Part shown: in pieces, positions 1-64,000 of the stretch
Numbering within the stretch: position 1 is the first letter of the stretch
How the letters are laid out: each line of letters begins with the position of its first letter
Translations under genes and position numbers: made by a program
From: Trichocoleus sp.
GTDB lineage: Bacteria > Cyanobacteriota > Cyanobacteriia > Elainellales > Elainellaceae
Length of the DNA: 64,000 nucleotides
NCBI GenBank assembly: GCA_036702865.1
Contig: DATNQD010000087.1
Location: 124,001 to 188,000 of the forward strand
Direction: 5' to 3'
The notes under the pieces: model-generated
What the model was told of the DNA's origin: nothing
Seen by the model: the letters and a program-made list of their open reading frames with translations, nothing else
Database searches by the model: none

Positions 1-72
1 CAAGTTGTTTTATGTAGTTTAACAATTTGTAATATTTGTTGTGAGACGTTGGGTGCGGCAGGAAGGACGCAC

Positions 73-99
73 AAAAAACAGCCACGATCGATCGTGACT
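73..99 (-). terminator. Rho-independent terminator of sodB
   Basis: Read on the minus strand, an eight-pair stem with one G-T pair and a TCGA loop (bases 80-99) is followed by a run of six T. It lies about 135 bases beyond the sodB stop codon, so it should end the sodB transcript. The stem core is the palindrome CACGATCGATCGTG. Confidence 0.7.
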
Positions 100-160
100 G
101 CTCAAGCGCTATTTGGTTAAAAATTGTCCCGGATCACATCCCCTGGTTTAGGAAAACCCA

Positions 161-200
161 TCTTCAAAGTCTCCCAGAATTAGGGGATTTAGGGAGAAAA
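161..200. repeat. Dispersed short palindromic repeat, copy 1
   Basis: The stretch contains a CCC-spacer-GGGG inverted pair (TCCC AGAATTA GGGGA) preceded by CAAAGT and followed by a TTTAGGG tail. Similar sequences occur near 14,721-14,760 and 44,406-44,446, always between genes. It resembles the small intergenic palindromes often found in filamentous cyanobacteria. The copies are diverged, so the grouping is tentative. Confidence 0.35.
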
Positions 201-233
201 ATAACGTCTAGTCCGAATCTCGCTTCAGCGAAA

Positions 234-845
234 TTAAGCGGCTGCGGCTAGGTTTTGTGCCACGAAGTCCCAGTTCACCAAGCTTTCAATAAAGGTCTTT
301 TCGTAGTCGGGGCGGCGGTTCTGGTAGTCCAGATAGTACGCATGTTCCCAAACATCCATCGTCAGCAGGGGGACTTGACCCAGCGCGATCGGGTTAACGC
401 CATCAGGAGTTTTGGTCACTTTGAGCGTGCCATTATCCAATACCAGCCATGCCCAACCGCTACCGAATTGGGTTGTTCCAGCACTGACAAACTCTTCTTT
501 GAACTTGTCGAAGCTGCCAAAATCAGCGTTGATCTTGTCGAGCAATGCACCTGTAGGAGTACCGCCACCACTGGGCTTCATGCAGTTCCAGTAAAAGGTG
601 TGGTTCCAGGCTTGAGCCGCATTATTAAATAAACCGCTCTGGCTCTTAGCCGCATCGCCGTTGAAGGACTGCTTAATCACTTCTTCGATCGGATTATCTG
701 CCAAGCCTTGCTCCGTCGCCATCTTGTTGTAGTTGTTCACATAAGCGGCGTGGTGCTTGTCGTGATGGAATTCCAAAGTACCCGAAGAAATATGAGGCTC
801 CAGGGCTTTGTAGTCGTAGGGCAGGGGGGCGAGTTCGTATGCCAT
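234..845 (-). CDS. sodB: Iron superoxide dismutase
   Basis: The 203-residue product converts superoxide to hydrogen peroxide and oxygen in the cytosol, protecting iron-sulfur enzymes and photosystem I. The four metal ligands can be placed at H27 (in the FHHDKHH stretch), H82 (AQAWNH), D164 and H168 (DVWEHAYY). Glutamine 78 just before the second ligand (NNAAQAWNH) is the arrangement typical of iron enzymes rather than manganese ones. Length is normal for the family. The start is preceded by AAGGACG, a good ribosome binding site. The gene stands alone and has its own terminator about 135 bases downstream. Confidence 0.96.
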   Translation of the reverse strand: MAYELAPLPYDYKALEPHISSGTLEFHHDKHHAAYVNNYNKMATEQGLADNPIEEVIKQSFNGDAAKSQSGLFNNAAQAWNHTFYWNCMKPSGGGTPTGALLDKINADFGSFDKFKEEFVSAGTTQFGSGWAWLVLDNGTLKVTKTPDGVNPIALGQVPLLTMDVWEHAYYLDYQNRRPDYEKTFIESLVNWDFVAQNLAAAA

Positions 846-1131
846 AGTGTTCGTCCTTATTTATAAGATCCTCTCAACTGCGTCCAGACCAGGTTGTCAT
901 TTAAGTTGCAACGCTAGTCTCTCTTTCCCTAACTCATTCTGGAGTCAGCAGTGGAAAGCCTTTTGGGACTATTGATAGGATTTTATATCAAAACTAGGGA
1001 AGTCAGGTGTTTTCTACTCTACCTCCGAAGGAATAGATAGCTCTCCTCAAAACACAACATAACGAGCCAAAAATCCAGCTATCATAGCGGATGTTGCAGG
1101 GGCTACAGATAGGGGTTTATTACGGGGCAAC

Positions 1132-2550
1132 ATGGGAAGACAACGTTCCATTCTCGCACTTATTTTTGTGCTGGCAATCGCCGCGATCGTCGTTCTAACG
1201 CAGGTTCCAATTCGCTTAGGCTTGGATTTGCAGGGCGGTTCTCAGATTACGCTGCAGGTCAAAACGACTGAGGCAGTTCCGGAAATCACGCCCGAAAAGC
1301 TTGATGCCGTTAAGAAAGTGGTCGAAAACCGAATTAACGGATTGGGTGTCTCGGAAGCGGTCGTGCAGACGATCGGTCAAGATCAACTTCTGGTACAGCT
1401 ACCCGGAGTCAGCGATCCGGTGCAGGCAGAGAAAGTTCTGGGTGGCACAGCCCAACTCGATTTTCGCCAGCAACGTTCGGGTACAGAAGCGCAGTTACGC
1501 ATTGAATATCAAGTTTTGCAAGAGCTCCTGCAAGAGCAAGCCACGTTAAGCAAGGGTGGCGACCCAGCAGCGATTGAGAAGAATAAAGCAGCACTGCAAC
1601 GCAGTAATCAGGCGATCGCTGCCCTCTTCGACAAAACAGATTTAACAGGCGATAGTCTCAAAAACGCCTATCCTCAGCCATTGAATCAAGCAGGAAATTC
1701 CTGGGAAGTTGTGCTGGTCTTTGACGACAAAGGTGCAACCGGATTTGCTGACTTGACCAAGAGCGTGGCGGGAACAGGACGGAGTTTAGGCATTTTCCTC
1801 GACGAGCGGCTTTTGAGCGCGCCAACCGTGGAAGCCCGCTATGCCGAAACCGGAATCACTGGGGGCACTGCCAGCATCACAGGTGGATTTGATACGCAAG
1901 GCGCAAACAATCTGGCAGTTCAGTTGCGCGGGGGTGCATTGCCTGTTCCAGTCGAAGTTGTTGAAAACCGCACCGTTGGCGCAACCCTTGGACAGGACAG
2001 CATTCAGCGCAGCATTTACGCTGGGGTTTTGGGTCTAGCACTGGTGCTGATCTTTATGGTCTGGTACTACCGCCTACCCGGATTAATTGCCGACATTGCC
2101 CTGCTCCTCTATTCGCTGTTTACCCTCGCAATTTTTGATCTCTTAGGCGTAACGCTGACCCTGCCCGGAATTGCCGGATTTATTCTCAGCATTGGGATGG
2201 CAGTTGATGCAAACGTGCTGATTTTTGAGCGTACCCGAGAGGAGCTAAAAAGTGGCAAAACCCTCTATCGATCGGTCGAATCTGGTTTCTATCGCGCTTT
2301 TTCCAGCATCTTAGACAGCAACGTGACGACGGTTATTGCCTGCGGTGCATTGTTCTGGCTAGGAGCGGGATTAGTCCGTGGATTTGCGCTCACGCTGGCG
2401 TTGGGTGTTGCTGTGAGTATGTTTACAGCGCTGACCTGTAGCCGTACTTTAATGCTGTTAGCTCTTGGGTTTCCGAGCCTGCGGAAGCCAAAGCTGTTTT
2501 GCCCTAATCTTCCCGCCTCTCCATCACTCCAGGCAGAAAAAACGTCATGA
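1132..2550 (+). CDS. secD: Protein translocase subunit SecD
   Basis: SecD is the first half of the SecDF membrane complex, which uses the proton gradient to help pull secreted proteins through SecYEG. The 472-residue protein has an N-terminal membrane segment (about residues 6-26), the SecD signature DLQGGSQ near residue 32, a large periplasmic P1 region, and a C-terminal bundle of five membrane helices from about residue 290 to 440, with the conserved stretch [11 protein letters not shown]. Its stop codon overlaps the start of secF (ATGA), so the two are translationally coupled. The last 30 residues are variable and hydrophilic. Confidence 0.96.
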
Positions 2551-3503
2551 AACTGCAAGTTATTAAGCAACGATCGCTCTGGTGGACAGTCTCTTCCGTC
2601 GTTATTCTGGCAGGCTTGATTGCCATGCTCATTTCCTGGCAACAGATTGGCGCACCCCTGCGCCCCAGCCTGGACTTTGTTGGGGGAACTCGTTTGCAGT
2701 TAGAGCGAGACTGTACCCAACCTGCCAATTGCGCTGCCCCGATCGATCCGGCAAAAGTGCGGCAGGTCTTAGAAGCACAAAACTTGGGCGGCAGCAGCAT
2801 TCAGATCGTCGGACAAGATCAGCAAGCAATCTCAGTTCGCACCTCGGTTTTGAACCCTGACCAACGGTCGCAGCTTCAGGCTGCCCTTTCGCAAGAGCTT
2901 GGCACATTCGACCAGCAGAAGACCCAGATTGATACCGTAGGTCCAACGGTCGGACGGCAACTGTTTACCTCTGGTTTGCTGGCTCTGCTCGTTTCATTTG
3001 TCGGCATTATGGTCTATTTGTGGTTCCGCTTCCAGCCCGACTTTGCCGTTTTCGCAATTGTTGCCCTCCTGCATGACGTTTTAATTACGGTTGGCATGTT
3101 TGCGATTCTCGGTCTGGTTTTAAAGCTGGAGGTAGACAGCCTGTTCGTTGTGGCACTGCTGACGATCGTCGGTTTCTCAGTCAACGACACAGTTGTTATC
3201 TACGATCGCATCCGCGAAACGACCCAAATCGATGGCGATCGATCCATTAACGACATCGTTGATGATGCCGTCAACCAAACGCTAGGACGATCAATCAACA
3301 CCACCCTTACTGCCCTTCTCCCCCTCACTGCAATCTTCTTCTTGGGCGGCGATACTCTCAAATACTTTGCCCTTGCCCTAATCATTGGCTTCTTTGCTGG
3401 GGCATATTCCAGCATCTTCATCGCCAGCACCCTGCTTGCCTGGTGGCGTGTCAAAAGCGGTCATGCCGTCCCCACTCCCAGCACCGCGATCGAAGAAGGT
3501 TAA
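2547..3503 (+). CDS. secF: Protein translocase subunit SecF
   Basis: SecF is the partner of SecD in the proton-driven secretion motor. The 318-residue protein has an N-terminal membrane helix, the signature DFVGGTRL at residues 43-50, a short periplasmic domain, and a five-helix C-terminal bundle with [13 protein letters not shown] near residues 208-220 lining the proton path. The start overlaps the secD stop by four bases, which fixes it. Size and order match the usual bacterial secDF pair. Confidence 0.96.
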
Positions 3504-3559
3504 ATTCTTCTGTCTCCTCTTCTCTTATCTCCCTGCCTCTCCCTTCCCTCTACCCTTCC

Positions 3560-4225
3560 ATGCCTAAAAAACCGATCGCCACTGAGCAACGCGTAATTCT
3601 GCCAAATATAAGCTGGCAGCAGTTTGAGCAGCTATTGAGGGAACTGGGAACTGAACGACAGGTGCGGCTGACCTATGCCGGGGGCAAGCTGGAAATGATG
3701 ACCCCAATCGAGGCACATGAGCGGTGCAGTAAGCTTTTAGAGTCGCTGCTGATTGTGCTGGCAGAAGAGATGCATTTGCCGATTACCTCGATCGCTTCAG
3801 TGCTGCTGCAACAGCTTGAATATGGTTTAGCGACCGAACCAGATACTTGCTACTATTTCCAAACCAATTCACCGACAAGACACAAGACAGCACTGGTGAT
3901 GCCGAGAGATGGCACGCCGGATCTGGTCGTTGAGATTGCCCTGACCAAAAGCGCGATCGATAAACTGCCAATCTATGCAACGTTGGGAATCTCGGAAGTT
4001 TGGCGGTATGTCACTACGGCTGGCGACGATATTTTGAAGGGCAACCTGCTCATTTATCATCGGCAAGGCGAGGATTATGTGGAGCAATCTCATAGCCTCA
4101 ATTTCCCATTTTTGCCTGCCGATCGCATTTTGCAATTTTTAGAGCAGAGCGATTCAATGAGTCTCGCTGCCGCATTACGGGTGCTGCGATCGTGGGTGCA
4201 AGAAACAGATACTCGCCCTGCTTAA
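3560..4225 (+). CDS. Uma2-family (DUF820) nuclease-like protein
   Basis: The 221-residue protein belongs to the Uma2 family, a PD-(D/E)XK nuclease fold that is greatly expanded in cyanobacteria and whose biological role is not settled. Visible features are the N-terminal helix-loop SWQQFEQLLREL, the strand YAGGKLEMMTP, the acidic core PDLVVEIALTKS near residue 120, and the family pattern YATLGISEVWRY. I chose the ATG at 3560 because homologues begin shortly before the WQQFE region and an earlier start at 3443 would lie inside secF in another frame. It follows secF by 56 bases and may be co-transcribed. Confidence 0.85.
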   Translation: MPKKPIATEQRVILPNISWQQFEQLLRELGTERQVRLTYAGGKLEMMTPIEAHERCSKLLESLLIVLAEEMHLPITSIASVLLQQLEYGLATEPDTCYYFQTNSPTRHKTALVMPRDGTPDLVVEIALTKSAIDKLPIYATLGISEVWRYVTTAGDDILKGNLLIYHRQGEDYVEQSHSLNFPFLPADRILQFLEQSDSMSLAAALRVLRSWVQETDTRPA

Positions 4226-4326
4226 ACTTTGTCATCCCGTTTCGAATTTGAAGTTTTCTTCCTGGCGGATAGAACAGTTCAATTCAACCCTTTCCCGTCA
4301 CCAAGAGAACCATTCATAATCAAATC

Positions 4327-5127
4327 ATGCAGAAACTCCTCTTCAGCGACAAAGAGACAGTCAAAGGACGTGCCCTATTTCTAGGCGAACGCTTAGAACT
4401 TAAGGATCTCGAAGCAACAGATTGTCTTGCTCAACTACCGCTTGTGGTTCCCGCTGGTGAGAATGGCTGTGCAGTTCTGTTTCGCTATGGAGCAGTTACC
4501 CTGTTTGGGCTTAGCCCGGTTGAAGAAGCTTCATTTTTGATTTCCCTCAAGCCGCTGGTGGTTCAAGCTTTTAATACACCAGAAACCGAAGAAGCCGTAT
4601 TGCGTTTAGAGGCTGTGGGTGGTGGACGAGTTGAAAACGGCGTGATCTGGATACAGGACTTTAGCATTGAACGGCTGCAGATCGTTGCTGGAGTGCTGGC
4701 AAAAAGCGTTGTTCTGGCACATTACGAAATCGGTACAGCTCGGATTTTTGATCAAATTGAACCTTTAGCAGAAGGGCTTCAGCGCACCACCAGAGATGAA
4801 CGATGGGGGAAAGAACTCCTGCGGCAGTTGGGCAGAACCCTTTCAATTCAGCACAAAATTATCGGACGGGTCGAAATCACCGACAAGCCAGATCTCCTCT
4901 GGGATGCACCTGACCTAGAGCGAATCTATCTTCGCCTCGAAGATGAATATGAAATCCGTGAAAGACACCTCGCGCTAGAACGCAAGCTTAATTTAATTTC
5001 CCAAACCGCTGAAACCGTCCTCGATCTATTGCGGCACAACACCGGGCTGCGATTAGAGTGGTATGTCGTTCTACTCATCGTCGTCGAGGTGCTGCTCTCT
5101 GTCTACGACGTATTCATTCAACGTTAA
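4327..5127 (+). CDS. RMD1/DUF155 family membrane-anchored protein
   Basis: The 266-residue protein matches the RMD1 (DUF155) family known from fungi and many bacteria. Eukaryotic members are mitochondrial proteins; the bacterial role is unknown. The N-terminal two thirds carry the family blocks CAVLFRYGAVTLFG and ERLQIVAGVLAKSVVLAHYE, followed by a long helical stretch (EDEYEIRERHLALERKLN) and one C-terminal membrane segment at about residues 243-264. The layout predicts a cytosolic domain held at the membrane by its tail. The stop lies 11 bases from the convergent DUF3288 gene. Confidence 0.85.
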   Translation: MQKLLFSDKETVKGRALFLGERLELKDLEATDCLAQLPLVVPAGENGCAVLFRYGAVTLFGLSPVEEASFLISLKPLVVQAFNTPETEEAVLRLEAVGGGRVENGVIWIQDFSIERLQIVAGVLAKSVVLAHYEIGTARIFDQIEPLAEGLQRTTRDERWGKELLRQLGRTLSIQHKIIGRVEITDKPDLLWDAPDLERIYLRLEDEYEIRERHLALERKLNLISQTAETVLDLLRHNTGLRLEWYVVLLIVVEVLLSVYDVFIQR

Positions 5128-5137
5128 ATCAGGTGAT

Positions 5138-5434
5138 CTAGCTCCAATCTTCCCGCTGGGAGCCGCGTCCTCGGTAAACCTGAGCAACTTGATGAATCTG
5201 CCGCGTCTTGGTAAATAGTTCTGCTTCAGTCATGCCCCACTGTTCCAGCGCTTTCTGCAGGTCTGCGTGAATGTCTCTTGCGCCAGGAAAGCCATCGTAG
5301 CGAATCTTGAGCCTTGCCAGTTCTGCCAAATTATAGTCGGTTGGTTCTCCTGCCAGGAGCGCATTGACGATCGCCCGATCGCTGCTCCAGAGCGGATGTT
5401 GCTGGTCTTTCTGTGCGTCTTCTGTCCCTGCCAT
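5138..5434 (-). CDS. DUF3288 family protein
   Basis: This 98-residue soluble protein belongs to a family (DUF3288) found essentially in cyanobacteria, with no assigned function. It shows the block DQQHPLWSSDRAIVNALLAGEPTDYNL in two conserved parts (HPLW and TDYNLAELARL) and the RYDGFPGARDI motif. There is no signal peptide or membrane segment. It is 51 bases downstream of the protein kinase gene and could share its transcript. Confidence 0.82.
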   Translation of the reverse strand: MAGTEDAQKDQQHPLWSSDRAIVNALLAGEPTDYNLAELARLKIRYDGFPGARDIHADLQKALEQWGMTEAELFTKTRQIHQVAQVYRGRGSQREDWS

Positions 5435-5485
5435 TGCTCAAACCACACTGAGAACCTGCACATCATACTCTATCTGCAACTGGAT

Positions 5486-7255
5486 TCAGCGTCCGAGTCG
5501 TTGCCGGATCTGCTGCCGCAAACTCAACGCATCCTGATAGTTTGGCTGAACCTGGATCGCCTGATCGATCGAGGCAATCGCTTCATCAAATCGGCGCAGT
5601 TTCCAGAGTGCCGCACCGCGATTATTCCAGGCTTCTGCCAGTTTGGGGTTAAGGGCAGTAGCGCGATCGAACGATGTAACCGCTTCAGTGGCGCGATCGA
5701 GCTGCAATAGGGTTGTGCCTCGGTTGCTCCAGGCTTCTGCAAAGTCGGGTTTGAGCTGAACAGCGCGATCGTAGAGTTTTAATGCATCGGCATAGCGTTG
5801 CTGGTGTTCCAGGGCATAGCCTTTACTCCAAATAGCTTGAGCATAATTTGCATCCAGAGCCAGTGCCCGATCGCAAACGGCAATTGCCTGCTGATATTGC
5901 TGTAGCTGATTCAGGCTATAACATTTCCCCCAATAAGCTTGAGCCTGTTTGGAGTTTTGGGCGATCGTCTGGTCATAGGCTTTGATAGCTTCGGGATATT
6001 GCTTTGCAGTGCGGAGGCGATCGGCTTGTTCTAGCAGCGTTGCAACAGAAGGTTTATTCAACGCAGGCTGGAGCTTCTGGATTACCGACTGTGAGGTGGG
6101 TTGAGGCGTTTGGTTCTGGGGACGGAGTATGCTTTGCAGCCAGAAAAACCCTGATCCAACGATCGCCGCTACAGCACCCATTCTAATGAATCGATTCTCT
6201 GTCCAGGTCGGCAACTTGCCAAGAACAGCATCAGGGATGAATGGACGATGTGCGGTAGTGTCCGGTTGAACCACAGGCAGCGTTGAGGAATGGCTATTTA
6301 GAGCAGTTGCAAAGGGTTGGGGTGTAGAGCTTTCGATCGGGTCAGGCGTGAGTTGAGGAGGCAGCAGGGTTAAATCTGCATCTGCTGTTTCTGAGAGAGA
6401 AAGTTCAGCAGGCAACTGATTGAGAGCTTGTAGGGCTTCAGCGGCAGTCGTGTATCGATCGCGGAAATCATAGCGGATCATGCGATCGAGGATGGCTTGT
6501 AGTTCAGGATGAATCGGATATCCCGGATGCCACAAAATCTCACCCGTGTCTGAGTCCTGGGAGAAATGACGAGGCGAAATTCCGGTGAGCGCCTGAATGC
6601 CAATCATACCAACCGCATAAATATCACTGCTAAAGCGGGGCTGTCCGGCAGTTTGTTCGCTGGGCATATAGCCGCGTGTGCCGATCGAAATGGTATGGGT
6701 GGGCAGCGTATCAGGATTAGCCAACCGGGCACTAGTTTGTTTAACTGCACCAAAATCAATGACAACAATGCGCTGATCTCGATCGCGGCGAATCAAGTTA
6801 GAGGGCTTCAAATCTCGATGGATGACATTTTGCTCATGCACAAAGGTAAGCGTTTCTAAAATGTCTCGCAGCAGCGACAAGACACAGCTCTCTGACCAAA
6901 CCTGCCCTGAAATCAACAGTTCACTGAGCGGTTGACCCTCAATCAGTTCTTGAGCCAGATAAAATTCTTGAGCCTCTTCAAAGTGTGCCAGCAGTCGCGG
7001 GATTTGGGGATGCTCTCCCAGGCGATATAGTACTTTTGCTTCCGTATCAAACAACCGCCTCGCCAGTTGAAGGCTCGCTTCGTCCTTCACTTGAGGGTTG
7101 AGTTGCTTCAAGACACAGCAAGGCTGATCCGGCAGGTGCAGATCCTTCGCCAGAAATGTTTGACCAAATCCCCCAGACCCAAAATGTTTGATGATGCGAT
7201 AGCGTCCGCCTAACGGCTTGTCTGACTCCGATCGCCGTAACTCCGAAAAGTTCAT
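5486..7255 (-). CDS. Serine/threonine protein kinase with C-terminal TPR repeats
   Basis: Membrane-bound eukaryotic-type Ser/Thr kinase, 589 residues from the chosen ATG. The glycine loop GSGGFGQTF, the ATP-binding lysine (about K50), the catalytic HRDLKPSN (H146) and DFG (D167) are all present, so it should be active. A proline-rich linker and one membrane segment (about residues 349-370) follow. Then come about five TPR units (motifs such as AYWGKCYSLNQLQQYQQA), predicted to lie outside the cytoplasmic membrane. The ATG at 7255 leaves 17 residues before the kinase domain; an ATG at 7366 and a TTG at 7387 are possible longer starts. Substrates cannot be told from sequence. Confidence 0.92.
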   Translation of the reverse strand: MNFSELRRSESDKPLGGRYRIIKHFGSGGFGQTFLAKDLHLPDQPCCVLKQLNPQVKDEASLQLARRLFDTEAKVLYRLGEHPQIPRLLAHFEEAQEFYLAQELIEGQPLSELLISGQVWSESCVLSLLRDILETLTFVHEQNVIHRDLKPSNLIRRDRDQRIVVIDFGAVKQTSARLANPDTLPTHTISIGTRGYMPSEQTAGQPRFSSDIYAVGMIGIQALTGISPRHFSQDSDTGEILWHPGYPIHPELQAILDRMIRYDFRDRYTTAAEALQALNQLPAELSLSETADADLTLLPPQLTPDPIESSTPQPFATALNSHSSTLPVVQPDTTAHRPFIPDAVLGKLPTWTENRFIRMGAVAAIVGSGFFWLQSILRPQNQTPQPTSQSVIQKLQPALNKPSVATLLEQADRLRTAKQYPEAIKAYDQTIAQNSKQAQAYWGKCYSLNQLQQYQQAIAVCDRALALDANYAQAIWSKGYALEHQQRYADALKLYDRAVQLKPDFAEAWSNRGTTLLQLDRATEAVTSFDRATALNPKLAEAWNNRGAALWKLRRFDEAIASIDQAIQVQPNYQDALSLRQQIRQRLGR

Positions 7256-7405
7256 TGCGGCTACATATCCAATGCGATAAACCAGTGAATGCTGGAGATA
7301 CTGCTTTTGTATCGAGTTTTGCGTCGAGACAATCTTAGCCGATTCCCGCTCTCTGTCACCTGCCATCAACTGCCGAAGCAATGACAAATTTGCCCTAAAT
7401 TTGCA

Positions 7406-7430
7406 CTAAAAAAGGGGGCATTGCCCCCCA
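7406..7430 (-). terminator. Rho-independent terminator of gatB
   Basis: On the minus strand a six-pair GC stem (GGGGGC / GCCCCC, three-base loop) is followed by six T. It lies 35 bases past the gatB stop and just upstream of the kinase reading frame, separating the two transcripts. Confidence 0.85.
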
Positions 7431-7464
7431 CAGATTTTGCTTAGTGACAAATTCAGCGCTTTAG

Positions 7465-8949
7465 TTAGGCATTCAATTTCTTTTGCAGCAGTTGGTTCGT
7501 CAGCTTCGGATCAGCTTTACCACCAGTCGATTTCATTACCTGCCCCACAAAGAAACCAAGCAGATTTTTCTTGCCGCCGCGATATTTTTCTAACTCATCA
7601 GGGAATTTCACCAAAACTTGATCGATCGCTTCTTCAATCACCTTTGGATCAGAAACCTGTACCAGCCCCTTCTTCTCAACGAGTGCCTGAGCAGAACCTC
7701 CCTGAGTCAGCAGTGCTGGCAGAATTTCTTTTCCAGCTGAGTTGCTGATTGTGTTGGATTCAATCAGTTTGATCATTTCTGCCAGGTTTTCTGGCTTCAG
7801 TGCAATATCAGCGATGCCCAGCTTTTCTTTGTTGAGGTAGGCACTAATGTCACCCATAATCCAGTTTGCCGCAAGCTTCGGACTAGCCCCAGCAGTCACC
7901 ACAGCTTCAAAGTAAGCAGCGATCGATCCATCCTCGGTCAGCACTTTGGCATCGTAGGCAGATAGACCGAACTCATTCTCATAGCGGTGACGTTTCTGAG
8001 CAGGCAGTTCTGGCAGTTCCGCTTTCCAGGTTGTAAGTTGTTCTGCGGTCACTTCGATCGGTCCCAGATCAGGTTCGGGGAAATAGCGGTAGTCGCTAGA
8101 GCCTTCCTTCACCCGCATACTAATGGTGCGCTGTGCCCCTTCTTCCCAGAGGCGTGTTTCTTGCACGATCGGCTCACCCGATTCGATCGCCTCAATTTGT
8201 CGCTCAATTTCATACTCGATCGCCCGCTGAATGGCATTGAAGGAGTTCATATTTTTAATCTCAACCTTCGTGCCAAACTTCTCTGTGCCGATCGGACGCA
8301 CCGAAATATTTACGTCACAGCGCAGAGAGCCTTCCTGCATGTTGCCGTCGCCCACACCCAGATAGCGAATAATGCGGCGCAACTCCTGGGCATATTCAGC
8401 CGCTTCCTGACCTGTGCGAATGTCTGGTTCCGACACAATTTCCACCAGTGGCACACCCGTCCGGTTATAGTCCACCAGAGAATATTTAGACCCCGAAAGT
8501 CTCTCGCTGCCAGCATGAACCAGTTTTCCGGCATCCTCTTCCATATGCAGGCGGGTAATGCCAATTTTTTTGCGGCTGACGTTACCGTCTTTGTCAATCG
8601 TTTCGATCTCTAGCCAGCCTCGTTCTGCGATTGGCAGGTCATACTGCGAAATCTGGTAGTTTTTGGGCAGGTCAGGGTAGAAATATTGCTTGCGATCGAA
8701 CTTGCTGTAGTCAGCAATTTCACAGTTCAATGCCAAGCCTGCTTTGACGGCATACTCCAGCACCCGCTGATTTAAGACAGGCAGCACACCAGGCATTCCC
8801 ATACAAACTGGGCAAACGTTCGTGTTTGGGGGTGTACCGAATTCGGTGCTGCAGTTGCAAAAGATTTTGGTATCGGTTTTCAACTGGCAATGAGTCTCTA
8901 AACCGATGACTGCTTCGTACTGAGTTTTAACTGGAGTAGCGGTTGTCAT
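7465..8949 (-). CDS. gatB: Asp-tRNA(Asn)/Glu-tRNA(Gln) amidotransferase subunit B
   Basis: GatB is the tRNA-binding and kinase-like subunit of the GatCAB enzyme, which converts Glu-tRNA(Gln) to Gln-tRNA(Gln) in organisms lacking glutaminyl-tRNA synthetase, as most cyanobacteria do. The 494-residue length is standard. Family blocks include EAVIGLETHCQL at the N terminus, CPVCMGMPGVLPVLN, the YRYFPEPDLGP signature near residue 290, and a C-terminal YqeY-like helical domain ending FFVGQVMKSTGGKADP. gatA and gatC are not in the window, which is common when the subunits are scattered. Confidence 0.97.
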   Translation of the reverse strand: MTTATPVKTQYEAVIGLETHCQLKTDTKIFCNCSTEFGTPPNTNVCPVCMGMPGVLPVLNQRVLEYAVKAGLALNCEIADYSKFDRKQYFYPDLPKNYQISQYDLPIAERGWLEIETIDKDGNVSRKKIGITRLHMEEDAGKLVHAGSERLSGSKYSLVDYNRTGVPLVEIVSEPDIRTGQEAAEYAQELRRIIRYLGVGDGNMQEGSLRCDVNISVRPIGTEKFGTKVEIKNMNSFNAIQRAIEYEIERQIEAIESGEPIVQETRLWEEGAQRTISMRVKEGSSDYRYFPEPDLGPIEVTAEQLTTWKAELPELPAQKRHRYENEFGLSAYDAKVLTEDGSIAAYFEAVVTAGASPKLAANWIMGDISAYLNKEKLGIADIALKPENLAEMIKLIESNTISNSAGKEILPALLTQGGSAQALVEKKGLVQVSDPKVIEEAIDQVLVKFPDELEKYRGGKKNLLGFFVGQVMKSTGGKADPKLTNQLLQKKLNA

Positions 8950-9176
8950 GGAAGCAATATGAGACGCAGTAATGAGTATTGTCTTACGCGCTGGTCTACG
9001 CGACAGTTAGCTCTATTTTAACGGGGATTGAAGAATGACGATCGGGCACAGCACCAGCTTGATCAGCAAAACCCTCAATTGGGGAACGCGAACCCCGATG
9101 CAACGCCTCAGCCATTCCAGCAAACATAGCTACATTAACCACATTGAGTTATGTTGTGCCGTTCAATAGTTCAATA

Positions 9177-9247
9177 AGCGGGTGGGGGGAATCGAACCCC
9201 CATCATTAGCTTGGAAGGCTAAGGTTTTACCACTAAACTACACCCGC
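9177..9247 (-). tRNA. trnG-UCC: tRNA-Gly(UCC)
   Basis: A 71-base cloverleaf reads on the minus strand: acceptor stem GCGGGTG/CACCCGC, D arm GTTTAGTGGTAAAAC, anticodon stem TTAGC/GCTAA with loop CTTCCAA (anticodon TCC), and T arm GGGGGTTCGATTCCCCC. The base after the acceptor stem is T, the usual discriminator of glycine tRNAs. No CCA is encoded. It decodes GGA and GGG. Confidence 0.95.
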
Positions 9248-9294
9248 AAGACCGTTTCAAGAAACGGAAATTTGCGTTGCTCACGCAGTTTCTA

Positions 9295-9324
9295 AATATA
9301 GTATACCCTTTCGCATTTTGGCAA
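9295..9324 (-). promoter_or_regulatory. Candidate promoter of tRNA-Gly
   Basis: On the minus strand TTGCCA and TATATT are separated by 18 bases and lie about 50 bases upstream of the mature tRNA. Between them and the tRNA is a perfect hairpin CCGTTT-loop-AAACGG (9252-9267) in the 5' leader. Confidence 0.5.
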
Positions 9325-9826
9325 CTCTTTCACCAGCAGGAGTCTGTTTTGCAAGGTTTTGATGAAATTTCCCGATCGCTGAGAAATAACCTGTAACAGG
9401 GTTCTGAGGAAAATTTTGGTCAGCGCTTCTCTAAAATTTTCGCCGAAACTGAGTTCGACATCGTTCATTCCAGAATGTCATCAGCCAAATTTATCTCCTT
9501 AGCAGGAGGCGTGTAGTTGCTCAGAGGCGTTCATGAAAATTTCGTTTCCTCTATCCATTCCTGATAGCGAAAGATTCTCTTAGTGGTATGTTAAGGGACA
9601 GTGCGTTCTGCTCAGTCTGGTGATAGTTGGAATCCATCACCTTTTGAGAGCAGCCTCAAGTTTCAGTGAAACTACCCTTTTGCGTGTAGTCTACCTCAGT
9701 CACGCTGACTTCCTGCATCGTTTTATCGTTCCCTTACTGTGATTTGCACGTTCCAGGTACGATACCGGGAAAGCTCAGAGTACTTAGTTTCGGTTTGTTG
9801 ATATTCAACGTCTGTCAAGTTCGCTC
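9325..9826. other. Long intergenic stretch before the DUF3370 gene
   Basis: About 500 bases without a convincing gene. It is relatively rich in A and T, has several short stop-interrupted frames and no tRNA-like fold. It should contain the promoter of the DUF3370 gene, but I cannot place it with confidence. Confidence 0.4.
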
Positions 9827-11509
9827 ATGCTAACGGTTCTGTCTCTTCTTTCATTGGCACAAGTTGTGGTTCCGGCTTCAGCTTCTCCAGTTCCTTTTCC
9901 ACAAGCACAACCCTCGATCACCGCGCCAATTATTACAGCTCCCCTGCCTGCCACCCCTCAATCGATCGACATTGTGCAATCGCAGGAGGTTCGTCCGTTA
10001 CCGGGACAGCTTGACAATACGCCTGTCTTCAACAGCAACAGCCCGGAAGTTATTCAGTCTGAGGGAATTCTCCTTTCAACCTTTCCCACGACAGGAATGC
10101 AGGTGGCTGCCGCGCACCTCAACTATCCGTTTCAAGGACGGTTTGATGTCTTTGCTCACCACATCGCTAGAGGTATCACGCCTGACGATGTGCGAACCCT
10201 GTACCTAGGAATTCTGGTTTACAATCCAAGCAGCCAGCCGATCACACTCGATATTGCTCAGGCGGCAAGCTACCTTAGTCAAGATGCCCCATTTGTTGAT
10301 TTGCCAGCCTATGTCGCAAATCCGATGGGCACAGTTTATGCAGGACCCGGTAGCCGCACAACGAATGATGTTTTACGAGGGCAGCGACAGGCTAACTGGC
10401 CTACCCAGATCACAATTCCGCCAAAGCAGAACTACTTGCTCGTTAATGTACCGATTCCGCTTCGTCGCTTAACTGTGGCAACGGATGGTTCGCTGCCTCC
10501 GGGTTATATTATTCCAGGGCTGCCAACTCCCCCAATTCAAGCGAACAACCCCGAAGGAACAGGTCTGGCAGCAGAGGGTGCTGCTACTGGCAATGATGCA
10601 AATAGCAATGCTGCAAATAAGAATTCAACAGCAGCAACGACTAACCCGCTCCCGGTTCCCCTGCCAATTTCACCCCCAGTGCCAGACAACCGTCCGCTAC
10701 CTAGCAATGGACGAACCATTTTGATGCAGTTGAATAGCAGTGGTCCGGTGTATGTGGCAAGCCTGACAATGTATGCGCCTAGAACAACAAGCGGCACAGA
10801 ACGAGTACCAACGCTGCCAGAATGGGAAAATCTTTTAAGTACAAGGGGGCTATCGGGTCCACGCGATCGCGTTCCGACACCGCCGAATAGCCGCTATGTA
10901 GGTCGGTTTTACTACGGTCGAGTGGCAGGTGTTTCTCAAGGGGCACAGTGGTCAGCGACAGCAATTGATAACTCCAGTGTCAATTACTTGAGCATTCCCC
11001 AAGCTGGACGAGCGTTTTCCTATGTCTTAAGTACTGTCGATCGCAACACGTTTGGGACGGGTCAGGTGCAGAGTGCACCGATGCTAGTTCGCTACCCAGA
11101 TACCGCTTATCGGGCGCATGGAAACTATGGCGTTCAGTATAATGTATCACTCCCGTTAAGGAATAATACGGATTCAACTCAGCGAGTTGCGGTAATGATG
11201 CAAACACCAATGCAGAACGAATATCGCACCAATGAACTGCGCTTTCGCAATCCGCCCTTCGAGCAAGTGTTTTTCCGAGGAACAGTACGGGTTCAATTCA
11301 CAGATGACTTTGGTATTCCTCAAACTCGCTATATGCATCTAGTACAGCGGCGGGGACAAGAGGGACAACCCCTGATTCGCCTAACGATGCCTAGAGGCGC
11401 TCAGCGTCAAGTTGACCTGCAATTTATCTATCCACCTGATGCCACACCTCCTCAAGTCATCACAGTGCAAACCAGCGAAGACCGAAGTGTTGCTGACGCC
11501 AGTCAATAA
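9827..11509 (+). CDS. DUF3370 domain-containing exported protein
   Basis: The 560-residue protein has a hydrophobic signal peptide (about residues 1-20, ending at ASA-SP) and a proline-rich segment, then the DUF3370 domain known from cyanobacteria. Recognisable blocks are EVRPLPGQLDNTPVFNSNSP, LNYPFQGRFDVFAHHI and LYLGILVYNPS. A low-complexity insert rich in Ala, Asn and Thr (about residues 250-290) divides the domain. The second half holds many beta-rich stretches and a VNYLSIPQAGR motif. The family's role is unknown; export to the periplasm or cell surface is inferred. The gene stands alone between long intergenic regions. Confidence 0.82.
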   Translation: MLTVLSLLSLAQVVVPASASPVPFPQAQPSITAPIITAPLPATPQSIDIVQSQEVRPLPGQLDNTPVFNSNSPEVIQSEGILLSTFPTTGMQVAAAHLNYPFQGRFDVFAHHIARGITPDDVRTLYLGILVYNPSSQPITLDIAQAASYLSQDAPFVDLPAYVANPMGTVYAGPGSRTTNDVLRGQRQANWPTQITIPPKQNYLLVNVPIPLRRLTVATDGSLPPGYIIPGLPTPPIQANNPEGTGLAAEGAATGNDANSNAANKNSTAATTNPLPVPLPISPPVPDNRPLPSNGRTILMQLNSSGPVYVASLTMYAPRTTSGTERVPTLPEWENLLSTRGLSGPRDRVPTPPNSRYVGRFYYGRVAGVSQGAQWSATAIDNSSVNYLSIPQAGRAFSYVLSTVDRNTFGTGQVQSAPMLVRYPDTAYRAHGNYGVQYNVSLPLRNNTDSTQRVAVMMQTPMQNEYRTNELRFRNPPFEQVFFRGTVRVQFTDDFGIPQTRYMHLVQRRGQEGQPLIRLTMPRGAQRQVDLQFIYPPDATPPQVITVQTSEDRSVADASQ

Positions 11510-11855
11510 GCAGTCAAGGTCAGGAGACTAGCATAGAGCCAGGTATCGAAGTGTAAGAGTCAGTCTGCAGAGATTGACTTGCTTTTGTTTGCATATTGGT
11601 TTCAAGCATCGAAGAGCAATATTTACAGGTTTAGCGATCCCTACCAGCCTTAGGGCACCACGATCGAGTGAAGCCTTAAATTGGGTTGCTGTTTACTCTG
11701 CTCTCTGCTGCAATCTTTCTTAGCTGCCTCTCAGTTGCAGAGGCGAATTTAGACTTATCCTTATCTTTTCTTCCTCATTGTCCGGAATATTACAAACTTA
11801 ATGTGAAGGAACGTTTATATATAAAGACTAGGTTAATTTTTTATTGGTTAGAGTT
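11510..11855. other. Intergenic stretch after the DUF3370 gene
   Basis: There is no convincing gene here. A frame opening with TTG at 11686 encodes a hydrophobic leader but overlaps the better-supported ATG frame at 11856. A TATATA box at 11816-11821 could be the -10 element of that downstream frame. Confidence 0.35.
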
Positions 11856-11993
11856 ATGGAAACCTCGAGAGGCGAAAAGCTATTTGCAGCAGTTCTCACC
11901 TTACTTACGGTTGGGTCAGTTATTTCGTTAACTTATTTTTTGGTTGCAGCAGCCCCACCTCCGACAACAACTGAGGTTCGATCGCAGCAATAA
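11856..11993 (+). CDS. Possible 45-residue single-span membrane protein
   Basis: An ATG opens a 45-codon frame with a charged start (METSRGEK), one membrane helix (about residues 9-32) and a short Pro/Thr-rich tail ending in SQQ. The composition is that of a real small membrane protein. A TATATA box lies about 35 bases upstream. The ribosome binding site is weak. I do not recognise a family, and a competing TTG-initiated frame overlaps it, so the call is tentative. Confidence 0.4.
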   Translation: METSRGEKLFAAVLTLLTVGSVISLTYFLVAAAPPPTTTEVRSQQ

Positions 11994-12152
11994 CAATCAT
12001 TTCAAGTGAGAATGCCTAGCAGCAGGACGGTGCTGGAGCCAAAATGTTCGATTGTGGGCGCAAAATTTATGGTGGACGCTAGTCTATTAGACTGTTAGCG
12101 CTATTGCTGCTGTGTCCCTAAGCAGTAACTTTTTATATTTACACGTTATTTT

Positions 12153-13145
12153 CTATAGATTTTCCTTATCGAATGGACTGCTAAGAGCACGATCGCCCTT
12201 TCCCTCCATATCAAGTCTTCTCAGCCGCAGCCGAGTCTCTTCAAGTAAGCGACGATTTGCAGCCAGGAGATCCGCAACCAAGCCAAACATCCAAAGCTGA
12301 AAACCAATCAAAATCAGAACGGCTGCCAGAATGAGGCTTGGAGCACGCGATCGGGTTGGATCGACAAACCAGAACAGCAGCAGCCAGCGCAGCCCCAATA
12401 GTAAGCCCAGCCCTAGAGGTACTGTGCCTAAACAGGCAAAGAAGCGCAGCGGCTTATAAAGCATGAAAATCCGCAAGATCGTAAAGGTCGATCGCATCAC
12501 ATAAGACGGAATGCTTTTGACCAGGCGCGATCGGCGTAAGTTAGGATTAGTGCGAATTGGCACAGAGGCAACTGCCATGCCCTTTTGCCCTGCCTGAATA
12601 ATGGTTTCAAGTGTGTAGGTGTAGCTGTTAAAGACGTTTAGCTGCATTGCCACTTCGCGGCTAAAAGCGCGAAAACCGCTGGGAGCATCAGGAATATTGG
12701 TATTGCTGGCAAGCCGCACCATGCTACTGCCTAAGTTTTGCAGCAGTTTTTTGATGGTCGAGAAATGCTTAGTTTGCCAGATCGGTCTGGCACCGATCAC
12801 CATGTCTGCTCGTCCTAGCAGAATTGGCTGAATTAGATTGGGGATGTCTGCGGCACAGTATTGATTATCTGCATCAGTGTTGACAATGATATCGGCTCCC
12901 GCTTTGAGACTGGCTTCCAGTCCTGCCATAAATGCCTTTGCCAAGCCCTGATTGCTCGTAAAGCTGACAATGTGATCAACGCCACAGGATTTTGCCACCT
13001 CCACCGTACGATCAGTGCTGCCGTCGTTGATGATCAGCCATTCGATCGAATCAATTCCAGGCAGATGGCGCGGCAATTCAGAGAGAGTGAGTCCGAGAGT
13101 ACGCTCTTCGTTGTAACAGGGAATTTGAATAATTAGTTTAGTCAT
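12153..13145 (-). CDS. Glycosyltransferase family 2, dolichyl-phosphate-mannose-synthase type
   Basis: The 330-residue enzyme should move a sugar from a nucleotide donor to a polyprenyl-phosphate or lipid acceptor at the membrane. The GT-A fold shows IPCYNEE at the N terminus, INDGSTD, and the metal-binding NTDADNQY (DxD-like) around residue 90; the catalytic domain ends near residue 220. Two C-terminal membrane helices follow (about residues 235-260 and 270-295). I chose the ATG at 13145, which starts directly at MTKLIIQIPCYNEE, over an upstream ATG at 13166. It is a single gene with no neighbouring pathway genes, so the acceptor is unknown. Confidence 0.9.
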   Translation of the reverse strand: MTKLIIQIPCYNEERTLGLTLSELPRHLPGIDSIEWLIINDGSTDRTVEVAKSCGVDHIVSFTSNQGLAKAFMAGLEASLKAGADIIVNTDADNQYCAADIPNLIQPILLGRADMVIGARPIWQTKHFSTIKKLLQNLGSSMVRLASNTNIPDAPSGFRAFSREVAMQLNVFNSYTYTLETIIQAGQKGMAVASVPIRTNPNLRRSRLVKSIPSYVMRSTFTILRIFMLYKPLRFFACLGTVPLGLGLLLGLRWLLLFWFVDPTRSRAPSLILAAVLILIGFQLWMFGLVADLLAANRRLLEETRLRLRRLDMEGKGDRALSSPFDKENL

Positions 13146-13274
13146 GGGAAGCGGCAAGCAGCACAAGCCTTAGCTTTATCACAAAGACAGATTAGAGAGC
13201 CGATCGGGTTCCGCTCATGCCTCCGTGCTGCATTGTAGTGGGTAATGGGTCACGAATCATCCGGGGATGAGAAC

Positions 13275-14303
13275 CTAGCCGTTACCGCTCCAGAAGGTTA
13301 GATCAAGAGAAGCCTGCACGGTGGGGTTAGCATCAATAATGCCGTATTGAGCCATCAAATCCGTTGTTTTTTGCCACTGCTCTGTCGAAATTGTGCCTAA
13401 CTGGGTTTCGGGAATGCCGCGCAAGATATACTCTTTCACCAGTTCCAGCGATTTTTGCTGATAATCTACATCAGTGTATTTGCTGCCCGGTTCAGCATAT
13501 TTCTCAGCAATCAGTTTCGCAGTTCCAGGCACATCTGCTAAAGCACTCTGCCATCCGGCAAAGCTGGCAGCCAAAAATGCTTTAACCTGTTCAGGATGCT
13601 GTTGTAGTAGGGCATCTGTCGTAAAAAACACCTGAGCATAAGCTTTATAGCCATATTGATCCATCGGCAGCAGAATTGGAGCTTGACCCACTTTTTGCTC
13701 GAAGGCGATCGGCTCATCCACGGCATAGCACTGAACGGCAGCAAGTTCACCGCTGATCAACCGTTCAACCTTGTTTTCGTAGGGAATTTCAATCACCTCA
13801 ATATCATTTGGCTGAATGCCATTCACACCCTTCACCAGTTCCATGACCTTGACGCCATCAGCGTGGATTCCCACCTGCTTGCCAACGAGATCGTTCAAGC
13901 TGCTGATACCGCTATCGGGCATTGTCATGAGGGCATAGGGAGATGCCTGAAACATGGTGGCGATCGCCTTCAGAGGTACCCCTTTTGCCTGAGCTTCCAA
14001 AATCAGGTTTTGCTCGGAGCAGCCAATCATCATTGGTTTTGCTGCCACTTCATCCGGAACTATCATGTCTGATTCCCAGGGCTTGATCGCCACTTCCAGC
14101 CCTTTTTCTTTGTAGAGCCCTAAATGATCGGCTAACAGCAATCCAGCAAATTGAACATTGTATTTCCAGTCAAGCTGCATGGTTATGGGCATGATGTCTG
14201 CCGCACGCGAGGGTGAGGATTTAAACAGCCCCAATCCTGTTGCCAGCGCAGCCGTTCCAAAAAGTCCAGAGTATTGCAGAAGCGATCGACGGTTCATTCC
14301 CAT
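13275..14303 (-). CDS. ABC transporter substrate-binding protein, NMT1/ThiY-like
   Basis: The 342-residue protein resembles the NMT1/THI5-like binding proteins that capture thiamine-pyrimidine precursors or related compounds. A twin-arginine-like leader (NRRSLLQ at residues 4-10, then a hydrophobic stretch ending SRAAD) indicates export. The mature part starts MQLDWKYNVQFAGLLLADHLGLYKEKG in two family blocks (LDWKYN and GLYKEKGLEV), with the ligand-cleft block MIGCSEQNLILEAQAKG. No permease or ATPase gene lies nearby, so it either works with a distant transporter or is a remnant of one. Ligand specificity cannot be settled from sequence. Confidence 0.85.
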   Translation of the reverse strand: MGMNRRSLLQYSGLFGTAALATGLGLFKSSPSRAADIMPITMQLDWKYNVQFAGLLLADHLGLYKEKGLEVAIKPWESDMIVPDEVAAKPMMIGCSEQNLILEAQAKGVPLKAIATMFQASPYALMTMPDSGISSLNDLVGKQVGIHADGVKVMELVKGVNGIQPNDIEVIEIPYENKVERLISGELAAVQCYAVDEPIAFEQKVGQAPILLPMDQYGYKAYAQVFFTTDALLQQHPEQVKAFLAASFAGWQSALADVPGTAKLIAEKYAEPGSKYTDVDYQQKSLELVKEYILRGIPETQLGTISTEQWQKTTDLMAQYGIIDANPTVQASLDLTFWSGNG

Positions 14304-14478
14304 GGGTAGATCCTAAGCAGAGTTAATGCATCATTTAAGAAATTTTATTATCAGCAGCAAAGGGAATCGAGAAAGTAGCTCATTTGACTTTAACCTCCTC
14401 GACTTTAAGCCCAAAGACAGGCACTTTGTCCATTTCTCCGGTCTAGGCTGAGGATGAAACGGATTGGAGGTTTCAGAT

Positions 14479-14661
14479 ATGGCAATTGGTTCTCATGCAG
14501 ACAAACCCGAAATTGAAGGCAAGCTGCCTCCTGAGGTGGAAGCACAGCGCGATTTACTTGCCAATCCTGCTATTGATCCAAGGGAGCTACTGCCTGAAGA
14601 AAACGACCCAATGTTGGCAAAACCGCCGATCGAACCACCCCACCCAGCAGAGGGGAAATAG
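14479..14661 (+). CDS. Small hydrophilic acidic protein, 60 residues
   Basis: A 60-residue frame rich in Pro, Glu and Ala with no membrane segment; it looks largely disordered. The ATG at 14479 has a strong ribosome binding site, GGAGG at 14466-14470, eight bases upstream, which favours it over a TTG at 14464. I do not recognise a named family. It stands alone, upstream of a dispersed repeat and hemE. Confidence 0.65.
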   Translation: MAIGSHADKPEIEGKLPPEVEAQRDLLANPAIDPRELLPEENDPMLAKPPIEPPHPAEGK

Positions 14662-14720
14662 CAGCGGTCATTTTGACTCTTCGTTAGAGGCTTTTCAATT
14701 GACAGGTTACGCCTTGTCTT

Positions 14721-14760
14721 GCTTCTTAAATTCCCAACTCTGGGGGACTTTAAGTTTTTA
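14721..14760. repeat. Dispersed short palindromic repeat, copy 2
   Basis: This carries a TTCCCAACTCTGGGGGA core followed by a TTTAAG tail, resembling the copies near 161 and 44,406. It is followed by an AAGTTTTTAAACTT palindrome that could form a weak hairpin after the 60-residue gene. Confidence 0.35.
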
Positions 14761-14837
14761 AACTTATCCCCTCTCTCCTCATTTCTGTCATCAAACTCCC
14801 TGCTTCTACTACCAGCCGCCTTAATTTTTGTAACGGT

Positions 14838-14879
14838 TTACCGAGCTACCCCTCAAGGGGGGTGATCCCTGAATGGTAA
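14838..14879 (+). promoter_or_regulatory. Structured leader upstream of hemE
   Basis: Nested inverted repeats lie 48 bases before the hemE start: an outer TTACC/GGTAA pair (14838-14842 with 14875-14879) encloses an inner ACCCC/GGGGT hairpin. There is no T run, so it is not an intrinsic terminator. It does not match a riboswitch class I know. Confidence 0.3.
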
Positions 14880-14926
14880 GCTAACAGACGTGCCGAACGA
14901 TCGAGTTTTAAAAAAGTGGAGTTAAG

Positions 14927-15988
14927 ATGACCGGATCACAACAGGTTCCTTATCTGCTTCGGGCTGCGCGGGGTGAAGCGTTAGATCGTCCACCCGTGTG
15001 GATGATGCGCCAAGCAGGACGCTATATGAAAGCTTATCGGGATCTGCGCGACAAGTATCCGTCATTCCGGGAGCGATCGGAGATCCCTGAAGTGGCGATC
15101 GAGGTGTCACTACAACCGTGGAAAGCATTTCAGCCAGACGGTGTGATCCTGTTTTCGGACATTGTGACTCCGCTGCCGGGTCTTGGCATTGACATGGATA
15201 TTGCAGAGGGCAAAGGTCCAATTATTCATGCGCCAATCCGGACTCAGGCACAGGTCGATCAATTACATCCACTAGAGCCAGCAGAGTCTTTACCTTTCAT
15301 CAAACCGATTCTGCAAACGCTGCGGCAAGAAGTTGGCAATCAGTCTACGGTGTTGGGTTTTGTGGGCGCACCTTGGACGCTGGCGGCTTATGCAGTGGAA
15401 GGCAAAGGCTCGAAAGACTATTCCGTAATCAAGGGCATGGCATTCTCGGAACCAGCTATGCTGCATCAACTCCTGAGCAAATTGTCTGATGCGATCGCGA
15501 CCTACGTTTGCTACCAGATTGACTGCGGCGCACAGGTCGTGCAGATGTTTGACTCCTGGGCAGGTCAACTTAGCCCTCAAGACTATGAGACTTTTGCGCT
15601 GCCTTATCAAAAGCAGGTTTTCCAGAAGGTCAGACAAACTCATCCTGATACACCGCTCATCCTGCTAGTTAGCGGCAGTGCAGGCTTACTGGAACGGATG
15701 GCACAGGCAGAACCCGATATCGTTACCGTCGATTGGACAGTGGATATGGCAGATGCGCGTCGCCGCCTTGGTTCCCAGATGCATGTTCAGGGCAACCTCG
15801 ATCCGGGCGTGCTGTTTGGCTCGAAGGCATTTATCCGCGATCGAATCCTCGACACAATCCGCAAGGCAGGTAACCGGGGGCATATCCTCAATCTGGGTCA
15901 TGGTGTTCTGCCCAATACGCCTGAAGAGAATGTTGCTTTCTTCTTTGAGACAGCGAAACAGGCAGATCAGCTTCTAGTCCATGCCTAG
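14927..15988 (+). CDS. hemE: Uroporphyrinogen decarboxylase
   Basis: HemE removes four carboxyl groups from uroporphyrinogen III to give coproporphyrinogen III, on the common route to heme, chlorophyll and bilins. The 353-residue protein has both family signatures: [14 protein letters not shown] at residues 21-34 and [16 protein letters not shown] near residue 145. The aspartate of [12 protein letters not shown], which holds the substrate pyrroles, is present. The start is preceded by GGAG. The gene is monocistronic, followed by an epimerase-like gene on the same strand after about 160 bases. Confidence 0.97.
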
Positions 15989-16145
15989 TTAGATTCTGGA
16001 ATTGGGGAATGATTTGAGAAACTTGTTCGGGGGATGCCTCGACATCGTATAGTAGGCTTTCAGGTTTTTGATCGAGCCGCTTGGAGCAGAGCGATCGTTC
16101 TAATTGCCTTCTTGCCCGACCTCTCGTTCCCCTTTTCCAACCCCC

Positions 16146-17105
16146 ATGACGGTTAAACGAATTTTTATTACTGGTGCTAGTGGCTGCATTGGGCATTACC
16201 TGGCAGAACTGCTGATTCAGCAAACCTCGCACGATCTGTTTTTTCTCGTTCGTGACCCGAAAAAGCTCAAGTTTAACTACAACGCCCGTCCGGGAATCAC
16301 GTTACTTGAAGGCGATATGCGGCAGATCGATCAGTTTGCTGACCTGCTCAAGACGATCGACTGCGCGATTTTGGCAGCAACTTCCTGGGGTGGGGCGAGT
16401 GAAGTTCATGATGTCAACGTGCTGAAGACGATTCGATTGATGAATCTGCTTGATCCAGCAGTGTGTGAGCAGGTGCTGTATTTTTCCACCGCCAGCATTC
16501 TCGATCGCCAAAACAAGCCCCTCAAACAAGCAGGCGAACTGGGTACGGATTACATTAAGTCGAAGTACAACTGCTATTCACAGCTACCCAGATTACCGAT
16601 CGCCTCCAAAATCACCACGCTATTCCCAACGCTTGTGTTTGGTGGAGATGACCAAAAGCCGCTTTCCCATCTCACCTCTGGGATTAAAGAAGTCCTGCGC
16701 TACGCCGACTTAATTCGCTTCTTCAAAGCAGATGGTGGGTTCCATTTCCTCCATGCTCAAGACATTGCTCAAGTCGTTGTGCATTTGGTTGATCAGCCGC
16801 CGCAACTGGGGGAATCGCGGAATGTTGTGTTGGGCAATGAGGCAACGACCGTCAATCAAGCGGTTGAAGAAGTCTGTCGCTATTTGAATAAGCGAATCTT
16901 CTTTCGGATTCCACTCTCGATCCAACTGGCAAACTTCTTCATTGCCCTATTTCGGATTCAGATGGCAGCCTGGGATCGGTTCTGCCTCGACTACCGCCAT
17001 TTCACCTATCAAAATCCAACAAGTCCAGCCACGTTCGGCTTACCCGTTTACTGTCACTCGCTCCAGGATGTGCTGAAGGTGAGCAGCGTCCCAACTCCAC
17101 ATTAA
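16146..17105 (+). CDS. NAD-dependent epimerase/dehydratase-like protein
   Basis: The 319-residue protein is an extended short-chain dehydrogenase. It has the nucleotide-binding GASGCIGHYLAELL at the N terminus, an acidic residue after the second strand region (EGDMRQ), and the catalytic-type YxxxK as YIKSK at residues 136-140. The substrate region is distinctive for cyanobacterial NAD(P)-dependent oxidoreductases of unknown substrate. The ATG at 16146 lies directly before the Rossmann strand; a longer frame from 16104 adds only 14 low-complexity residues. It converges with ppk1, 25 bases away. Confidence 0.85.
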   Translation: MTVKRIFITGASGCIGHYLAELLIQQTSHDLFFLVRDPKKLKFNYNARPGITLLEGDMRQIDQFADLLKTIDCAILAATSWGGASEVHDVNVLKTIRLMNLLDPAVCEQVLYFSTASILDRQNKPLKQAGELGTDYIKSKYNCYSQLPRLPIASKITTLFPTLVFGGDDQKPLSHLTSGIKEVLRYADLIRFFKADGGFHFLHAQDIAQVVVHLVDQPPQLGESRNVVLGNEATTVNQAVEEVCRYLNKRIFFRIPLSIQLANFFIALFRIQMAAWDRFCLDYRHFTYQNPTSPATFGLPVYCHSLQDVLKVSSVPTPH

Positions 17106-17130
17106 TCGCTTTAAGCGCTTCTACCGCCTG

Positions 17131-19371
17131 CTAGAGCCCTTGTGCTGCCATCTCCATAAAGATAGTCTGCGAGTCTCGTTCTTCAGTGATCGATCGCGGG
17201 CGACGTTGGCTGTAATGCCCGTTTGCTTGTAAATCCCAGGCGTGGCGATTGTCTGCAAGCAGGATGCCCAGAATCTCCTGAAGATCTTTGACAAGGGAAG
17301 GGGCTTCAATGGGCACAACGGCTTCAACCCGACGGCTGAGGTTACGTGTCATCCAATCAGCACTGCCAATATAGATTTCCTCCTGTCCGCTGTTGTGAAA
17401 GTAAAAGATGCGCGAGTGCTCTAGATACCGCCCAACAATGCTCATTACCTGGATATTCTCGCTGATACCGGGCACCCCCGGACGCAAACAGCAGACCCCT
17501 CTCACAATTAAATCGATCTTGACACCTGCCTGCGACGCTTCATAAAGCGTTTTGATAATTTGTGGGTCAACAAGGGCATTCATTTTGGCAACAATGCGTC
17601 CATGCTGCCCATTTTGCGAATGGTCAATTTCGCGCCGAATCAGATGAATGAATCGATCGCGCATATTCACTGGAGCCACCAACAATTTGCGGTAGGACTG
17701 CTGTCGAGAATATCCGGTCAGGTAATTAAACAAATCAGTCAGGTCTGCACCTAGCTCCTCACGACAGCTAAACAGCCCTAAATCAGTGTAGATACGAGCC
17801 GTTTTATGGTTGTAATTGCCTGTGCCAATGTGAACGTAGCGACGAATTCGGGTTTCTTGCGAGGAAGTTCCACTACTGGATTCACGCCTGACAACCAACA
17901 CAACTTTCGTATGGGTCTTCAATCCCACCAACCCATACACGACATGCACCCCCGACTGCTCCAGCTTTCTTGCCCAGGTAATATTATTTTCTTCGTCGAA
18001 TCGAGCTTTTAGCTCAACCAGGACTGCAACTTGTTTCCCGTTTTCCGCAGCATTAATCAAGGCATTGACGATCGGAGAATCGCCCGTCGTGCGATATAGG
18101 GTCATTTTGATTGCCAGCACACCAGGATCAGTCGCCGCTGCTGCAATGAACTGCTGCACTGAGGAACCAAAGGAATAATAGGGGTGATGCAGCAACAAAT
18201 CCTGCTGTCGAATCACCGAAAATATATCTTCTCGATCGTCTTTATCCCTGAATGGCTCGTTGCTAGAAGGATCACTGACCGATCGCAAGCGAGGTAGCGT
18301 GACCGGATTCCAGGCAGGATCTTTCAGTTCTGGTAAAGGCAATCCAATCAAGGTCATTAAATCACCGAGACAAATTAATCCCTCAGTTTCATAAATATCA
18401 TGTTCAGTTAGTTCCAGTTCTTCCATCAGCATATGACGGATAATTTCTGGAGCAGCAGACTGAATCTCTATCCGTACCGCGGTCTCACTGAGTCTGCGCT
18501 TACGGAGTTCTTGCTCGATCGCCTGCAACAAATCATCTGCCTCGTCTTCCTCGACATCCAGATCTGCATCGCGGGTAATGCGAAACAAGTAGTATTCCAG
18601 AATGTCCATTCCCGGAAATAGCGTTGCCAGATTATGAGCGATTACCTGCTCTAACGGTGTGCCTGTCCAAATTGTGGGACGATCGCCTCGCTGCACTTGA
18701 AGATGCTCTGGCAGTTCAACAAATCGCGGCAGAACGTTTGGCACTTTCACCCTAGCAAAATGTTCCTCTCCAGTTTCTATATCTCGCACCACAACCGCCA
18801 AATTGAGGCTGAGGTTGGAAATATAGGGGAAGGGATGACTTGGATCGATTGCCAGCGGAGTCAGAACGGGAAAGATTTGCTCGTCAAAATATTGCTGTAG
18901 ATAAAGCCGCTGTTCCTGGTTGAGATCGAGATAATCCCAGAGATAAATGCCTTTTGCAGCAAGCTGAGGACGCAGAGCCTCCTGAAAATGACGGTGCTGC
19001 TGAATGACCAGGGGACGGAGCCGTTGGGCAACCAGTTCTAGCTGTTCTTGTGCCGTCCGTCCATCAGGCGATCGTTTGCTCACAGCTGCCTCAACCTGCT
19101 GCTTCAAAGCCGCAACGCGCACCATAAAAAACTCATCTAAATTAGAGCTAAAGATCGCCATGAACTTAAGCCGCTCTAACAAAGGAGTGCGCGGATCGAT
19201 CGCCTCATGCAGCACCCGATTGTTAAACTCGATCCAGCTTAATTCGCGATTGAAGTAATATTCGGGGTCAGTCAGATCAGTTTGAGCTGGAGCGATCAGT
19301 GGAGAAGTGGGTTCAACATTTGCAGGTGAAGTGATCTGAGGTTGAGATGCTGCCTTTTTGGGTCGCGTCAT
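17131..19371 (-). CDS. ppk1: Polyphosphate kinase 1
   Basis: Ppk1 makes inorganic polyphosphate from ATP, a phosphate and energy store in cyanobacteria. The 746-residue protein has the N-terminal domain (YFNRELSWIEFNNRVLHEA), the long helical H domain, and two phospholipase-D-like C domains. The phosphorylated histidine lies in the HIGTGNYNHKTARIYTDLG block, and the second conserved histidine region is GSADWMTRNLSRRVE. I chose the ATG at 19371 (MTRPKKAAS); an upstream start at 19410 adds 13 residues. Confidence 0.96.
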   Translation of the reverse strand: MTRPKKAASQPQITSPANVEPTSPLIAPAQTDLTDPEYYFNRELSWIEFNNRVLHEAIDPRTPLLERLKFMAIFSSNLDEFFMVRVAALKQQVEAAVSKRSPDGRTAQEQLELVAQRLRPLVIQQHRHFQEALRPQLAAKGIYLWDYLDLNQEQRLYLQQYFDEQIFPVLTPLAIDPSHPFPYISNLSLNLAVVVRDIETGEEHFARVKVPNVLPRFVELPEHLQVQRGDRPTIWTGTPLEQVIAHNLATLFPGMDILEYYLFRITRDADLDVEEDEADDLLQAIEQELRKRRLSETAVRIEIQSAAPEIIRHMLMEELELTEHDIYETEGLICLGDLMTLIGLPLPELKDPAWNPVTLPRLRSVSDPSSNEPFRDKDDREDIFSVIRQQDLLLHHPYYSFGSSVQQFIAAAATDPGVLAIKMTLYRTTGDSPIVNALINAAENGKQVAVLVELKARFDEENNITWARKLEQSGVHVVYGLVGLKTHTKVVLVVRRESSSGTSSQETRIRRYVHIGTGNYNHKTARIYTDLGLFSCREELGADLTDLFNYLTGYSRQQSYRKLLVAPVNMRDRFIHLIRREIDHSQNGQHGRIVAKMNALVDPQIIKTLYEASQAGVKIDLIVRGVCCLRPGVPGISENIQVMSIVGRYLEHSRIFYFHNSGQEEIYIGSADWMTRNLSRRVEAVVPIEAPSLVKDLQEILGILLADNRHAWDLQANGHYSQRRPRSITEERDSQTIFMEMAAQGL

Positions 19372-19539
19372 AAGCAAAGAAGGTAGAGGGTGAGGACAAG
19401 AGACACACAACTTACTGGTAATGCAGAATTGCGTAATAAACCTGATTTCCTGATTCTAGAAAGATTGTTTTGATCGATCGTCTAGCCCCTGCTATAGATT
19501 TCCCACCTACCCTCCATTTTGAGCCGGAATTCAGCGATG

Positions 19540-19569
19540 AAAAAATGGAGGCTTGATCACTCAACCTCC
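19540..19569 (-). terminator. Rho-independent terminator of vipp1
   Basis: On the minus strand a stem GGAGG-TTGA / TCAA-CCTCC with one bulged base and a four-base loop is followed by ATTTTTT. It sits about 85 bases beyond the stop of the Vipp1 gene and before ppk1. Confidence 0.75.
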
Positions 19570-19652
19570 AAATTAATATTCGGTATTGCCTGAACAGCCG
19601 CAAGGAAACTAGCTTCTCTAATGGGCTAGTGGCATCCAGGCAGAAAACAAGC

Positions 19653-20429
19653 CTAAAGCTGATCAAGCTGAGACTTTAGCGCTTCGAGTTCATCGTCCAC
19701 TGAATCTTTCGGCTCAGATTTGGGGGCTGCTGTTTGTGTACCTGGAAGCTGCGCTTGATTGGGAGCAGAACCACCCAGAAGCTGTGCCTTCATTGCTGCA
19801 AGTTCATCATCAACATCAGTTCCTGATTCCAGTTGAGCAAACTGGCTCTCTAAATCGGCTCCTGCCAACTCAGCTGATGCCTGCGATCGAGCTTCCATTT
19901 GCAGCACTTTTTCTTCCATCCGCTCAAAAGCGCCCATTGCACTGCTGGTACCCAGGTTGCCCACCGTTTTTTGCAGTTGCTCATTTGCCTTAGCAGCGCT
20001 GGCTCTGGCTTTGAGCATATCTTTCTTGGTCTTCGCTTCTGAAATTTTGCCTTCCAAAGCGATTAAGTTGCGCTTGAGGGTATCAACAGTTCCGCTTTGT
20101 TGATCAAGCTGGGCTTTCAGTGCTGCTGCGGTTTCTGCCTGCACTTTCTTCCGGCTCAGGGCTTCTCGCGCCAGGGCTTCATCTCCCTTTTGCAACGCCA
20201 ACTGTGCCCGTCGCTGCCAGTTATCGGCTTCCGACTGCGCCTGTGCCATTTGCTGCTGACTTCGCTTTTGGCTGGCGATCGCCGTTGCCACTGCCTGACG
20301 CAACTGCACCAGGTCTTCCTGCATGTCAATAATTGCCTGGTCGAGAATCTTTTCTGGATCTTCAGCAGAACTGACAGCAGCGTTGAGGTTTGCCCGAACG
20401 ACTCGGCTCACACGGTCAAATAGTCCCAT
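19653..20429 (-). CDS. vipp1: Vipp1/IM30 (PspA family) membrane-remodelling protein
   Basis: Vipp1 is an ESCRT-III-like protein that forms rings and rods on membranes and is needed for thylakoid formation and upkeep. The 258-residue protein starts MGLFDRVSRVVRANLN, the amphipathic helix typical of the family, followed by the DPEKILDQAIIDMQEDLVQLRQ core and long coiled coils. It keeps the C-terminal extension of Vipp1 (VDDELEALKSQLDQL) that separates it from plain PspA. The ATG at 20429 has an upstream AGGAAAGAG; a longer start at 20489 would add 20 residues not seen in the family. Confidence 0.92.
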   Translation of the reverse strand: MGLFDRVSRVVRANLNAAVSSAEDPEKILDQAIIDMQEDLVQLRQAVATAIASQKRSQQQMAQAQSEADNWQRRAQLALQKGDEALAREALSRKKVQAETAAALKAQLDQQSGTVDTLKRNLIALEGKISEAKTKKDMLKARASAAKANEQLQKTVGNLGTSSAMGAFERMEEKVLQMEARSQASAELAGADLESQFAQLESGTDVDDELAAMKAQLLGGSAPNQAQLPGTQTAAPKSEPKDSVDDELEALKSQLDQL

Positions 20430-20644
20430 GACTCTCTTTCCTTTTGGGATATACGAGGTAAGCGATTCCTGCCTCAATTGATAACACAAGTCTCGCTCTG
20501 CCTCTTAGAAACTAGATATTAAAGGTTGCAGCAGGAAAACTGCCCTACTTGATATTCTGACACTCCCAACCCCTAGATCGGTGATTTTCTAGCTCTAGAA
20601 CCCGACTTAACCCTGTCAACATACTGTCTAAACTCAAACTAAAC

Positions 20645-21619
20645 TCAAAGCACGATCGTTTCACCTGTTTCAGCCGATCGACGGGCAGCATCAGCCACTC
20701 GCAGCGCATAAAGGCTGGCGGCTGGCGTGACATAAAGCGGGGAACCCGTCAGCAAGTGATCAAAGACCATCGTTGTATCTTTAGCAAACAGCCCGCGCCG
20801 ACTCGCCACTTCCAGCGATCGGGTTTCAGTGGCAGTAATCAGTTGTCCCTGTTCACCGTTCATCACAATTGCTCCATTTGCCCCATCAATGGTTAAGGCG
20901 CGATCGGCTTGCCAAATCGCTTCTCCTTTGCCATAAACCACTTCTGCGAGTAAGCCAGTCACAAATCGCAGTTGGGCAACGCAGGCACAGGAAGCAAAAT
21001 AGCCCGACACTCGTTCCCTATCCCAGAAGCGGGCTTGACAACTCACGGTTGCCACTTCTCCAAACAAATCAGTTAATCGATGAATGCGTGAAACGGCCCC
21101 AACCAGGGGAAAGCCAAACAATTCGTGGTGATAAGTCCATTTTTCTGGGGCGGGTCGCTGCGGTACAAGGCTGGCATACCGGACATGAAACGGTGTCCCG
21201 ATTTCGGGCAAAGCTGCCTTAATCGCTTGCTGAATGCCGCTAAGAATTTCAATATGTTCGATATGCAGCAGGCAATTTTGGGTTCGCGCCAGCAAGATCA
21301 ATTCTGCGGCTTCGTCCACTTCCATTGCCAGAGGATACTCTACAACAACATGTTTCCCAGCTTCCAAAGCAGACCGAACGATCGCGCCATGTGTTTGATT
21401 CGCTGTGCAGATGATCACCAGATCGATGTCCGACTGCTTCACCAAATCCCGCCAAGATTCCACCGCAGGCACACCGTATGTCTGGCTAAATTCGGCTGTT
21501 TTTGCGGGTTGATGCCCCGTTACTGCAACTAGAGAGGCGCGATCGTCTGCCTGTACCGTTTCGGCTCGTCTTGCCGCTGCATATCCTGTGCCAACTAAAC
21601 CCACTCGAATGGATGACAT
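20645..21619 (-). CDS. bvdR: Biliverdin reductase, Gfo/Idh/MocA family
   Basis: The 324-residue protein looks like cyanobacterial BvdR, which reduces biliverdin IXalpha to bilirubin with NADPH and influences phycobilisome assembly. The N-terminal Rossmann motif is VGLVGTGYAAARRAE. The most telling blocks are LLHIEHIEILSG and KWTYHHELFGFPLVGAVSRIHRLTDLFG (two parts), which closely follow what I recall of Synechocystis BvdR, as does the C-terminal GSPLYVTPAASLYALRVAD. The general family name Gfo/Idh/MocA also applies. It is a single gene, convergent with nothing and separated from vipp1 by 215 bases. Confidence 0.85.
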   Translation of the reverse strand: MSSIRVGLVGTGYAAARRAETVQADDRASLVAVTGHQPAKTAEFSQTYGVPAVESWRDLVKQSDIDLVIICTANQTHGAIVRSALEAGKHVVVEYPLAMEVDEAAELILLARTQNCLLHIEHIEILSGIQQAIKAALPEIGTPFHVRYASLVPQRPAPEKWTYHHELFGFPLVGAVSRIHRLTDLFGEVATVSCQARFWDRERVSGYFASCACVAQLRFVTGLLAEVVYGKGEAIWQADRALTIDGANGAIVMNGEQGQLITATETRSLEVASRRGLFAKDTTMVFDHLLTGSPLYVTPAASLYALRVADAARRSAETGETIVL

Positions 21620-21675
21620 ATCCCCACGCTCCGATCAGACCCATTGGGCATTATCTCAGAGGAGTGAGTCAGGCA

Positions 21676-24600
21676 CTAGTTGATTCTAGAAGTTGTCCCC
21701 GGATTCACCAGCACTTCGCCTTTGAGCATCCGCTGGGCAGCATCCAACAAAGCTTCTTCCAGATAAGGCTTAGTGAAGTAGCCCTTTGCACCCAGTTGGA
21801 CGGCCATTTGACGGTGGCGATCGGCTCCACGAGAGGTCAGCATGGCGATCGGCAAGTGGTTCAAGTTCGGATCTTTCTGGATTCGCGACAGCAGTTCCAA
21901 ACCATCCATGCGCGGCATCTCAATATCGCAGAACACGAGATCACAAGGCAGCCCGGCTCTGAGTTTTTCCCAGGCTTCCTGTCCATCACGGGCTTGCTCC
22001 ACCCGATAACCAATCTTATTAAAGGTCATCGACAGCAGCTCGCGTACCGTGATCGAGTCATCCACAATCAGCACTGTTGGATCAGTCTTGATGTTCTCTT
22101 CGGTAATTGGGTCTTCCCGATCCCACAGCAAGCTTCCAGATTCACGGCGAATGCGTCCCTCCCAGAGGTCGATCAGCTCCAGCACATCGGCGATCGGCAT
22201 AATCCGCCCATCCCCTTGTACCGTTGCACCTGCCACCCCTAATGGCTTCGGAACTGGACCTTCAAGCTGCTTAATTACAATTTCCTGTTCACCCAAGACC
22301 TGATCAACCTGTAATGCCAGGAAGTTGCCTGCACTTCGCAGCACAATGACTGAAACGATGTCTTCCTCCTGGTTGCCCCCATACACACTACCCCGACCCA
22401 ATACGCGGTTATAGCGCAGCAGTTCTGAGAGTGGCTGGAAAGGCAGCAGCATATCGCGCCAGTAGATACAGGACTGTCCTGCTTCGTCGATCTGAATCCG
22501 ATCTTTGGGCACATCGAGCATATCCTCGACCCCATCCATCGGGAAGGCAATGCGGGCACGGTTACTGATGCAGCAAAGGGCTTTGGAAATACTGAGCGTC
22601 AGGGGTAAGCGAATTGTAAATGTTGTGCCTTTGCCGATCGCCGAATCAATCGTAATTGCGCCGCGAATTTCGTTCAGATTATTCCGCACAACATCCAAAC
22701 CAACCCCACGTCCGCGCAGGTCATCTGCCTTGTCAACGGTACTAAAACCATGATGGAAGAGCAGATCGTATACATCCAGACGAGACAAATCTCTCGCTTC
22801 CGCAGCCGTAAGCAGACCTTTCTCAACTGCCTTCGACTTAACTCTTTCCGAATCAATGCCAGCCCCATCATCACTGACTGAAATTACCGTCTGGTTGCCC
22901 TGATGGAAGGTGCGAATGATGATGCGTCCAGTGGGTGATTTGCCAGCCGCAATCCGTTCTTCCGGGGTTTCAATTCCGTGAGCAATTGCATTATTGACCA
23001 AATGCGTCATCGGATCATACAGTTGCTCGACGATCATCTTATCGATCAGCGTGTCTCGACCCTCAATAATGAGTTCTGCCTGTTTGCCATATTTGAGTGA
23101 ATTGTCGCGGACGCCTCTAGGCAAGCGATCGGCAGTTTGAGAGAAGGGAACCATGCGCGCACGGGTTAAGCCTTCCTGCAGCTGCGTCGTGATCTGTCGG
23201 AAATTGCGCGTCACCTGATCGCTCTCTTCCACCACAAAGTCAATGTCTGATGCAGATTCTCGCACCCGCACAATTAACTCAATCATCTCCTGCGACAGCG
23301 TGTGGAATGCTGTAAACTGGTCGATTTCCAGCGCATCAAAGCTTACCCCTGTCGCATGACTGGTTTCAGACGAAGCCGAGGCAGTTCCAGAAGTATGATA
23401 GTTCCGTCGGCTTGATAGCAGAGAACGTTCAAGGAGCGATCGCTCATACAGGTCGCGCATCCGCTGTCCCACATCACTCAGCTGCTGCACCTGATAAAGC
23501 AAGTTATCAAGAAACTGCCGCAGCCTTTCCTGTGCCTGCTCCAGGCTGTTACGGTTCACCACCATTTCCCCAACCAGGTTATTCAGGCTGTCGAGGTGTT
23601 TCACGGAAACCCGCATCGTTTGATCGCTGAGAACGTTACGGCGGTTTGAACGGCGATTGGTGGTGCTAGAGGCTTTTCGAGTCGGAGATGAACCGACACC
23701 CAATGTCTGGTCTGCATCTTTGAGGAGGGCTTCCAAGTCACCAAATTCGTCGTCCGGTTCCTGAATTCGTGTTGCAGGGAGCGCACTTGTGATAGGCGGT
23801 GAAGTTGGCGGAGCCGCTGGTATATCCTCTAAGAGGGCTTCTAGATCGGCAAATTCATCGGGAAGATCGGTTAAAACTTCTGTTGCTGGAGGCTGCGGTT
23901 CTTCTGCCAGCATTAACTCTAAATCAGAAAATTCGTCCTCAGGTGTAGAAATTGGCTCTTCTGCCAACATCAACTCTAAGTCAGAAAAGTCATCCTCAGG
24001 GGCAGAAATTGGCTCTTCTGTCAGCATTGACTCTAAGCCAGAAAATTCGTCCTCAGGTGTAGAAATCGGCTCTGCTGCCAGCATGGACTCTAAGTCAGAA
24101 AAGTCATCCGTGGCAAAGGTTGAGAGGATGGAATCATTCGCATTGTCATCCTCTAGTTCAGAAAGGGCATCAAAATCAGCAAAGTTTAGCGCTTCCGTAT
24201 CTGCGACGGGAGTGGGCTGATTCAACTCATGCTCCACCTCAAGCTCAAACGGCTCCGGTTCTTCCTCTGCAAACAACAGGGGTTCACTGCTGATGCGCTC
24301 CGGGTCCTCTTGATCCGTCACATCATCTACTGCCCCAAACGCGTTGATGCCACCATCACCCACTTGTGAATCGCCAAATTCTGCCTCTTCAAACAGAGAC
24401 ACATCAAAGTCAAAGGGGCTTTCCATCTCTGCGTTAAGCGGATCATCGATCGATTCTTCGATCGCTTCAAAGTGAAAAGGAGATGGGATTTCTGAACCAC
24501 TGTCCTCAAAATCGAACGTTAATTCAGCTAATTCCTCTAAACGGGAAGACGCATTTGGGGTATCAAGTTCCTGAGGCAGTTCAGAGGCTTCGCTCACGAT

Positions 24601-27063
24601 CGCTTCTGACAATTCATCATCTGTTTGCTCAGCTTGATCAGCAGCGTCAAACAAACCGTCAAAATTTCCATTGACTTCTGAAGGCTCCAGCTCGAATGGC
24701 ATTGCTGCCGATAGGTCAGGCGGCTCTACCGTAATCGCATCTTCACCAAACAAGTCGTCCAGATCAGCCACACCTGTTGCAGGAGCGATCGACCATTCTG
24801 CCAAGTCTTCACCGGACACTACCTCACTGGACACTGCCTCATAAGACATTGCCTCAAACAGGTTGTCTGGCTGTACAGGCGCATCAAATAAATTGACAAG
24901 CTCATCTGATGCGGGTTCGTTAACCACTGCCGATGTTTCTAACCAGTCGAAATCAGAGGTTTCGTTTGATACATCCTCAGGTTCAGTAGCAGCCGCAAGC
25001 TCAAACTGCTCAAGATTGCCATCCAGCTCAAAGGGTGCTGCATCCAGGTCGAACAAACTCGATTCGGATGCTTCAGCAGCAGTAACGGCATCTGCGGCAA
25101 AATCAAACAGTTCAGCACTGTCTGTCTGTTCTAAGTCTTGTAGAGTTGATTCCGCTAGTCCCAGGTCAAATAGTTCCTGGTTCTGCTCAGTCTCAGAGAC
25201 ATTTTCTGCAGCAACCTCAAAAAGTTCTGGTTCAGGTTCACTAACCGATGCCAGGTTGAAGGCATCTGAGAAGTCATCAAAGGCATTCTCTGAGGATGGA
25301 TTGGATGTGCCACCTTCCCCCCACAGATCAACTTCCCAATTGTCGTTGTCAGGCTGGTCACTGTCAGCAGTAAGGGATTCTAAGCTAGAACTGTCAAAAA
25401 CAGCTTCAAATGATTCTTCCGTCGAGAATCCTGCTGGAGATAACCCTTCCATCTCCAGACCAGCAAACAGCTCATCCAAATTACCTAAAGGTTTAGGTTC
25501 CGCTGCTTTGGGTGGAGCAGGAGCTTCTCCGTCAAATAGAGTACCAAAGTCATCAAATGGAGGTTCCGTGACATCCGACGAAGCAGTCACTGAATCAAAG
25601 AACTCGGCTTGTTGTGCTGCTGAATTCAGTAAACCTGATAAGTCCTCCTCCCCATCATCAAACAGGAGATCATCAGACTCTTCTGGTTCAAACAGCAAAT
25701 CTGAGAATTCGCCCTCTGCCGCTAAGATCTCAGGCATTTCTGCCGTTTCAGGGATATCAGAAACTGACCAATCTTCTCCTAAATCTGGCCCTTCTCCATC
25801 AAATAGGTCTGCAAGCGAGTTTAATTCGGCACTTCCAACAGCGGGTCCAGTGCGGCGAGGCTGAACAGCAGCCATGTCTTCATTCTGATCAAACTGGTCA
25901 AAGTTGAAGTCCTCTGTCTGACCACTCTCTGACTGGCTGACATCAAACGAATCTAGATTCTGCCCGATCGGAATATCGAAAGCAAAGTCTTCCGCTTCAG
26001 CATTCTCTTCATCTTGAATACTTGTTGTTGGCTGTGTTTCAGTCGTGGTGAACCAATCTTCTACTGCCGCATCTTCCTGATCGAACAACGAGAAAGGCTG
26101 CTCTGCCTCCTCAAAGCCTATTAGAGCATCTTCACTGAGGAAGGACTGATCATCGATCGCTCCAAACAAGTCTGCCAGGTCAGCATTCACTGGTTCTGGT
26201 TCAGGTGGGAGGAGGTCAAGTAAAGCCTGACTGGGCGTAATATCGAGCGATCGTCCAGCCAGTACAAGTTCTTGGGCGCTTTTAATCTCCTTAATTAGGA
26301 CAGGAGCCAGCGATCGGTAGGAATTTTCCAGATTCCCAACTGCCAACCATGCCTGCTCTAGCAAATCACACCAGTTGGTTAACTCAAGTTGTTCGCCCGG
26401 CTGAGCCATGACCTGACAAAGATCCTGAAGCTGCTGTCGAGAATGCTCATTATCTGGCTGCTTAAACAGTTGCAGCATATCGCGCAAATGTGCCGGAACA
26501 TCACTTTGAAAGATGAGTTGCAAGGCACTTTCTTCACGGTTGATCGTTGGCTGAGTTGCCCTGGGTGCTGGAGATGCAATAGGCGAATTTATCGCAGTAT
26601 TCGCCAGACTGACATCCTCAGGTAGCGCCACTCCTGCTTCGCTCACCAGGCTGTTCAAATGCTGACCCAGTTGAGTAAAAATTGGTTCAACCGCCGCCAT
26701 CAGTTCCGCTGCTTTATCTTCAGTTAAACCAAATGGACCTTGAAGCTGCTCCAGAAGTTCTTGCAGTGTGTCAAACACCCGTAAGAACAAGGTTTCTAGC
26801 TTCTGATCTGTTTTAACCCCTGTGCATTCCTTCAGCACCTTAAAGTAGTCTTCTAGTCGGTGAGCAGTTTGCTGAATGCTGGACAACCCTAACATTGCAG
26901 CCCCACCTTTGACTGAGTGAGCAGCCCGGAAGACTTCAGTCACCATTTCAGGATCGGCGATCGTTGCTTTCAGGTCGATCAATCCTTGTTCAATCGTGTT
27001 GAGGTGGTCTTTTGCCTCCTCAATGAAGTAACCCATGATCCGCTGTTGTTGTTCCGACAGCAT
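21676..27063 (-). CDS. hmpE: Giant CheA-type hybrid histidine kinase of the hmp locus (HmpE/PilL-like)
   Basis: At 1,795 residues this is a very large CheA. In order: an Hpt domain with phospho-accepting H49 (AAHSVKGGAAMLG); a second degenerate helical Hpt-like segment (about 180-290); a roughly 830-residue acidic disordered linker; the dimerisation domain (MRVSVKHLDSLNNLVGEM); the ATPase domain (NNAIAHGIETPEER, DDGAGID, RGRGVGLDVV); a CheW-like domain; and a receiver with phospho-accepting D1713. It should pass signals from the adjacent receptor HmpD to its own receiver and to HmpB, steering type IV pili. Typical CheA proteins are much shorter; the extra length is all linker. It is the last gene of the cluster, 171 bases after hmpD. 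Confidence 0.93.
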   Translation of the reverse strand: MLSEQQQRIMGYFIEEAKDHLNTIEQGLIDLKATIADPEMVTEVFRAAHSVKGGAAMLGLSSIQQTAHRLEDYFKVLKECTGVKTDQKLETLFLRVFDTLQELLEQLQGPFGLTEDKAAELMAAVEPIFTQLGQHLNSLVSEAGVALPEDVSLANTAINSPIASPAPRATQPTINREESALQLIFQSDVPAHLRDMLQLFKQPDNEHSRQQLQDLCQVMAQPGEQLELTNWCDLLEQAWLAVGNLENSYRSLAPVLIKEIKSAQELVLAGRSLDITPSQALLDLLPPEPEPVNADLADLFGAIDDQSFLSEDALIGFEEAEQPFSLFDQEDAAVEDWFTTTETQPTTSIQDEENAEAEDFAFDIPIGQNLDSFDVSQSESGQTEDFNFDQFDQNEDMAAVQPRRTGPAVGSAELNSLADLFDGEGPDLGEDWSVSDIPETAEMPEILAAEGEFSDLLFEPEESDDLLFDDGEEDLSGLLNSAAQQAEFFDSVTASSDVTEPPFDDFGTLFDGEAPAPPKAAEPKPLGNLDELFAGLEMEGLSPAGFSTEESFEAVFDSSSLESLTADSDQPDNDNWEVDLWGEGGTSNPSSENAFDDFSDAFNLASVSEPEPELFEVAAENVSETEQNQELFDLGLAESTLQDLEQTDSAELFDFAADAVTAAEASESSLFDLDAAPFELDGNLEQFELAAATEPEDVSNETSDFDWLETSAVVNEPASDELVNLFDAPVQPDNLFEAMSYEAVSSEVVSGEDLAEWSIAPATGVADLDDLFGEDAITVEPPDLSAAMPFELEPSEVNGNFDGLFDAADQAEQTDDELSEAIVSEASELPQELDTPNASSRLEELAELTFDFEDSGSEIPSPFHFEAIEESIDDPLNAEMESPFDFDVSLFEEAEFGDSQVGDGGINAFGAVDDVTDQEDPERISSEPLLFAEEEPEPFELEVEHELNQPTPVADTEALNFADFDALSELEDDNANDSILSTFATDDFSDLESMLAAEPISTPEDEFSGLESMLTEEPISAPEDDFSDLELMLAEEPISTPEDEFSDLELMLAEEPQPPATEVLTDLPDEFADLEALLEDIPAAPPTSPPITSALPATRIQEPDDEFGDLEALLKDADQTLGVGSSPTRKASSTTNRRSNRRNVLSDQTMRVSVKHLDSLNNLVGEMVVNRNSLEQAQERLRQFLDNLLYQVQQLSDVGQRMRDLYERSLLERSLLSSRRNYHTSGTASASSETSHATGVSFDALEIDQFTAFHTLSQEMIELIVRVRESASDIDFVVEESDQVTRNFRQITTQLQEGLTRARMVPFSQTADRLPRGVRDNSLKYGKQAELIIEGRDTLIDKMIVEQLYDPMTHLVNNAIAHGIETPEERIAAGKSPTGRIIIRTFHQGNQTVISVSDDGAGIDSERVKSKAVEKGLLTAAEARDLSRLDVYDLLFHHGFSTVDKADDLRGRGVGLDVVRNNLNEIRGAITIDSAIGKGTTFTIRLPLTLSISKALCCISNRARIAFPMDGVEDMLDVPKDRIQIDEAGQSCIYWRDMLLPFQPLSELLRYNRVLGRGSVYGGNQEEDIVSVIVLRSAGNFLALQVDQVLGEQEIVIKQLEGPVPKPLGVAGATVQGDGRIMPIADVLELIDLWEGRIRRESGSLLWDREDPITEENIKTDPTVLIVDDSITVRELLSMTFNKIGYRVEQARDGQEAWEKLRAGLPCDLVFCDIEMPRMDGLELLSRIQKDPNLNHLPIAMLTSRGADRHRQMAVQLGAKGYFTKPYLEEALLDAAQRMLKGEVLVNPGTTSRIN
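23897..24109 (-). repeat. 57-bp tandem repeat inside the CheA gene
   Basis: Three full copies and one partial copy of a 57-base unit lie head to tail (23897-23953, 23954-24010, 24011-24067, 24068-24109). Each encodes 19 residues of the form DxFSDLExMLxEEPISxPE. The unit keeps the reading frame, and copies differ at several positions, so they are not very recent. Shorter relatives (DEFADLEALL, DEFGDLEALL) follow toward the kinase core. Confidence 0.92.
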
Positions 27064-27234
27064 AGCCTTTTCCTTGGAGTGGGGAAGATGAAGGGGAGGG
27101 GATAAAACGTGAGGGACGAGAAAAGGATGGATGGAATTTAAGTAACGAGTAAGGATACTGCAAAGAAGCGGTTGAGGAGATTTTAGACATTCAGCCTCTT
27201 GACTTCAAAACAATCTATCCCTCATCCTGACTCA

Positions 27235-30057
27235 CTACACCTTTTCAACGCGGAATCGTTCCACGGACGCCAAGAGGTCGCGGGCAACACCCACCAGACT
27301 TTGCAGTGAGCCAGAAACGCGTTGTGCCTCCTGAGAGGTTTCTTGAGCCGTTAACTCAACAGATTGCATCACCTGAGCAACAGCACGAGAGGTTTCCGTC
27401 TGTTCAACGGTATCCGCAGTAATCGATCGCACTAATACGTCAATTCGATTTGACACCTGAATAATGTCTTCCAGAGAACGTTTTGCCTGCTCTGCCAGAC
27501 GAGTGCCCTCAATGACCTGCTGAGTGCCTTCCTCCATTGCTGTCATTACGGAGCTGGTTTCACCTTGAATTTGCAGCACGATTTGCTCAATCTCTTTCGA
27601 AGCTTTAGCGGCTCGGTCTGCTAGCTGACGCACCTCATCTGCAACGATCGCAAATCCCCGTCCGGCTTCTCCGGCTCTAGCCGCTTCAATACTGGCGTTT
27701 AGAGCAAGCAGGTTCGTTCGGGAGGCAATTTGCGAAATCAAGGCGACGATCTTCGAGATCTCCTGCGACGATTCTGCCAGTCGCTTGACCTTGCGAGTCG
27801 TTTCTGCCACCGTTTCCCGAATCTCCAGGATGCCGGAAACCGTCCGTTCCACGGCTTCGCCCCCTTTCAATGCGGTTGCAGATGCCGATCGCGCCACTTC
27901 TTCAGCTTCCCGCGCACTTTCTGCTACCCGCTGAATGGAATCGGTCATGACCTGGACAGAATTCAGCGTTACGGCAAGCTCTTCTGCCTGTCTGAGTGCA
28001 TCTGAGGAGAGCGATCGAGCAAAGATTTCATTCTCAGTCGAACTCTTTGTCACCTGACGGGCAGCCACCTTAACCTGCTGGACAATTTCGCGCAGGTTTT
28101 GAATGGTCAGGTTGAAAGAGTCGGCAACCGCACCCAACACGTCTGCGGTCACTTCTGCCTGAACCGTCAAGTCTCCCCTTGCTGCACCTTCCACATCGTC
28201 CAGAAGACGGATCACCTGACGCTGTAGATCTTCTTTTGCTTGCTCTTGTTCTTCTGCTTTGCGCTGTGCTTCGCTGGTGGTTGTCAGAATTACTCGGGAC
28301 ATCTGGTTAAAGCTGGTTGCCAGTTGTCCAAATTCGTCTTCTGAGTAAACGGTTGCATGAGCACTAAGGTTGCCCTGCGAAACAGAGTCAAACTGGTTTT
28401 GTAAATCAGAGACGCTTCGCCTCACCTGCTTCGTGAGAACACCGCTTAGAACCGATGCTACCCCAATTCCAGTCAAACAGGCAGTTGCGCTCATGGCGAT
28501 GCCAGCAGTAGTCATATAGGGTATAACGGTCGATCGATTTGATTGAGGCACCGTTGAAGCAGCCACAAAATTGACCGTCGCAACTGCCAGCATTGAGACT
28601 ATCCCAGTCGCCCCAGCAATGAGCCACTTTTTCTTATCCAGTGGCGCGTTTTCCAACGGAGCCGTCCAACCCTGCTCAACGGTGACATCGGGTTCAATCT
28701 GGCGATTTTCTGCTTGCGTGAACGCAGGGATTTGATCGGCAGTGCCAGAGAGCGGAAACATCTCATCATCCCGGATGATGGACTGATCAATGCCGTCTGT
28801 AAAGTCAAACCCGACGCTGCTGGTTGTTGTCCCAGACGTTGCTCCACTAGAGGCGGAGGTCATGCCGATCGAAGGACTGGTAAAGTCCACTGAGTTGTCG
28901 GAGATGTCGAAGTCAGGTAAGCTCCCTAGATCATCGAACTCATCAAACTCATCCAGAAAATCAACGTTGCCAGCCGCACCACTTTGACGAGAAGCAATCC
29001 CTTCAAGTGAAGGATCATCATCGCTGGAGAAGGTTGACTCACTCAGGTCATTGTCCAGGTTAAAGTTGGTATTTGAAACGAACGTCCTCTCATCGTCTGC
29101 AAAGTTTGTGCCATAAGCAGGCGTATTATTTCCATAGCCACTGCTGTGAGAGGGCACATCGTAAGTCGGCGTTTCATAGGCTTGGTCTAAATCAGAATTA
29201 TCTTGAAACTCCTCATCCGCCATAAACAGAGTTTCATCATCTGGAGTGCGTGCCCGAAAGCCCTGTGAACCTGAGCCAGGATAGGAGTCCGCAACAGGCA
29301 TTGAAAAGTCTGAGAGGCCATCGCTGTCTTCAAAGTCACTGAGCGTGAAGGGGGTGTCCTCAAAGTCGGACGCAGAAGCTCCAAAAGGGTTCGCGGCAAA
29401 GGGGTTATCTGCTTCATCAAAGCCGTTGAGCTCGTTGCCTGCGGATGAACCGAAGGGATTCGTATCTGGAACTGCGAAAGGATTCGCCGCCCCGCTGCCA
29501 TCTAAGGAACCGAGATCTTCAGTGCTGTCAAGGTTGAGATCGGCAAAGTCAAACTCATCGTTGAGGTGATCCTGGGTCGAGTCAGGCGTTTGCCAACTCG
29601 ATGCTGCCTCATTGTCTTGAAAGGGTGACAGGGGAGAATCGATCGTACTAACGAAGTCGGTATCAATATCTGGGAACTGGTGGTCAGCAAGGTCTTGATC
29701 GGCAAAACTCTGATTGGCAGAATCTTGATAAGCAAAATCAGCCTCATTGAAATCCGGCTCAGCAGACTGCCCATTCGATGACCCAACATATTGTTCAGCG
29801 TAGGCTAGACCGTTGTTGGCAAAATTGACATATTCTTCATCAGTCGTCAGTCTTAACACGGATGAATATTGCTCTCTGGCAACGTCATACTGCTGTAAGC
29901 CGTAGCAATAGATATGCCCCCGTAGTAAGCGGACATTGGGATCGTCAGGGTTATGTTCAACAAGCCGATCGACAATCGTTGCTGCCTCCTCATAGCTGCC
30001 CATCATGTAGGCTCTTTCAGCTTGCTTGTAATCTTCCGCGTAAGTGCTTGCTCCCAT
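27235..30057 (-). CDS. hmpD: Methyl-accepting chemotaxis protein of the hmp locus (HmpD/PilJ-like)
   Basis: The 940-residue receptor starts with a TPR-like helical region (about residues 8-110, e.g. [20 protein letters not shown]), then about 350 acidic disordered residues with several NPF motifs. Two membrane helices follow (about 474-500 and 514-540) separated by only some 14 residues, so there is no periplasmic ligand-binding domain. Two HAMP-type segments come next, then the signalling hairpin with [21 protein letters not shown] near residue 785. Homologues in filamentous cyanobacteria are needed for hormogonium motility. Input is inferred to come from the cytoplasmic TPR/linker part. Confidence 0.93.
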
Positions 30058-30101
30058 CTGTCTTCTCTCCTACCCGTGCATTAGTCTGATTTGCCAGCCC
30101 A

Positions 30102-30629
30102 TCATGCTGCCCACCTTGCCGATCGCAAAATTGCAACCTGATCGAGGAGGCGTAAGTGACGTTCCTCTCTCTGCATTGCCCATTCCCCTCTTAGAAAAGG
30201 AGCCATACTATCGGCAATATTATTCGGCATTTGAATTTCTTCAATATCCAGCCAGTCCATCCCCACAATTCGATCGACTGCCAAGCCCAACATGGCATCT
30301 TGATCTTCGACTGCAATAACCGAAATTTCTGGGCGATCGGTGCTGAGCGGGGTTGGATCGCCTAAAAACTGTCCTAAATCTGCAACCCAGATTACCCGTC
30401 CCCGGACATTGAGCGTTCCTAGCAGCAGCGGCGAAACGTTGGGAATTGGGGTAATTCGATCCGGGGGAGAGGCAATCACCTCGCGAATACCTGTAGCAGG
30501 GAGGGCGAATTCTTCTCCTGAAGCGACAAAGAAACGCAGGTGTAGTTCACCTTCAGGACTTTCCAACTCCTGCAATTCAGGCGCTTGATCCTGTCCTCGA
30601 CCTGTCAAAAAATCCGGGTTGCCTATCAT
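30102..30629 (-). CDS. hmpC: CheW-like adaptor of the hmp locus
   Basis: The 175-residue protein is a single CheW domain, which links the receptor HmpD to the kinase HmpE. Family blocks are FALPATGIREVIASP, the NVRGRVIWVADLGQFLG stretch and DRIVGMDWLDIEEI. It lies 44 bases upstream of hmpD and 182 bases downstream of hmpB, in the same direction. Confidence 0.92.
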   Translation of the reverse strand: MIGNPDFLTGRGQDQAPELQELESPEGELHLRFFVASGEEFALPATGIREVIASPPDRITPIPNVSPLLLGTLNVRGRVIWVADLGQFLGDPTPLSTDRPEISVIAVEDQDAMLGLAVDRIVGMDWLDIEEIQMPNNIADSMAPFLRGEWAMQREERHLRLLDQVAILRSARWAA

Positions 30630-30811
30630 CGACTCTGACCTACTTATGCAGCGGGAAATTAGGAATAACCTTCACCCTTAACCTACCCCTATCTAGAAGT
30701 TCTATATCACTTTTGGCAATGGTGCTTAGCCTTAATTAATGTTTTAACTCAATCCTTGATCTACTCCTATCGGCCATTTATCAAATGTTGATCAAGATTT
30801 GAGTAAGATAT

Positions 30812-31177
30812 TTACCCTCGTAGAAGTTGTTTTACCGTCCCCACTAACTCGGTAGGCTGGAAGGGTTTTGCAATATAGGCATCTGCTCCCTGTTTCATGC
30901 CCCAATAGCGATCGAATTCTTCACCTTTAGAAGAACACATCACGACTGGAACATTTTGTGTTTTAGGGTCGGATTTGAGCCGCCGACAAACTTCATAGCC
31001 GTTCATCTTTGGCATCACAATATCTAAGACAACCAGATCAGGACAATGCCCCTGAATTTTCTCTAGAGCCTCAACTCCATCTCCAGCAATCGTGACATTT
31101 AACCCACTTTTTCTCAACAGATCACTAATCATTTCCCGCTGAGATACGCTATCTTCAACCACTAAAACTGTACTCAT
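30812..31177 (-). CDS. hmpB: CheY/PilH-like response regulator of the hmp locus
   Basis: A lone 121-residue receiver domain. The acidic pocket (VVEDS), phospho-accepting D52 (VVLDIVMPKMNG), the switch serine in MCSSKG and lysine in IAKPF are all in place. As a stand-alone receiver it should carry the signal from HmpE to the pilus motors or their regulators. It sits between hmpA and hmpC. Confidence 0.94.
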   Translation of the reverse strand: MSTVLVVEDSVSQREMISDLLRKSGLNVTIAGDGVEALEKIQGHCPDLVVLDIVMPKMNGYEVCRRLKSDPKTQNVPVVMCSSKGEEFDRYWGMKQGADAYIAKPFQPTELVGTVKQLLRG

Positions 31178-31488
31178 AAAACTAACCTACTGCCCCTTGA
31201 CGATAACGGATGGACTGGCACTCAACTGAACTAGGAGAGCATTTGCTGCCCAGGAATCTTGACCATCACGTCTTTAAAGTCGTAAATACTTACTTTAATT
31301 AAATCTAAAACTGTAGTTGCCCGGTAAATTGCTCTGACCCCACAGGGATATTGAATCGAAGCTACAGAGCACTGGGGCTGCTCTTGAATTATGACCCTAT
31401 CCCTTCTTTATTCCAACAATCTTAATCCTCTCAGGAATTCACAATAGGAATTAGACGTGGGAAAAGCTAAATTGGCGCCATCTGTCTC
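31178..31488. other. Intergenic stretch between hmpA and hmpB
   Basis: About 310 bases with no reading frame worth calling. Its length suggests that hmpB-E may have a promoter of their own apart from hmpA, but I cannot identify one. Confidence 0.35.
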
Positions 31489-32700
31489 TCACTCCAACTC
31501 TACTGCTTCAGCAAGCAGCTTATCGAGTTTAGGGCGATCGGGCTGACCCACCCCCACATATCTTTCAACAAGCATCAACAGTTCCCCCTCTCCAAACGGC
31601 TTAGTTAAATAGTCAGTTGCACCAACCATGCGGGCACGAACGCGATCGATAAATCCGTCTTTGCCAGTCAGCATAATAATTGGGGTTTCCCGAAACAGGG
31701 AAGATGTTCGCAGCATGGCACACACTTCGTAGCCATCGAGTTCCGGCATAGTAATATCACACAGAATCAAGTCAGGCTTTAAATAAAACACCAGACTTAA
31801 GGCTTTCAAAGGACTACTGATGGCGCTGGCTTCATAGCCATGACGATTGAGGATGTACTCAACTGTTTTACGAATCGTTGCACCATCATCAATACAGACA
31901 ATGCGGGGAACTTTGTCTCGCTGGAGCAGGCTCATGTCCCGTTTTTGAATTGCAGACTCCTCCAAAGCAGAATAGTTGACCTGTACCAAACCCTGCTGGA
32001 CGTAAGGATAGACCGCGCGAGCAACCGTGACGATATCCCGGTTCAAATAGCGCGCCATCTGCCGCAAAGACGTTTTGCCATCAACCCACCACTCCAGAGC
32101 ACGGAAGGAAGTTGCCGTTAAAGTTTCTCGCAGTTGAGCTGCGTTTGTGATGATAGGGCATTGGTCAGGGGATTGAATATGCGGGTGAAACTGCTTCCAC
32201 TCTTGCACCTGCTTCATAATTTGCGCGATCAGCGGCGCAATCTCTAGCGTAATCAGCTGGGGCGACAGAGCAGAACTCAATTCAAAGATGAACGACCCCT
32301 GATGCAGGCTAAGCAGATCAAACAACGTCTCCTGTACCATCCCCTGAATAATGCTGCGTCCTTGGGCTGGTGTAATCACATGCTTCTCAAGCAGCGCCCA
32401 TAGGTACCCATATTCAGGCGCGTTTATCGTGGCGATCGAGGAGCCACTCGTCTGGTCAAGTGCCTTTTCTAGCTTGTAGCGGCGCAGATAGCTACGCAGG
32501 CGATCTAAATTACTGGCACTGTGCCCTGCATAAATAATTTGTCCGTTGAGAAAAAAGACAAACCAGGAAAAGTGATTGTCTGTTCTTGTACTGCTGCCTG
32601 ATGTTCCATGGGTTTCGACAAACAATTCTCCGGTTCTCTGCCCTAGCTCAATCAGCTGGAGAATACTGCGGATGTCAATTTCGCTCAGCTTACCCTGCAT
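31489..32700 (-). CDS. hmpA: PatA-like response regulator of the hmp locus
   Basis: The 403-residue protein joins an N-terminal DUF4388/PatA domain (MQGKLSEIDIRSILQLIE, GELFVET, NGQIIYAGHS) to a C-terminal receiver with phospho-accepting D315 (ILCDITMPELDG) and the conserved lysine in LTKPFGEG. This is the architecture of PatA and of the first gene of hmp/pil-type taxis loci. It has a middle region resembling the PatA central domain. It is divergent from hmpF across about 770 bases. Confidence 0.9.
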   Translation of the reverse strand: MQGKLSEIDIRSILQLIELGQRTGELFVETHGTSGSSTRTDNHFSWFVFFLNGQIIYAGHSASNLDRLRSYLRRYKLEKALDQTSGSSIATINAPEYGYLWALLEKHVITPAQGRSIIQGMVQETLFDLLSLHQGSFIFELSSALSPQLITLEIAPLIAQIMKQVQEWKQFHPHIQSPDQCPIITNAAQLRETLTATSFRALEWWVDGKTSLRQMARYLNRDIVTVARAVYPYVQQGLVQVNYSALEESAIQKRDMSLLQRDKVPRIVCIDDGATIRKTVEYILNRHGYEASAISSPLKALSLVFYLKPDLILCDITMPELDGYEVCAMLRTSSLFRETPIIMLTGKDGFIDRVRARMVGATDYLTKPFGEGELLMLVERYVGVGQPDRPKLDKLLAEAVELE

Positions 32701-33466
32701 TCAATCCCACTTCTCTCCTCATAATATGAACTAGCGCCCACAATTGTTATGGATTCAATATAGCTTTGGCAGTGACGTGAACAGCCGAAACTGCCCCGAT
32801 GTAAACTATCTCTAGAATTCCCTATTTTCTTGTAGAAATAACCGATCGTCTCTTGACCAACGAGGTAAACAGAGCTTAAGCAGTTAGGAGCTTAGAATCT
32901 CGCTGCTTGTCTTTGTTGCAGCCTGAAGAATTTAGGGAACTCTGGGGTAAAGGAGCAAAATGCTCGACTGTTCACTCTAGGCTCTCCATCCCTTTCACAA
33001 TTGCTTGCTCGTTACATTGTCCCTGAGCAGATCTATCGCGTCACGCATTACCGCCAGAGGGTGATAGTGCTAAAGTTAACAGGAAAACCTTGAAACTAGA
33101 CTCTCTACCTATTTGAGGTCGGTTTTGCGAGTAGTTAGGGTTTGTATTCGGCGGCTACAGTGGGAGGTATTGGCGGAATTGACGAACGTTGAGTCAGATT
33201 CGTTAGGATTGGCTACAGAGCGATGACAGTATGAAACATCACTATGAGATATTCCTAGTCCATTGGCTTCGTTCCTCATAAAACCCCAAGATTCAGTTTT
33301 TCAGAATTTTCCTTCAAACAAATTTTGAAGTGCACAATCTTAGCGTAGGGCGAATGCAGAAACAGAGACCTTGCTATCACAAGATGTTCATTACAAGATC
33401 AAGGCAAAAACTCGATTAAAGAGCAGCGATTCGGTTGAATATTTAGGTCAAGAGGGGATTGTTGGC
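32701..33466. other. Divergent control region between hmpA and hmpF
   Basis: About 770 bases lie between the two divergent genes. On the hmpA side (minus strand) there are TATATT and TATTAT boxes within about 80 bases of the start but no clear -35 partner. I see no small gene. In Nostoc punctiforme the equivalent genes are switched on in hormogonia by a sigma-factor cascade; I could not confirm a matching promoter here. Confidence 0.4.
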
Positions 33467-35206
33467 GTGCTGTACTTAGCGGAAGTTCAGAGAAAAGCCA
33501 GAGTGCTTGGTGCAGGAAAGGCAGAGTTCAAATTATTGGCTTGTCAGCGAAGTGAGAATAGCTGGAGTTCAGTTGCAGGCGAAGAACTTGTTGCGGCTCC
33601 AGATGATGTGCCCTACAGTGCAGGGGCGCTTGTCATGGTTGAACTTAGCTCCAATAAGCAGCTTCAACGACATACAGAAGCAGGGCGGCAACTCGTTAGC
33701 ATTCTGCAAAACTTTTCTCGGCTTCAAGAGAAGGCAAAGACTCAAGAAGAAGAAATTGAACAGTGGAAGCAGTCGCTGACTTATCAGAGCCAGGAGCTAA
33801 ACCGCCGTGAAATGGAGATGGAGGCGCGGTTAGAGCAGCTTCAGCAAATGGAGGAAGACTTTGAGCGTTTGGAGCAGCAGCAGCAAGAAACCGATGCAGC
33901 AAAAGCAGAAGTCGATCGTCTGCGAGAAGAGTTTGATCGTAAAACGCAGGAACTGGAAGGAGCCTGGGCACAGCTACATGGCGAAATGAACCGTCTGGAA
34001 GACAAGCGCTGTGAGCTGGAACAGGCAACAGTCTTAGATGAAGGACAAGCCCATTATCTGCAAGAATTGCTCAATCGCCTGTCTGGAGCTGTTGCCCCAA
34101 CGGATTCCATTCAAGAACAGCTAAATCTTTCGTTTGAAGTTATTAGACAGCAGCAGCAAACGCTTGATCAGTTCTGGCAAGGATTGGAACAGCAGCGAAA
34201 CACAGCCCAGCAGCTTCAGGCTGAAGTAGACCCGAAGACACAAGCAATTCAAGAGCGCTGGCAGCGATGGCACGAAGCCCAGGTATTTCTGGAACAAGCC
34301 AAAGCTGACTTAAAGGCAAACCAGGATACGCTGCATCTCAAGCAAGAATATAGGCTAACGCTGAGCCAGTATCTCCAGGGGCAAGAAACTCTGCATCTGC
34401 AAATTTCGCAACTGGCAGGTGGTTCAGAGAAGGTTGATTTAGCAGGGCTGGAAAAACTGCCGCTTGATGAACTACAAACGATCGTTCGGGACCTGGAAAA
34501 AGATCTGGAAAAGCTGTCTCGCTTTGTTCACAGCCAGGAAGAAGAACTGACACTACAACAAGAAGCGATCGATGAGCTAAAGACCCAGATTCAGCAGGCA
34601 AGTGAGTACGATCGACTAAGGCTAGAAACGGAACTGGCAGACGAACAAGATCGCTACCAGATGCTTAACGAAACTTTGGTGGGTCAGCGGCGTAATCTAC
34701 AAGACCGTGAAACCGTTCTCAAGCAGCATCAAACAGTTTTAGCACGTCGTCAGGGACATCCCGTTGAGGAAAGCAGCCGCAGTCTAGAGCTAGAACCTGT
34801 TTTAAGTCGAGTTGAGCAACTGCGCCAGCAGCAAGCCCAAGAACTCCAAGTCCTGGAAGCTCAAATCCAACAGATGCAACAGACGATCGAAACCTTGCAA
34901 CGAGCGGTTGATCAGCAGACCAGCCAGCAGGACATCGAGCGGGACGAGCTTCGTCAGCTTGAACAGCAGCTTAAGGCTCAGACAGCTCAGGTTGCAGAAC
35001 TGTGGGGTAGGGTCAATACTTACCTGGAGGCACTGCAACCGATGCAGGACAGCCTCAACGAACTTCGGCAAAAATCAGAATCGATCGCTGCAATGATGAC
35101 CCAGTTTCAGGAAGCCAGCGACTATCAGCTACAGGCTATTTCTGAGATGCGGGATTCAATCCTGCGGCTTGCCAATCCTCAAATGCCAGAGTTGGCAGCG
35201 TCTTAG
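33467..35206 (+). CDS. hmpF: HmpF-like coiled-coil pilus motility/taxis protein
   Basis: HmpF is needed for type IV pilus motility and localises to cell poles in Nostoc; its gene lies beside the hmp locus. Here the protein has a short N-terminal globular domain (VLYLAEVQRKARVLGAGKAEFKLLACQR in two parts) and then almost 450 residues of Glu/Gln/Leu-rich coiled coil. I prefer the GTG at 33467 (579 residues) because the conserved domain starts at VLYLAEV and AGAGGGG lies upstream. The only other in-frame start is a TTG at 33371, adding 32 residues; no ATG is available in that region. Confidence 0.85.
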   Translation: MLYLAEVQRKARVLGAGKAEFKLLACQRSENSWSSVAGEELVAAPDDVPYSAGALVMVELSSNKQLQRHTEAGRQLVSILQNFSRLQEKAKTQEEEIEQWKQSLTYQSQELNRREMEMEARLEQLQQMEEDFERLEQQQQETDAAKAEVDRLREEFDRKTQELEGAWAQLHGEMNRLEDKRCELEQATVLDEGQAHYLQELLNRLSGAVAPTDSIQEQLNLSFEVIRQQQQTLDQFWQGLEQQRNTAQQLQAEVDPKTQAIQERWQRWHEAQVFLEQAKADLKANQDTLHLKQEYRLTLSQYLQGQETLHLQISQLAGGSEKVDLAGLEKLPLDELQTIVRDLEKDLEKLSRFVHSQEEELTLQQEAIDELKTQIQQASEYDRLRLETELADEQDRYQMLNETLVGQRRNLQDRETVLKQHQTVLARRQGHPVEESSRSLELEPVLSRVEQLRQQQAQELQVLEAQIQQMQQTIETLQRAVDQQTSQQDIERDELRQLEQQLKAQTAQVAELWGRVNTYLEALQPMQDSLNELRQKSESIAAMMTQFQEASDYQLQAISEMRDSILRLANPQMPELAAS

Positions 35207-35285
35207 GAGGGGTAATGAAGGGTAGATGGTAGAGAGGTCAGGGAGCAGGAAATAAGCGTAGGTTAAGTTGATCTCGAACTCTGTT

Positions 35286-36341
35286 CTAAGCCTGGAGATT
35301 GTTTTTGCTGATTACAATCCAGTCGTTTTGGACTTGGGCGATCGAGCCACCAGGAAAGGGGTCAGTCCGGCTACGGTTAGGGGCAGTAATCAGGGAGACA
35401 AGCTTTTCAATGTGATTGAAGGTAGGAGACTGAGGAAGCTGCGATTGAAGCACCTGACGCATTACTCTTCTTTGCAGTGCTAGCGGAACTGATTGCAGCA
35501 CCACACGATTTATCTGCACTGAGTAAGTGTTTAGATCCAAAGGTATCTTCCCTGAGTCTTCCCCTATCCTCGTTTCTATGTCCTCCTTTCCCCCGATCGC
35601 CTGCTTCAACAGCGCTTGAGCCATTGCTTCCAGGCAATCTACATCTGCTTGCAGCAGTTCGGCAGTTTGAGCCAGGACTGATTCAGCCTGTGGGTTAAAG
35701 TGAGTTTGTAAATAGGGGAAAAGCTCGTTGCGAATGCGGTTGCGCTTATAGCGATCGTCCCAGTTTGTGCTGTCTTCCCAGACTTGTAGGTCAACTGTCT
35801 GACAAAATTGAGCAGTTTCTTGCCGCGTGAAGTCGAGTAGTGGACGGATCAGCCAAAGATTTGCGCTGAGTTCACGTTTCCAAGACAGGGCTTGCAGTCC
35901 GTCTGTGCCGCTGCCGCGCAGTAGGTTGTACAAGAGGGTTTCGGCTCGATCGCTGGCAGTGTGCCCAGTAGCTACGTAAGCAAATTTTTGTGCCTGAGCA
36001 ATGTCGCTGAGTGCTTGATATCGCCATTCTCTGGCAGCAGCTTCACTGCGAATCTCCATTGTGGCAGCAGCACTGTAGTAAGGCAGGTTCCAGGCTTGAG
36101 CAAGCTTCTGGACATAAGCTGCATTTGCGCCTGCATCCGATCGCCAACCATGATTACAATGTGCAATGCCCAGCCGCCAATTCCATTTGGGCTGCAAGTC
36201 GAGCAATAACCGCGCCAAACAAAGCGAATCTTGACCACCCGAAACCGCAATCAGCAGAGACTGATGTTTGGGAACCAGCGATCGAGCACGAAGCATCTGG
36301 TGGAGCTGGGCGTGAAGGGGCGACCAGGGGGAAGGGAACAC
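35286..36341 (-). CDS. tilS: tRNA(Ile)-lysidine synthase
   Basis: TilS turns the CAU anticodon of a tRNA-Ile into lysidine-AU so that it reads AUA; it is essential. The ATP-pyrophosphatase motif SGGQDS is at residues 33-38, followed by GIAHCNHGWRSDAGANA and the VATGHTASDRAETLLYNLLRGSG block. A C-terminal domain ends near the stop. The start is uncertain: homologues begin near the WSPLH segment, which fits the GTG at 36341 (351 residues). A run of three ATG codons (36410-36416) is an alternative that would overlap the KGK gene by about 30 bases. It is the last gene of the ccsA-KGK-tilS run. Confidence 0.88.
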   Translation of the reverse strand: MFPSPWSPLHAQLHQMLRARSLVPKHQSLLIAVSGGQDSLCLARLLLDLQPKWNWRLGIAHCNHGWRSDAGANAAYVQKLAQAWNLPYYSAAATMEIRSEAAAREWRYQALSDIAQAQKFAYVATGHTASDRAETLLYNLLRGSGTDGLQALSWKRELSANLWLIRPLLDFTRQETAQFCQTVDLQVWEDSTNWDDRYKRNRIRNELFPYLQTHFNPQAESVLAQTAELLQADVDCLEAMAQALLKQAIGGKEDIETRIGEDSGKIPLDLNTYSVQINRVVLQSVPLALQRRVMRQVLQSQLPQSPTFNHIEKLVSLITAPNRSRTDPFPGGSIAQVQNDWIVISKNNLQA

Positions 36342-36378
36342 AGGCAACAGAACCCGGAAAGGGAAGGCAAGAAGGGGG

Positions 36379-36963
36379 CTAGTAGCCGCGATCCTTGGGA
36401 TAGAGGTCATCATCATCGCCCCAGTCGTCGGTGTTGTCTCGCTTGTAGACATCCTCACGGGTAGGTCGGAGAAAGATTTCGGGACGACCGTAGGGATTAT
36501 TGGGACGCTCTGCAGGACGGCTATACGAGTCATCCGGGCGATCGGGTGGTGCGTAGGGGTCTTCAATCCGATTCCCAGAACGGCTGTATGAATCTTCAGG
36601 ACGTTCAACAGGACGGCTATCAACAGGACGGCTATAAGAGTCCTCTGCCCGCTCGGGGAGAGTATCTCGTTTCAACCGGCTCTCGCCTAATAGTTTGGGG
36701 CGTTCTGGTGCAAATTCCAACCGCACTCGGACTTTACCCCGTTGCCAACCAGAATTGCCCAGCCGCAACACTTCGCAGCTCAAGCCTCGATCGCTAAACC
36801 AGCCTTCCTGCGCTTCCGACCACTCATCCTCTTGTTCACTAATGAGCTGTGCCAAAGCATCCAGCAGTTCACTCACCTTAAAAGTGGGGTTTGGCAGGAG
36901 CACCCGCCCCGATCGAACATGGAGGACTTCATCGCTGCTCAATACTTCAAATTCTTCATCCAT
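36379..36963 (-). CDS. KGK domain protein with a repetitive C-terminal tail
   Basis: The 194-residue protein has an N-terminal KGK-type domain (about residues 1-95), a cyanobacterial family of unknown function. Visible blocks are EVLSSDEVLHVRSGRVLL, TFKVSELLDALAQLI and GWQRGKVRVRLEF; the RGK stands where the family usually has KGK. The tail is disordered, with repeated DSYSRP-like units, and ends in a strongly acidic DDWGDDDD segment. It begins 12 bases after ccsA and is probably co-transcribed with it. Confidence 0.7.
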   Translation of the reverse strand: MDEEFEVLSSDEVLHVRSGRVLLPNPTFKVSELLDALAQLISEQEDEWSEAQEGWFSDRGLSCEVLRLGNSGWQRGKVRVRLEFAPERPKLLGESRLKRDTLPERAEDSYSRPVDSRPVERPEDSYSRSGNRIEDPYAPPDRPDDSYSRPAERPNNPYGRPEIFLRPTREDVYKRDNTDDWGDDDDLYPKDRGY

Positions 36964-36975
36964 CGGTTTCTTCTC

Positions 36976-37989
36976 CTAAAAGAACCAGCCATAGCTGTGT
37001 AAGCCTTTGCCCAGCAAATTCACGCCCAGGTAGCAAACCCAAACCACAACAAATCCAGATGCTGCCAAAATTGCCGGACGACGACCCTGCCAACCTCGCG
37101 TAATTCGAGCATGTAGATAAGCAGCAAAAACGAGCCATGTAATCAACGCCCAGGTTTCTTTTGGATCCCAACTCCAGTATGAGCCCCAGGCTTCATTTGC
37201 CCAAACTGCCCCTGCAATAATGCCGATTGTTAACAGCGGAAAGCCCAAACCAATGATGCGGTAGCTAATATTATCGAGTGTGTCTGCCAGGTTAAACCGC
37301 TGTGGCGAAAGGTGAATTGTTTCTGCAGAAGAGGTGGCGATCGGCGTCAGGACAGCCGTATTACTAGTTGGATCCAGAGTAACTTCAGTTGCAGGAGACG
37401 CTGTACCCGTTTCTGCCGCCCGATGCAGCCGATAGCGCGGTTCGCGATAGCCACCTGTTCCAACAGAACTCCCTTTTAGCTCAATTTCTCGTCCCCGGGT
37501 CACAACCAGGAAAGCAACCGCCAGCAGCGAACCTACCATCAGGGCTGCATAGCTTAGCAGCATGACGCTGACATGCATCATCAGCCAATTGGACTTGAGG
37601 GCAGGAACGAGGGGTTCTGCAGTTTGCATCGTAGCAGGCAGAGAGAGCGTCGCAAAGGCAGTAATTGCCATCGCCACCGGAGCCGTCACTGCACCAACCA
37701 GCGAACTGCGGCTCATGTTTTCTGCCACAAAATGCATCGCCGTCATGCCCCAGGCAATGAAAAACAGTGACTCATATAGATTACTGAGAGGGAAATAGCC
37801 TGCTTCAATCCATCTTGCTCCGAGTAGTGCAGCAATGCAGAGGTTGGCGATCGCCATGCCCGTTGTACCTATCATTGACAGATAGGGAATTTGGGGGAAT
37901 GCTGCACCCGCCCAATAGACCAGCATTGTTAGAAACAAAACGGCGAAAGAGGCATTATCGAGCCAGTTTTGAAGTGCAACCAGATCCAT
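36976..37989 (-). CDS. ccsA: Cytochrome c biogenesis protein CcsA (often listed as CcsB in bacteria)
   Basis: This is the heme-handling membrane protein of system II cytochrome c maturation, the counterpart of chloroplast Ycf5. It delivers heme for attachment to cytochrome f, c6 and c550. The 337-residue protein has about eight membrane helices and the tryptophan-rich heme motif [18 protein letters not shown] near residue 270, with histidines in flanking helices ([17 protein letters not shown]). A hydrophilic insert of about 70 residues lies in the middle. The plant-style name is CcsA; bacterial databases often call the same family CcsB. Confidence 0.93.
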
Positions 37990-38205
37990 CCAGAGTATCT
38001 CCAGCGTGAGTGATGCGGATTGAATCGCGCATGTGATCCTTCTCTATCGTACCGAGCCTGTTTACCGATTTGAATTTTGGGCTGAGATTTTGTCGTAGAG
38101 GGTAGGGGATGTAGGAGCAGGAGCCAGGAACGATCGGGCAATCTGCGCCATGTTTTAGCTGCATCATTAGCTGCATCAAGGTGTCTTGATAGCGCACCGA
38201 TTGGG

Positions 38206-39942
38206 CTATTGGGCTGGAGCAGGGCTGGCAGAAGGGCTGATTTGAGGAGCAGGCAGCGCACCAGGAGCCTTCGGAGATTTGTTCATTTGAAGCTCGATAT
38301 CGTAGCGCATTGTTCGCCCGTCCTGAATTGCCGTCGTGACACCGATCGCCCGAATTGCATTTACCACTTTCTGATTGTTAGCAGGGAGTTTGGGCAGCGG
38401 TAGCGCTACGTTTGGATTCGCCAGCCGATCGAGATTAACAAAAAACTGCCCGTTCTTTTCCTTTAAGTCAGAGGAAACAGCGCCTTGAAACAGGGGATCT
38501 TGCGCCAGGGGCGTGGTTGAGGCAGGCAGAATTGTACTGGCGAGGTTAGGTCCGATCGCCAAAAACGCAACGTTACTATCCAGCCAACCGCGAGTCATGC
38601 TCAATGAGCCAAAGGGAGAGACCCAGGTAACAACAGGTTGACCCGATAGTTTTGCTTCCGTGACCTGATAGCGATATCGCTCGCCCACTACCTTATCAAG
38701 TTTTTGGAAGGCAGCGTCTGCTTTACGGCGATCGGTCGTTTGTGCCAGCAGGAGGACACCGGCACGCGGCTGAGGTGATTGCCCAGATGGAGGAGCAGCG
38801 ATCAGCGCCAGGGAAAACTCGCCATCCATCCAGTCCACCATGTCTTTGTCAAAATCCAATCCAGTCAAGTTATTAAAGCTCTGCCGGATCAGATCAGGGT
38901 TAAACTGACCCCGTGGCGAATTCTCCTGTGGCTGCCCCAACGTTTGCCAGAACTGCTCAAAACTGCTGCCAGATGCCATTAAGAGTGAATCTGAGGGAAG
39001 GATAGTTGGCACTTTTTCAGCCCGATTACCGCCCCGGAATCGAATCTTGCTGTCTGAAGGGAGCCAGCCAATTCCCTGAAATCGCACTTGCTCTCGATCG
39101 ACTGTCCCAATGGCGGCAAATCCCTGATTCATCTGAATTGGAATCATTGCCTGAGGCGGAATTGGCTGCATTGGATTATTGGCTGCCAGGGCAGTTGCCT
39201 CCGGAACATTAAGATAGAGCCGCATCCAGGGTTCAGACGTGGTTTCTAGTTGCCGGAATGCTTGCCCATAACCAGGAGCTTGCACGATCGAGGCTTTTCC
39301 TTTATAGACATCGATCACCTGCTCTACTGCCTGCGGATTCTGCGACATCACCACAAAGCGATTGTCAATCACGCTGGCTGCATAAGCGGTTTGAGCCTGC
39401 CCGTGGACTTCCCGGATCTTCAGCCCTTTATAGTCTCGATCAACCCATTCTTGGGTCGAGGAAACCTTGGGCGTTGCCAAAATTTGCTGCGCTTTGTCGG
39501 GTTTGGCGATCGGCAGCACTATCACAGGCGTTTGGGCATCAAGGCTCGCAGGTGAATAAGGTTGAACTTGCTGTGAATTGGCAGCTTGCGGGGGCTGGAG
39601 AAAAGCAACCGTCATTTCTTCCCCAACCCAGGGTTGAATATCGCGCTTGTAGTTCAGATTGTTGGTAGTCAAAAATCGATCGCGCCAATCTGCCAGGCTC
39701 CGATCAAGCATGGCTTGCGATTCAGGAGTACCGAGACGTCGAAGCTGCTGCCATTGCCCCTCGTTTGTGGAGAAGGAAAAAGTGGCGATCGTCTCTTTGG
39801 GCAATACTTCCGACCCCGCAGGCAAACCCACTGCTGTCGGCTTCTGCTGCACCAAGAGCCAGGCAACTGCCCCCCCTGTAATTAGTCCGGCTGCTGCTCC
39901 CAACGTCAGCAATTGCTTCGGTTTTTGTTTCAGCTTCAACAT
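38206..39942 (-). CDS. DUF3352 domain-containing membrane-anchored protein
   Basis: The 578-residue protein has one N-terminal membrane anchor (about residues 10-31), then a large extracytoplasmic DUF3352 domain typical of cyanobacteria. Blocks include LPKETIATFSFSTNEGQW, the WVDRDYKGLKIREVHGQ segment and FAAIGTVDREQVRFQGIGWL. The tail is Pro/Ala/Ser-rich. The function is unknown. I chose the ATG at 39942 (MLKLKQKPKQL), which directly precedes the anchor, over 39969. Confidence 0.82.
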   Translation of the reverse strand: MLKLKQKPKQLLTLGAAAGLITGGAVAWLLVQQKPTAVGLPAGSEVLPKETIATFSFSTNEGQWQQLRRLGTPESQAMLDRSLADWRDRFLTTNNLNYKRDIQPWVGEEMTVAFLQPPQAANSQQVQPYSPASLDAQTPVIVLPIAKPDKAQQILATPKVSSTQEWVDRDYKGLKIREVHGQAQTAYAASVIDNRFVVMSQNPQAVEQVIDVYKGKASIVQAPGYGQAFRQLETTSEPWMRLYLNVPEATALAANNPMQPIPPQAMIPIQMNQGFAAIGTVDREQVRFQGIGWLPSDSKIRFRGGNRAEKVPTILPSDSLLMASGSSFEQFWQTLGQPQENSPRGQFNPDLIRQSFNNLTGLDFDKDMVDWMDGEFSLALIAAPPSGQSPQPRAGVLLLAQTTDRRKADAAFQKLDKVVGERYRYQVTEAKLSGQPVVTWVSPFGSLSMTRGWLDSNVAFLAIGPNLASTILPASTTPLAQDPLFQGAVSSDLKEKNGQFFVNLDRLANPNVALPLPKLPANNQKVVNAIRAIGVTTAIQDGRTMRYDIELQMNKSPKAPGALPAPQISPSASPAPAQ

Positions 39943-40133
39943 TGCGTCATCCCTGCTTATCGATCGCACATTTGAATATAGACGATCGGGACAAGAATGG
40001 AGTTTCAGGTTGAGGAAGCAATCTGGCGATCGGGTTTTGCGGCGCAGATCAACCCTTAGCAGTTGGAGGATTCATTGCAGGTGCTTTAATATTTGTAATC
40101 TCACAGGGTAAATTCCGCTTTTTATAAAGACGC

Positions 40134-40844
40134 ATGACTAGCGATGACCAAATGGATCTGTTCAATCTTGGTGGAATAGCGCCTCCGACAGACCCAACTC
40201 CCAACGTTGATCCTGACTTAATCCCAACCAGCGCAAAAGTGCCCATTCCGCCGGGTACTTATCAGTCGATGGAGCAAATTGTCGTTCACTGTAACCAATG
40301 TCATCGATGTGACTTAGGACAGTATCGGACTCATGCTGTCGTGGGACGGGGCAGCGTCAATGCTCCCATTATGATTATTGGTGAAGGTCCGGGGCAAAAT
40401 GAGGATGAAACCGGGCTGGCATTTGTGGGGAAAGCAGGGCAGCTTTTAGACAAAATTTTGGAGTCTGTTCGTTTAACCGAAGCGGATGTGTTTATTGGCA
40501 ACATTGTGAAGTGCCGACCACCCCAGAACCGCACCCCAACTGTTGATGAGATGGATGCTTGCCGTCCATACCTGATGGAGCAGCTCCGCATGATTGATCC
40601 AAAAATTATTTTGCTGATGGGAGCTTCAGCAGTGCGGGGTTTGCTGAACAAGAAGGAAGGAATCACAAAGATCCGGGGACAGTGGATAGAGTGGGAAGGG
40701 CGACAATGTATGCCAATGCTGCACCCTGCCTATCTACTGCGAAACCCCTCGCGCGATAAAGGCGGGCCGAAGTGGCTGACCTGGCAAGATATTCAAACTG
40801 TTCGATCGAAGCTGGATGAAATTCGATCGCAGGCTCAAGAATAG
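40134..40844 (+). CDS. Type 4 (iron-sulfur) uracil-DNA glycosylase
   Basis: This 236-residue enzyme removes uracil from DNA to start base-excision repair. Its four cluster ligands can be assigned as C56, C59, C127 and C143, with the C-x2-C and C-x15-C spacing of the family. The water-activating motif GEGPGQNED spans residues 83-91 and the second DNA-binding motif is HPAYLLRNP near residue 200. An N-terminal acidic extension of about 40 residues starts MTSDDQMDLFNLGG and could be a partner-binding peptide. It stands alone. Confidence 0.93.
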   Translation: MTSDDQMDLFNLGGIAPPTDPTPNVDPDLIPTSAKVPIPPGTYQSMEQIVVHCNQCHRCDLGQYRTHAVVGRGSVNAPIMIIGEGPGQNEDETGLAFVGKAGQLLDKILESVRLTEADVFIGNIVKCRPPQNRTPTVDEMDACRPYLMEQLRMIDPKIILLMGASAVRGLLNKKEGITKIRGQWIEWEGRQCMPMLHPAYLLRNPSRDKGGPKWLTWQDIQTVRSKLDEIRSQAQE

Positions 40845-41216
40845 GAAGTATAGACAGAATATTAACCATTTCATTCATGGTCTTTGTCACGGGCACCGTA
40901 TAAAACAGGTATGATTTTTTACTTTACCTGTGCGATCTTTACTGAGCATCATCGTTCTTTAAGCTTCCTTCAAAGTTAAGAAAGCTGAACAGGGCAGAAT
41001 TGTATACAAATTTGTCTAGACGCTTCACTCCCTACTACAGAGAGCCGGATACTCCTTATGTCTGTAAATTTCCGGTTGCGCGGTTCAAATTTTTCCTGGC
41101 TTGACAGGGATCATCGTTACGGATTTTAATTAAGTCTTGCTTAAGAACAGTCACCCTCCACTGAAATAGTCTGAAGGGTGAAGCCACCGTATTTTTCCTT
41201 AATCAGGAGTGTTCCA
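40845..41216. other. Intergenic stretch with a candidate promoter
   Basis: About 370 bases without a gene. Near its end TTGACA (41101-41106) and TTTAAT (41125-41130) are separated by 18 bases, a good consensus-type promoter for the 86-residue gene that follows. Two AAG/CTT-rich inverted segments (around 41130-41145) may fold in the leader. Confidence 0.5.
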
Positions 41217-41477
41217 ATGATTACAACAGACTCACCGGAATTAACGGTGCCCGAACCAGCTGCTGTGCCTGCTGATGCTCCAGTCTCTGCCCCTTCCGCT
41301 TATCGGAATCGGCTGAATCCTTGGTGTGTTGTGCGCCTCTCCTCAGAGCCTCAAAGTGTCACCGTTGCCCGGTTCCGTCGCCGCCCAGAAGCAGAAGCGC
41401 ATCTACGAGTCCTGCAAGCCCAAGTAAAGGGCGAATTTGCTATTATTTTTGCCAATCAGCCCCAGCCTGAAAGCTAA
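41217..41477 (+). CDS. Small conserved-looking cyanobacterial protein, 86 residues
   Basis: The product has a Pro/Ala-rich N terminus (about 35 residues) and a compact C-terminal domain (NPWCVVRLSSEPQSVTVARFR, then RRPEAEAHLRVLQ). It has no membrane segment. AGGAG seven bases upstream of the ATG at 41217 fixes the start. I think it belongs to an uncharacterised cyanobacterial group but cannot name it. Well-formed ribosome binding site and upstream promoter support it being real. Confidence 0.75.
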   Translation: MITTDSPELTVPEPAAVPADAPVSAPSAYRNRLNPWCVVRLSSEPQSVTVARFRRRPEAEAHLRVLQAQVKGEFAIIFANQPQPES

Positions 41478-41511
41478 ATTTCTGTCCTTGTTTTCCTAAA
41501 TTCTTGCTGTC

Positions 41512-42978
41512 CTAGAATCGGTTACCCGTCGTTAACACCACCTCGCTATCTCCTTGATCGTTAAAGCCTAACTCCAGGCGCACCAGTCCCAGTGGCGTAT
41601 CAGCCCGCAGCCCGAAACCATAGCCCAACCCTTCACCGGGTTTATCTCGGACGTTCGCAGGCTCTCCAATGACATCACTGGCAGTGCCAAAGTCAGATAT
41701 ATATCCGACGAATAAGGCAGCCCCCAAACCGATCGGGCGATCAAAAATGCGGAAACTGGCGATTGGGAACCGATATTCTGCGGCAGCTAATCCAAAGCTG
41801 CTTCCCGTCCCTAAATCAATACCACCATAACCTTGCACTGGACCTGAGCTAAGGTTGAAGGCTTCGTAAGGTGGCACATCTCCCAACATTGTGCCCGCTT
41901 GAAATGTCACAACGAGAGAATCACCACGACCGCCCTGCCGAATTAAGTTAATTGGTACATATTGCCAATAATTGGCGCTGAGTCGTGTGAAGCTGATACT
42001 GGCATCCCCCACTGGAATTGCCTGGTCAATCCCAAACAGCAATCGATAGCCGTCACCTGGAGCCTCAGGGTTGTCGCGTTCATCCCAGTCTCCACTGAAG
42101 CTTAGCGTTAGCAGATCATCCGGTCCATTCTCGTTCACGGTGAGCGCATTGCCGAGCTGGTCTTCTGATTCTAGATCAGAGCTAAACATCCCATCGCGCA
42201 CAGAAACCTGCTGGTAAGACAGCCCCAATGCTCCAGTCAAACTGGGTGTGAGCTGCCGTTGCACTTCTAAGCCACCACCCAATCGATGCACCCATGGCGT
42301 ATCCCCATTTGGCAAATCAACGTCTCGATCGCCCCCTGTAAATACCCCTTGTACGGCTCGTTGGTTAAAGAAGTTGACTGTGAATCCAGTATCGCCTTGA
42401 GTGCTGCGATCGATCGGGTCGGTATAGCTCAGTTCGCCATCGAGCACCTGTTCGCCGCCGCGTAGCCGAATCGTGAATGCTTGATCACCACCACCCAAGT
42501 TCTGCAACTGTGCAGAGCCTCCCAGCGATAACCCTGTATCTTCATCGGGTCCGGGTCCCGTAGGACGAGGCTGAAACGGTCCTTCTAAGGCAGAAGGATT
42601 CTCAGGAACCGTATCAAAACTGAACCTTAAGCGCAGAGGCCGTGATTCATTGGGGGCAGCAACGTCATCAAGTGCAGGCGATGCGGGAACCGGATCAGTT
42701 TCTGGCTGAACCCCTGGCTGAATTTCTGGTTCAACACCAAGCTCTGTTTCAACAGGAACCTGATCCTCAGGCACAGGGTTGGGAGACGTACTATTGGGAG
42801 ACCTACTAGAAGAGGGCACAGTTGAATCCACAACCTGCTCGGAGTACAGCAGCAAATCAGCCGCATTCTCAGAGTGCTCTACTTTATTTGCAGTCTCTCC
42901 CCAGACAGGGGCAATCAGCCAGCCGTTTGCAGCAACAGCAGCCAAAATTGAGAGCCGGACGATACAGAACGATCGCAT
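41512..42978 (-). CDS. Omp85/BamA-family outer-membrane beta-barrel protein
   Basis: The 488-residue protein has a signal peptide (cleavage near VWGETA, about residue 28), a disordered Pro/Glu/Val-rich spacer to about residue 130, and then a 16-strand-type barrel of the bacterial surface antigen family. Barrel blocks are DERDNPEAPGDGYRL (an Omp85 hallmark), VQGYGGIDLGTGSSFGLAAAEYRFP and a C-terminal strand ending TTGNRF, the terminal aromatic residue needed for insertion. No POTRA domains are visible, unlike BamA and Toc75. Role: outer-membrane protein or lipid handling, not certain. Confidence 0.85.
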   Translation of the reverse strand: MRSFCIVRLSILAAVAANGWLIAPVWGETANKVEHSENAADLLLYSEQVVDSTVPSSSRSPNSTSPNPVPEDQVPVETELGVEPEIQPGVQPETDPVPASPALDDVAAPNESRPLRLRFSFDTVPENPSALEGPFQPRPTGPGPDEDTGLSLGGSAQLQNLGGGDQAFTIRLRGGEQVLDGELSYTDPIDRSTQGDTGFTVNFFNQRAVQGVFTGGDRDVDLPNGDTPWVHRLGGGLEVQRQLTPSLTGALGLSYQQVSVRDGMFSSDLESEDQLGNALTVNENGPDDLLTLSFSGDWDERDNPEAPGDGYRLLFGIDQAIPVGDASISFTRLSANYWQYVPINLIRQGGRGDSLVVTFQAGTMLGDVPPYEAFNLSSGPVQGYGGIDLGTGSSFGLAAAEYRFPIASFRIFDRPIGLGAALFVGYISDFGTASDVIGEPANVRDKPGEGLGYGFGLRADTPLGLVRLELGFNDQGDSEVVLTTGNRF

Positions 42979-43066
42979 TCTCTTCTCCTCACATACACAT
43001 CAGCCGCGATCGGCTCTGATCAGCATAGCTGAAAGGATGCAGGAAGGATGGAGAATGGGTGAGGAC

Positions 43067-43651
43067 TTATGGCTGTACACTCTGAGCTTCGCAGTCCAGC
43101 AACCAGAGGCGAACGGCTTGGGCAATTACACCATGGCTGCTGTCACGGGGGGGCGTGGGGGGGTCATTGGCAGGAGCATCACCGATCGCAGAGCGCATCA
43201 GAACCAGTCGCCAGCCTTGGTTGGTTTGGGTCAGAAAGAGCCAGTGATAATGCTGTAGGGTGACGACACGATGATCAACGTACTCGCGTTCTAGAGTCGT
43301 AAAAAAAACTTGAGAAACATTATTGTCGATTGGAGCAGGATTTGATTCGTCTGGTCCCAGTGGGAGGGGTTCATACTCTGGACGAGCTGCCAGCAGCACA
43401 TAACCGGGACTGTCGATCGATCGGTAAGCAGTGAGATAAGCCCGTTGACTAACGCGATTAGCGTAGCTTGGTAAGTCTCGCAGTAAAAGGGAAATCAGTG
43501 TTTCCAGTCGATCGGGACAGGCAACCTGATGGCGAATATAGTTTGAGGGCTGGGGTCGCACGGGTGAAGCATTTCGTCCCCAAACAGCTTGAGGCGGATA
43601 GATTATCATTTGGCTAAGGCAGAGGATCGCTCCGACAATTTGCCATTTCAT
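43067..43651 (-). CDS. Exported protein of unknown function
   Basis: The 194-residue product has an N-terminal signal peptide (about residues 1-25, ending QAVWGRN). A conserved-looking block reads CPDRLETLISLLLRDLPSYANRV, and later VFFTTLEREY and HWLFLTQTNQGWRLVLMRS. I recognise this as a cyanobacterial hypothetical family but cannot name it. It begins six bases after the pyrF stop and is probably co-transcribed with tyrS and pyrF. Confidence 0.75.
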   Translation of the reverse strand: MKWQIVGAILCLSQMIIYPPQAVWGRNASPVRPQPSNYIRHQVACPDRLETLISLLLRDLPSYANRVSQRAYLTAYRSIDSPGYVLLAARPEYEPLPLGPDESNPAPIDNNVSQVFFTTLEREYVDHRVVTLQHYHWLFLTQTNQGWRLVLMRSAIGDAPANDPPTPPRDSSHGVIAQAVRLWLLDCEAQSVQP

Positions 43652-43657
43652 ACTCAG

Positions 43658-44377
43658 TTAGCCCACCGTTGCCAGTTCTTCGCAAATTTTGGCAAAAGCC
43701 GCCTTAGGTTCGGAAGCAGCCGTAATCGGACGACCAATCACCAGATAATTTGCTCCAGCTTTCAAAGCCGCTGCGGGAGTAAGCGATCGACGCTGATCAC
43801 CTGCTTCTGCCCAAGTCGGACGCACACCCGGACAAACAAGCAAAAAGTCCTTGCCGCCAACCTCTCGCAGTTGTGCTGCTTCTTGCGGTGAACACACTGC
43901 CCCCGCCAGCCCACTCTCTTTCGCCAGCAGTGCCATCTGAAGGGCATAATCATCCAGTTCTAGGGGAATTTTTAGCTCAAATGCTAAGGCTCTGGGTGAA
44001 ATGCTCGTTAGGAGCGTAATTGCAATAATCTGCGGCGGCTTGCAGCCTGTCTCTGCTGCTCCCTCGATCGCTGCTGCCAAACCCGCTTTAAGCGCCATTT
44101 CTCCAGCTGCCGCATGCACTGTTAGCAAATCAACCCCATATCTTGCTGCCGATCGACAGGCTCCCGCTACCGTATTCGGGATATCGTGAAATTTCAGGTC
44201 AAGAAAAATGCGCTTGTCCCGTTCTTTCAGCGTTTGAAGCAGACTGGCTCCGGTACTCACAAATAGCTCTAAACCAACTTTCCAGAAAGTGACTTCGGGG
44301 AGTTGGTCGATGAGCGCCAGGGCGGCGGCTTCGGTTGGTACATCAAGGGGGACGATAATGCGATCGGCTGGGGACAT
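43658..44377 (-). CDS. pyrF: Orotidine 5'-phosphate decarboxylase
   Basis: PyrF makes UMP from OMP, the last step of de novo pyrimidine synthesis. The 239-residue protein shows the catalytic [14 protein letters not shown] with its Lys-Asp network, the substrate aspartate near the start (IIVPLDVPT), and the closing loop [17 protein letters not shown] plus [11 protein letters not shown]. The ATG at 44377 directly precedes the first strand; 44386 would add three residues. It follows tyrS by about 75 bases. Confidence 0.96.
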
Positions 44378-44405
44378 GGGCAGCATTGAGGCAAGGTTGG
44401 CAGTT

Positions 44406-44446
44406 TCTATCCCCTCAATCCCCCAACGCTAGGGGACTTTGAATGA
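44406..44446. repeat. Dispersed short palindromic repeat, copy 3
   Basis: Between tyrS and pyrF lies a TCCCCC-spacer-GGGGA inverted pair followed by CTTTGAA, related to the copies near 161 and 14,721. It may form a hairpin in the tyrS-pyrF transcript. Confidence 0.35.
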
Positions 44447-44454
44447 GAGAGCAA

Positions 44455-45693
44455 TTATTGGGCTGAGATCAATCGGACGAACTTGCGCTTGCCGACCTGA
44501 AGCACTTTGCCATTGAGATCAGCAGGGCTTTCAAAGGTGAGGTTGACATCTTCGATCGGCTCACCATCCAGCCGAACTGCTTTGCCTTGGATCTGGCGAC
44601 GAGCTTCAGAACTGCTGCTGCACAAGCCACTCGCACTCAGCAAGTAGAACAGCTTGACGGGGAATTGGATGGAATCGAGCGAAAACGCCTCCGCACTGGC
44701 AGCATCTTCGGGTTTGCCTCCGGCGACAGCTTCAGCGGCTTGTTTTGCCTGAAGTGAGGCTTCCTGTCCGTGATATTGCGTTACTACTTCAAGCGCTAGT
44801 TGCACTTGGCGATCGCGCGGTTCTGGGGGAATCTGGTCGAGTGGGAGATTGGTCAATAGCTCAAAGTAGCTTTCTAGCAGGTGATCGGGGGTTTTTCTCA
44901 GCTTGTTGTACATGTCCTGAGCACTGTCGCGCAGCCCCACGTAATTATTGAGCGACTTGGACATTTTTTGTACGCCATCGCTTCCAATTAGGAGCGGCAT
45001 CAGCAAACCAAACTGGGGACGTTGCCCAAAGTGCCGCTGCAAATCGCGCCCGACTGCCAGATTAAATTTCTGGTCGGTTCCGCCTAGCTCAACATCTGCC
45101 TCGATCGCCACAGAATCGTAGCCCTGCATCAGCGGGTACAGGAACTCATGCAGGTAAATTGGGTTCTGTTTCTCATAGCGTTCTGAGAAGCCTTCTTTGG
45201 CAAGCATCTGCCCGACTGTCATTGTCGTCAACAGTTCCAGAATTTTGCTTAAGTCCAGCTTGGACAGCCACTCGGAGTTATAGCGGATTTCCAGCTTTTC
45301 CGGGCTGAAGTCTAAAACAGGGCGCAGTTGTTCTAGATAGGTCTGGGCATTCTGTTTTACCTGCTCCTCGGTCAACTGTCTGCGGGCTTCCGATTTTCCG
45401 GTTGGATCACCGATGCGGGCAGTAAAGTCACCAATGATCAGGACAGCTTTATGTCCGGCATCCTGAAACGCCCGAAGTTTACGGAATACGATACTATGAC
45501 CCAGATGAATGTCTGTTCCGGTTGGATCAATGCCAAACTTGACGCGCAAGGGGCAATCTTCCTTCAGAATTCGCTGAGCCAGGTTCTCGTCTGGATTATC
45601 AGAATTCGGCTGGTTGGGGAAAATTTCGCTTGTTCCCCGGAAGAGCCAGGAAAAAGCAGGGTTAAGATTATCAATGGGTTGATCAGAAGCCAT
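44455..45693 (-). CDS. tyrS: Tyrosyl-tRNA synthetase
   Basis: TyrRS charges tRNA-Tyr. The 412-residue protein has the class I HIGH-type motif as HLGH at residues 63-66 (after GIDPTGTDI), the KMSKS loop near residue 242, and a C-terminal S4-type RNA-binding domain ([20 protein letters not shown]). This is the longer TyrZ-like form with HLGH. I chose the ATG at 45693; a TTG at 45705 is in frame. First gene of the tyrS-pyrF-hypothetical run. Confidence 0.96.
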
Positions 45694-45811
45694 ATCTGGC
45701 GGCAATACCTAGCAGAAGTGAAATAAGATCCGTTAGACTCTCTGCATTCGTCTTTGCAAAAAGCATCAACTCAGTGGCAAAGGTCGCGTCAAAAAACGAC
45801 AACCAGACTAC

Positions 45812-45817
45812 TATAAT
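45812..45817 (+). promoter_or_regulatory. -10 element of the class A PBP gene
   Basis: A perfect TATAAT lies 29 bases before the GTG start, with no strong -35 match. A predicted start near 45824 leaves a leader of about 20 bases that contains AAGGA. Confidence 0.5.
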
Positions 45818-45845
45818 TGCAAAACTCTAAGGAATTAACACGCCT

Positions 45846-47792
45846 GTGTCTTCCAACACCGCTCGACCCAACCCGGCTAATCCCCGTAAAACAGTCAAAA
45901 AGCCGCCTAAGCCAAGCAATCTGTCGCCTGTACTGGAATATTTTCAGGGTGTTGCTCAGGTGACAGCCGGAACCCTCTTGGGGATGACGATGCTGGCAAG
46001 CTCGGTTGTGGCAGGCGGTTTAGTGGGTCTGGCGCTCAGCTTTCGGAACCTACCTGATGTGCGCGTTCTCCGTAACTACGTCCCTTCAGAGACAAGCTAC
46101 ATCTACGATGTGAAGGGAACGATGCTGGCAAGTTTGCATGATGAAGCAAACCGGGAAGTCGTTGATTTTAACAAAATTTCACCTAACCTTAAGCGAGCAG
46201 TGCTGGCGATCGAAGACAGCTATTTCTTCTCGCATCATGGCATTAATCCGCCCAGTGTCGCCCGTGCCTTTCTCGCCAACCTGGAGGAAGGACGTACCGT
46301 TGAGGGGGGGTCAACTGTCACCATGCAGTTGGTGAAGAACCTGTTTCTCGATCCACGCCGTACCATCAACCGGAAAGTGGCAGAGGCAGTGCTGGCACTC
46401 CGATTAGAGCAGGTGTTTACCAAAGACCAGATTTTGGAGCTGTATCTGAATCAGGTGTATTGGGGGCACAACAACTACGGCGCAGAAACGGCTGCTATGA
46501 GCTACTTCAACAAGCATGCCTCCGAGTTGACGCTGAGTGAAGCAGCCATGATGGCGGGAATTATTCAAGCGCCTGAAGATTACAGCCCCTTTGTGAATCT
46601 GGAGGTCGCAAAGAAGAGACAGGCAACGGTTTTGAGCCGGATGCAGGAGCTAGGCTGGATTACGGCTCAAGAAGCAGCCAACGCTAAAGCGCAGCCTCTA
46701 AAACTTGGACAAATTACTGCCTTTGCCAGTAGTCAATCTCCTTACATTACCGATGCAGTGGTGCAGGAGTTGAGCGATCGGTTTGGGCGAGATGCTGTCC
46801 TGAAGGGAGGGATGCGCATCCAGACAACAGTTGACTTAAATCTGCAGCGCACAGCGGAAGAAACAGTGCGTCAGGGCATTGCTTCGATCCAGGGTCAGGG
46901 AATTTATGCAGATCAGATGGCGTTAGTTGCAGTTGATCCTCGCACTCATTTTGTGAAGGCGATGGTCGGTGGCGTGGATTATAGCAAAAGCCAGTTTAAC
47001 CGCGCGATTCAAGCACTACGACAGCCTGGCTCAGCATTTAAGCCATTTGTCTACTACACTGCCTTTGCCACAGGGCAATACACGCCCGATTCTACAATTT
47101 CGGATACGCCAGTTAGCTACCCCGATGGGGATGGCTACTATACCCCACAAAACTACGACGGCAGTTTCTACGGTCCTATCTCCATTCGCAAGGCAGTTTC
47201 GCTTTCACGTAACATTCCGGCAATCCGGTTGGGACAAGAGTTTGGCATTAACCGTGTGATTGAGGTTTGTCGTACGTTGGGAATTAAGAGCCCAATGGAG
47301 CCTGTGACATCCTTACCCCTTGGCGCAGTTGACCTGACCCCATTGGAAATGGCAGGAGCTTATGCAACATTCGCAAACGGCGGTTGGCAGTCTCCTACAA
47401 CAACGATCGTTCAGGTCACAGACAGCAAGGGAAATGTCCTGCTGGACAACACGCCTAAACCACAGCTGGTCTTAGATCCTTGGGCAGTTGCGGCACTCAA
47501 TGATGTGATGCAGAGTGTCGTTACCAGCGGTACAGCAACCGCAGCCCAGCTTGGTCGTCCGACTGCCGGAAAAACTGGAACGACTTCATCCGAGCGAGAT
47601 ATCTGGTTCTCAGGCTATGTACCGCAGCTAGCTACAGCCGTTTGGGTTGGGAATGACGACTACAGCCCACTGGGAGTTGGAGCAACAGGTGGCACCTATG
47701 TCGCTCCCATCTGGCGAAACTTTATGCTGAAGGCGTTGGATGGGGTTCCGGTCGAAACGTTTAAGCCAATGTCGAATTTTGTGCGCCCCTAG
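45846..47792 (+). CDS. Class A penicillin-binding protein (PBP1A-like)
   Basis: A bifunctional peptidoglycan synthase of 648 residues. After a basic Pro-rich cytosolic tail and one membrane helix (about residues 38-62) comes the GT51 glycosyltransferase domain with catalytic Glu near 122 (AIEDSYFFSHHG) and GGSTVTMQLVKNLFL. The transpeptidase domain has the active serine in PGSAFKPF (near 395), SRN, and KTGTT. The start is GTG; AAGGA ten bases upstream supports it. No ATG is available before the membrane helix region. Confidence 0.95.
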   Translation: MSSNTARPNPANPRKTVKKPPKPSNLSPVLEYFQGVAQVTAGTLLGMTMLASSVVAGGLVGLALSFRNLPDVRVLRNYVPSETSYIYDVKGTMLASLHDEANREVVDFNKISPNLKRAVLAIEDSYFFSHHGINPPSVARAFLANLEEGRTVEGGSTVTMQLVKNLFLDPRRTINRKVAEAVLALRLEQVFTKDQILELYLNQVYWGHNNYGAETAAMSYFNKHASELTLSEAAMMAGIIQAPEDYSPFVNLEVAKKRQATVLSRMQELGWITAQEAANAKAQPLKLGQITAFASSQSPYITDAVVQELSDRFGRDAVLKGGMRIQTTVDLNLQRTAEETVRQGIASIQGQGIYADQMALVAVDPRTHFVKAMVGGVDYSKSQFNRAIQALRQPGSAFKPFVYYTAFATGQYTPDSTISDTPVSYPDGDGYYTPQNYDGSFYGPISIRKAVSLSRNIPAIRLGQEFGINRVIEVCRTLGIKSPMEPVTSLPLGAVDLTPLEMAGAYATFANGGWQSPTTTIVQVTDSKGNVLLDNTPKPQLVLDPWAVAALNDVMQSVVTSGTATAAQLGRPTAGKTGTTSSERDIWFSGYVPQLATAVWVGNDDYSPLGVGATGGTYVAPIWRNFMLKALDGVPVETFKPMSNFVRP

Positions 47793-47858
47793 TTGGGCTT
47801 TGGAGCAAGCTAAGCGCAATTAGCTATCTAGTTACATGCTGCCTAAACTAATCCTCGA

Positions 47859-50513
47859 CTAATCAACTCCTTCGTTCACTGGGAAGCGATCGATTAGCTG
47901 CACCGCGCGACGGGTATTTTGCTTTAGTTCATCCGTCAGGTAAGGAACATGGGGAATCTGAGAGAGGAAGTCTACGGTGCGGCGTAAGATCCGCACAACA
48001 TCACCCTCATCCAGACTGGTGTGATCGCAGAGTTCTGTCCATTCAATGCCAAGCGCCCATTGCTCGACTAAGCCAATCCAGTCTGCCTCTAGCCAGGCAG
48101 GAAAAGCAATTTGATAGCGGCGTTGTAGCTTGAGCAATTCTCGGCGCAGGCTCCACAGCGTCCCAAGTGCCTCACCAATTTCACCCGATGGCTCGTAGCG
48201 CGTCCAATTATCAGGACGAGAAACTTCTGTCACGAGTGCGGCACAAACGGCTGCCAGGTGATGAGGTTGCAGCGTATCCAGTTCGCCCGATGCCAAAGAC
48301 AGCCCTAACCAAAGCTCATTATCGCCTCGAATTGCTGCCGCAACCTGACCTAACGGCGTTGGCTTTGCTGCTTCAATACAGCCAAAATACTGCAAAACTT
48401 CCATTAAATTGAGAAATTCTTGCCAGTAGCGCTGAGAGTACTGAACATATTTATCCTGACGGCTAGATAGTTCTTCTTGAAGCCGCCAAAGTCGCTTTTG
48501 TCGTTTAATAAGCGTTCCCGGATCACCATATTGCCGGAGGGGGTGAGTTTTCAGCTGTGATTCCACTGCCTCAACTCGTGCCTGCTGTGCCTGCACTTCT
48601 GGAGCTGTTATTTCTTCTGCAGAAATGACTGGAAGTTGCCGAACGATCGCGGCTGAGGAGTCATCCCCTTTCCGCACGGAACCAGGCTTCGGAGATAGCT
48701 CCAATGGGGGCGCAAGATGATCGACCTGTGCCAGCCGAGGATATTCCGCATGAAGCCCAACAACATCAGCGACTGTCACCACATACCAGCGATTGTCCTG
48801 TGCCAAACAGACAAGATAGGGAAACTGACCCGAACCGGGGAATTTCATCACCAGCGCTGCCGTCAGTGGAACCGCAGTTGTAACATGCTTGCCCTTCAGC
48901 GTTAGAACAGTTCCTGTCACTGCGAAAGACACTGCCATTGCTACTTGGTCAGACTGCATCTCCATCGCCTGGTGCTGCAAAGTTTTGAGAAGACGACGTT
49001 CTTCTTTCAGGCGTTCATTCAGTTTTTCGTAGTTCGCAACTAGCTCAGGGTTAATATCTGCAACCTGCTCCTGCTGTCGCTCAACCTCGGTCGTTAAATC
49101 ATGAATTGCCTGCTGCTGCGGCTTCAGATACAAGGTAGACAGGTAGTGCCCAAAACTGCGCTCGATCAGATTTTGTGCTTCTTCGATCGAATGGGTTTGC
49201 AGCAGGTTCAGCACCATGCCATAGCTTGGGGAAAACTGGCTCACCAATGGATCAGCCTTAGAGGTTGCCAGATATGCTGCTTCGGTTGCTCCCTCATAGG
49301 GCGTCTGCACCGTTACCACATGCCCCAAAGTATCCATGCCTCGTCGTCCGGCACGTCCTGCCATTTGCAAAAACTCAGAGGCATTGAGCAGACGATGACC
49401 GCGATCGGTGCGCTTAGAAAGGCTAGAAATCACTGTCGTTCGGGCAGGCATATTGATTCCGGCTGCCAGCGTTTCCGTTGCAAAGACAACTTTAATCAGC
49501 CCTTGCTGAAATAGCTCTTCAATCAATCCTTTCCAGGCAGGCAACACCCCCGCATGGTGGGAAGCAATGCCACGATAGAGCGGTTCAATTTGTCCACTGC
49601 GTCCGGCTTCTGGGTTCCGAGCCAAGAACTCATCAATTTGTTCCCGCAGCATCATCGCTTCTCTCGCATTCACCAGAGACAAATGATTTAACTCAGTGAT
49701 TGCCCGATCGCACCCACGACGGCTAAAGATAAAGTAAATTGCTGGCAGCATCTCCCGCTGTTGCAGTTGGCTGACCATAAACCCTAAACTGGGAGCCTCT
49801 TGCCGTCCTCGCTGTTTGCCGCCTTTGGGCTTCAGACGCGGGTTAATTACCTTTTGCTTGTCGTTCAGCAGCGGAAACAGTCCTTTGGGGCTGCCGTAGT
49901 GAAACTCTAGCGGCACAGGACGAAAATCAGAGTAGATTAACTTAGTGGGTCCATGGACTCGATCGATCCAGTCAGTTAACTGATCACTATTGGCGATCGT
50001 GGCAGACAAAGCAACAAGCTGTACTGTGGGCGGCGCATAGATAATCGACTCTTCCCAGACCGTTCCTCGCTGGCGATCGTTCATGTAGTGGCACTCATCC
50101 AGCACAACGGCTTCCACGTTCGTTAAGGAAGTTCCAACCTGCCCAATCGGAGTGCCATAAAGCATGTTGCGGAAGATTTCAGTCGTCATCACCAGAATTG
50201 GCGCATCCCGGTTAACCGAGAGATCTCCGGTGAGTAAACCGACCTGGTCTGCTCCAAATTGCTCTCGAAAGTCACGCAGTTTTTGGTTAGAGAGCGCCTT
50301 TAAAGGTGTGGTGTAGAAAACTCGTTTCCCGCCCGCCAACGCCCGGTGAATGGCATATTCCCCAATCAAGGTTTTTCCGGAACCCGTTGGGGCGCAAACC
50401 ACCACCGACTGACCTGCGTTGAGTGCATCGATCGCCTCCTTCTGAAACTCGTCTAGCTCAAAAGGAAACAGGGTAGACAGGTCAGTGATTGTGGGCTGGG
50501 GAGAAGGTTTCAC
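47859..50513 (-). CDS. Ski2/Mtr4-like DEAD/DEAH-box RNA helicase
   Basis: The 884-residue helicase has the ATP-binding APTGSGKT at residues 41-48, the motif II variant DECH near 136, SATIAN (motif III), and the motif VI region MAGRAGRRGMDTLG. The C-terminal third is a DSHCT-like helical domain with a coiled-coil arm. It resembles cyanobacterial relatives of chloroplast ISE2, implicated in RNA processing and decay. It stands alone, transcribed toward the PBP gene. Confidence 0.92.
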   Translation of the reverse strand: MKPSPQPTITDLSTLFPFELDEFQKEAIDALNAGQSVVVCAPTGSGKTLIGEYAIHRALAGGKRVFYTTPLKALSNQKLRDFREQFGADQVGLLTGDLSVNRDAPILVMTTEIFRNMLYGTPIGQVGTSLTNVEAVVLDECHYMNDRQRGTVWEESIIYAPPTVQLVALSATIANSDQLTDWIDRVHGPTKLIYSDFRPVPLEFHYGSPKGLFPLLNDKQKVINPRLKPKGGKQRGRQEAPSLGFMVSQLQQREMLPAIYFIFSRRGCDRAITELNHLSLVNAREAMMLREQIDEFLARNPEAGRSGQIEPLYRGIASHHAGVLPAWKGLIEELFQQGLIKVVFATETLAAGINMPARTTVISSLSKRTDRGHRLLNASEFLQMAGRAGRRGMDTLGHVVTVQTPYEGATEAAYLATSKADPLVSQFSPSYGMVLNLLQTHSIEEAQNLIERSFGHYLSTLYLKPQQQAIHDLTTEVERQQEQVADINPELVANYEKLNERLKEERRLLKTLQHQAMEMQSDQVAMAVSFAVTGTVLTLKGKHVTTAVPLTAALVMKFPGSGQFPYLVCLAQDNRWYVVTVADVVGLHAEYPRLAQVDHLAPPLELSPKPGSVRKGDDSSAAIVRQLPVISAEEITAPEVQAQQARVEAVESQLKTHPLRQYGDPGTLIKRQKRLWRLQEELSSRQDKYVQYSQRYWQEFLNLMEVLQYFGCIEAAKPTPLGQVAAAIRGDNELWLGLSLASGELDTLQPHHLAAVCAALVTEVSRPDNWTRYEPSGEIGEALGTLWSLRRELLKLQRRYQIAFPAWLEADWIGLVEQWALGIEWTELCDHTSLDEGDVVRILRRTVDFLSQIPHVPYLTDELKQNTRRAVQLIDRFPVNEGVD

Positions 50514-50892
50514 AGAAGTTTAATCTAAATAGGTGATAAAAAAATGCAGAGTTGTCAAAAACCTGCCTTTACCTCCAATGATAAGTCGGATTGAGCAAGG
50601 GCATGAGCCTCCATCGTTGAGATGTTGAGATGAGGCGATCCAGATGCAAGTTCAGGAACGTTAATAAGGCAAATTTTGTAGCCGCAGCATTTGAACAATT
50701 CCAGTTCAGTCAAAGTTGAAAGACCTGAAGCTAAACCTCGGCTTATCCCCGATCGCTTCTCAAATTGGAAAAAATTGGGGAAGTTTAAGCGAATGGTTGC
50801 TTCAAAGGCTGCTTCAAAGTTAGCGAGAGGAAGCGTGAATTTAGCTTCTGGTAAATCCTGAATCTACGCAATTTGTAATCTAAGCAATTTGT
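50514..50892. other. Intergenic stretch upstream of the helicase
   Basis: About 380 bases with no gene. It contains the direct repeat GCTTCAAAG at 50799-50807 and 50811-50819 and an ATTGGGGAAGTTTAAG segment related to the dispersed palindromes. The helicase promoter should be here on the minus strand. Confidence 0.35.
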
Positions 50893-51486
50893 TTAACGTC
50901 GGCGCGACACTTTCGGTTCAGCTAACAGCTTCGCTGCCACAATGCCACCAATGAAACCAAACAAATGACCCTGCCAGGAGATGCCCGGCAACCCCGGCAG
51001 AATGCCCCAAACCAAGCCGCCGTACATCACGCCAACAATAATCGAGAACAGAATTGAGCCAAATCGTCGTTCAAAATAGCCGCGCGACAGCAAAAAGCCC
51101 AGATAGCCAAAAATAACGCCACTTGCGCCAATGTGAATCGTTCCAGAGGGAGCAATCAGCCAGGTTCCAAGCCCGCCAATCAACATCACGATCGCCGAAA
51201 CTTCCAAGAAATCGGCAGTTCGACGCAGCATTACCAGCCAGCCCAAAGCTGCGAAAGGTAGCGTGTTTGCGATTAAATGAGCAAAATTGCCGTGCAGGAA
51301 GGGGGCAAATAGGATGCCTCGGAGCCCAATTAGCGTATGGGGGATGATGCCAAAGCGATCGAGCCCTCCCCTAAACACAAAGACATCAACGATCTCGATA
51401 ATCCACATCAGCGCAATCAGTGAACCCAGGAGCATCACCTGAGTTTTGACTTCGCGTACCAGACCTCTCACCTCGCTGTTACTCAT
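50893..51486 (-). CDS. Rhomboid family intramembrane serine protease
   Basis: The 197-residue protein has six membrane helices. The catalytic pair is S122 (IGASGVIFGYLGF) and H174 (WQGHLFGFIGG). The oxyanion and structural residues H65, H70 and N74 (HGNFAHLIANTL) are present. It should cleave membrane-anchored proteins within or near the membrane. Substrates are unknown. Length is at the short end of the basic six-helix form. Confidence 0.94.
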   Translation of the reverse strand: MSNSEVRGLVREVKTQVMLLGSLIALMWIIEIVDVFVFRGGLDRFGIIPHTLIGLRGILFAPFLHGNFAHLIANTLPFAALGWLVMLRRTADFLEVSAIVMLIGGLGTWLIAPSGTIHIGASGVIFGYLGFLLSRGYFERRFGSILFSIIVGVMYGGLVWGILPGLPGISWQGHLFGFIGGIVAAKLLAEPKVSRRR

Positions 51487-51550
51487 GGCTTGTTTTAGCT
51501 CTACCTGTTCTAGCTCTACCTTTTGATAGACCTATTCTAGCCAGATGCCA

Positions 51551-54500
51551 TCAACCTGTATTCCGCATCCCCGCCGCGATGCCGTTGATAGTTAATAGCG
51601 CACCGCGTAGCAGTTCACCTCGACTGTAGCGAGAGCGCAGTACCCCCGCCGCAGAGCTTGCTTTATGCTGCCGGAGCCGCTTGAGCAGCGAGACTTGCAA
51701 GAAGCCCAGAGGCACGATCGTATTATTTCTTAGCTGTACCGATCGCTGTAAATCGAGATCGCCATCGAGCAACCGCTGATGTCCAGTGATTGTCAGCACC
51801 AGCTCTCGCGTCAGGTAATATTCATTGGCAATTTGCTCAAAGACTCGCTCAAACCGTTCTCGGTCTTCTTCCGAGCTGAGTTCCTGCACATACTGATGCC
51901 CGATCGTCAGATCCACCTTCGAGAGCGTCATCTCACATTTGGAAATCACCATCTTGAAGAAAGGCCACTTGTAGTAGAAGTAGCGCAGCAGCTTCATGTT
52001 TTCCTCAGGGGCTTCTTCAAGGAAGCTTTGAATGGCTGTGCCTACGCCATACCAGGAAGGCAGCAAAAAGCGCGTTTGCGTCCAACTGAACACCCAGGGG
52101 ATGGCTCTGAGGCTAGTCAGATCTTTTTTGCCGCCGCTGCGTCGAGCCGGACGAGAGCTAATTTGCAGCTGGCTGATTTCTTCGATCGGGGTCACAGTCA
52201 AGAAAAAGTCTAGAAAATCTGGCTGTTCGTAGATCAGGGTGCGGTAGTGCTGGCGCGATCGATCTGCCAATTCTTCCATGATGTCGCGCCAAGGTTCAAT
52301 GTCATCAAAGCCGCTTCGCAGGAGGCTGGCTTGCAGCACCGCCGTTGTCACCGTCTCCAAGTTATAGAGCGCCAGTTCGGGCAGGTTGTACTTTGATGCA
52401 AGCACCTCACCCTGTTCGGTAATCTTGATGCGTCCATCAATACTGCGTCCCGGTTGCGCCAGGATTGCGTCATAGGCAGGACCACCGCCCCGACCCACCG
52501 AACCACCCCGACCATGAAAGATTCGCAGCGCCACACCATTCTTATCTGCAATGGTTTGAAGGGCTTGCTGTGCCTTATGAATTTCCCAGTTACTGCTCAA
52601 GAAACCTGAATCTTTGTTGCTGTCAGAGTAGCCCAGCATGACCTCCTGAAGCAGCGTGACAGGTTTTCCATCAGATTGGGCTGCATAGCCACTCGCCATC
52701 AGCGCTTGGTAGAACGGCAACTCAAACAGGTTTTGCATCACTCCTGGTGCACGTTGCAGGTCTTCCACCGTCTCAAATAGTGGCACAACATGCAGCGTTC
52801 CGGTTCCGGTTGCCGGGTCATATAGTCCTGCTTCCTTTGCCAGCAGCAATACTTCCAGCATGTCGCTGACATTGTGGCTCATGCTGATAATGTAGGTCTG
52901 ACAAATCCCAACCCCAAACTCTTGTTGAAGTTTCCGCACCATGCGGAAGGTTTCGATCGTCTCATTCGTCTTTTCCGAGAAGGGTAGCTCAGATGGAATC
53001 AGCGGACGACGAGTTTGTAGCTCAGTGCACAGGAAGAGCGATCGTTGTTCTTCCGTCAGGTCATTGTAGGCAGCAGGCAGAATTTGGAGATACTCAACAA
53101 TTTCGTTAATCGTGTCAGAGTGACGGCTGCTCTCTTGCCGAATATCAAGATGTGCCAGGATAAAGCCATAGATTTCCACCTGGCAGATCAGGTTATCCAG
53201 ATCACGGCAGTCCAGTCCAGTTTCTTGCAGGTTGCGCTGAATCAACTGCAATTCTGCCAGAAAGTCTCCCCCAGAGCGGTAGAAGCTAGTTGGCACCCCT
53301 TCAATCAAATCCGCCTGAACATAATCACTGTTATAGAGAAGCTGACTGCGTTCCAAAGTATTTTCCAGCCGCTTCTGAATATATGCCATCTTCAGACGAT
53401 AAGGTTCCTGACGATAGCGAATTGCCAGCTGTTCATAAACTTCGGGTAGCTGCACCTGATCTTGCTCTAGTGATTCCAGCAGTTCAGGCATGACATCGCT
53501 CCAGTGCAGCGACAGGCTCAGCAGATTCGTCAGATGCTTGACTGAGTGAATATATTTACCAATCACGAGATTGCGCTGATAGCAAGCCGTCTTCCAAGTG
53601 ATGTCAGGTGTGACGGAAGGATTGCCATCTCGATCAGAGCCCACCCAAGAACCAAACTGGCAGAAGTGATGGCTAGGCGGACGCAGTTCTGGAAAAGTGG
53701 ATTGTAGGGCTCGACAGAAGCGGTTATACAGCTGTGGGATGGCATCAAACAAAACCTCCTGGAAGTAGTGCAGCGCATAGTCTACTTCATCAAGAACTGT
53801 GGGCTTGAACTGGTGCAGTTCATCCGTGCGCCACCAAAGCCGAATCTCTGCCGTTAGCTGTTCGCGGAGATCCTCCGTTTCCCAGGAAGAAGCAATCCCC
53901 ATTGCTTGAAGCCCTTCTTCGGCACGATCGAGTTCGCGCAAAATTTTAGCAATCCGTCGCTGCTTGTCTCGAATCGTATGGCGGACAATCTCGGTTGGGT
54001 GAGCCGTGAACACCAGTCGCACGTCCAGATTATCGATAATCTGCTGAATCTGCCGGGGTGGGACATTGAGGTGGCGTAGACGGGGGAAAAGCACCTGAAG
54101 CGTGGCGGCTTCGCGGTAACCATGAGAGCTGTGCATTGTCTTCTCTAGCAAGTCAGCATGGAGATTGCTTTCCTGAGCTTCGGCATCCAGAGCGATCGTT
54201 GCTGGAGTGGTGCTGAAGAAGGAAGTTTTGACCGATGCTTGCTCGTAAGCGGCTCGATATTGCTGCTGCTGTCCTCGCTGTTCGTAGTGCTGCTCCACAA
54301 TATTGATCAGCTGAAAATAAAGAGCAAAGGCACGAGCAGCCCGAATCGCCTCATTCAAGTCCAGGTTTTCGATCACCTGTAATGCTTCAGATTCGATCGC
54401 CTCTAGCGCTTCTCGATCGTTGCCATAGGTCGATCGCAGTTGATGCAGCAAATCTACAAGCTGCTGACCGCATTCCTGGCGCAGCACTGATTCCCACAAA

Positions 54501-54631
54501 TCCTCAACAACCTTCAGGCGATGGCGCAAAAACAGATCTGAGGCAGAATCGAACTTTAAATCAGCCGTCTTTTCCTCAGTAGCTGTGCTAGAAAGAAAAG
54601 CATCATCAGAGGAGTGGAGGGTAGAACTCAT
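51551..54631 (-). CDS. ppc: Phosphoenolpyruvate carboxylase
   Basis: PEPC adds bicarbonate to PEP to give oxaloacetate, feeding the TCA cycle and aspartate synthesis. The 1,026-residue length fits the cyanobacterial form. Visible catalytic parts are AHPTEIVRH near residue 207, [23 protein letters not shown] near 664, the [14 protein letters not shown] loop near 703, and the C-terminal MRNTG. An N-terminal extension lacks the phosphorylatable serine motif of plant enzymes. The ATG at 54631 is chosen over 54646. Confidence 0.97.
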
Positions 54632-54848
54632 AGTCTGTGCTGGCAAGATTATTCGATAATTCTAGGGGTTTTACTATCCTAGATCTAGGCTTTTCGTGGC
54701 TGATCACAGCGTTCAGAATCAGCAGTGCAGCGGCGCTAGATTTTGCATTCCTTGTTTTGGAACGAGTCAAACCAGAATGACCCCTTCCAAACGAATCGAT
54801 CGGCTGAAGGTTTTCCTCACCCGTTGCCCTGCCCTCTTGCTGAATCTT

Positions 54849-56195
54849 ATGGACTTTGACTCAGTAATCACGAACCAAGGCAAGATCTTAGCTTATTCTT
54901 ACAGCGACCTTCTATTTGAGTCTGTGCCCGACGCATCAGTTTGGGGTCGGGAGGTGGATCATTTGTATCAGGATCTAGGGGATTCGAGTCAAAGCCCCAG
55001 TCAGCGACAGCAATTGCAGCAGTTGATTCGCGCTTGTCAAACCGGAGTAGTGTCCTACGTGCTGGTCAGGCGGCTTGAGGAGCTGGGTGACACGATGCAA
55101 GATGTCAGCGATCGACTCTCACAGCTAGAACAGCTTGGCGTTCAGCTTATTGCCACCGAAGAATCAGTCGGATCAGAGGGTCAACCCCTCAAGCGATCGG
55201 ACTTATTCCGGTTACTGCAAACCATCCAAAAAGCTCAGCAGAGCCGGAAGATGAAGCGAGGTCATGCCCGCAATCGGGTCAAGGTCTTGCCACCACCCGG
55301 AAAAGCGCCCTACGGCTATCGACGCGGCAAAGAGCGCTATACGGTCGATCGCACCACAGCACCGATTGTGAAAGAATTTTTCGACCACTTCATCCTGTAT
55401 GGTTCATTACGGGGCAGCGTTCGCCATATTCAAAAGAAATACAGCAAGAAAATCTCAGTTTCTACAGGCAGACGATGGCTAACTAGTCCCGTGTATCGGG
55501 GTGATCTGCTCTACCAAAACGGTGAAGTGATCCGGGATACCCATACCCCTATCTTGCCGAGAGAAGAAGCTGCCCAAGTCGATCGCCTTTTGCGCCGAAA
55601 CCGCCGGATGCCCCCCCGCACTGCCAGTGCCCCTCGATCGCTTTCTGGGTTAGCCGTTTGTGCGAATTGTGAATCGCCATTAAGGATCAGCCGCGTCACG
55701 ACTCCGCGCAGTAAGCAGGAATATCTTTATCTCCGTCCGACTGCCTGTCCCCAACAGCCAAAATGCCGAGCGATTTCCTACGAACAGGTGCTGGAACAAA
55801 CAATTGCCCATGTCTGCCAGAACTTGCCTCAAACGGTCGATCGGGCTGCACTGCCTGATATCGATGCCATTCAACAAGGGATTTCCGCTCAAGTTGCTGC
55901 TAAACAAGCGGTTCTAGAACAGTTACCTGACTTAGTGAGCCAGGGCGTCTTAGATACAGAAACGGCTGAACTGCGAGCTTACAAACTGCGGACAGAAATG
56001 GCATCCTTGCAGGCAAATCTGGCTCAACTCCCTCCTGTGAACCTCAAGACGATCGCTCAGGTTGTCTCCATTCCGCAATTCTGGCTAGATTTATCAGAAG
56101 CCGAACGCCGTTTCTATTTTCGAGAATTTATTCGCCAAATTCGGATTGTCCGAGGTGAGCAAGCATGGCACATTGAACTAATTTTTATCTTCTAG
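54849..56195 (+). CDS. XisF-like large serine recombinase family protein, probably non-catalytic
   Basis: The 448-residue protein has the three-part layout of large serine recombinases: resolvase-like domain (about 12-140), recombinase domain ([13 protein letters not shown] to about 270), and zinc ribbon (CANCESPL ... CPQQPKC). But alignment by eye to gamma-delta resolvase puts Y18 at Arg8, D20 at the nucleophile Ser10, E78 at Arg68 and D81 at Arg71; only the Arg45 equivalent (R53) remains. It is therefore likely a DNA-binding protein rather than an enzyme. The ATG at 54849 fits the family start; GTG at 54696 would extend it. Its end overlaps the convergent methyltransferase by 18 bases. Confidence 0.85.
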
Positions 56196-57098
56196 GCTCT
56201 GAGTAAAAATCCGTTTCATAGCAATCTCACAATAGTCTCGATTAATGTCAATGCCAATAAAGCGACGCTGCTGCCGCAGTGCTACCAGTCCTACGGTTCC
56301 AGACCCCAGAAAAGGATCAAGAATCACGGTATTTTCTGGAGCACCAGCCAGGATGCAGGGTTCAATTAGCTGTTCTGGAAAAACTGCGAAATGGGCATCT
56401 CTAAACTTCGATAAAGGGACTTCCCATACGGTTCTTTTATTACGACCTTTTGGATGAAATGCCTGATCCCAGCGACCCCGATGCAGGTTTGAATTCCCCG
56501 AATTTTTGCCCTGTTCTGGCGTTCCTCCTTTCTTGCCCAGGTGATTGCGACCGCCGCGCATCCGACTTTGCTCAGAGAACGTAATATGCGGCTCCCGAAT
56601 TGCGTCTAAGTTGTAGTAGTACCTGGGACATTTTGCCAACAGAAAGAGATATTCGTGATCCGTTGTTGGGCGATTTTGCACCGCAGATGGCATTGCATTT
56701 GGCTTATGCCAAATAATGTCCGATCGCAGAATCCAACCCTGTTCCTTCAGCGCAAGTGCCAGTCGCCAGGGCAGCCCTGCTAGATTTCCGTTGATATATT
56801 TGTCGCCCAGGTTGAGCCAAATTGTCCCATCCTCTCTCAAAACCCGCTTGACTTCAGCAAAGATTTTGACCAGGCGATCAAGGTAGGCTTCTGGCGTTGC
56901 TTCTGTGCCCAGTTGATCAACTGCACCATAATTGCGATGACCATAGTACGGAGGGCTAGTCACTACAGTTTGCACCAAGCCATCCGGCAACTGCCTGAGT
57001 GACTCAAGAGCTTCCCCACAAACAATAAAGTTTGCTTGCTCAATCTCAACGCACCTTAAATTTTGAGCATCAACTATCAAGTGGCATCTACAAATCAA
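56178..57098 (-). CDS. Orphan DNA methyltransferase, beta class (N4-cytosine/N6-adenine type)
   Basis: The 306-residue protein transfers methyl groups to DNA amino groups. The catalytic TSPPY is at residues 47-51 and the AdoMet motif [10 protein letters not shown] near 270, the order of beta-class enzymes; TSPPY favours N4-cytosine. The target recognition region lies between (about 165-225, basic and Gly-rich). No restriction gene is adjacent, so it is an orphan. The start is TTG with no clear ribosome binding site; the true start may be a few residues later. A terminator hairpin lies about 23 bases upstream of that start. Confidence 0.88.
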
Positions 57099-57120
57099 AT
57101 TGTGTAGAAATTTTACTAAA

Positions 57121-57153
57121 TAAAAAACCGACAGTCCTAAAAGAATCTGTCGG
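57121..57153 (-). terminator. Rho-independent terminator upstream of the methyltransferase gene
   Basis: On the minus strand a perfect seven-pair stem CCGACAG/CTGTCGG with a 12-base loop is followed by six T and an A/T-rich tail. It points toward the methyltransferase gene and ends 22 bases before its start. It either ends a small upstream RNA or works as an attenuator. Confidence 0.7.
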
Positions 57154-57236
57154 CAAGTCGTGTGTTCCCTGTTGATGACTCGGCTAGAGTTGAGTCTCCT
57201 TTAGTATGCGTTCGTGGAGGTGGAAGGATGGCGATC
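57121..57236 (-). ncRNA. Candidate small RNA or attenuated leader
   Basis: The stretch between a CATAAT box (57243-57248, minus strand) and the terminator would make an RNA of about 115 bases; a second box, CATACT (57203-57208), would make one of about 79. It contains a GACTC/GAGTC hairpin (57177-57196), an unpaired CAGGGAACACACGA stretch and the terminator stem. There is no coding frame. -35 elements are weak, and it does not match Yfr1 motifs I remember. Confidence 0.3.
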
Positions 57237-57251
57237 AGGATCATTATGCGT

Positions 57252-57267
57252 TGTGATCTTAATCACA
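57252..57267. promoter_or_regulatory. Perfect CRP-type palindrome (candidate SyCRP1 site)
   Basis: TGTGATCTTAATCACA is an exact TGTGA-N6-TCACA palindrome, the consensus bound by cAMP receptor protein and its cyanobacterial relative SyCRP1. It lies between the methyltransferase gene and the divergent 38-residue gene. It overlaps the -35 position of the candidate small-RNA promoter and is about 120 bases before the microprotein start. Confidence 0.65.
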
Positions 57268-57331
57268 GCAGAAAAGCTTGAAATCAAGAGTCAAGATTTT
57301 TTACAAAGTTAGCAGGCATTATTTCGTTTTT

Positions 57332-57360
57332 TTGATTTTTGCAAAGGTGTCAAAATAAAA
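57332..57360 (+). promoter_or_regulatory. Candidate promoter of the 38-residue gene
   Basis: TTGATT (57332-57337) and ATAAAA (57355-57360) are separated by 17 bases, giving a predicted start near 57367 and a leader of about 20 bases. Confidence 0.4.
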
Positions 57361-57387
57361 CGAGACCACTAAGCAAAAGAGAACCTT

Positions 57388-57504
57388 ATGAAAGACATGA
57401 AAGACAAAAATTACTCCTGGAAAGGTAGCCCTAACGCCGGAGTGGTTCTGACTGTTTTAGCAGTGATTGCAGCAGCAGCCTTAGTTTTGGCAGGTTTTAG
57501 CTAA
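57388..57504 (+). CDS. 38-residue single-span membrane microprotein
   Basis: The frame encodes a charged N terminus (MKDMKDKNYSWKGSPNAG) followed by one clean membrane helix rich in Val, Ala and Leu (about residues 18-36), ending GFS. An AAGAGAA stretch nine bases upstream can serve as ribosome binding site. The size and shape match cyanobacterial one-helix proteins of photosynthetic or stress complexes, but there is no chlorophyll-binding motif and I cannot name it. A promoter and a CRP-type palindrome lie upstream. Confidence 0.65.
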   Translation: MKDMKDKNYSWKGSPNAGVVLTVLAVIAAAALVLAGFS

Positions 57505-57660
57505 GCAATCTGGCAAGAGAGGAGATAGGTTTTGATTGAAGGGGTACAGCATTGCCATACCCACAATCATTAGCCTGAGCAAGCGAGCTGATGCTCAATT
57601 GTTATTGAGTCCCAATCAAAGTACTCGATCAATCGTCCTTATTTTGGGTTATTGCTTGCA

Positions 57661-58227
57661 TCACTTATCCAGTTCCAGCAATTTTGCCCGAACTGTCTCG
57701 ATCCGTTTGCGGTTCACGCCTAAGTCAGACTGCCCTAACCGGGAAGCAGAGCGAACCTGGATTGTGCCTGTGCCTTGATCAAGATAAAACTCGACATCAT
57801 CGACATAGCCCATTAGCGCAGTCGTGAATTCGGCATAGAGATAATCAGGGCTATCTGTAATGATTTTCGTCCGCTCCATATTTTGGATCACGGTCTTCAG
57901 GCTTGCCATTGCCTCTTCCGGTGCGGTTTTGTAGGCGATCGGCGCAATAAAATGTTCTGCATCGGCGACAGGTGCTTGGCTGCTGACACAGTTGGGCGAA
58001 CCAGGACAGACAGCCAGTTTGCCATCCTTGACGCCCAAATTTGTCGGGCGTTTACCAGAAAAAGAAAAGAGGGGTTTGCTTCCCATAGCGAGTTGTACCG
58101 TAGCGGTAGAAGGGACAATAGCGGGGACAGTCAACAGCGTTTGGGCAGTGACGTGAGTTGCAGCTCCCAACCAGAGGATGAGGGTCAGAAGCAGGGTAAA
58201 ACAGAGAGACAAACCTGCGGTGAACAT
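57661..58227 (-). CDS. DUF1499 domain-containing exported protein
   Basis: The 188-residue protein has a hydrophobic leader (about residues 5-28) and a DUF1499 domain beginning at LAVCPGSPNCVSSQA, with two conserved cysteines. Later blocks are YLYAEFTTALMGYVDDVEFYLD and the C-terminal VRSASRLGQSDLGVNRKRIE, a hallmark of the family. The function is unknown. It is a single gene, 70 bases from the VOC gene and probably in the same direction of transcription. Confidence 0.9.
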   Translation of the reverse strand: MFTAGLSLCFTLLLTLILWLGAATHVTAQTLLTVPAIVPSTATVQLAMGSKPLFSFSGKRPTNLGVKDGKLAVCPGSPNCVSSQAPVADAEHFIAPIAYKTAPEEAMASLKTVIQNMERTKIITDSPDYLYAEFTTALMGYVDDVEFYLDQGTGTIQVRSASRLGQSDLGVNRKRIETVRAKLLELDK

Positions 58228-58298
58228 AAAAAGCCTTAGACGCTGATTAATTAGGATTTGAACCAGGAACTTAGCAGAAAGATTCTCTCCTTAACTTA

Positions 58299-58721
58299 CT
58301 ATTCCTCGACCGTAGGCTGCACCTTCGCTTCATGCAAAATCAGGCGATTGCCCGCTGGATCGTAAGCATAAATTTCACGCCCATGCTTAGCGATCGTGAT
58401 CTCCCCAGAAATCGGGGAGCCAATTCGGCGTAAATGTTCGATCGCTGTTTCTAGCTGCTCTACTTCAATACAAAGGCTCATGCTACCGCTCGATCGGCTG
58501 GCAAACTCCGCTTGATGGCTTGCTTTTGGCTGAAAGATACCGAGTCTAAGACCAGGAAGCTGAAATTCAGTATAAACACCAGGCAAATGGGTTGTCGGCT
58601 CCCCAATTAGCTGACGATAAAATGAAACCAGGGCTACATCTTGCCGATCTGCCAGCGCTACAAAAACGGTGCGAAGCTGTAGAGGCAATGAAGCGATAGG
58701 ATTGTGAGGATTGTGTGACAT
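58299..58721 (-). CDS. VOC (glyoxalase/dioxygenase) superfamily protein
   Basis: The 140-residue protein has the paired beta-alpha-beta-beta-beta modules of the VOC fold: FVALADRQDVALVSFYRQLIG at the start and SMSLCIEVEQLETAIEHLRRIG in the middle, ending EIYAYDPAGNRLILHE. The ATG at 58721 (MSHNPHNP) has no strong competitor except 58742. Metal ligands are only partly recognisable, so the reaction cannot be predicted. It is divergent from the aminotransferase gene. Confidence 0.82.
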   Translation of the reverse strand: MSHNPHNPIASLPLQLRTVFVALADRQDVALVSFYRQLIGEPTTHLPGVYTEFQLPGLRLGIFQPKASHQAEFASRSSGSMSLCIEVEQLETAIEHLRRIGSPISGEITIAKHGREIYAYDPAGNRLILHEAKVQPTVEE

Positions 58722-58860
58722 TCCTAATACTGTTCCTGCCAATGGGGTAAGGTATTTGCACTATCTTGGATAAAAGTCGAATGGTGTGAGCGGGGAGTGA
58801 GTTGCTCGTCCCCAAACCATTTCATCATTGACTCGAACCGTAGCGTCTTTTGGGGTAAGC

Positions 58861-60027
58861 ATGAAACTGGCAGCACGAGTGGGAGAGGTTACGCCATCCC
58901 TCACCCTGGCGATCGACACGAAAGCAAAGGCAATGAAGCGGGAAGGGCTTGACGTTCTTAGTTTTAGCGTTGGGGAACCCGACTTTAATACACCGGCTCA
59001 CATCCGGGCTGCGGCAGAAGCAGCGTTGGAACAGGGAAAAACTCGCTATGGTCCGGTGGCAGGAGAGCCAAAACTGCGAGAAGCGATCGCTCAGAAGCTT
59101 CAGAGAGACAATCACCTCAGCTACGCCCCAGAAAACATCATCGTCACAAATGGCGGTAAGCATTCGCTGTACAACCTGATGATGGCGCTCATCGAACCGG
59201 GCGACGAAGTAATTATTCCAGCACCTTATTGGGTCAGCTATCCAGAAATGGTGAAACTGGCAGGTGGAACACCCGTAATTCTGCCAACGACGGTTGAAAG
59301 CGGCTTCAAACTTTCGCCCGAACAGCTTCAGCAAGCGATCACTCCCAAAACAAAGCTATTCGTTTTTAACTCACCGTCTAACCCAACGGGGATGGTGTAC
59401 AGCCCCTCTGAGGTGAAGGCACTTGCCCAAGTGATTGAGCAGCATGATGTTTGGGTGGTGTCTGATGAGATCTATGAAAAGATTCTCTATGATGGTGCAG
59501 AACATTTGAGCATCGGTTCTGTGAGCCAGGCGGCATTTGAGCGAACGATCATCAGCAGCGGCTTTGCCAAAACCTATGCGATGACAGGCTGGCGTATTGG
59601 GTTTCTGGCAGCTCCAGCTCCTTTGATTAAAGCAGTCTCAACGATTCAGGGACATAGCACTTCCAATGTTTGCACCTTTGCTCAATATGGGGCAGTTGCC
59701 GCTTACGAAGGTTCGCAAGATTGCGTGGATGAAATGGTTGCTGCCTTTGCTGAACGGCGCAAAGTGATTTTAGAGTATATCAACTCTATTCCTGGCTTCA
59801 CCTGCCCCGAACCAAACGGTGCATTCTACGTCTTCCCCAACATCAACAAATTGGGCATCAAATCGCTTGATTTCTGTGCGGCTCTACTTGAGAAAAAGCA
59901 GGTGGCAGTCGTCCCTGGAATTGCCTTTGGGGCTGATGACTGTATTCGCATCTCATATGCCGCCAGCCTCGATGCCATCCATGAAGGCATGGAACGCTTG
60001 ATAGATTTCGTCAAATCTGTTCTTTAA
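58861..60027 (+). CDS. aspC: Aspartate aminotransferase, class I PLP enzyme
   Basis: The 388-residue enzyme transfers the amino group between aspartate and 2-oxoglutarate. The PLP lysine is K237 ([17 protein letters not shown]), with the PLP-binding [23 protein letters not shown] and the C-terminal substrate arginine region RISYA. The N-terminal [11 protein letters not shown] block is typical of subfamily I-gamma enzymes, some of which also act on prephenate. The ATG at 58861 begins MKLAARV; a longer frame from 58828 is unlikely. Confidence 0.95.
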
Positions 60028-60245
60028 GGAAATTTCTGGAAGCAGAGGTACCTCTCATCTGTGGCACAACCTGCCTTTACAGGGATCCTGCTTGCCTGAG
60101 ATTGCCTAAAGCGACCTTGTTGCTTCACTTCCTCAACCTGACACTCGATCGACTCCACTCTATTTCTGTTGCATCCACAATATTTCAGGGAACTCTACCA
60201 GTAGTTCATCTGTGACCAGTTCCTCTTGCCAGAAATTCCCCGCTT

Positions 60246-61211
60246 ATGGGTCGATCAGTGATTGGGATGCTCTCCGCCTATCGGGATATCACGCAGAGCG
60301 ATTGGCTCTGGCAGCAAACTCCCGAACCTTTTGGCGGATGGCGCAATATTCAAATGCTTAAAAATGCTCCTCAGCCTGATTTTCTGCTGCTCTACCAATT
60401 CGATTTCTATCGCAAAGTCTCATCGCCCAAACCCTGGTTCAATCCTCTGCAACAGCGGCAGATTCAAAATGAAAAAATTATTCTGACTGATGCCGAGCTG
60501 AAAGGCGTTCCGCCAGAAAGAACAATTTATCTGATGCGAGAACCACCGCTTGTAGAAACCCTCGATCGCATTCAGCTCAACTACCAGGAAGCACAAACTT
60601 ACTGCGGCTACATTTCTGGTCCCGATGATCTTGCCCCCATCCCAGGCTACATGCCTGCCATTTGGTATCACAGCAATTCTTTCCAAGAGTTGGATCAGAT
60701 GCCGATTCCGGCGAAGGTTCGTCCTTGTAGCTGGATTACATCCGGCATTAGCCGCACTGAGAACCACCGCAAGCGATTAGCGTTTTTGCAGCAGCTTCAA
60801 ACCAAAAGCTTACTGATCGATTTTTATGGGCGTAACCTGCCTGCAACTGTCATAAGCCAGGGCGAACTGCAAAACAAATGGTATGCCATGGCTCCTTACC
60901 ACTACAATCTGGCGATCGAAAACTTCGCCGATAACCAGTGGTATGTGAGCGAAAAACTCTGGGACTCACTCCTTGCCTGGTGCTTGCCCATCTACTACGG
61001 TGGTTCCGCCGCCGATCGCCTCCTGCCACCGGGCAGTTTCCTACGGTTACCCAGCCTGGACGAGAAAGGGATTGCCTACATCCAGGAAGTCATTGCCACG
61101 CCCGATGCCTGGCACGCTGCGCAGGACGCAATTGCTGAAGCAAGGCAAATTATCCTCCACAAGCTCAACCTCCTTAACTGGCTCTCCGAATTTGTCGATC
61201 GCCACAGCTAG
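60246..61211 (+). CDS. Glycosyltransferase family 10 (fucosyltransferase-like)
   Basis: The 321-residue protein matches the alpha-1,3-fucosyltransferase family in its C-terminal donor-binding block YNLAIENFADNQWYVSEK and LWDSLLAWCLPIYYGG, where the EN and EK pairs contact GDP-sugar. The N-terminal half is variable, as usual. It probably adds fucose or a related sugar to a surface glycan or lipopolysaccharide. It heads a run of three glycan genes; the next begins 48 bases later. Confidence 0.85.
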   Translation: MGRSVIGMLSAYRDITQSDWLWQQTPEPFGGWRNIQMLKNAPQPDFLLLYQFDFYRKVSSPKPWFNPLQQRQIQNEKIILTDAELKGVPPERTIYLMREPPLVETLDRIQLNYQEAQTYCGYISGPDDLAPIPGYMPAIWYHSNSFQELDQMPIPAKVRPCSWITSGISRTENHRKRLAFLQQLQTKSLLIDFYGRNLPATVISQGELQNKWYAMAPYHYNLAIENFADNQWYVSEKLWDSLLAWCLPIYYGGSAADRLLPPGSFLRLPSLDEKGIAYIQEVIATPDAWHAAQDAIAEARQIILHKLNLLNWLSEFVDRHS

Positions 61212-61258
61212 GCTGTCCCCTTACGTCTGACGCCCACCCCCTTACCACCTGCTCCCTC

Positions 61259-62251
61259 ATGGACGGAATCTGTACCCTCGCCAACGATCGCGTCTATCAC
61301 CAACTCATTGCGCTGCTCAACAGTATTGAAGCCATGATGGGGCCTGAAATGCCCGTCTGCGTCTATCCTTACGATGACCAGATCGATCGGATTGCTGCCG
61401 AAATCGATCGTCGTCCAAACGTGCAACTCTATACCGACTCAGCATCAATCCAAAAGTGGGATGCTTACGTACGCCAAATTTGGGACACTCACCCAACTGC
61501 CCGCCAACGCTGGGGAGACCCTGACCCCACCCACTACCACCGAGTTGGAACCCATCGCCGCTTTTGTGCCTTTGATGGACCTTTCGATCGCTTCATCTAC
61601 ATGGATGCGGATACTCTGCTGCTAGACTCTGCTGATTTTATTTTCAACCAACTGAATCACCAGGATTGGGTTGTCTACGACTTTCAGTTCACCGATCCGG
61701 CGCATATCTACGATTTGTCATCCGCTCGGCTTCAAGAACTCTTTCCCGACGATCGCATTCAAACTGAAATCTTTTGTTCTGGATTCTATGCCAGTAAACG
61801 AAATGTATTTGATCAGGAATGTTTGAATTGGTTGCTGTCTGAACTTGCACTTGGAGACGCTGAAGTTCTCTATCCCATGGCTCCTGACCAAACCATTTTG
61901 AATTATATGGTCATGAAATCAGGGCTTTCTCACTATAATTTCGCGCTAGAACTCGCTGCCGATCGCCACACAGGATGCTGCGTTACTTCTCCACATTTTG
62001 AGCGACAAGGAAATTTGCTCTACGACAAGGGCAACCGTCTGACGTATCTCCATTACATCGGAATTTCTTCTCGCTATTTCAACTGCATTTGTGAAGGAGA
62101 AAATATTGATGTTCCGTACCGGGATCTCTTTTTGTACTATCGCTATTTGTCCTGTCCAGAACAGCACCCTGTTTTATCTGGAAAGGCAAAATCATATATC
62201 CAAAAAACGGGACTGACGCAACGGTTCCTCCGTAAATTCAAGCTTGTTTGA
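61259..62251 (+). CDS. Npun_R2821-like glycosyltransferase-type protein, first paralogue
   Basis: The 330-residue protein belongs to a cyanobacterial group named after Npun_R2821/Npun_R2823, with a GT-A-like fold. It begins GICTLANDRVYHQLIALLNSIE and carries a DxD-type metal motif in FIYMDADTLLLD (about residue 118). The block APDQTILNYMVMKSG and the late TYLHYIGIS match its neighbour. The acceptor is unknown. It overlaps the frame of the next gene slightly; the two are probably translated from one message. Confidence 0.8.
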   Translation: MDGICTLANDRVYHQLIALLNSIEAMMGPEMPVCVYPYDDQIDRIAAEIDRRPNVQLYTDSASIQKWDAYVRQIWDTHPTARQRWGDPDPTHYHRVGTHRRFCAFDGPFDRFIYMDADTLLLDSADFIFNQLNHQDWVVYDFQFTDPAHIYDLSSARLQELFPDDRIQTEIFCSGFYASKRNVFDQECLNWLLSELALGDAEVLYPMAPDQTILNYMVMKSGLSHYNFALELAADRHTGCCVTSPHFERQGNLLYDKGNRLTYLHYIGISSRYFNCICEGENIDVPYRDLFLYYRYLSCPEQHPVLSGKAKSYIQKTGLTQRFLRKFKLV

Positions 62252-62264
62252 AAAGAGGTCAATC

Positions 62265-63176
62265 ATGAATCGCGGCATTTATATCGTGGCAAACGATCGA
62301 GTTCAGGAACAGTCGATTGCCCTGCTCAACAGCATTCGCTTATACGATTCAGAAACGCCTGTTGTTCTCATTCCCTATGACGAAAACTATACTTCCGTCC
62401 TGGCAGCGCTTCGGCCCCATAACGTTAAGTTATTTCCCGATCTTTCTCTGATCGAGTCACTTTCAAATCAGCTATATGAGATTTTTGGAGAGCAGTTTTT
62501 TGACAAGCCAAATAAACTCAGAAAACAGGCTTGCTGGTTTGGGGAGTTTGACGAATTTCTTTATATCGACACTGATATTGTTGTCTTTGAAAAAATTATT
62601 GACAACCTAAACTATCTCGCTGATTACGATTTTATCTGCGCCGACTATCAACACAAAACAGGCATTTGCAACGTCTTTTCCCCGCAAGTGCTGACAGCAG
62701 GCATTTTTACCGAAACAGAATTACAAGATGTTTTTAACAGTGGTTTTTGGGCAGCCAAAAAACATCTCATTTCTGAATCAGCCTTGCGAACCTACTCCGC
62801 CGAATGTGCTGCCCATCCTGAATATTTTGACTTTTCTGGCAAAGTTTCCGATCAGCCAATTTTGAACTATATGGTTCTAAAGCAGATTCCACGTCGCCTG
62901 AATCTGACCCGCCGACCAGAACAAGCTCCCGGCAACTGGGCAGGTAGCTCTCACTTTGCAGTAAAAGGCGATCGACTCATCGATCCCACGGTCAACCAAC
63001 CGCTACAGTTCCTTCACTGGGCAGGCATTCCAATCAAACCAGGCTGTCCTTATTGGGAAACTTGGAAGCACTATCGCTATTTAGGCGAGCCAGAGCCAGA
63101 ATTTCCGCTTCAGCCAGTCTCATCTCAGCCGAACCTATGGCAGAAGGCAATTCGCAAGCTGAGGGCGATCGGTTAA
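62265..63176 (+). CDS. Npun_R2821-like glycosyltransferase-type protein, second paralogue
   Basis: The 303-residue protein is a tandem relative of the preceding one. Shared positions are RGIYIVANDRVQEQSIALLNSIR at the start, the acidic motif FLYIDTDIVVFE near residue 103, DQPILNYMVLKQ and LQFLHWAGIP. The two differ clearly elsewhere, so the duplication is old or each was acquired. AAGAGG seven bases before the ATG at 62265 supports this start. It converges with the YggT gene, eight bases away. Confidence 0.8.
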   Translation: MNRGIYIVANDRVQEQSIALLNSIRLYDSETPVVLIPYDENYTSVLAALRPHNVKLFPDLSLIESLSNQLYEIFGEQFFDKPNKLRKQACWFGEFDEFLYIDTDIVVFEKIIDNLNYLADYDFICADYQHKTGICNVFSPQVLTAGIFTETELQDVFNSGFWAAKKHLISESALRTYSAECAAHPEYFDFSGKVSDQPILNYMVLKQIPRRLNLTRRPEQAPGNWAGSSHFAVKGDRLIDPTVNQPLQFLHWAGIPIKPGCPYWETWKHYRYLGEPEPEFPLQPVSSQPNLWQKAIRKLRAIG

Positions 63177-63184
63177 AGAATCAG

Positions 63185-63484
63185 TTAAAGAGTCCGATCG
63201 AGCATGGTGAGCAACCCTTGCTGACCCAGAAGGATCTCACGGAGCAAACTGAAGATGCCAACCCAAATAATGGGCGCGATGTCCACACCACCGAGCGGAG
63301 GCACAATTTTACGAACAGGGCTCAGGAGCGGCTCAGTGATGAGAAAGATTACGTTGAAGGGAAGCCGATTTAGATCAACTTGAGGATACCAGGTTAGGAC
63401 GATCCGAAAAATAAACAACAGGATCATGAGTCCAAAAACAGGGGTAAGTATCCAAGCGGCGATCGTGGCAGCAGTCATCAGCAC
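63185..63484 (-). CDS. YggT family membrane protein
   Basis: The 99-residue protein has two pairs of membrane helices and the YggT/Ycf19 signatures RIVLTWYPQVDLNRLPFNVIF and LLSPVRKIVPPLGGVDIAPIIW. Relatives affect nucleoid or thylakoid organisation and division-related processes, but the molecular role is unsettled. It is divergent from psbX across about 215 bases. Confidence 0.92.
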   Translation of the reverse strand: MLMTAATIAAWILTPVFGLMILLFIFRIVLTWYPQVDLNRLPFNVIFLITEPLLSPVRKIVPPLGGVDIAPIIWVGIFSLLREILLGQQGLLTMLDRTL

Positions 63485-63656
63485 AGTTCCTAAATTCTTG
63501 AATTAGACCAACTACTTTAAGCTTTGTAACTTCTTTTTCATATTCTAACTTGCCTGGCTCCAGCCATACCCAGGAACCTTTCTGCTTCCATTCCAGACAG
63601 TGAGAACGCTATCCCTACAAATTACAAGTCTTCTCAAAGGGTAAACAGATCGATAA

Positions 63657-63662
63657 TATAAT
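63657..63662 (+). promoter_or_regulatory. -10 element of psbX
   Basis: A perfect TATAAT lies 37 bases before the psbX start, giving a predicted leader of about 30 bases. No strong -35 element is visible, which is common for light-regulated cyanobacterial promoters. Confidence 0.55.
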
Positions 63663-63698
63663 TAACAGCTTTGTTCTTCTTCTTACGGATAGAGTCCT

Positions 63699-63818
63699 AT
63701 GACACCCTCTCTAGCAAACTTTCTTTATAGCCTTCTGGCTGGCGTAGCAATCGTAGTTATTCCCGTCGTTGTTGGTCTAGTTTTTATTAGCCAAAAAGAT
63801 AAAATTCAGCGTTCGTAG
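63699..63818 (+). CDS. psbX: Photosystem II reaction centre protein PsbX
   Basis: The 39-residue protein is the one-helix PsbX subunit near the QB site of photosystem II. It reads MTPSLANFLYSLLAGVAIV and then a Val-rich helix ending FISQKDKIQRS, matching the cyanobacterial family in length, helix position and the QKDKIQR tail. It was too short for a routine frame search. The start has a weak upstream GGATAGAG. Confidence 0.93.
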   Translation: MTPSLANFLYSLLAGVAIVVIPVVVGLVFISQKDKIQRS

Positions 63819-64000
63819 TTTTCCGGATGGCGGGCAGCCTGCACCTAGCTAAAATTGGTCTGGTCTTAAAAGACACAGCCAGTCGCGAAAGCTCACAAAC
63901 TATCGTTAAATCCTAGAGCAGACTGCCTGCCTTTCTAAACAAGCAATAAGTCGCCTTAACCCGGGTGAAACCTCATTCACCAATCGTTAAACTCTCATTC

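Follow-up and report, generated by a model that had tools for sequence, protein, structure and literature searches.

The window (the whole 64-kb stretch of DNA analysed) carried on its minus strand, within one intergenic interval, the following features in order: a CRP palindrome, a second CRP-like site, the hexamer CATACT, a 5' hairpin, a linker, and a terminator (Table 1). Positions 54696 to 57098 contained an XisF-like serine recombinase gene (plus strand) and a TSPPY-motif methyltransferase gene (minus strand) that overlapped tail to tail, and this pair was perhaps an inserted element. Positions 57388 to 57504 (plus strand) encoded a 38-aa membrane microprotein composed of KNYSWKGSPNAG and one hydrophobic helix. 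This microprotein matched no Pfam or NCBIfam family, was present in about 30 of 98 cyanobacterial genomes, and adjoined the small RNA gene in ten family loci; its identity with HliR1/SliP4 or Norf4 was rejected on differing N-termini, as judged from the primer sequences given in PMC5126843.

Table 1. Predicted features of the small RNA gene and its promoter (positions in the window)
Feature	Position	Strand	Remarks
CRP site TGTGATTAAGATCACA (minus-strand reading)	57252..57267		Exact consensus, predicted centre at -63.5
Second, degenerate CRP-like site TGATCCTGATCGC	57231..57243	-	Centre at about -41.5; conserved columns -47 to -35
-10 box CATACT	57203..57208	-	Kept at -12 to -7 across 145 promoters
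Small RNA gene	57122..57196	-	Predicted 75-nt transcript; covariance model and near-invariance among relatives
5' hairpin GACUC-N10-GAGUC	57177..57196	-	Paired in every one of the 57 distinct sequences
Unpaired linker AUCAACAGGGAACACACGACUUG, probable seed	57154..57176	-	Most conserved stretch of the RNA
Intrinsic terminator CCGACAG...CUGUCGG-UUUUUU	57122..57153	-	Stem retained, with 8 of 11 pairs changed on both sides

The minus strand read GACTCAACTCTAGCCGAGTC (5' hairpin) from 57196 to 57177, then the linker ATCAACAGGGAACACACGACTTG with its near-invariant core AUCAACAGGGAACACAC, and then the terminator, which ended at 57122 and comprised the seven-pair stem CCGACAG/CTGTCGG (57128 to 57153) followed by TTTTTT (57122 to 57127). 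Both the seven-pair terminator and the second hairpin proposed in a first-pass annotation were found here, and the latter (GACTC-N10-GAGTC) coincided exactly with the 5' hairpin of the RNA. Judging from the comparisons below, the terminator, this hairpin, and the palindrome are parts of a single minus-strand small RNA gene. The -10 box and the abrupt onset of conservation place the probable RNA start at 57196, with a predicted transcript of 75 nt running from there to 57122; the small RNA of 79 to 115 bases that had been proposed stood as an RNA, but its size was slightly too long, conservation pointing to 75 nt. Taken as a single sequence, the interval had an ordinary fold energy (z = -0.41), and its terminator was unflagged by a consensus scanner whose terminator count was no higher than in shuffled sequences; these single-sequence features are by themselves no statistical standout, and it is conservation that raises them above chance. 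A search of its own genome found the interval in single copy. ATG was absent from the RNA of the window and the terminator-loop length varied freely between copies, both of which argued against an encoded peptide.

In a DNA search of 60 relatives, most matched positions 57119 to 57209 at 78 to 97% identity; the matches that extended furthest stopped at or just past the palindrome. The core pattern search returned at least 117 named stretches, cyanobacterial with a single exception, which was located in an Acidimicrobiaceae MAG within a 495-aa ORF (L135) and was dismissed as a chance match. Of 388 cyanobacterial genomes of the class, 185 gave a match to a covariance model, and 85 of 160 genera were represented; the matched element was a short conserved RNA that ended in a stem plus U-run, as expected for a terminated intergenic small RNA. 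The carriers included Leptolyngbya, Nodosilinea, Thermosynechococcus, and Nostoc, and a divergent variant AACTGAACTCTAGCCGAGTCATTAATAGGGAACACAC was present in 18 genomes of Nostocaceae (family f32), one of them Nostoc sp. UHCC 0870, recognised by a plasmid stretch of identical sequence. Multiple genomes held two to five RNA copies, often spaced 163 to 170 bp. Tandem arrays of two to five copies, most with their own CRP promoters, were observed at L191, L208, L169, and L141, and genome G104 gave five covariance-model matches. Plasmid and phage collections contained no match to the RNA, and a mobile origin was rejected on this account.

A covariation search, which the first-pass annotation had suggested for Leptolyngbya-like genomes, was applied to an alignment of 57 distinct RNA sequences. 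Both stems were conserved, and the covariation score (0.197, of a kind that kinship inflates) was higher than in any of 500 shuffles or any slid control; an unguided consensus fold arrived at these two stems as well, its covariation term being weak (-0.59). The RNA gene, its structure, and its conserved promoter sites can be taken as established at the level of sequence comparison.

Across 145 distinct promoters, three blocks of columns were conserved: (i) -71 to -57 (TGTGAtcaaaATCAC), (ii) -47 to -35 (TGAtc..GATCgC), and (iii) -12 to -7 (CATACT, the -10 box). The spacers between these blocks were unconserved, and no -35 element was found among the same promoters. The TGTGA-N6-TCACA palindrome that had been reported as exact was the sole exact copy in the window, where one-mismatch sites occurred at chance level, and a site of this type stood at the fixed distance of -63.5 in most of the 143 to 145 promoters; at least 8 of 10 consensus positions were matched by this upstream site in 90% of 143 promoters versus 0.4% of shuffled ones. 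Sites centred near -63.5 and -41.5 are typical of CRP-activated promoters. For 5 of the 11 weakest upstream sites, a good CRP site was located instead at -41.5 to -43.5; these replacements were carried by three Thermosynechococcus MAGs, Aphanocapsa (L221), and Phormidesmis (L203). The Nostocaceae-type copies inspected retained the upstream CRP site at about the same distance, and tandem RNA copies brought their own CRP promoters. Three loci (L082, L089, and L097), which are second copies in genomes G027, G041, and G018, displayed an intact RNA with an unrecognisable CRP promoter; these three copies may be differently regulated or silent.

A CRP with a matching recognition helix was encoded in the same genome (G000:C86:163594-164292; L451): it contained the recognition helix ARETVTR, which we take to resemble that of E. 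coli CRP, and the presumed nucleotide pocket GEMA...RSTDV, while a separate NtcA-like protein in this genome contained RVTVTR. CRP (E < 1e-60) was found in 173 of the 185 genomes bearing the small RNA versus 108 of the 203 genomes lacking it (raw counts tallied by hand from two tables, with kinship ignored), and 9 of the 12 RNA-bearing genomes without CRP were assemblies less than 90% complete. The sequence of the site, its position, and the co-occurring regulator together suggest activation by CRP.

Positions 57122 to 57196 (minus strand) are therefore best read, with a probability of roughly 0.78, as the gene of a conserved small RNA that is transcribed independently, acts in trans, and is activated by CRP-cAMP, given conservation in 85 of 160 genera plus Nostocaceae, the retained hairpin and terminator, the fixed-position CRP site, and the co-occurrence of CRP. 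Conservation of the RNA together with its promoter lends strong support to the first-pass suggestion that cAMP/CRP controls a small RNA made here. In the proposed mechanism, cAMP-bound CRP (SyCRP1 type) would activate the predicted promoter from the -63.5 site, and the weaker -41.5 site would assist by standing in for a -35 element; the 75-nt RNA would terminate at its own intrinsic terminator, and the conserved linker AUCAACAGGGAACACAC would most likely pair with mRNAs.

Such trans pairing is suggested by the conservation pattern. Linker changes between lineages (AUCAACAGGG, AUUAAUAGGG, and GUCAAUGGGG) were mostly transitions that preserved pairing with a fixed G/U-bearing target, the exception being the Nodosilinea group, in which an A had become U, and these wobble-compatible transitions favour trans base-pairing. 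Seed complements were searched in 34 genomes as 14-mers (one mismatch allowed) and in 9 genomes as 10-mers, and no orthologous gene recurred in either search; pairing over fewer than 10 contiguous bases lies below the resolution of these searches. An excess of complement matches in the Thermosynechococcus-like genome G064 was discarded, as it came from one repeated sequence within an ORF that appears to be a mobile gene present in many copies. In two genomes, a conserved stretch complementary to the small RNA linker (TTGCTTTGTGTTCCCCGTTGCTCTC) was observed in the middle of L332 and L362; it was intergenic or in a short ORF and had no Rfam match. The CRP-controlled RNA might instead bind or titrate a protein, a reading to which the invariant block of about 40 nt (longer than a typical seed) and the lack of a recurring target gene would lend themselves; it is nevertheless unlikely, because the linker transitions are those expected for pairing with fixed targets and because the pairing may be too short for the searches to resolve.

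The methylase ORF began 23 nt beyond the T-run on the same strand as the terminator, which left scant room for another promoter, and the terminator had been regarded as aimed at the methyltransferase and as a possible means of attenuation. In this rival reading, the terminator would be an attenuator in the methylase leader, and CRP-cAMP would control DNA methylation by read-through. Synteny rejected this attenuation, which we consider quite improbable: (i) the methyltransferase and the XisF-like recombinase were missing from the equivalent place in the relatives examined, whereas the RNA, its terminator, and the CRP site were kept in genomes without an adjacent methylase, so the terminator was not conserved together with the methylase; and (ii) the genes downstream of the RNA varied across 141 loci, as they would not for the leader of one conserved gene, and were convergent at 94 of them, which assigned the terminator to the RNA and not to the downstream gene. 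The suggested cAMP-linked control of DNA methylation was left unsupported by the relatives that carry the RNA without the methyltransferase. On these comparisons, the methylase is a recent, lineage-specific neighbour beside the recombinase and lies outside the small RNA unit, which we continue to read as a CRP-activated gene of its own; because of the short distance past the terminator, read-through into the methylase could still occur in this one strain.

On the right of the small RNA gene, the order microprotein, DUF1499, glyoxalase-like, and aminotransferase was kept in four relatives of the same family; that the palindrome serves the divergent microprotein while the RNA is constitutive or otherwise controlled is very improbable, for although the site lies between both genes, about 120 to 136 bp upstream of the microprotein start codon, its distance to the RNA start was kept in genomes without an adjacent microprotein. 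The left flank was variable and often contained a uracil-DNA-glycosylase-like gene (a label assigned by eye to a fragment without a Pfam match) with its own promoter-like sequence. In Nostocaceae and neighbours (L268 and L270 to L281), a phycobilisome-protein gene usually faced the small RNA in convergent orientation, and a purL-like gene was located upstream at some of these loci.

No Rfam covariance model matched above its curated score, so membership in a known Rfam family was rejected, and none of seven core strings or their complements was printed in the open-access papers searched. CRP-controlled small RNAs are known as a kind from enterobacteria; what appears to be new is this particular family and its spread among cyanobacteria. 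Motility, pili, and light responses have been linked to cyanobacterial cAMP, and to our knowledge few direct outputs of its receptor have been described. A review of cyanobacterial small RNAs mentioned neither CRP nor cAMP (PMC6202907), and no named CRP-controlled cyanobacterial small RNA was found in the open literature (supplements and subscription papers being outside this scope). Table S3 of PMC4734099, as the main paper refers to it, holds 327 predictions, and a Nostoc homologue may well be among them. If the reading as a CRP-activated small RNA is true, the cAMP pathway gains an RNA output across roughly half of the cyanobacteria sampled. Thermosynechococcus and Nostoc are among the tractable hosts in which this can be tested, and a new RNA family becomes available for annotation.

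NsiR4 is a cyanobacterial small RNA whose activator, NtcA, belongs to the CRP family (PMC9196836), and it resembled the RNA described here in its wide conservation among cyanobacteria and in its class of regulator. The NtcA box GTA-N8-TAC was absent, the promoter in the window containing no GTA at all; moreover, in Nostoc the tail-to-tail neighbour of NsiR4 is alr3725 (PMC4734099), whereas the Nostocaceae copies of this RNA usually converged with the phycobilisome gene, and identity with NsiR4 was rejected on both promoter and context. NsiR1 of Nostoc occurs in tandem direct repeats (PMC4734099), which the present RNA can also form, but the description of NsiR1 set it apart from an RNA that extends beyond heterocyst formers and has a CRP-type promoter. 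Yfr1 and Yfr2 likewise are short, conserved cyanobacterial RNAs with an invariant unpaired motif, but the present RNA had no Rfam match and lacked the Yfr1 motif CACUCCUCACACC, and identity with Yfr1 was rejected on the missing motif. CyaR (activated) and Spot 42 (repressed) are enterobacterial small RNAs controlled by CRP-cAMP. Like them, the present RNA was short, intrinsically terminated, furnished with a CRP site in its promoter, and presumably trans-acting; unlike them, it had tandem CRP-like sites and a cyanobacterial host, and no sequence relation to them was seen (no Rfam match). By analogy, though at somewhat less than even odds, it might extend cAMP signalling in cyanobacteria, from Thermosynechococcus to Nostoc, to general post-transcriptional control, passing CRP-cAMP control on to many mRNAs in the manner of CyaR and Spot 42 but separately evolved.
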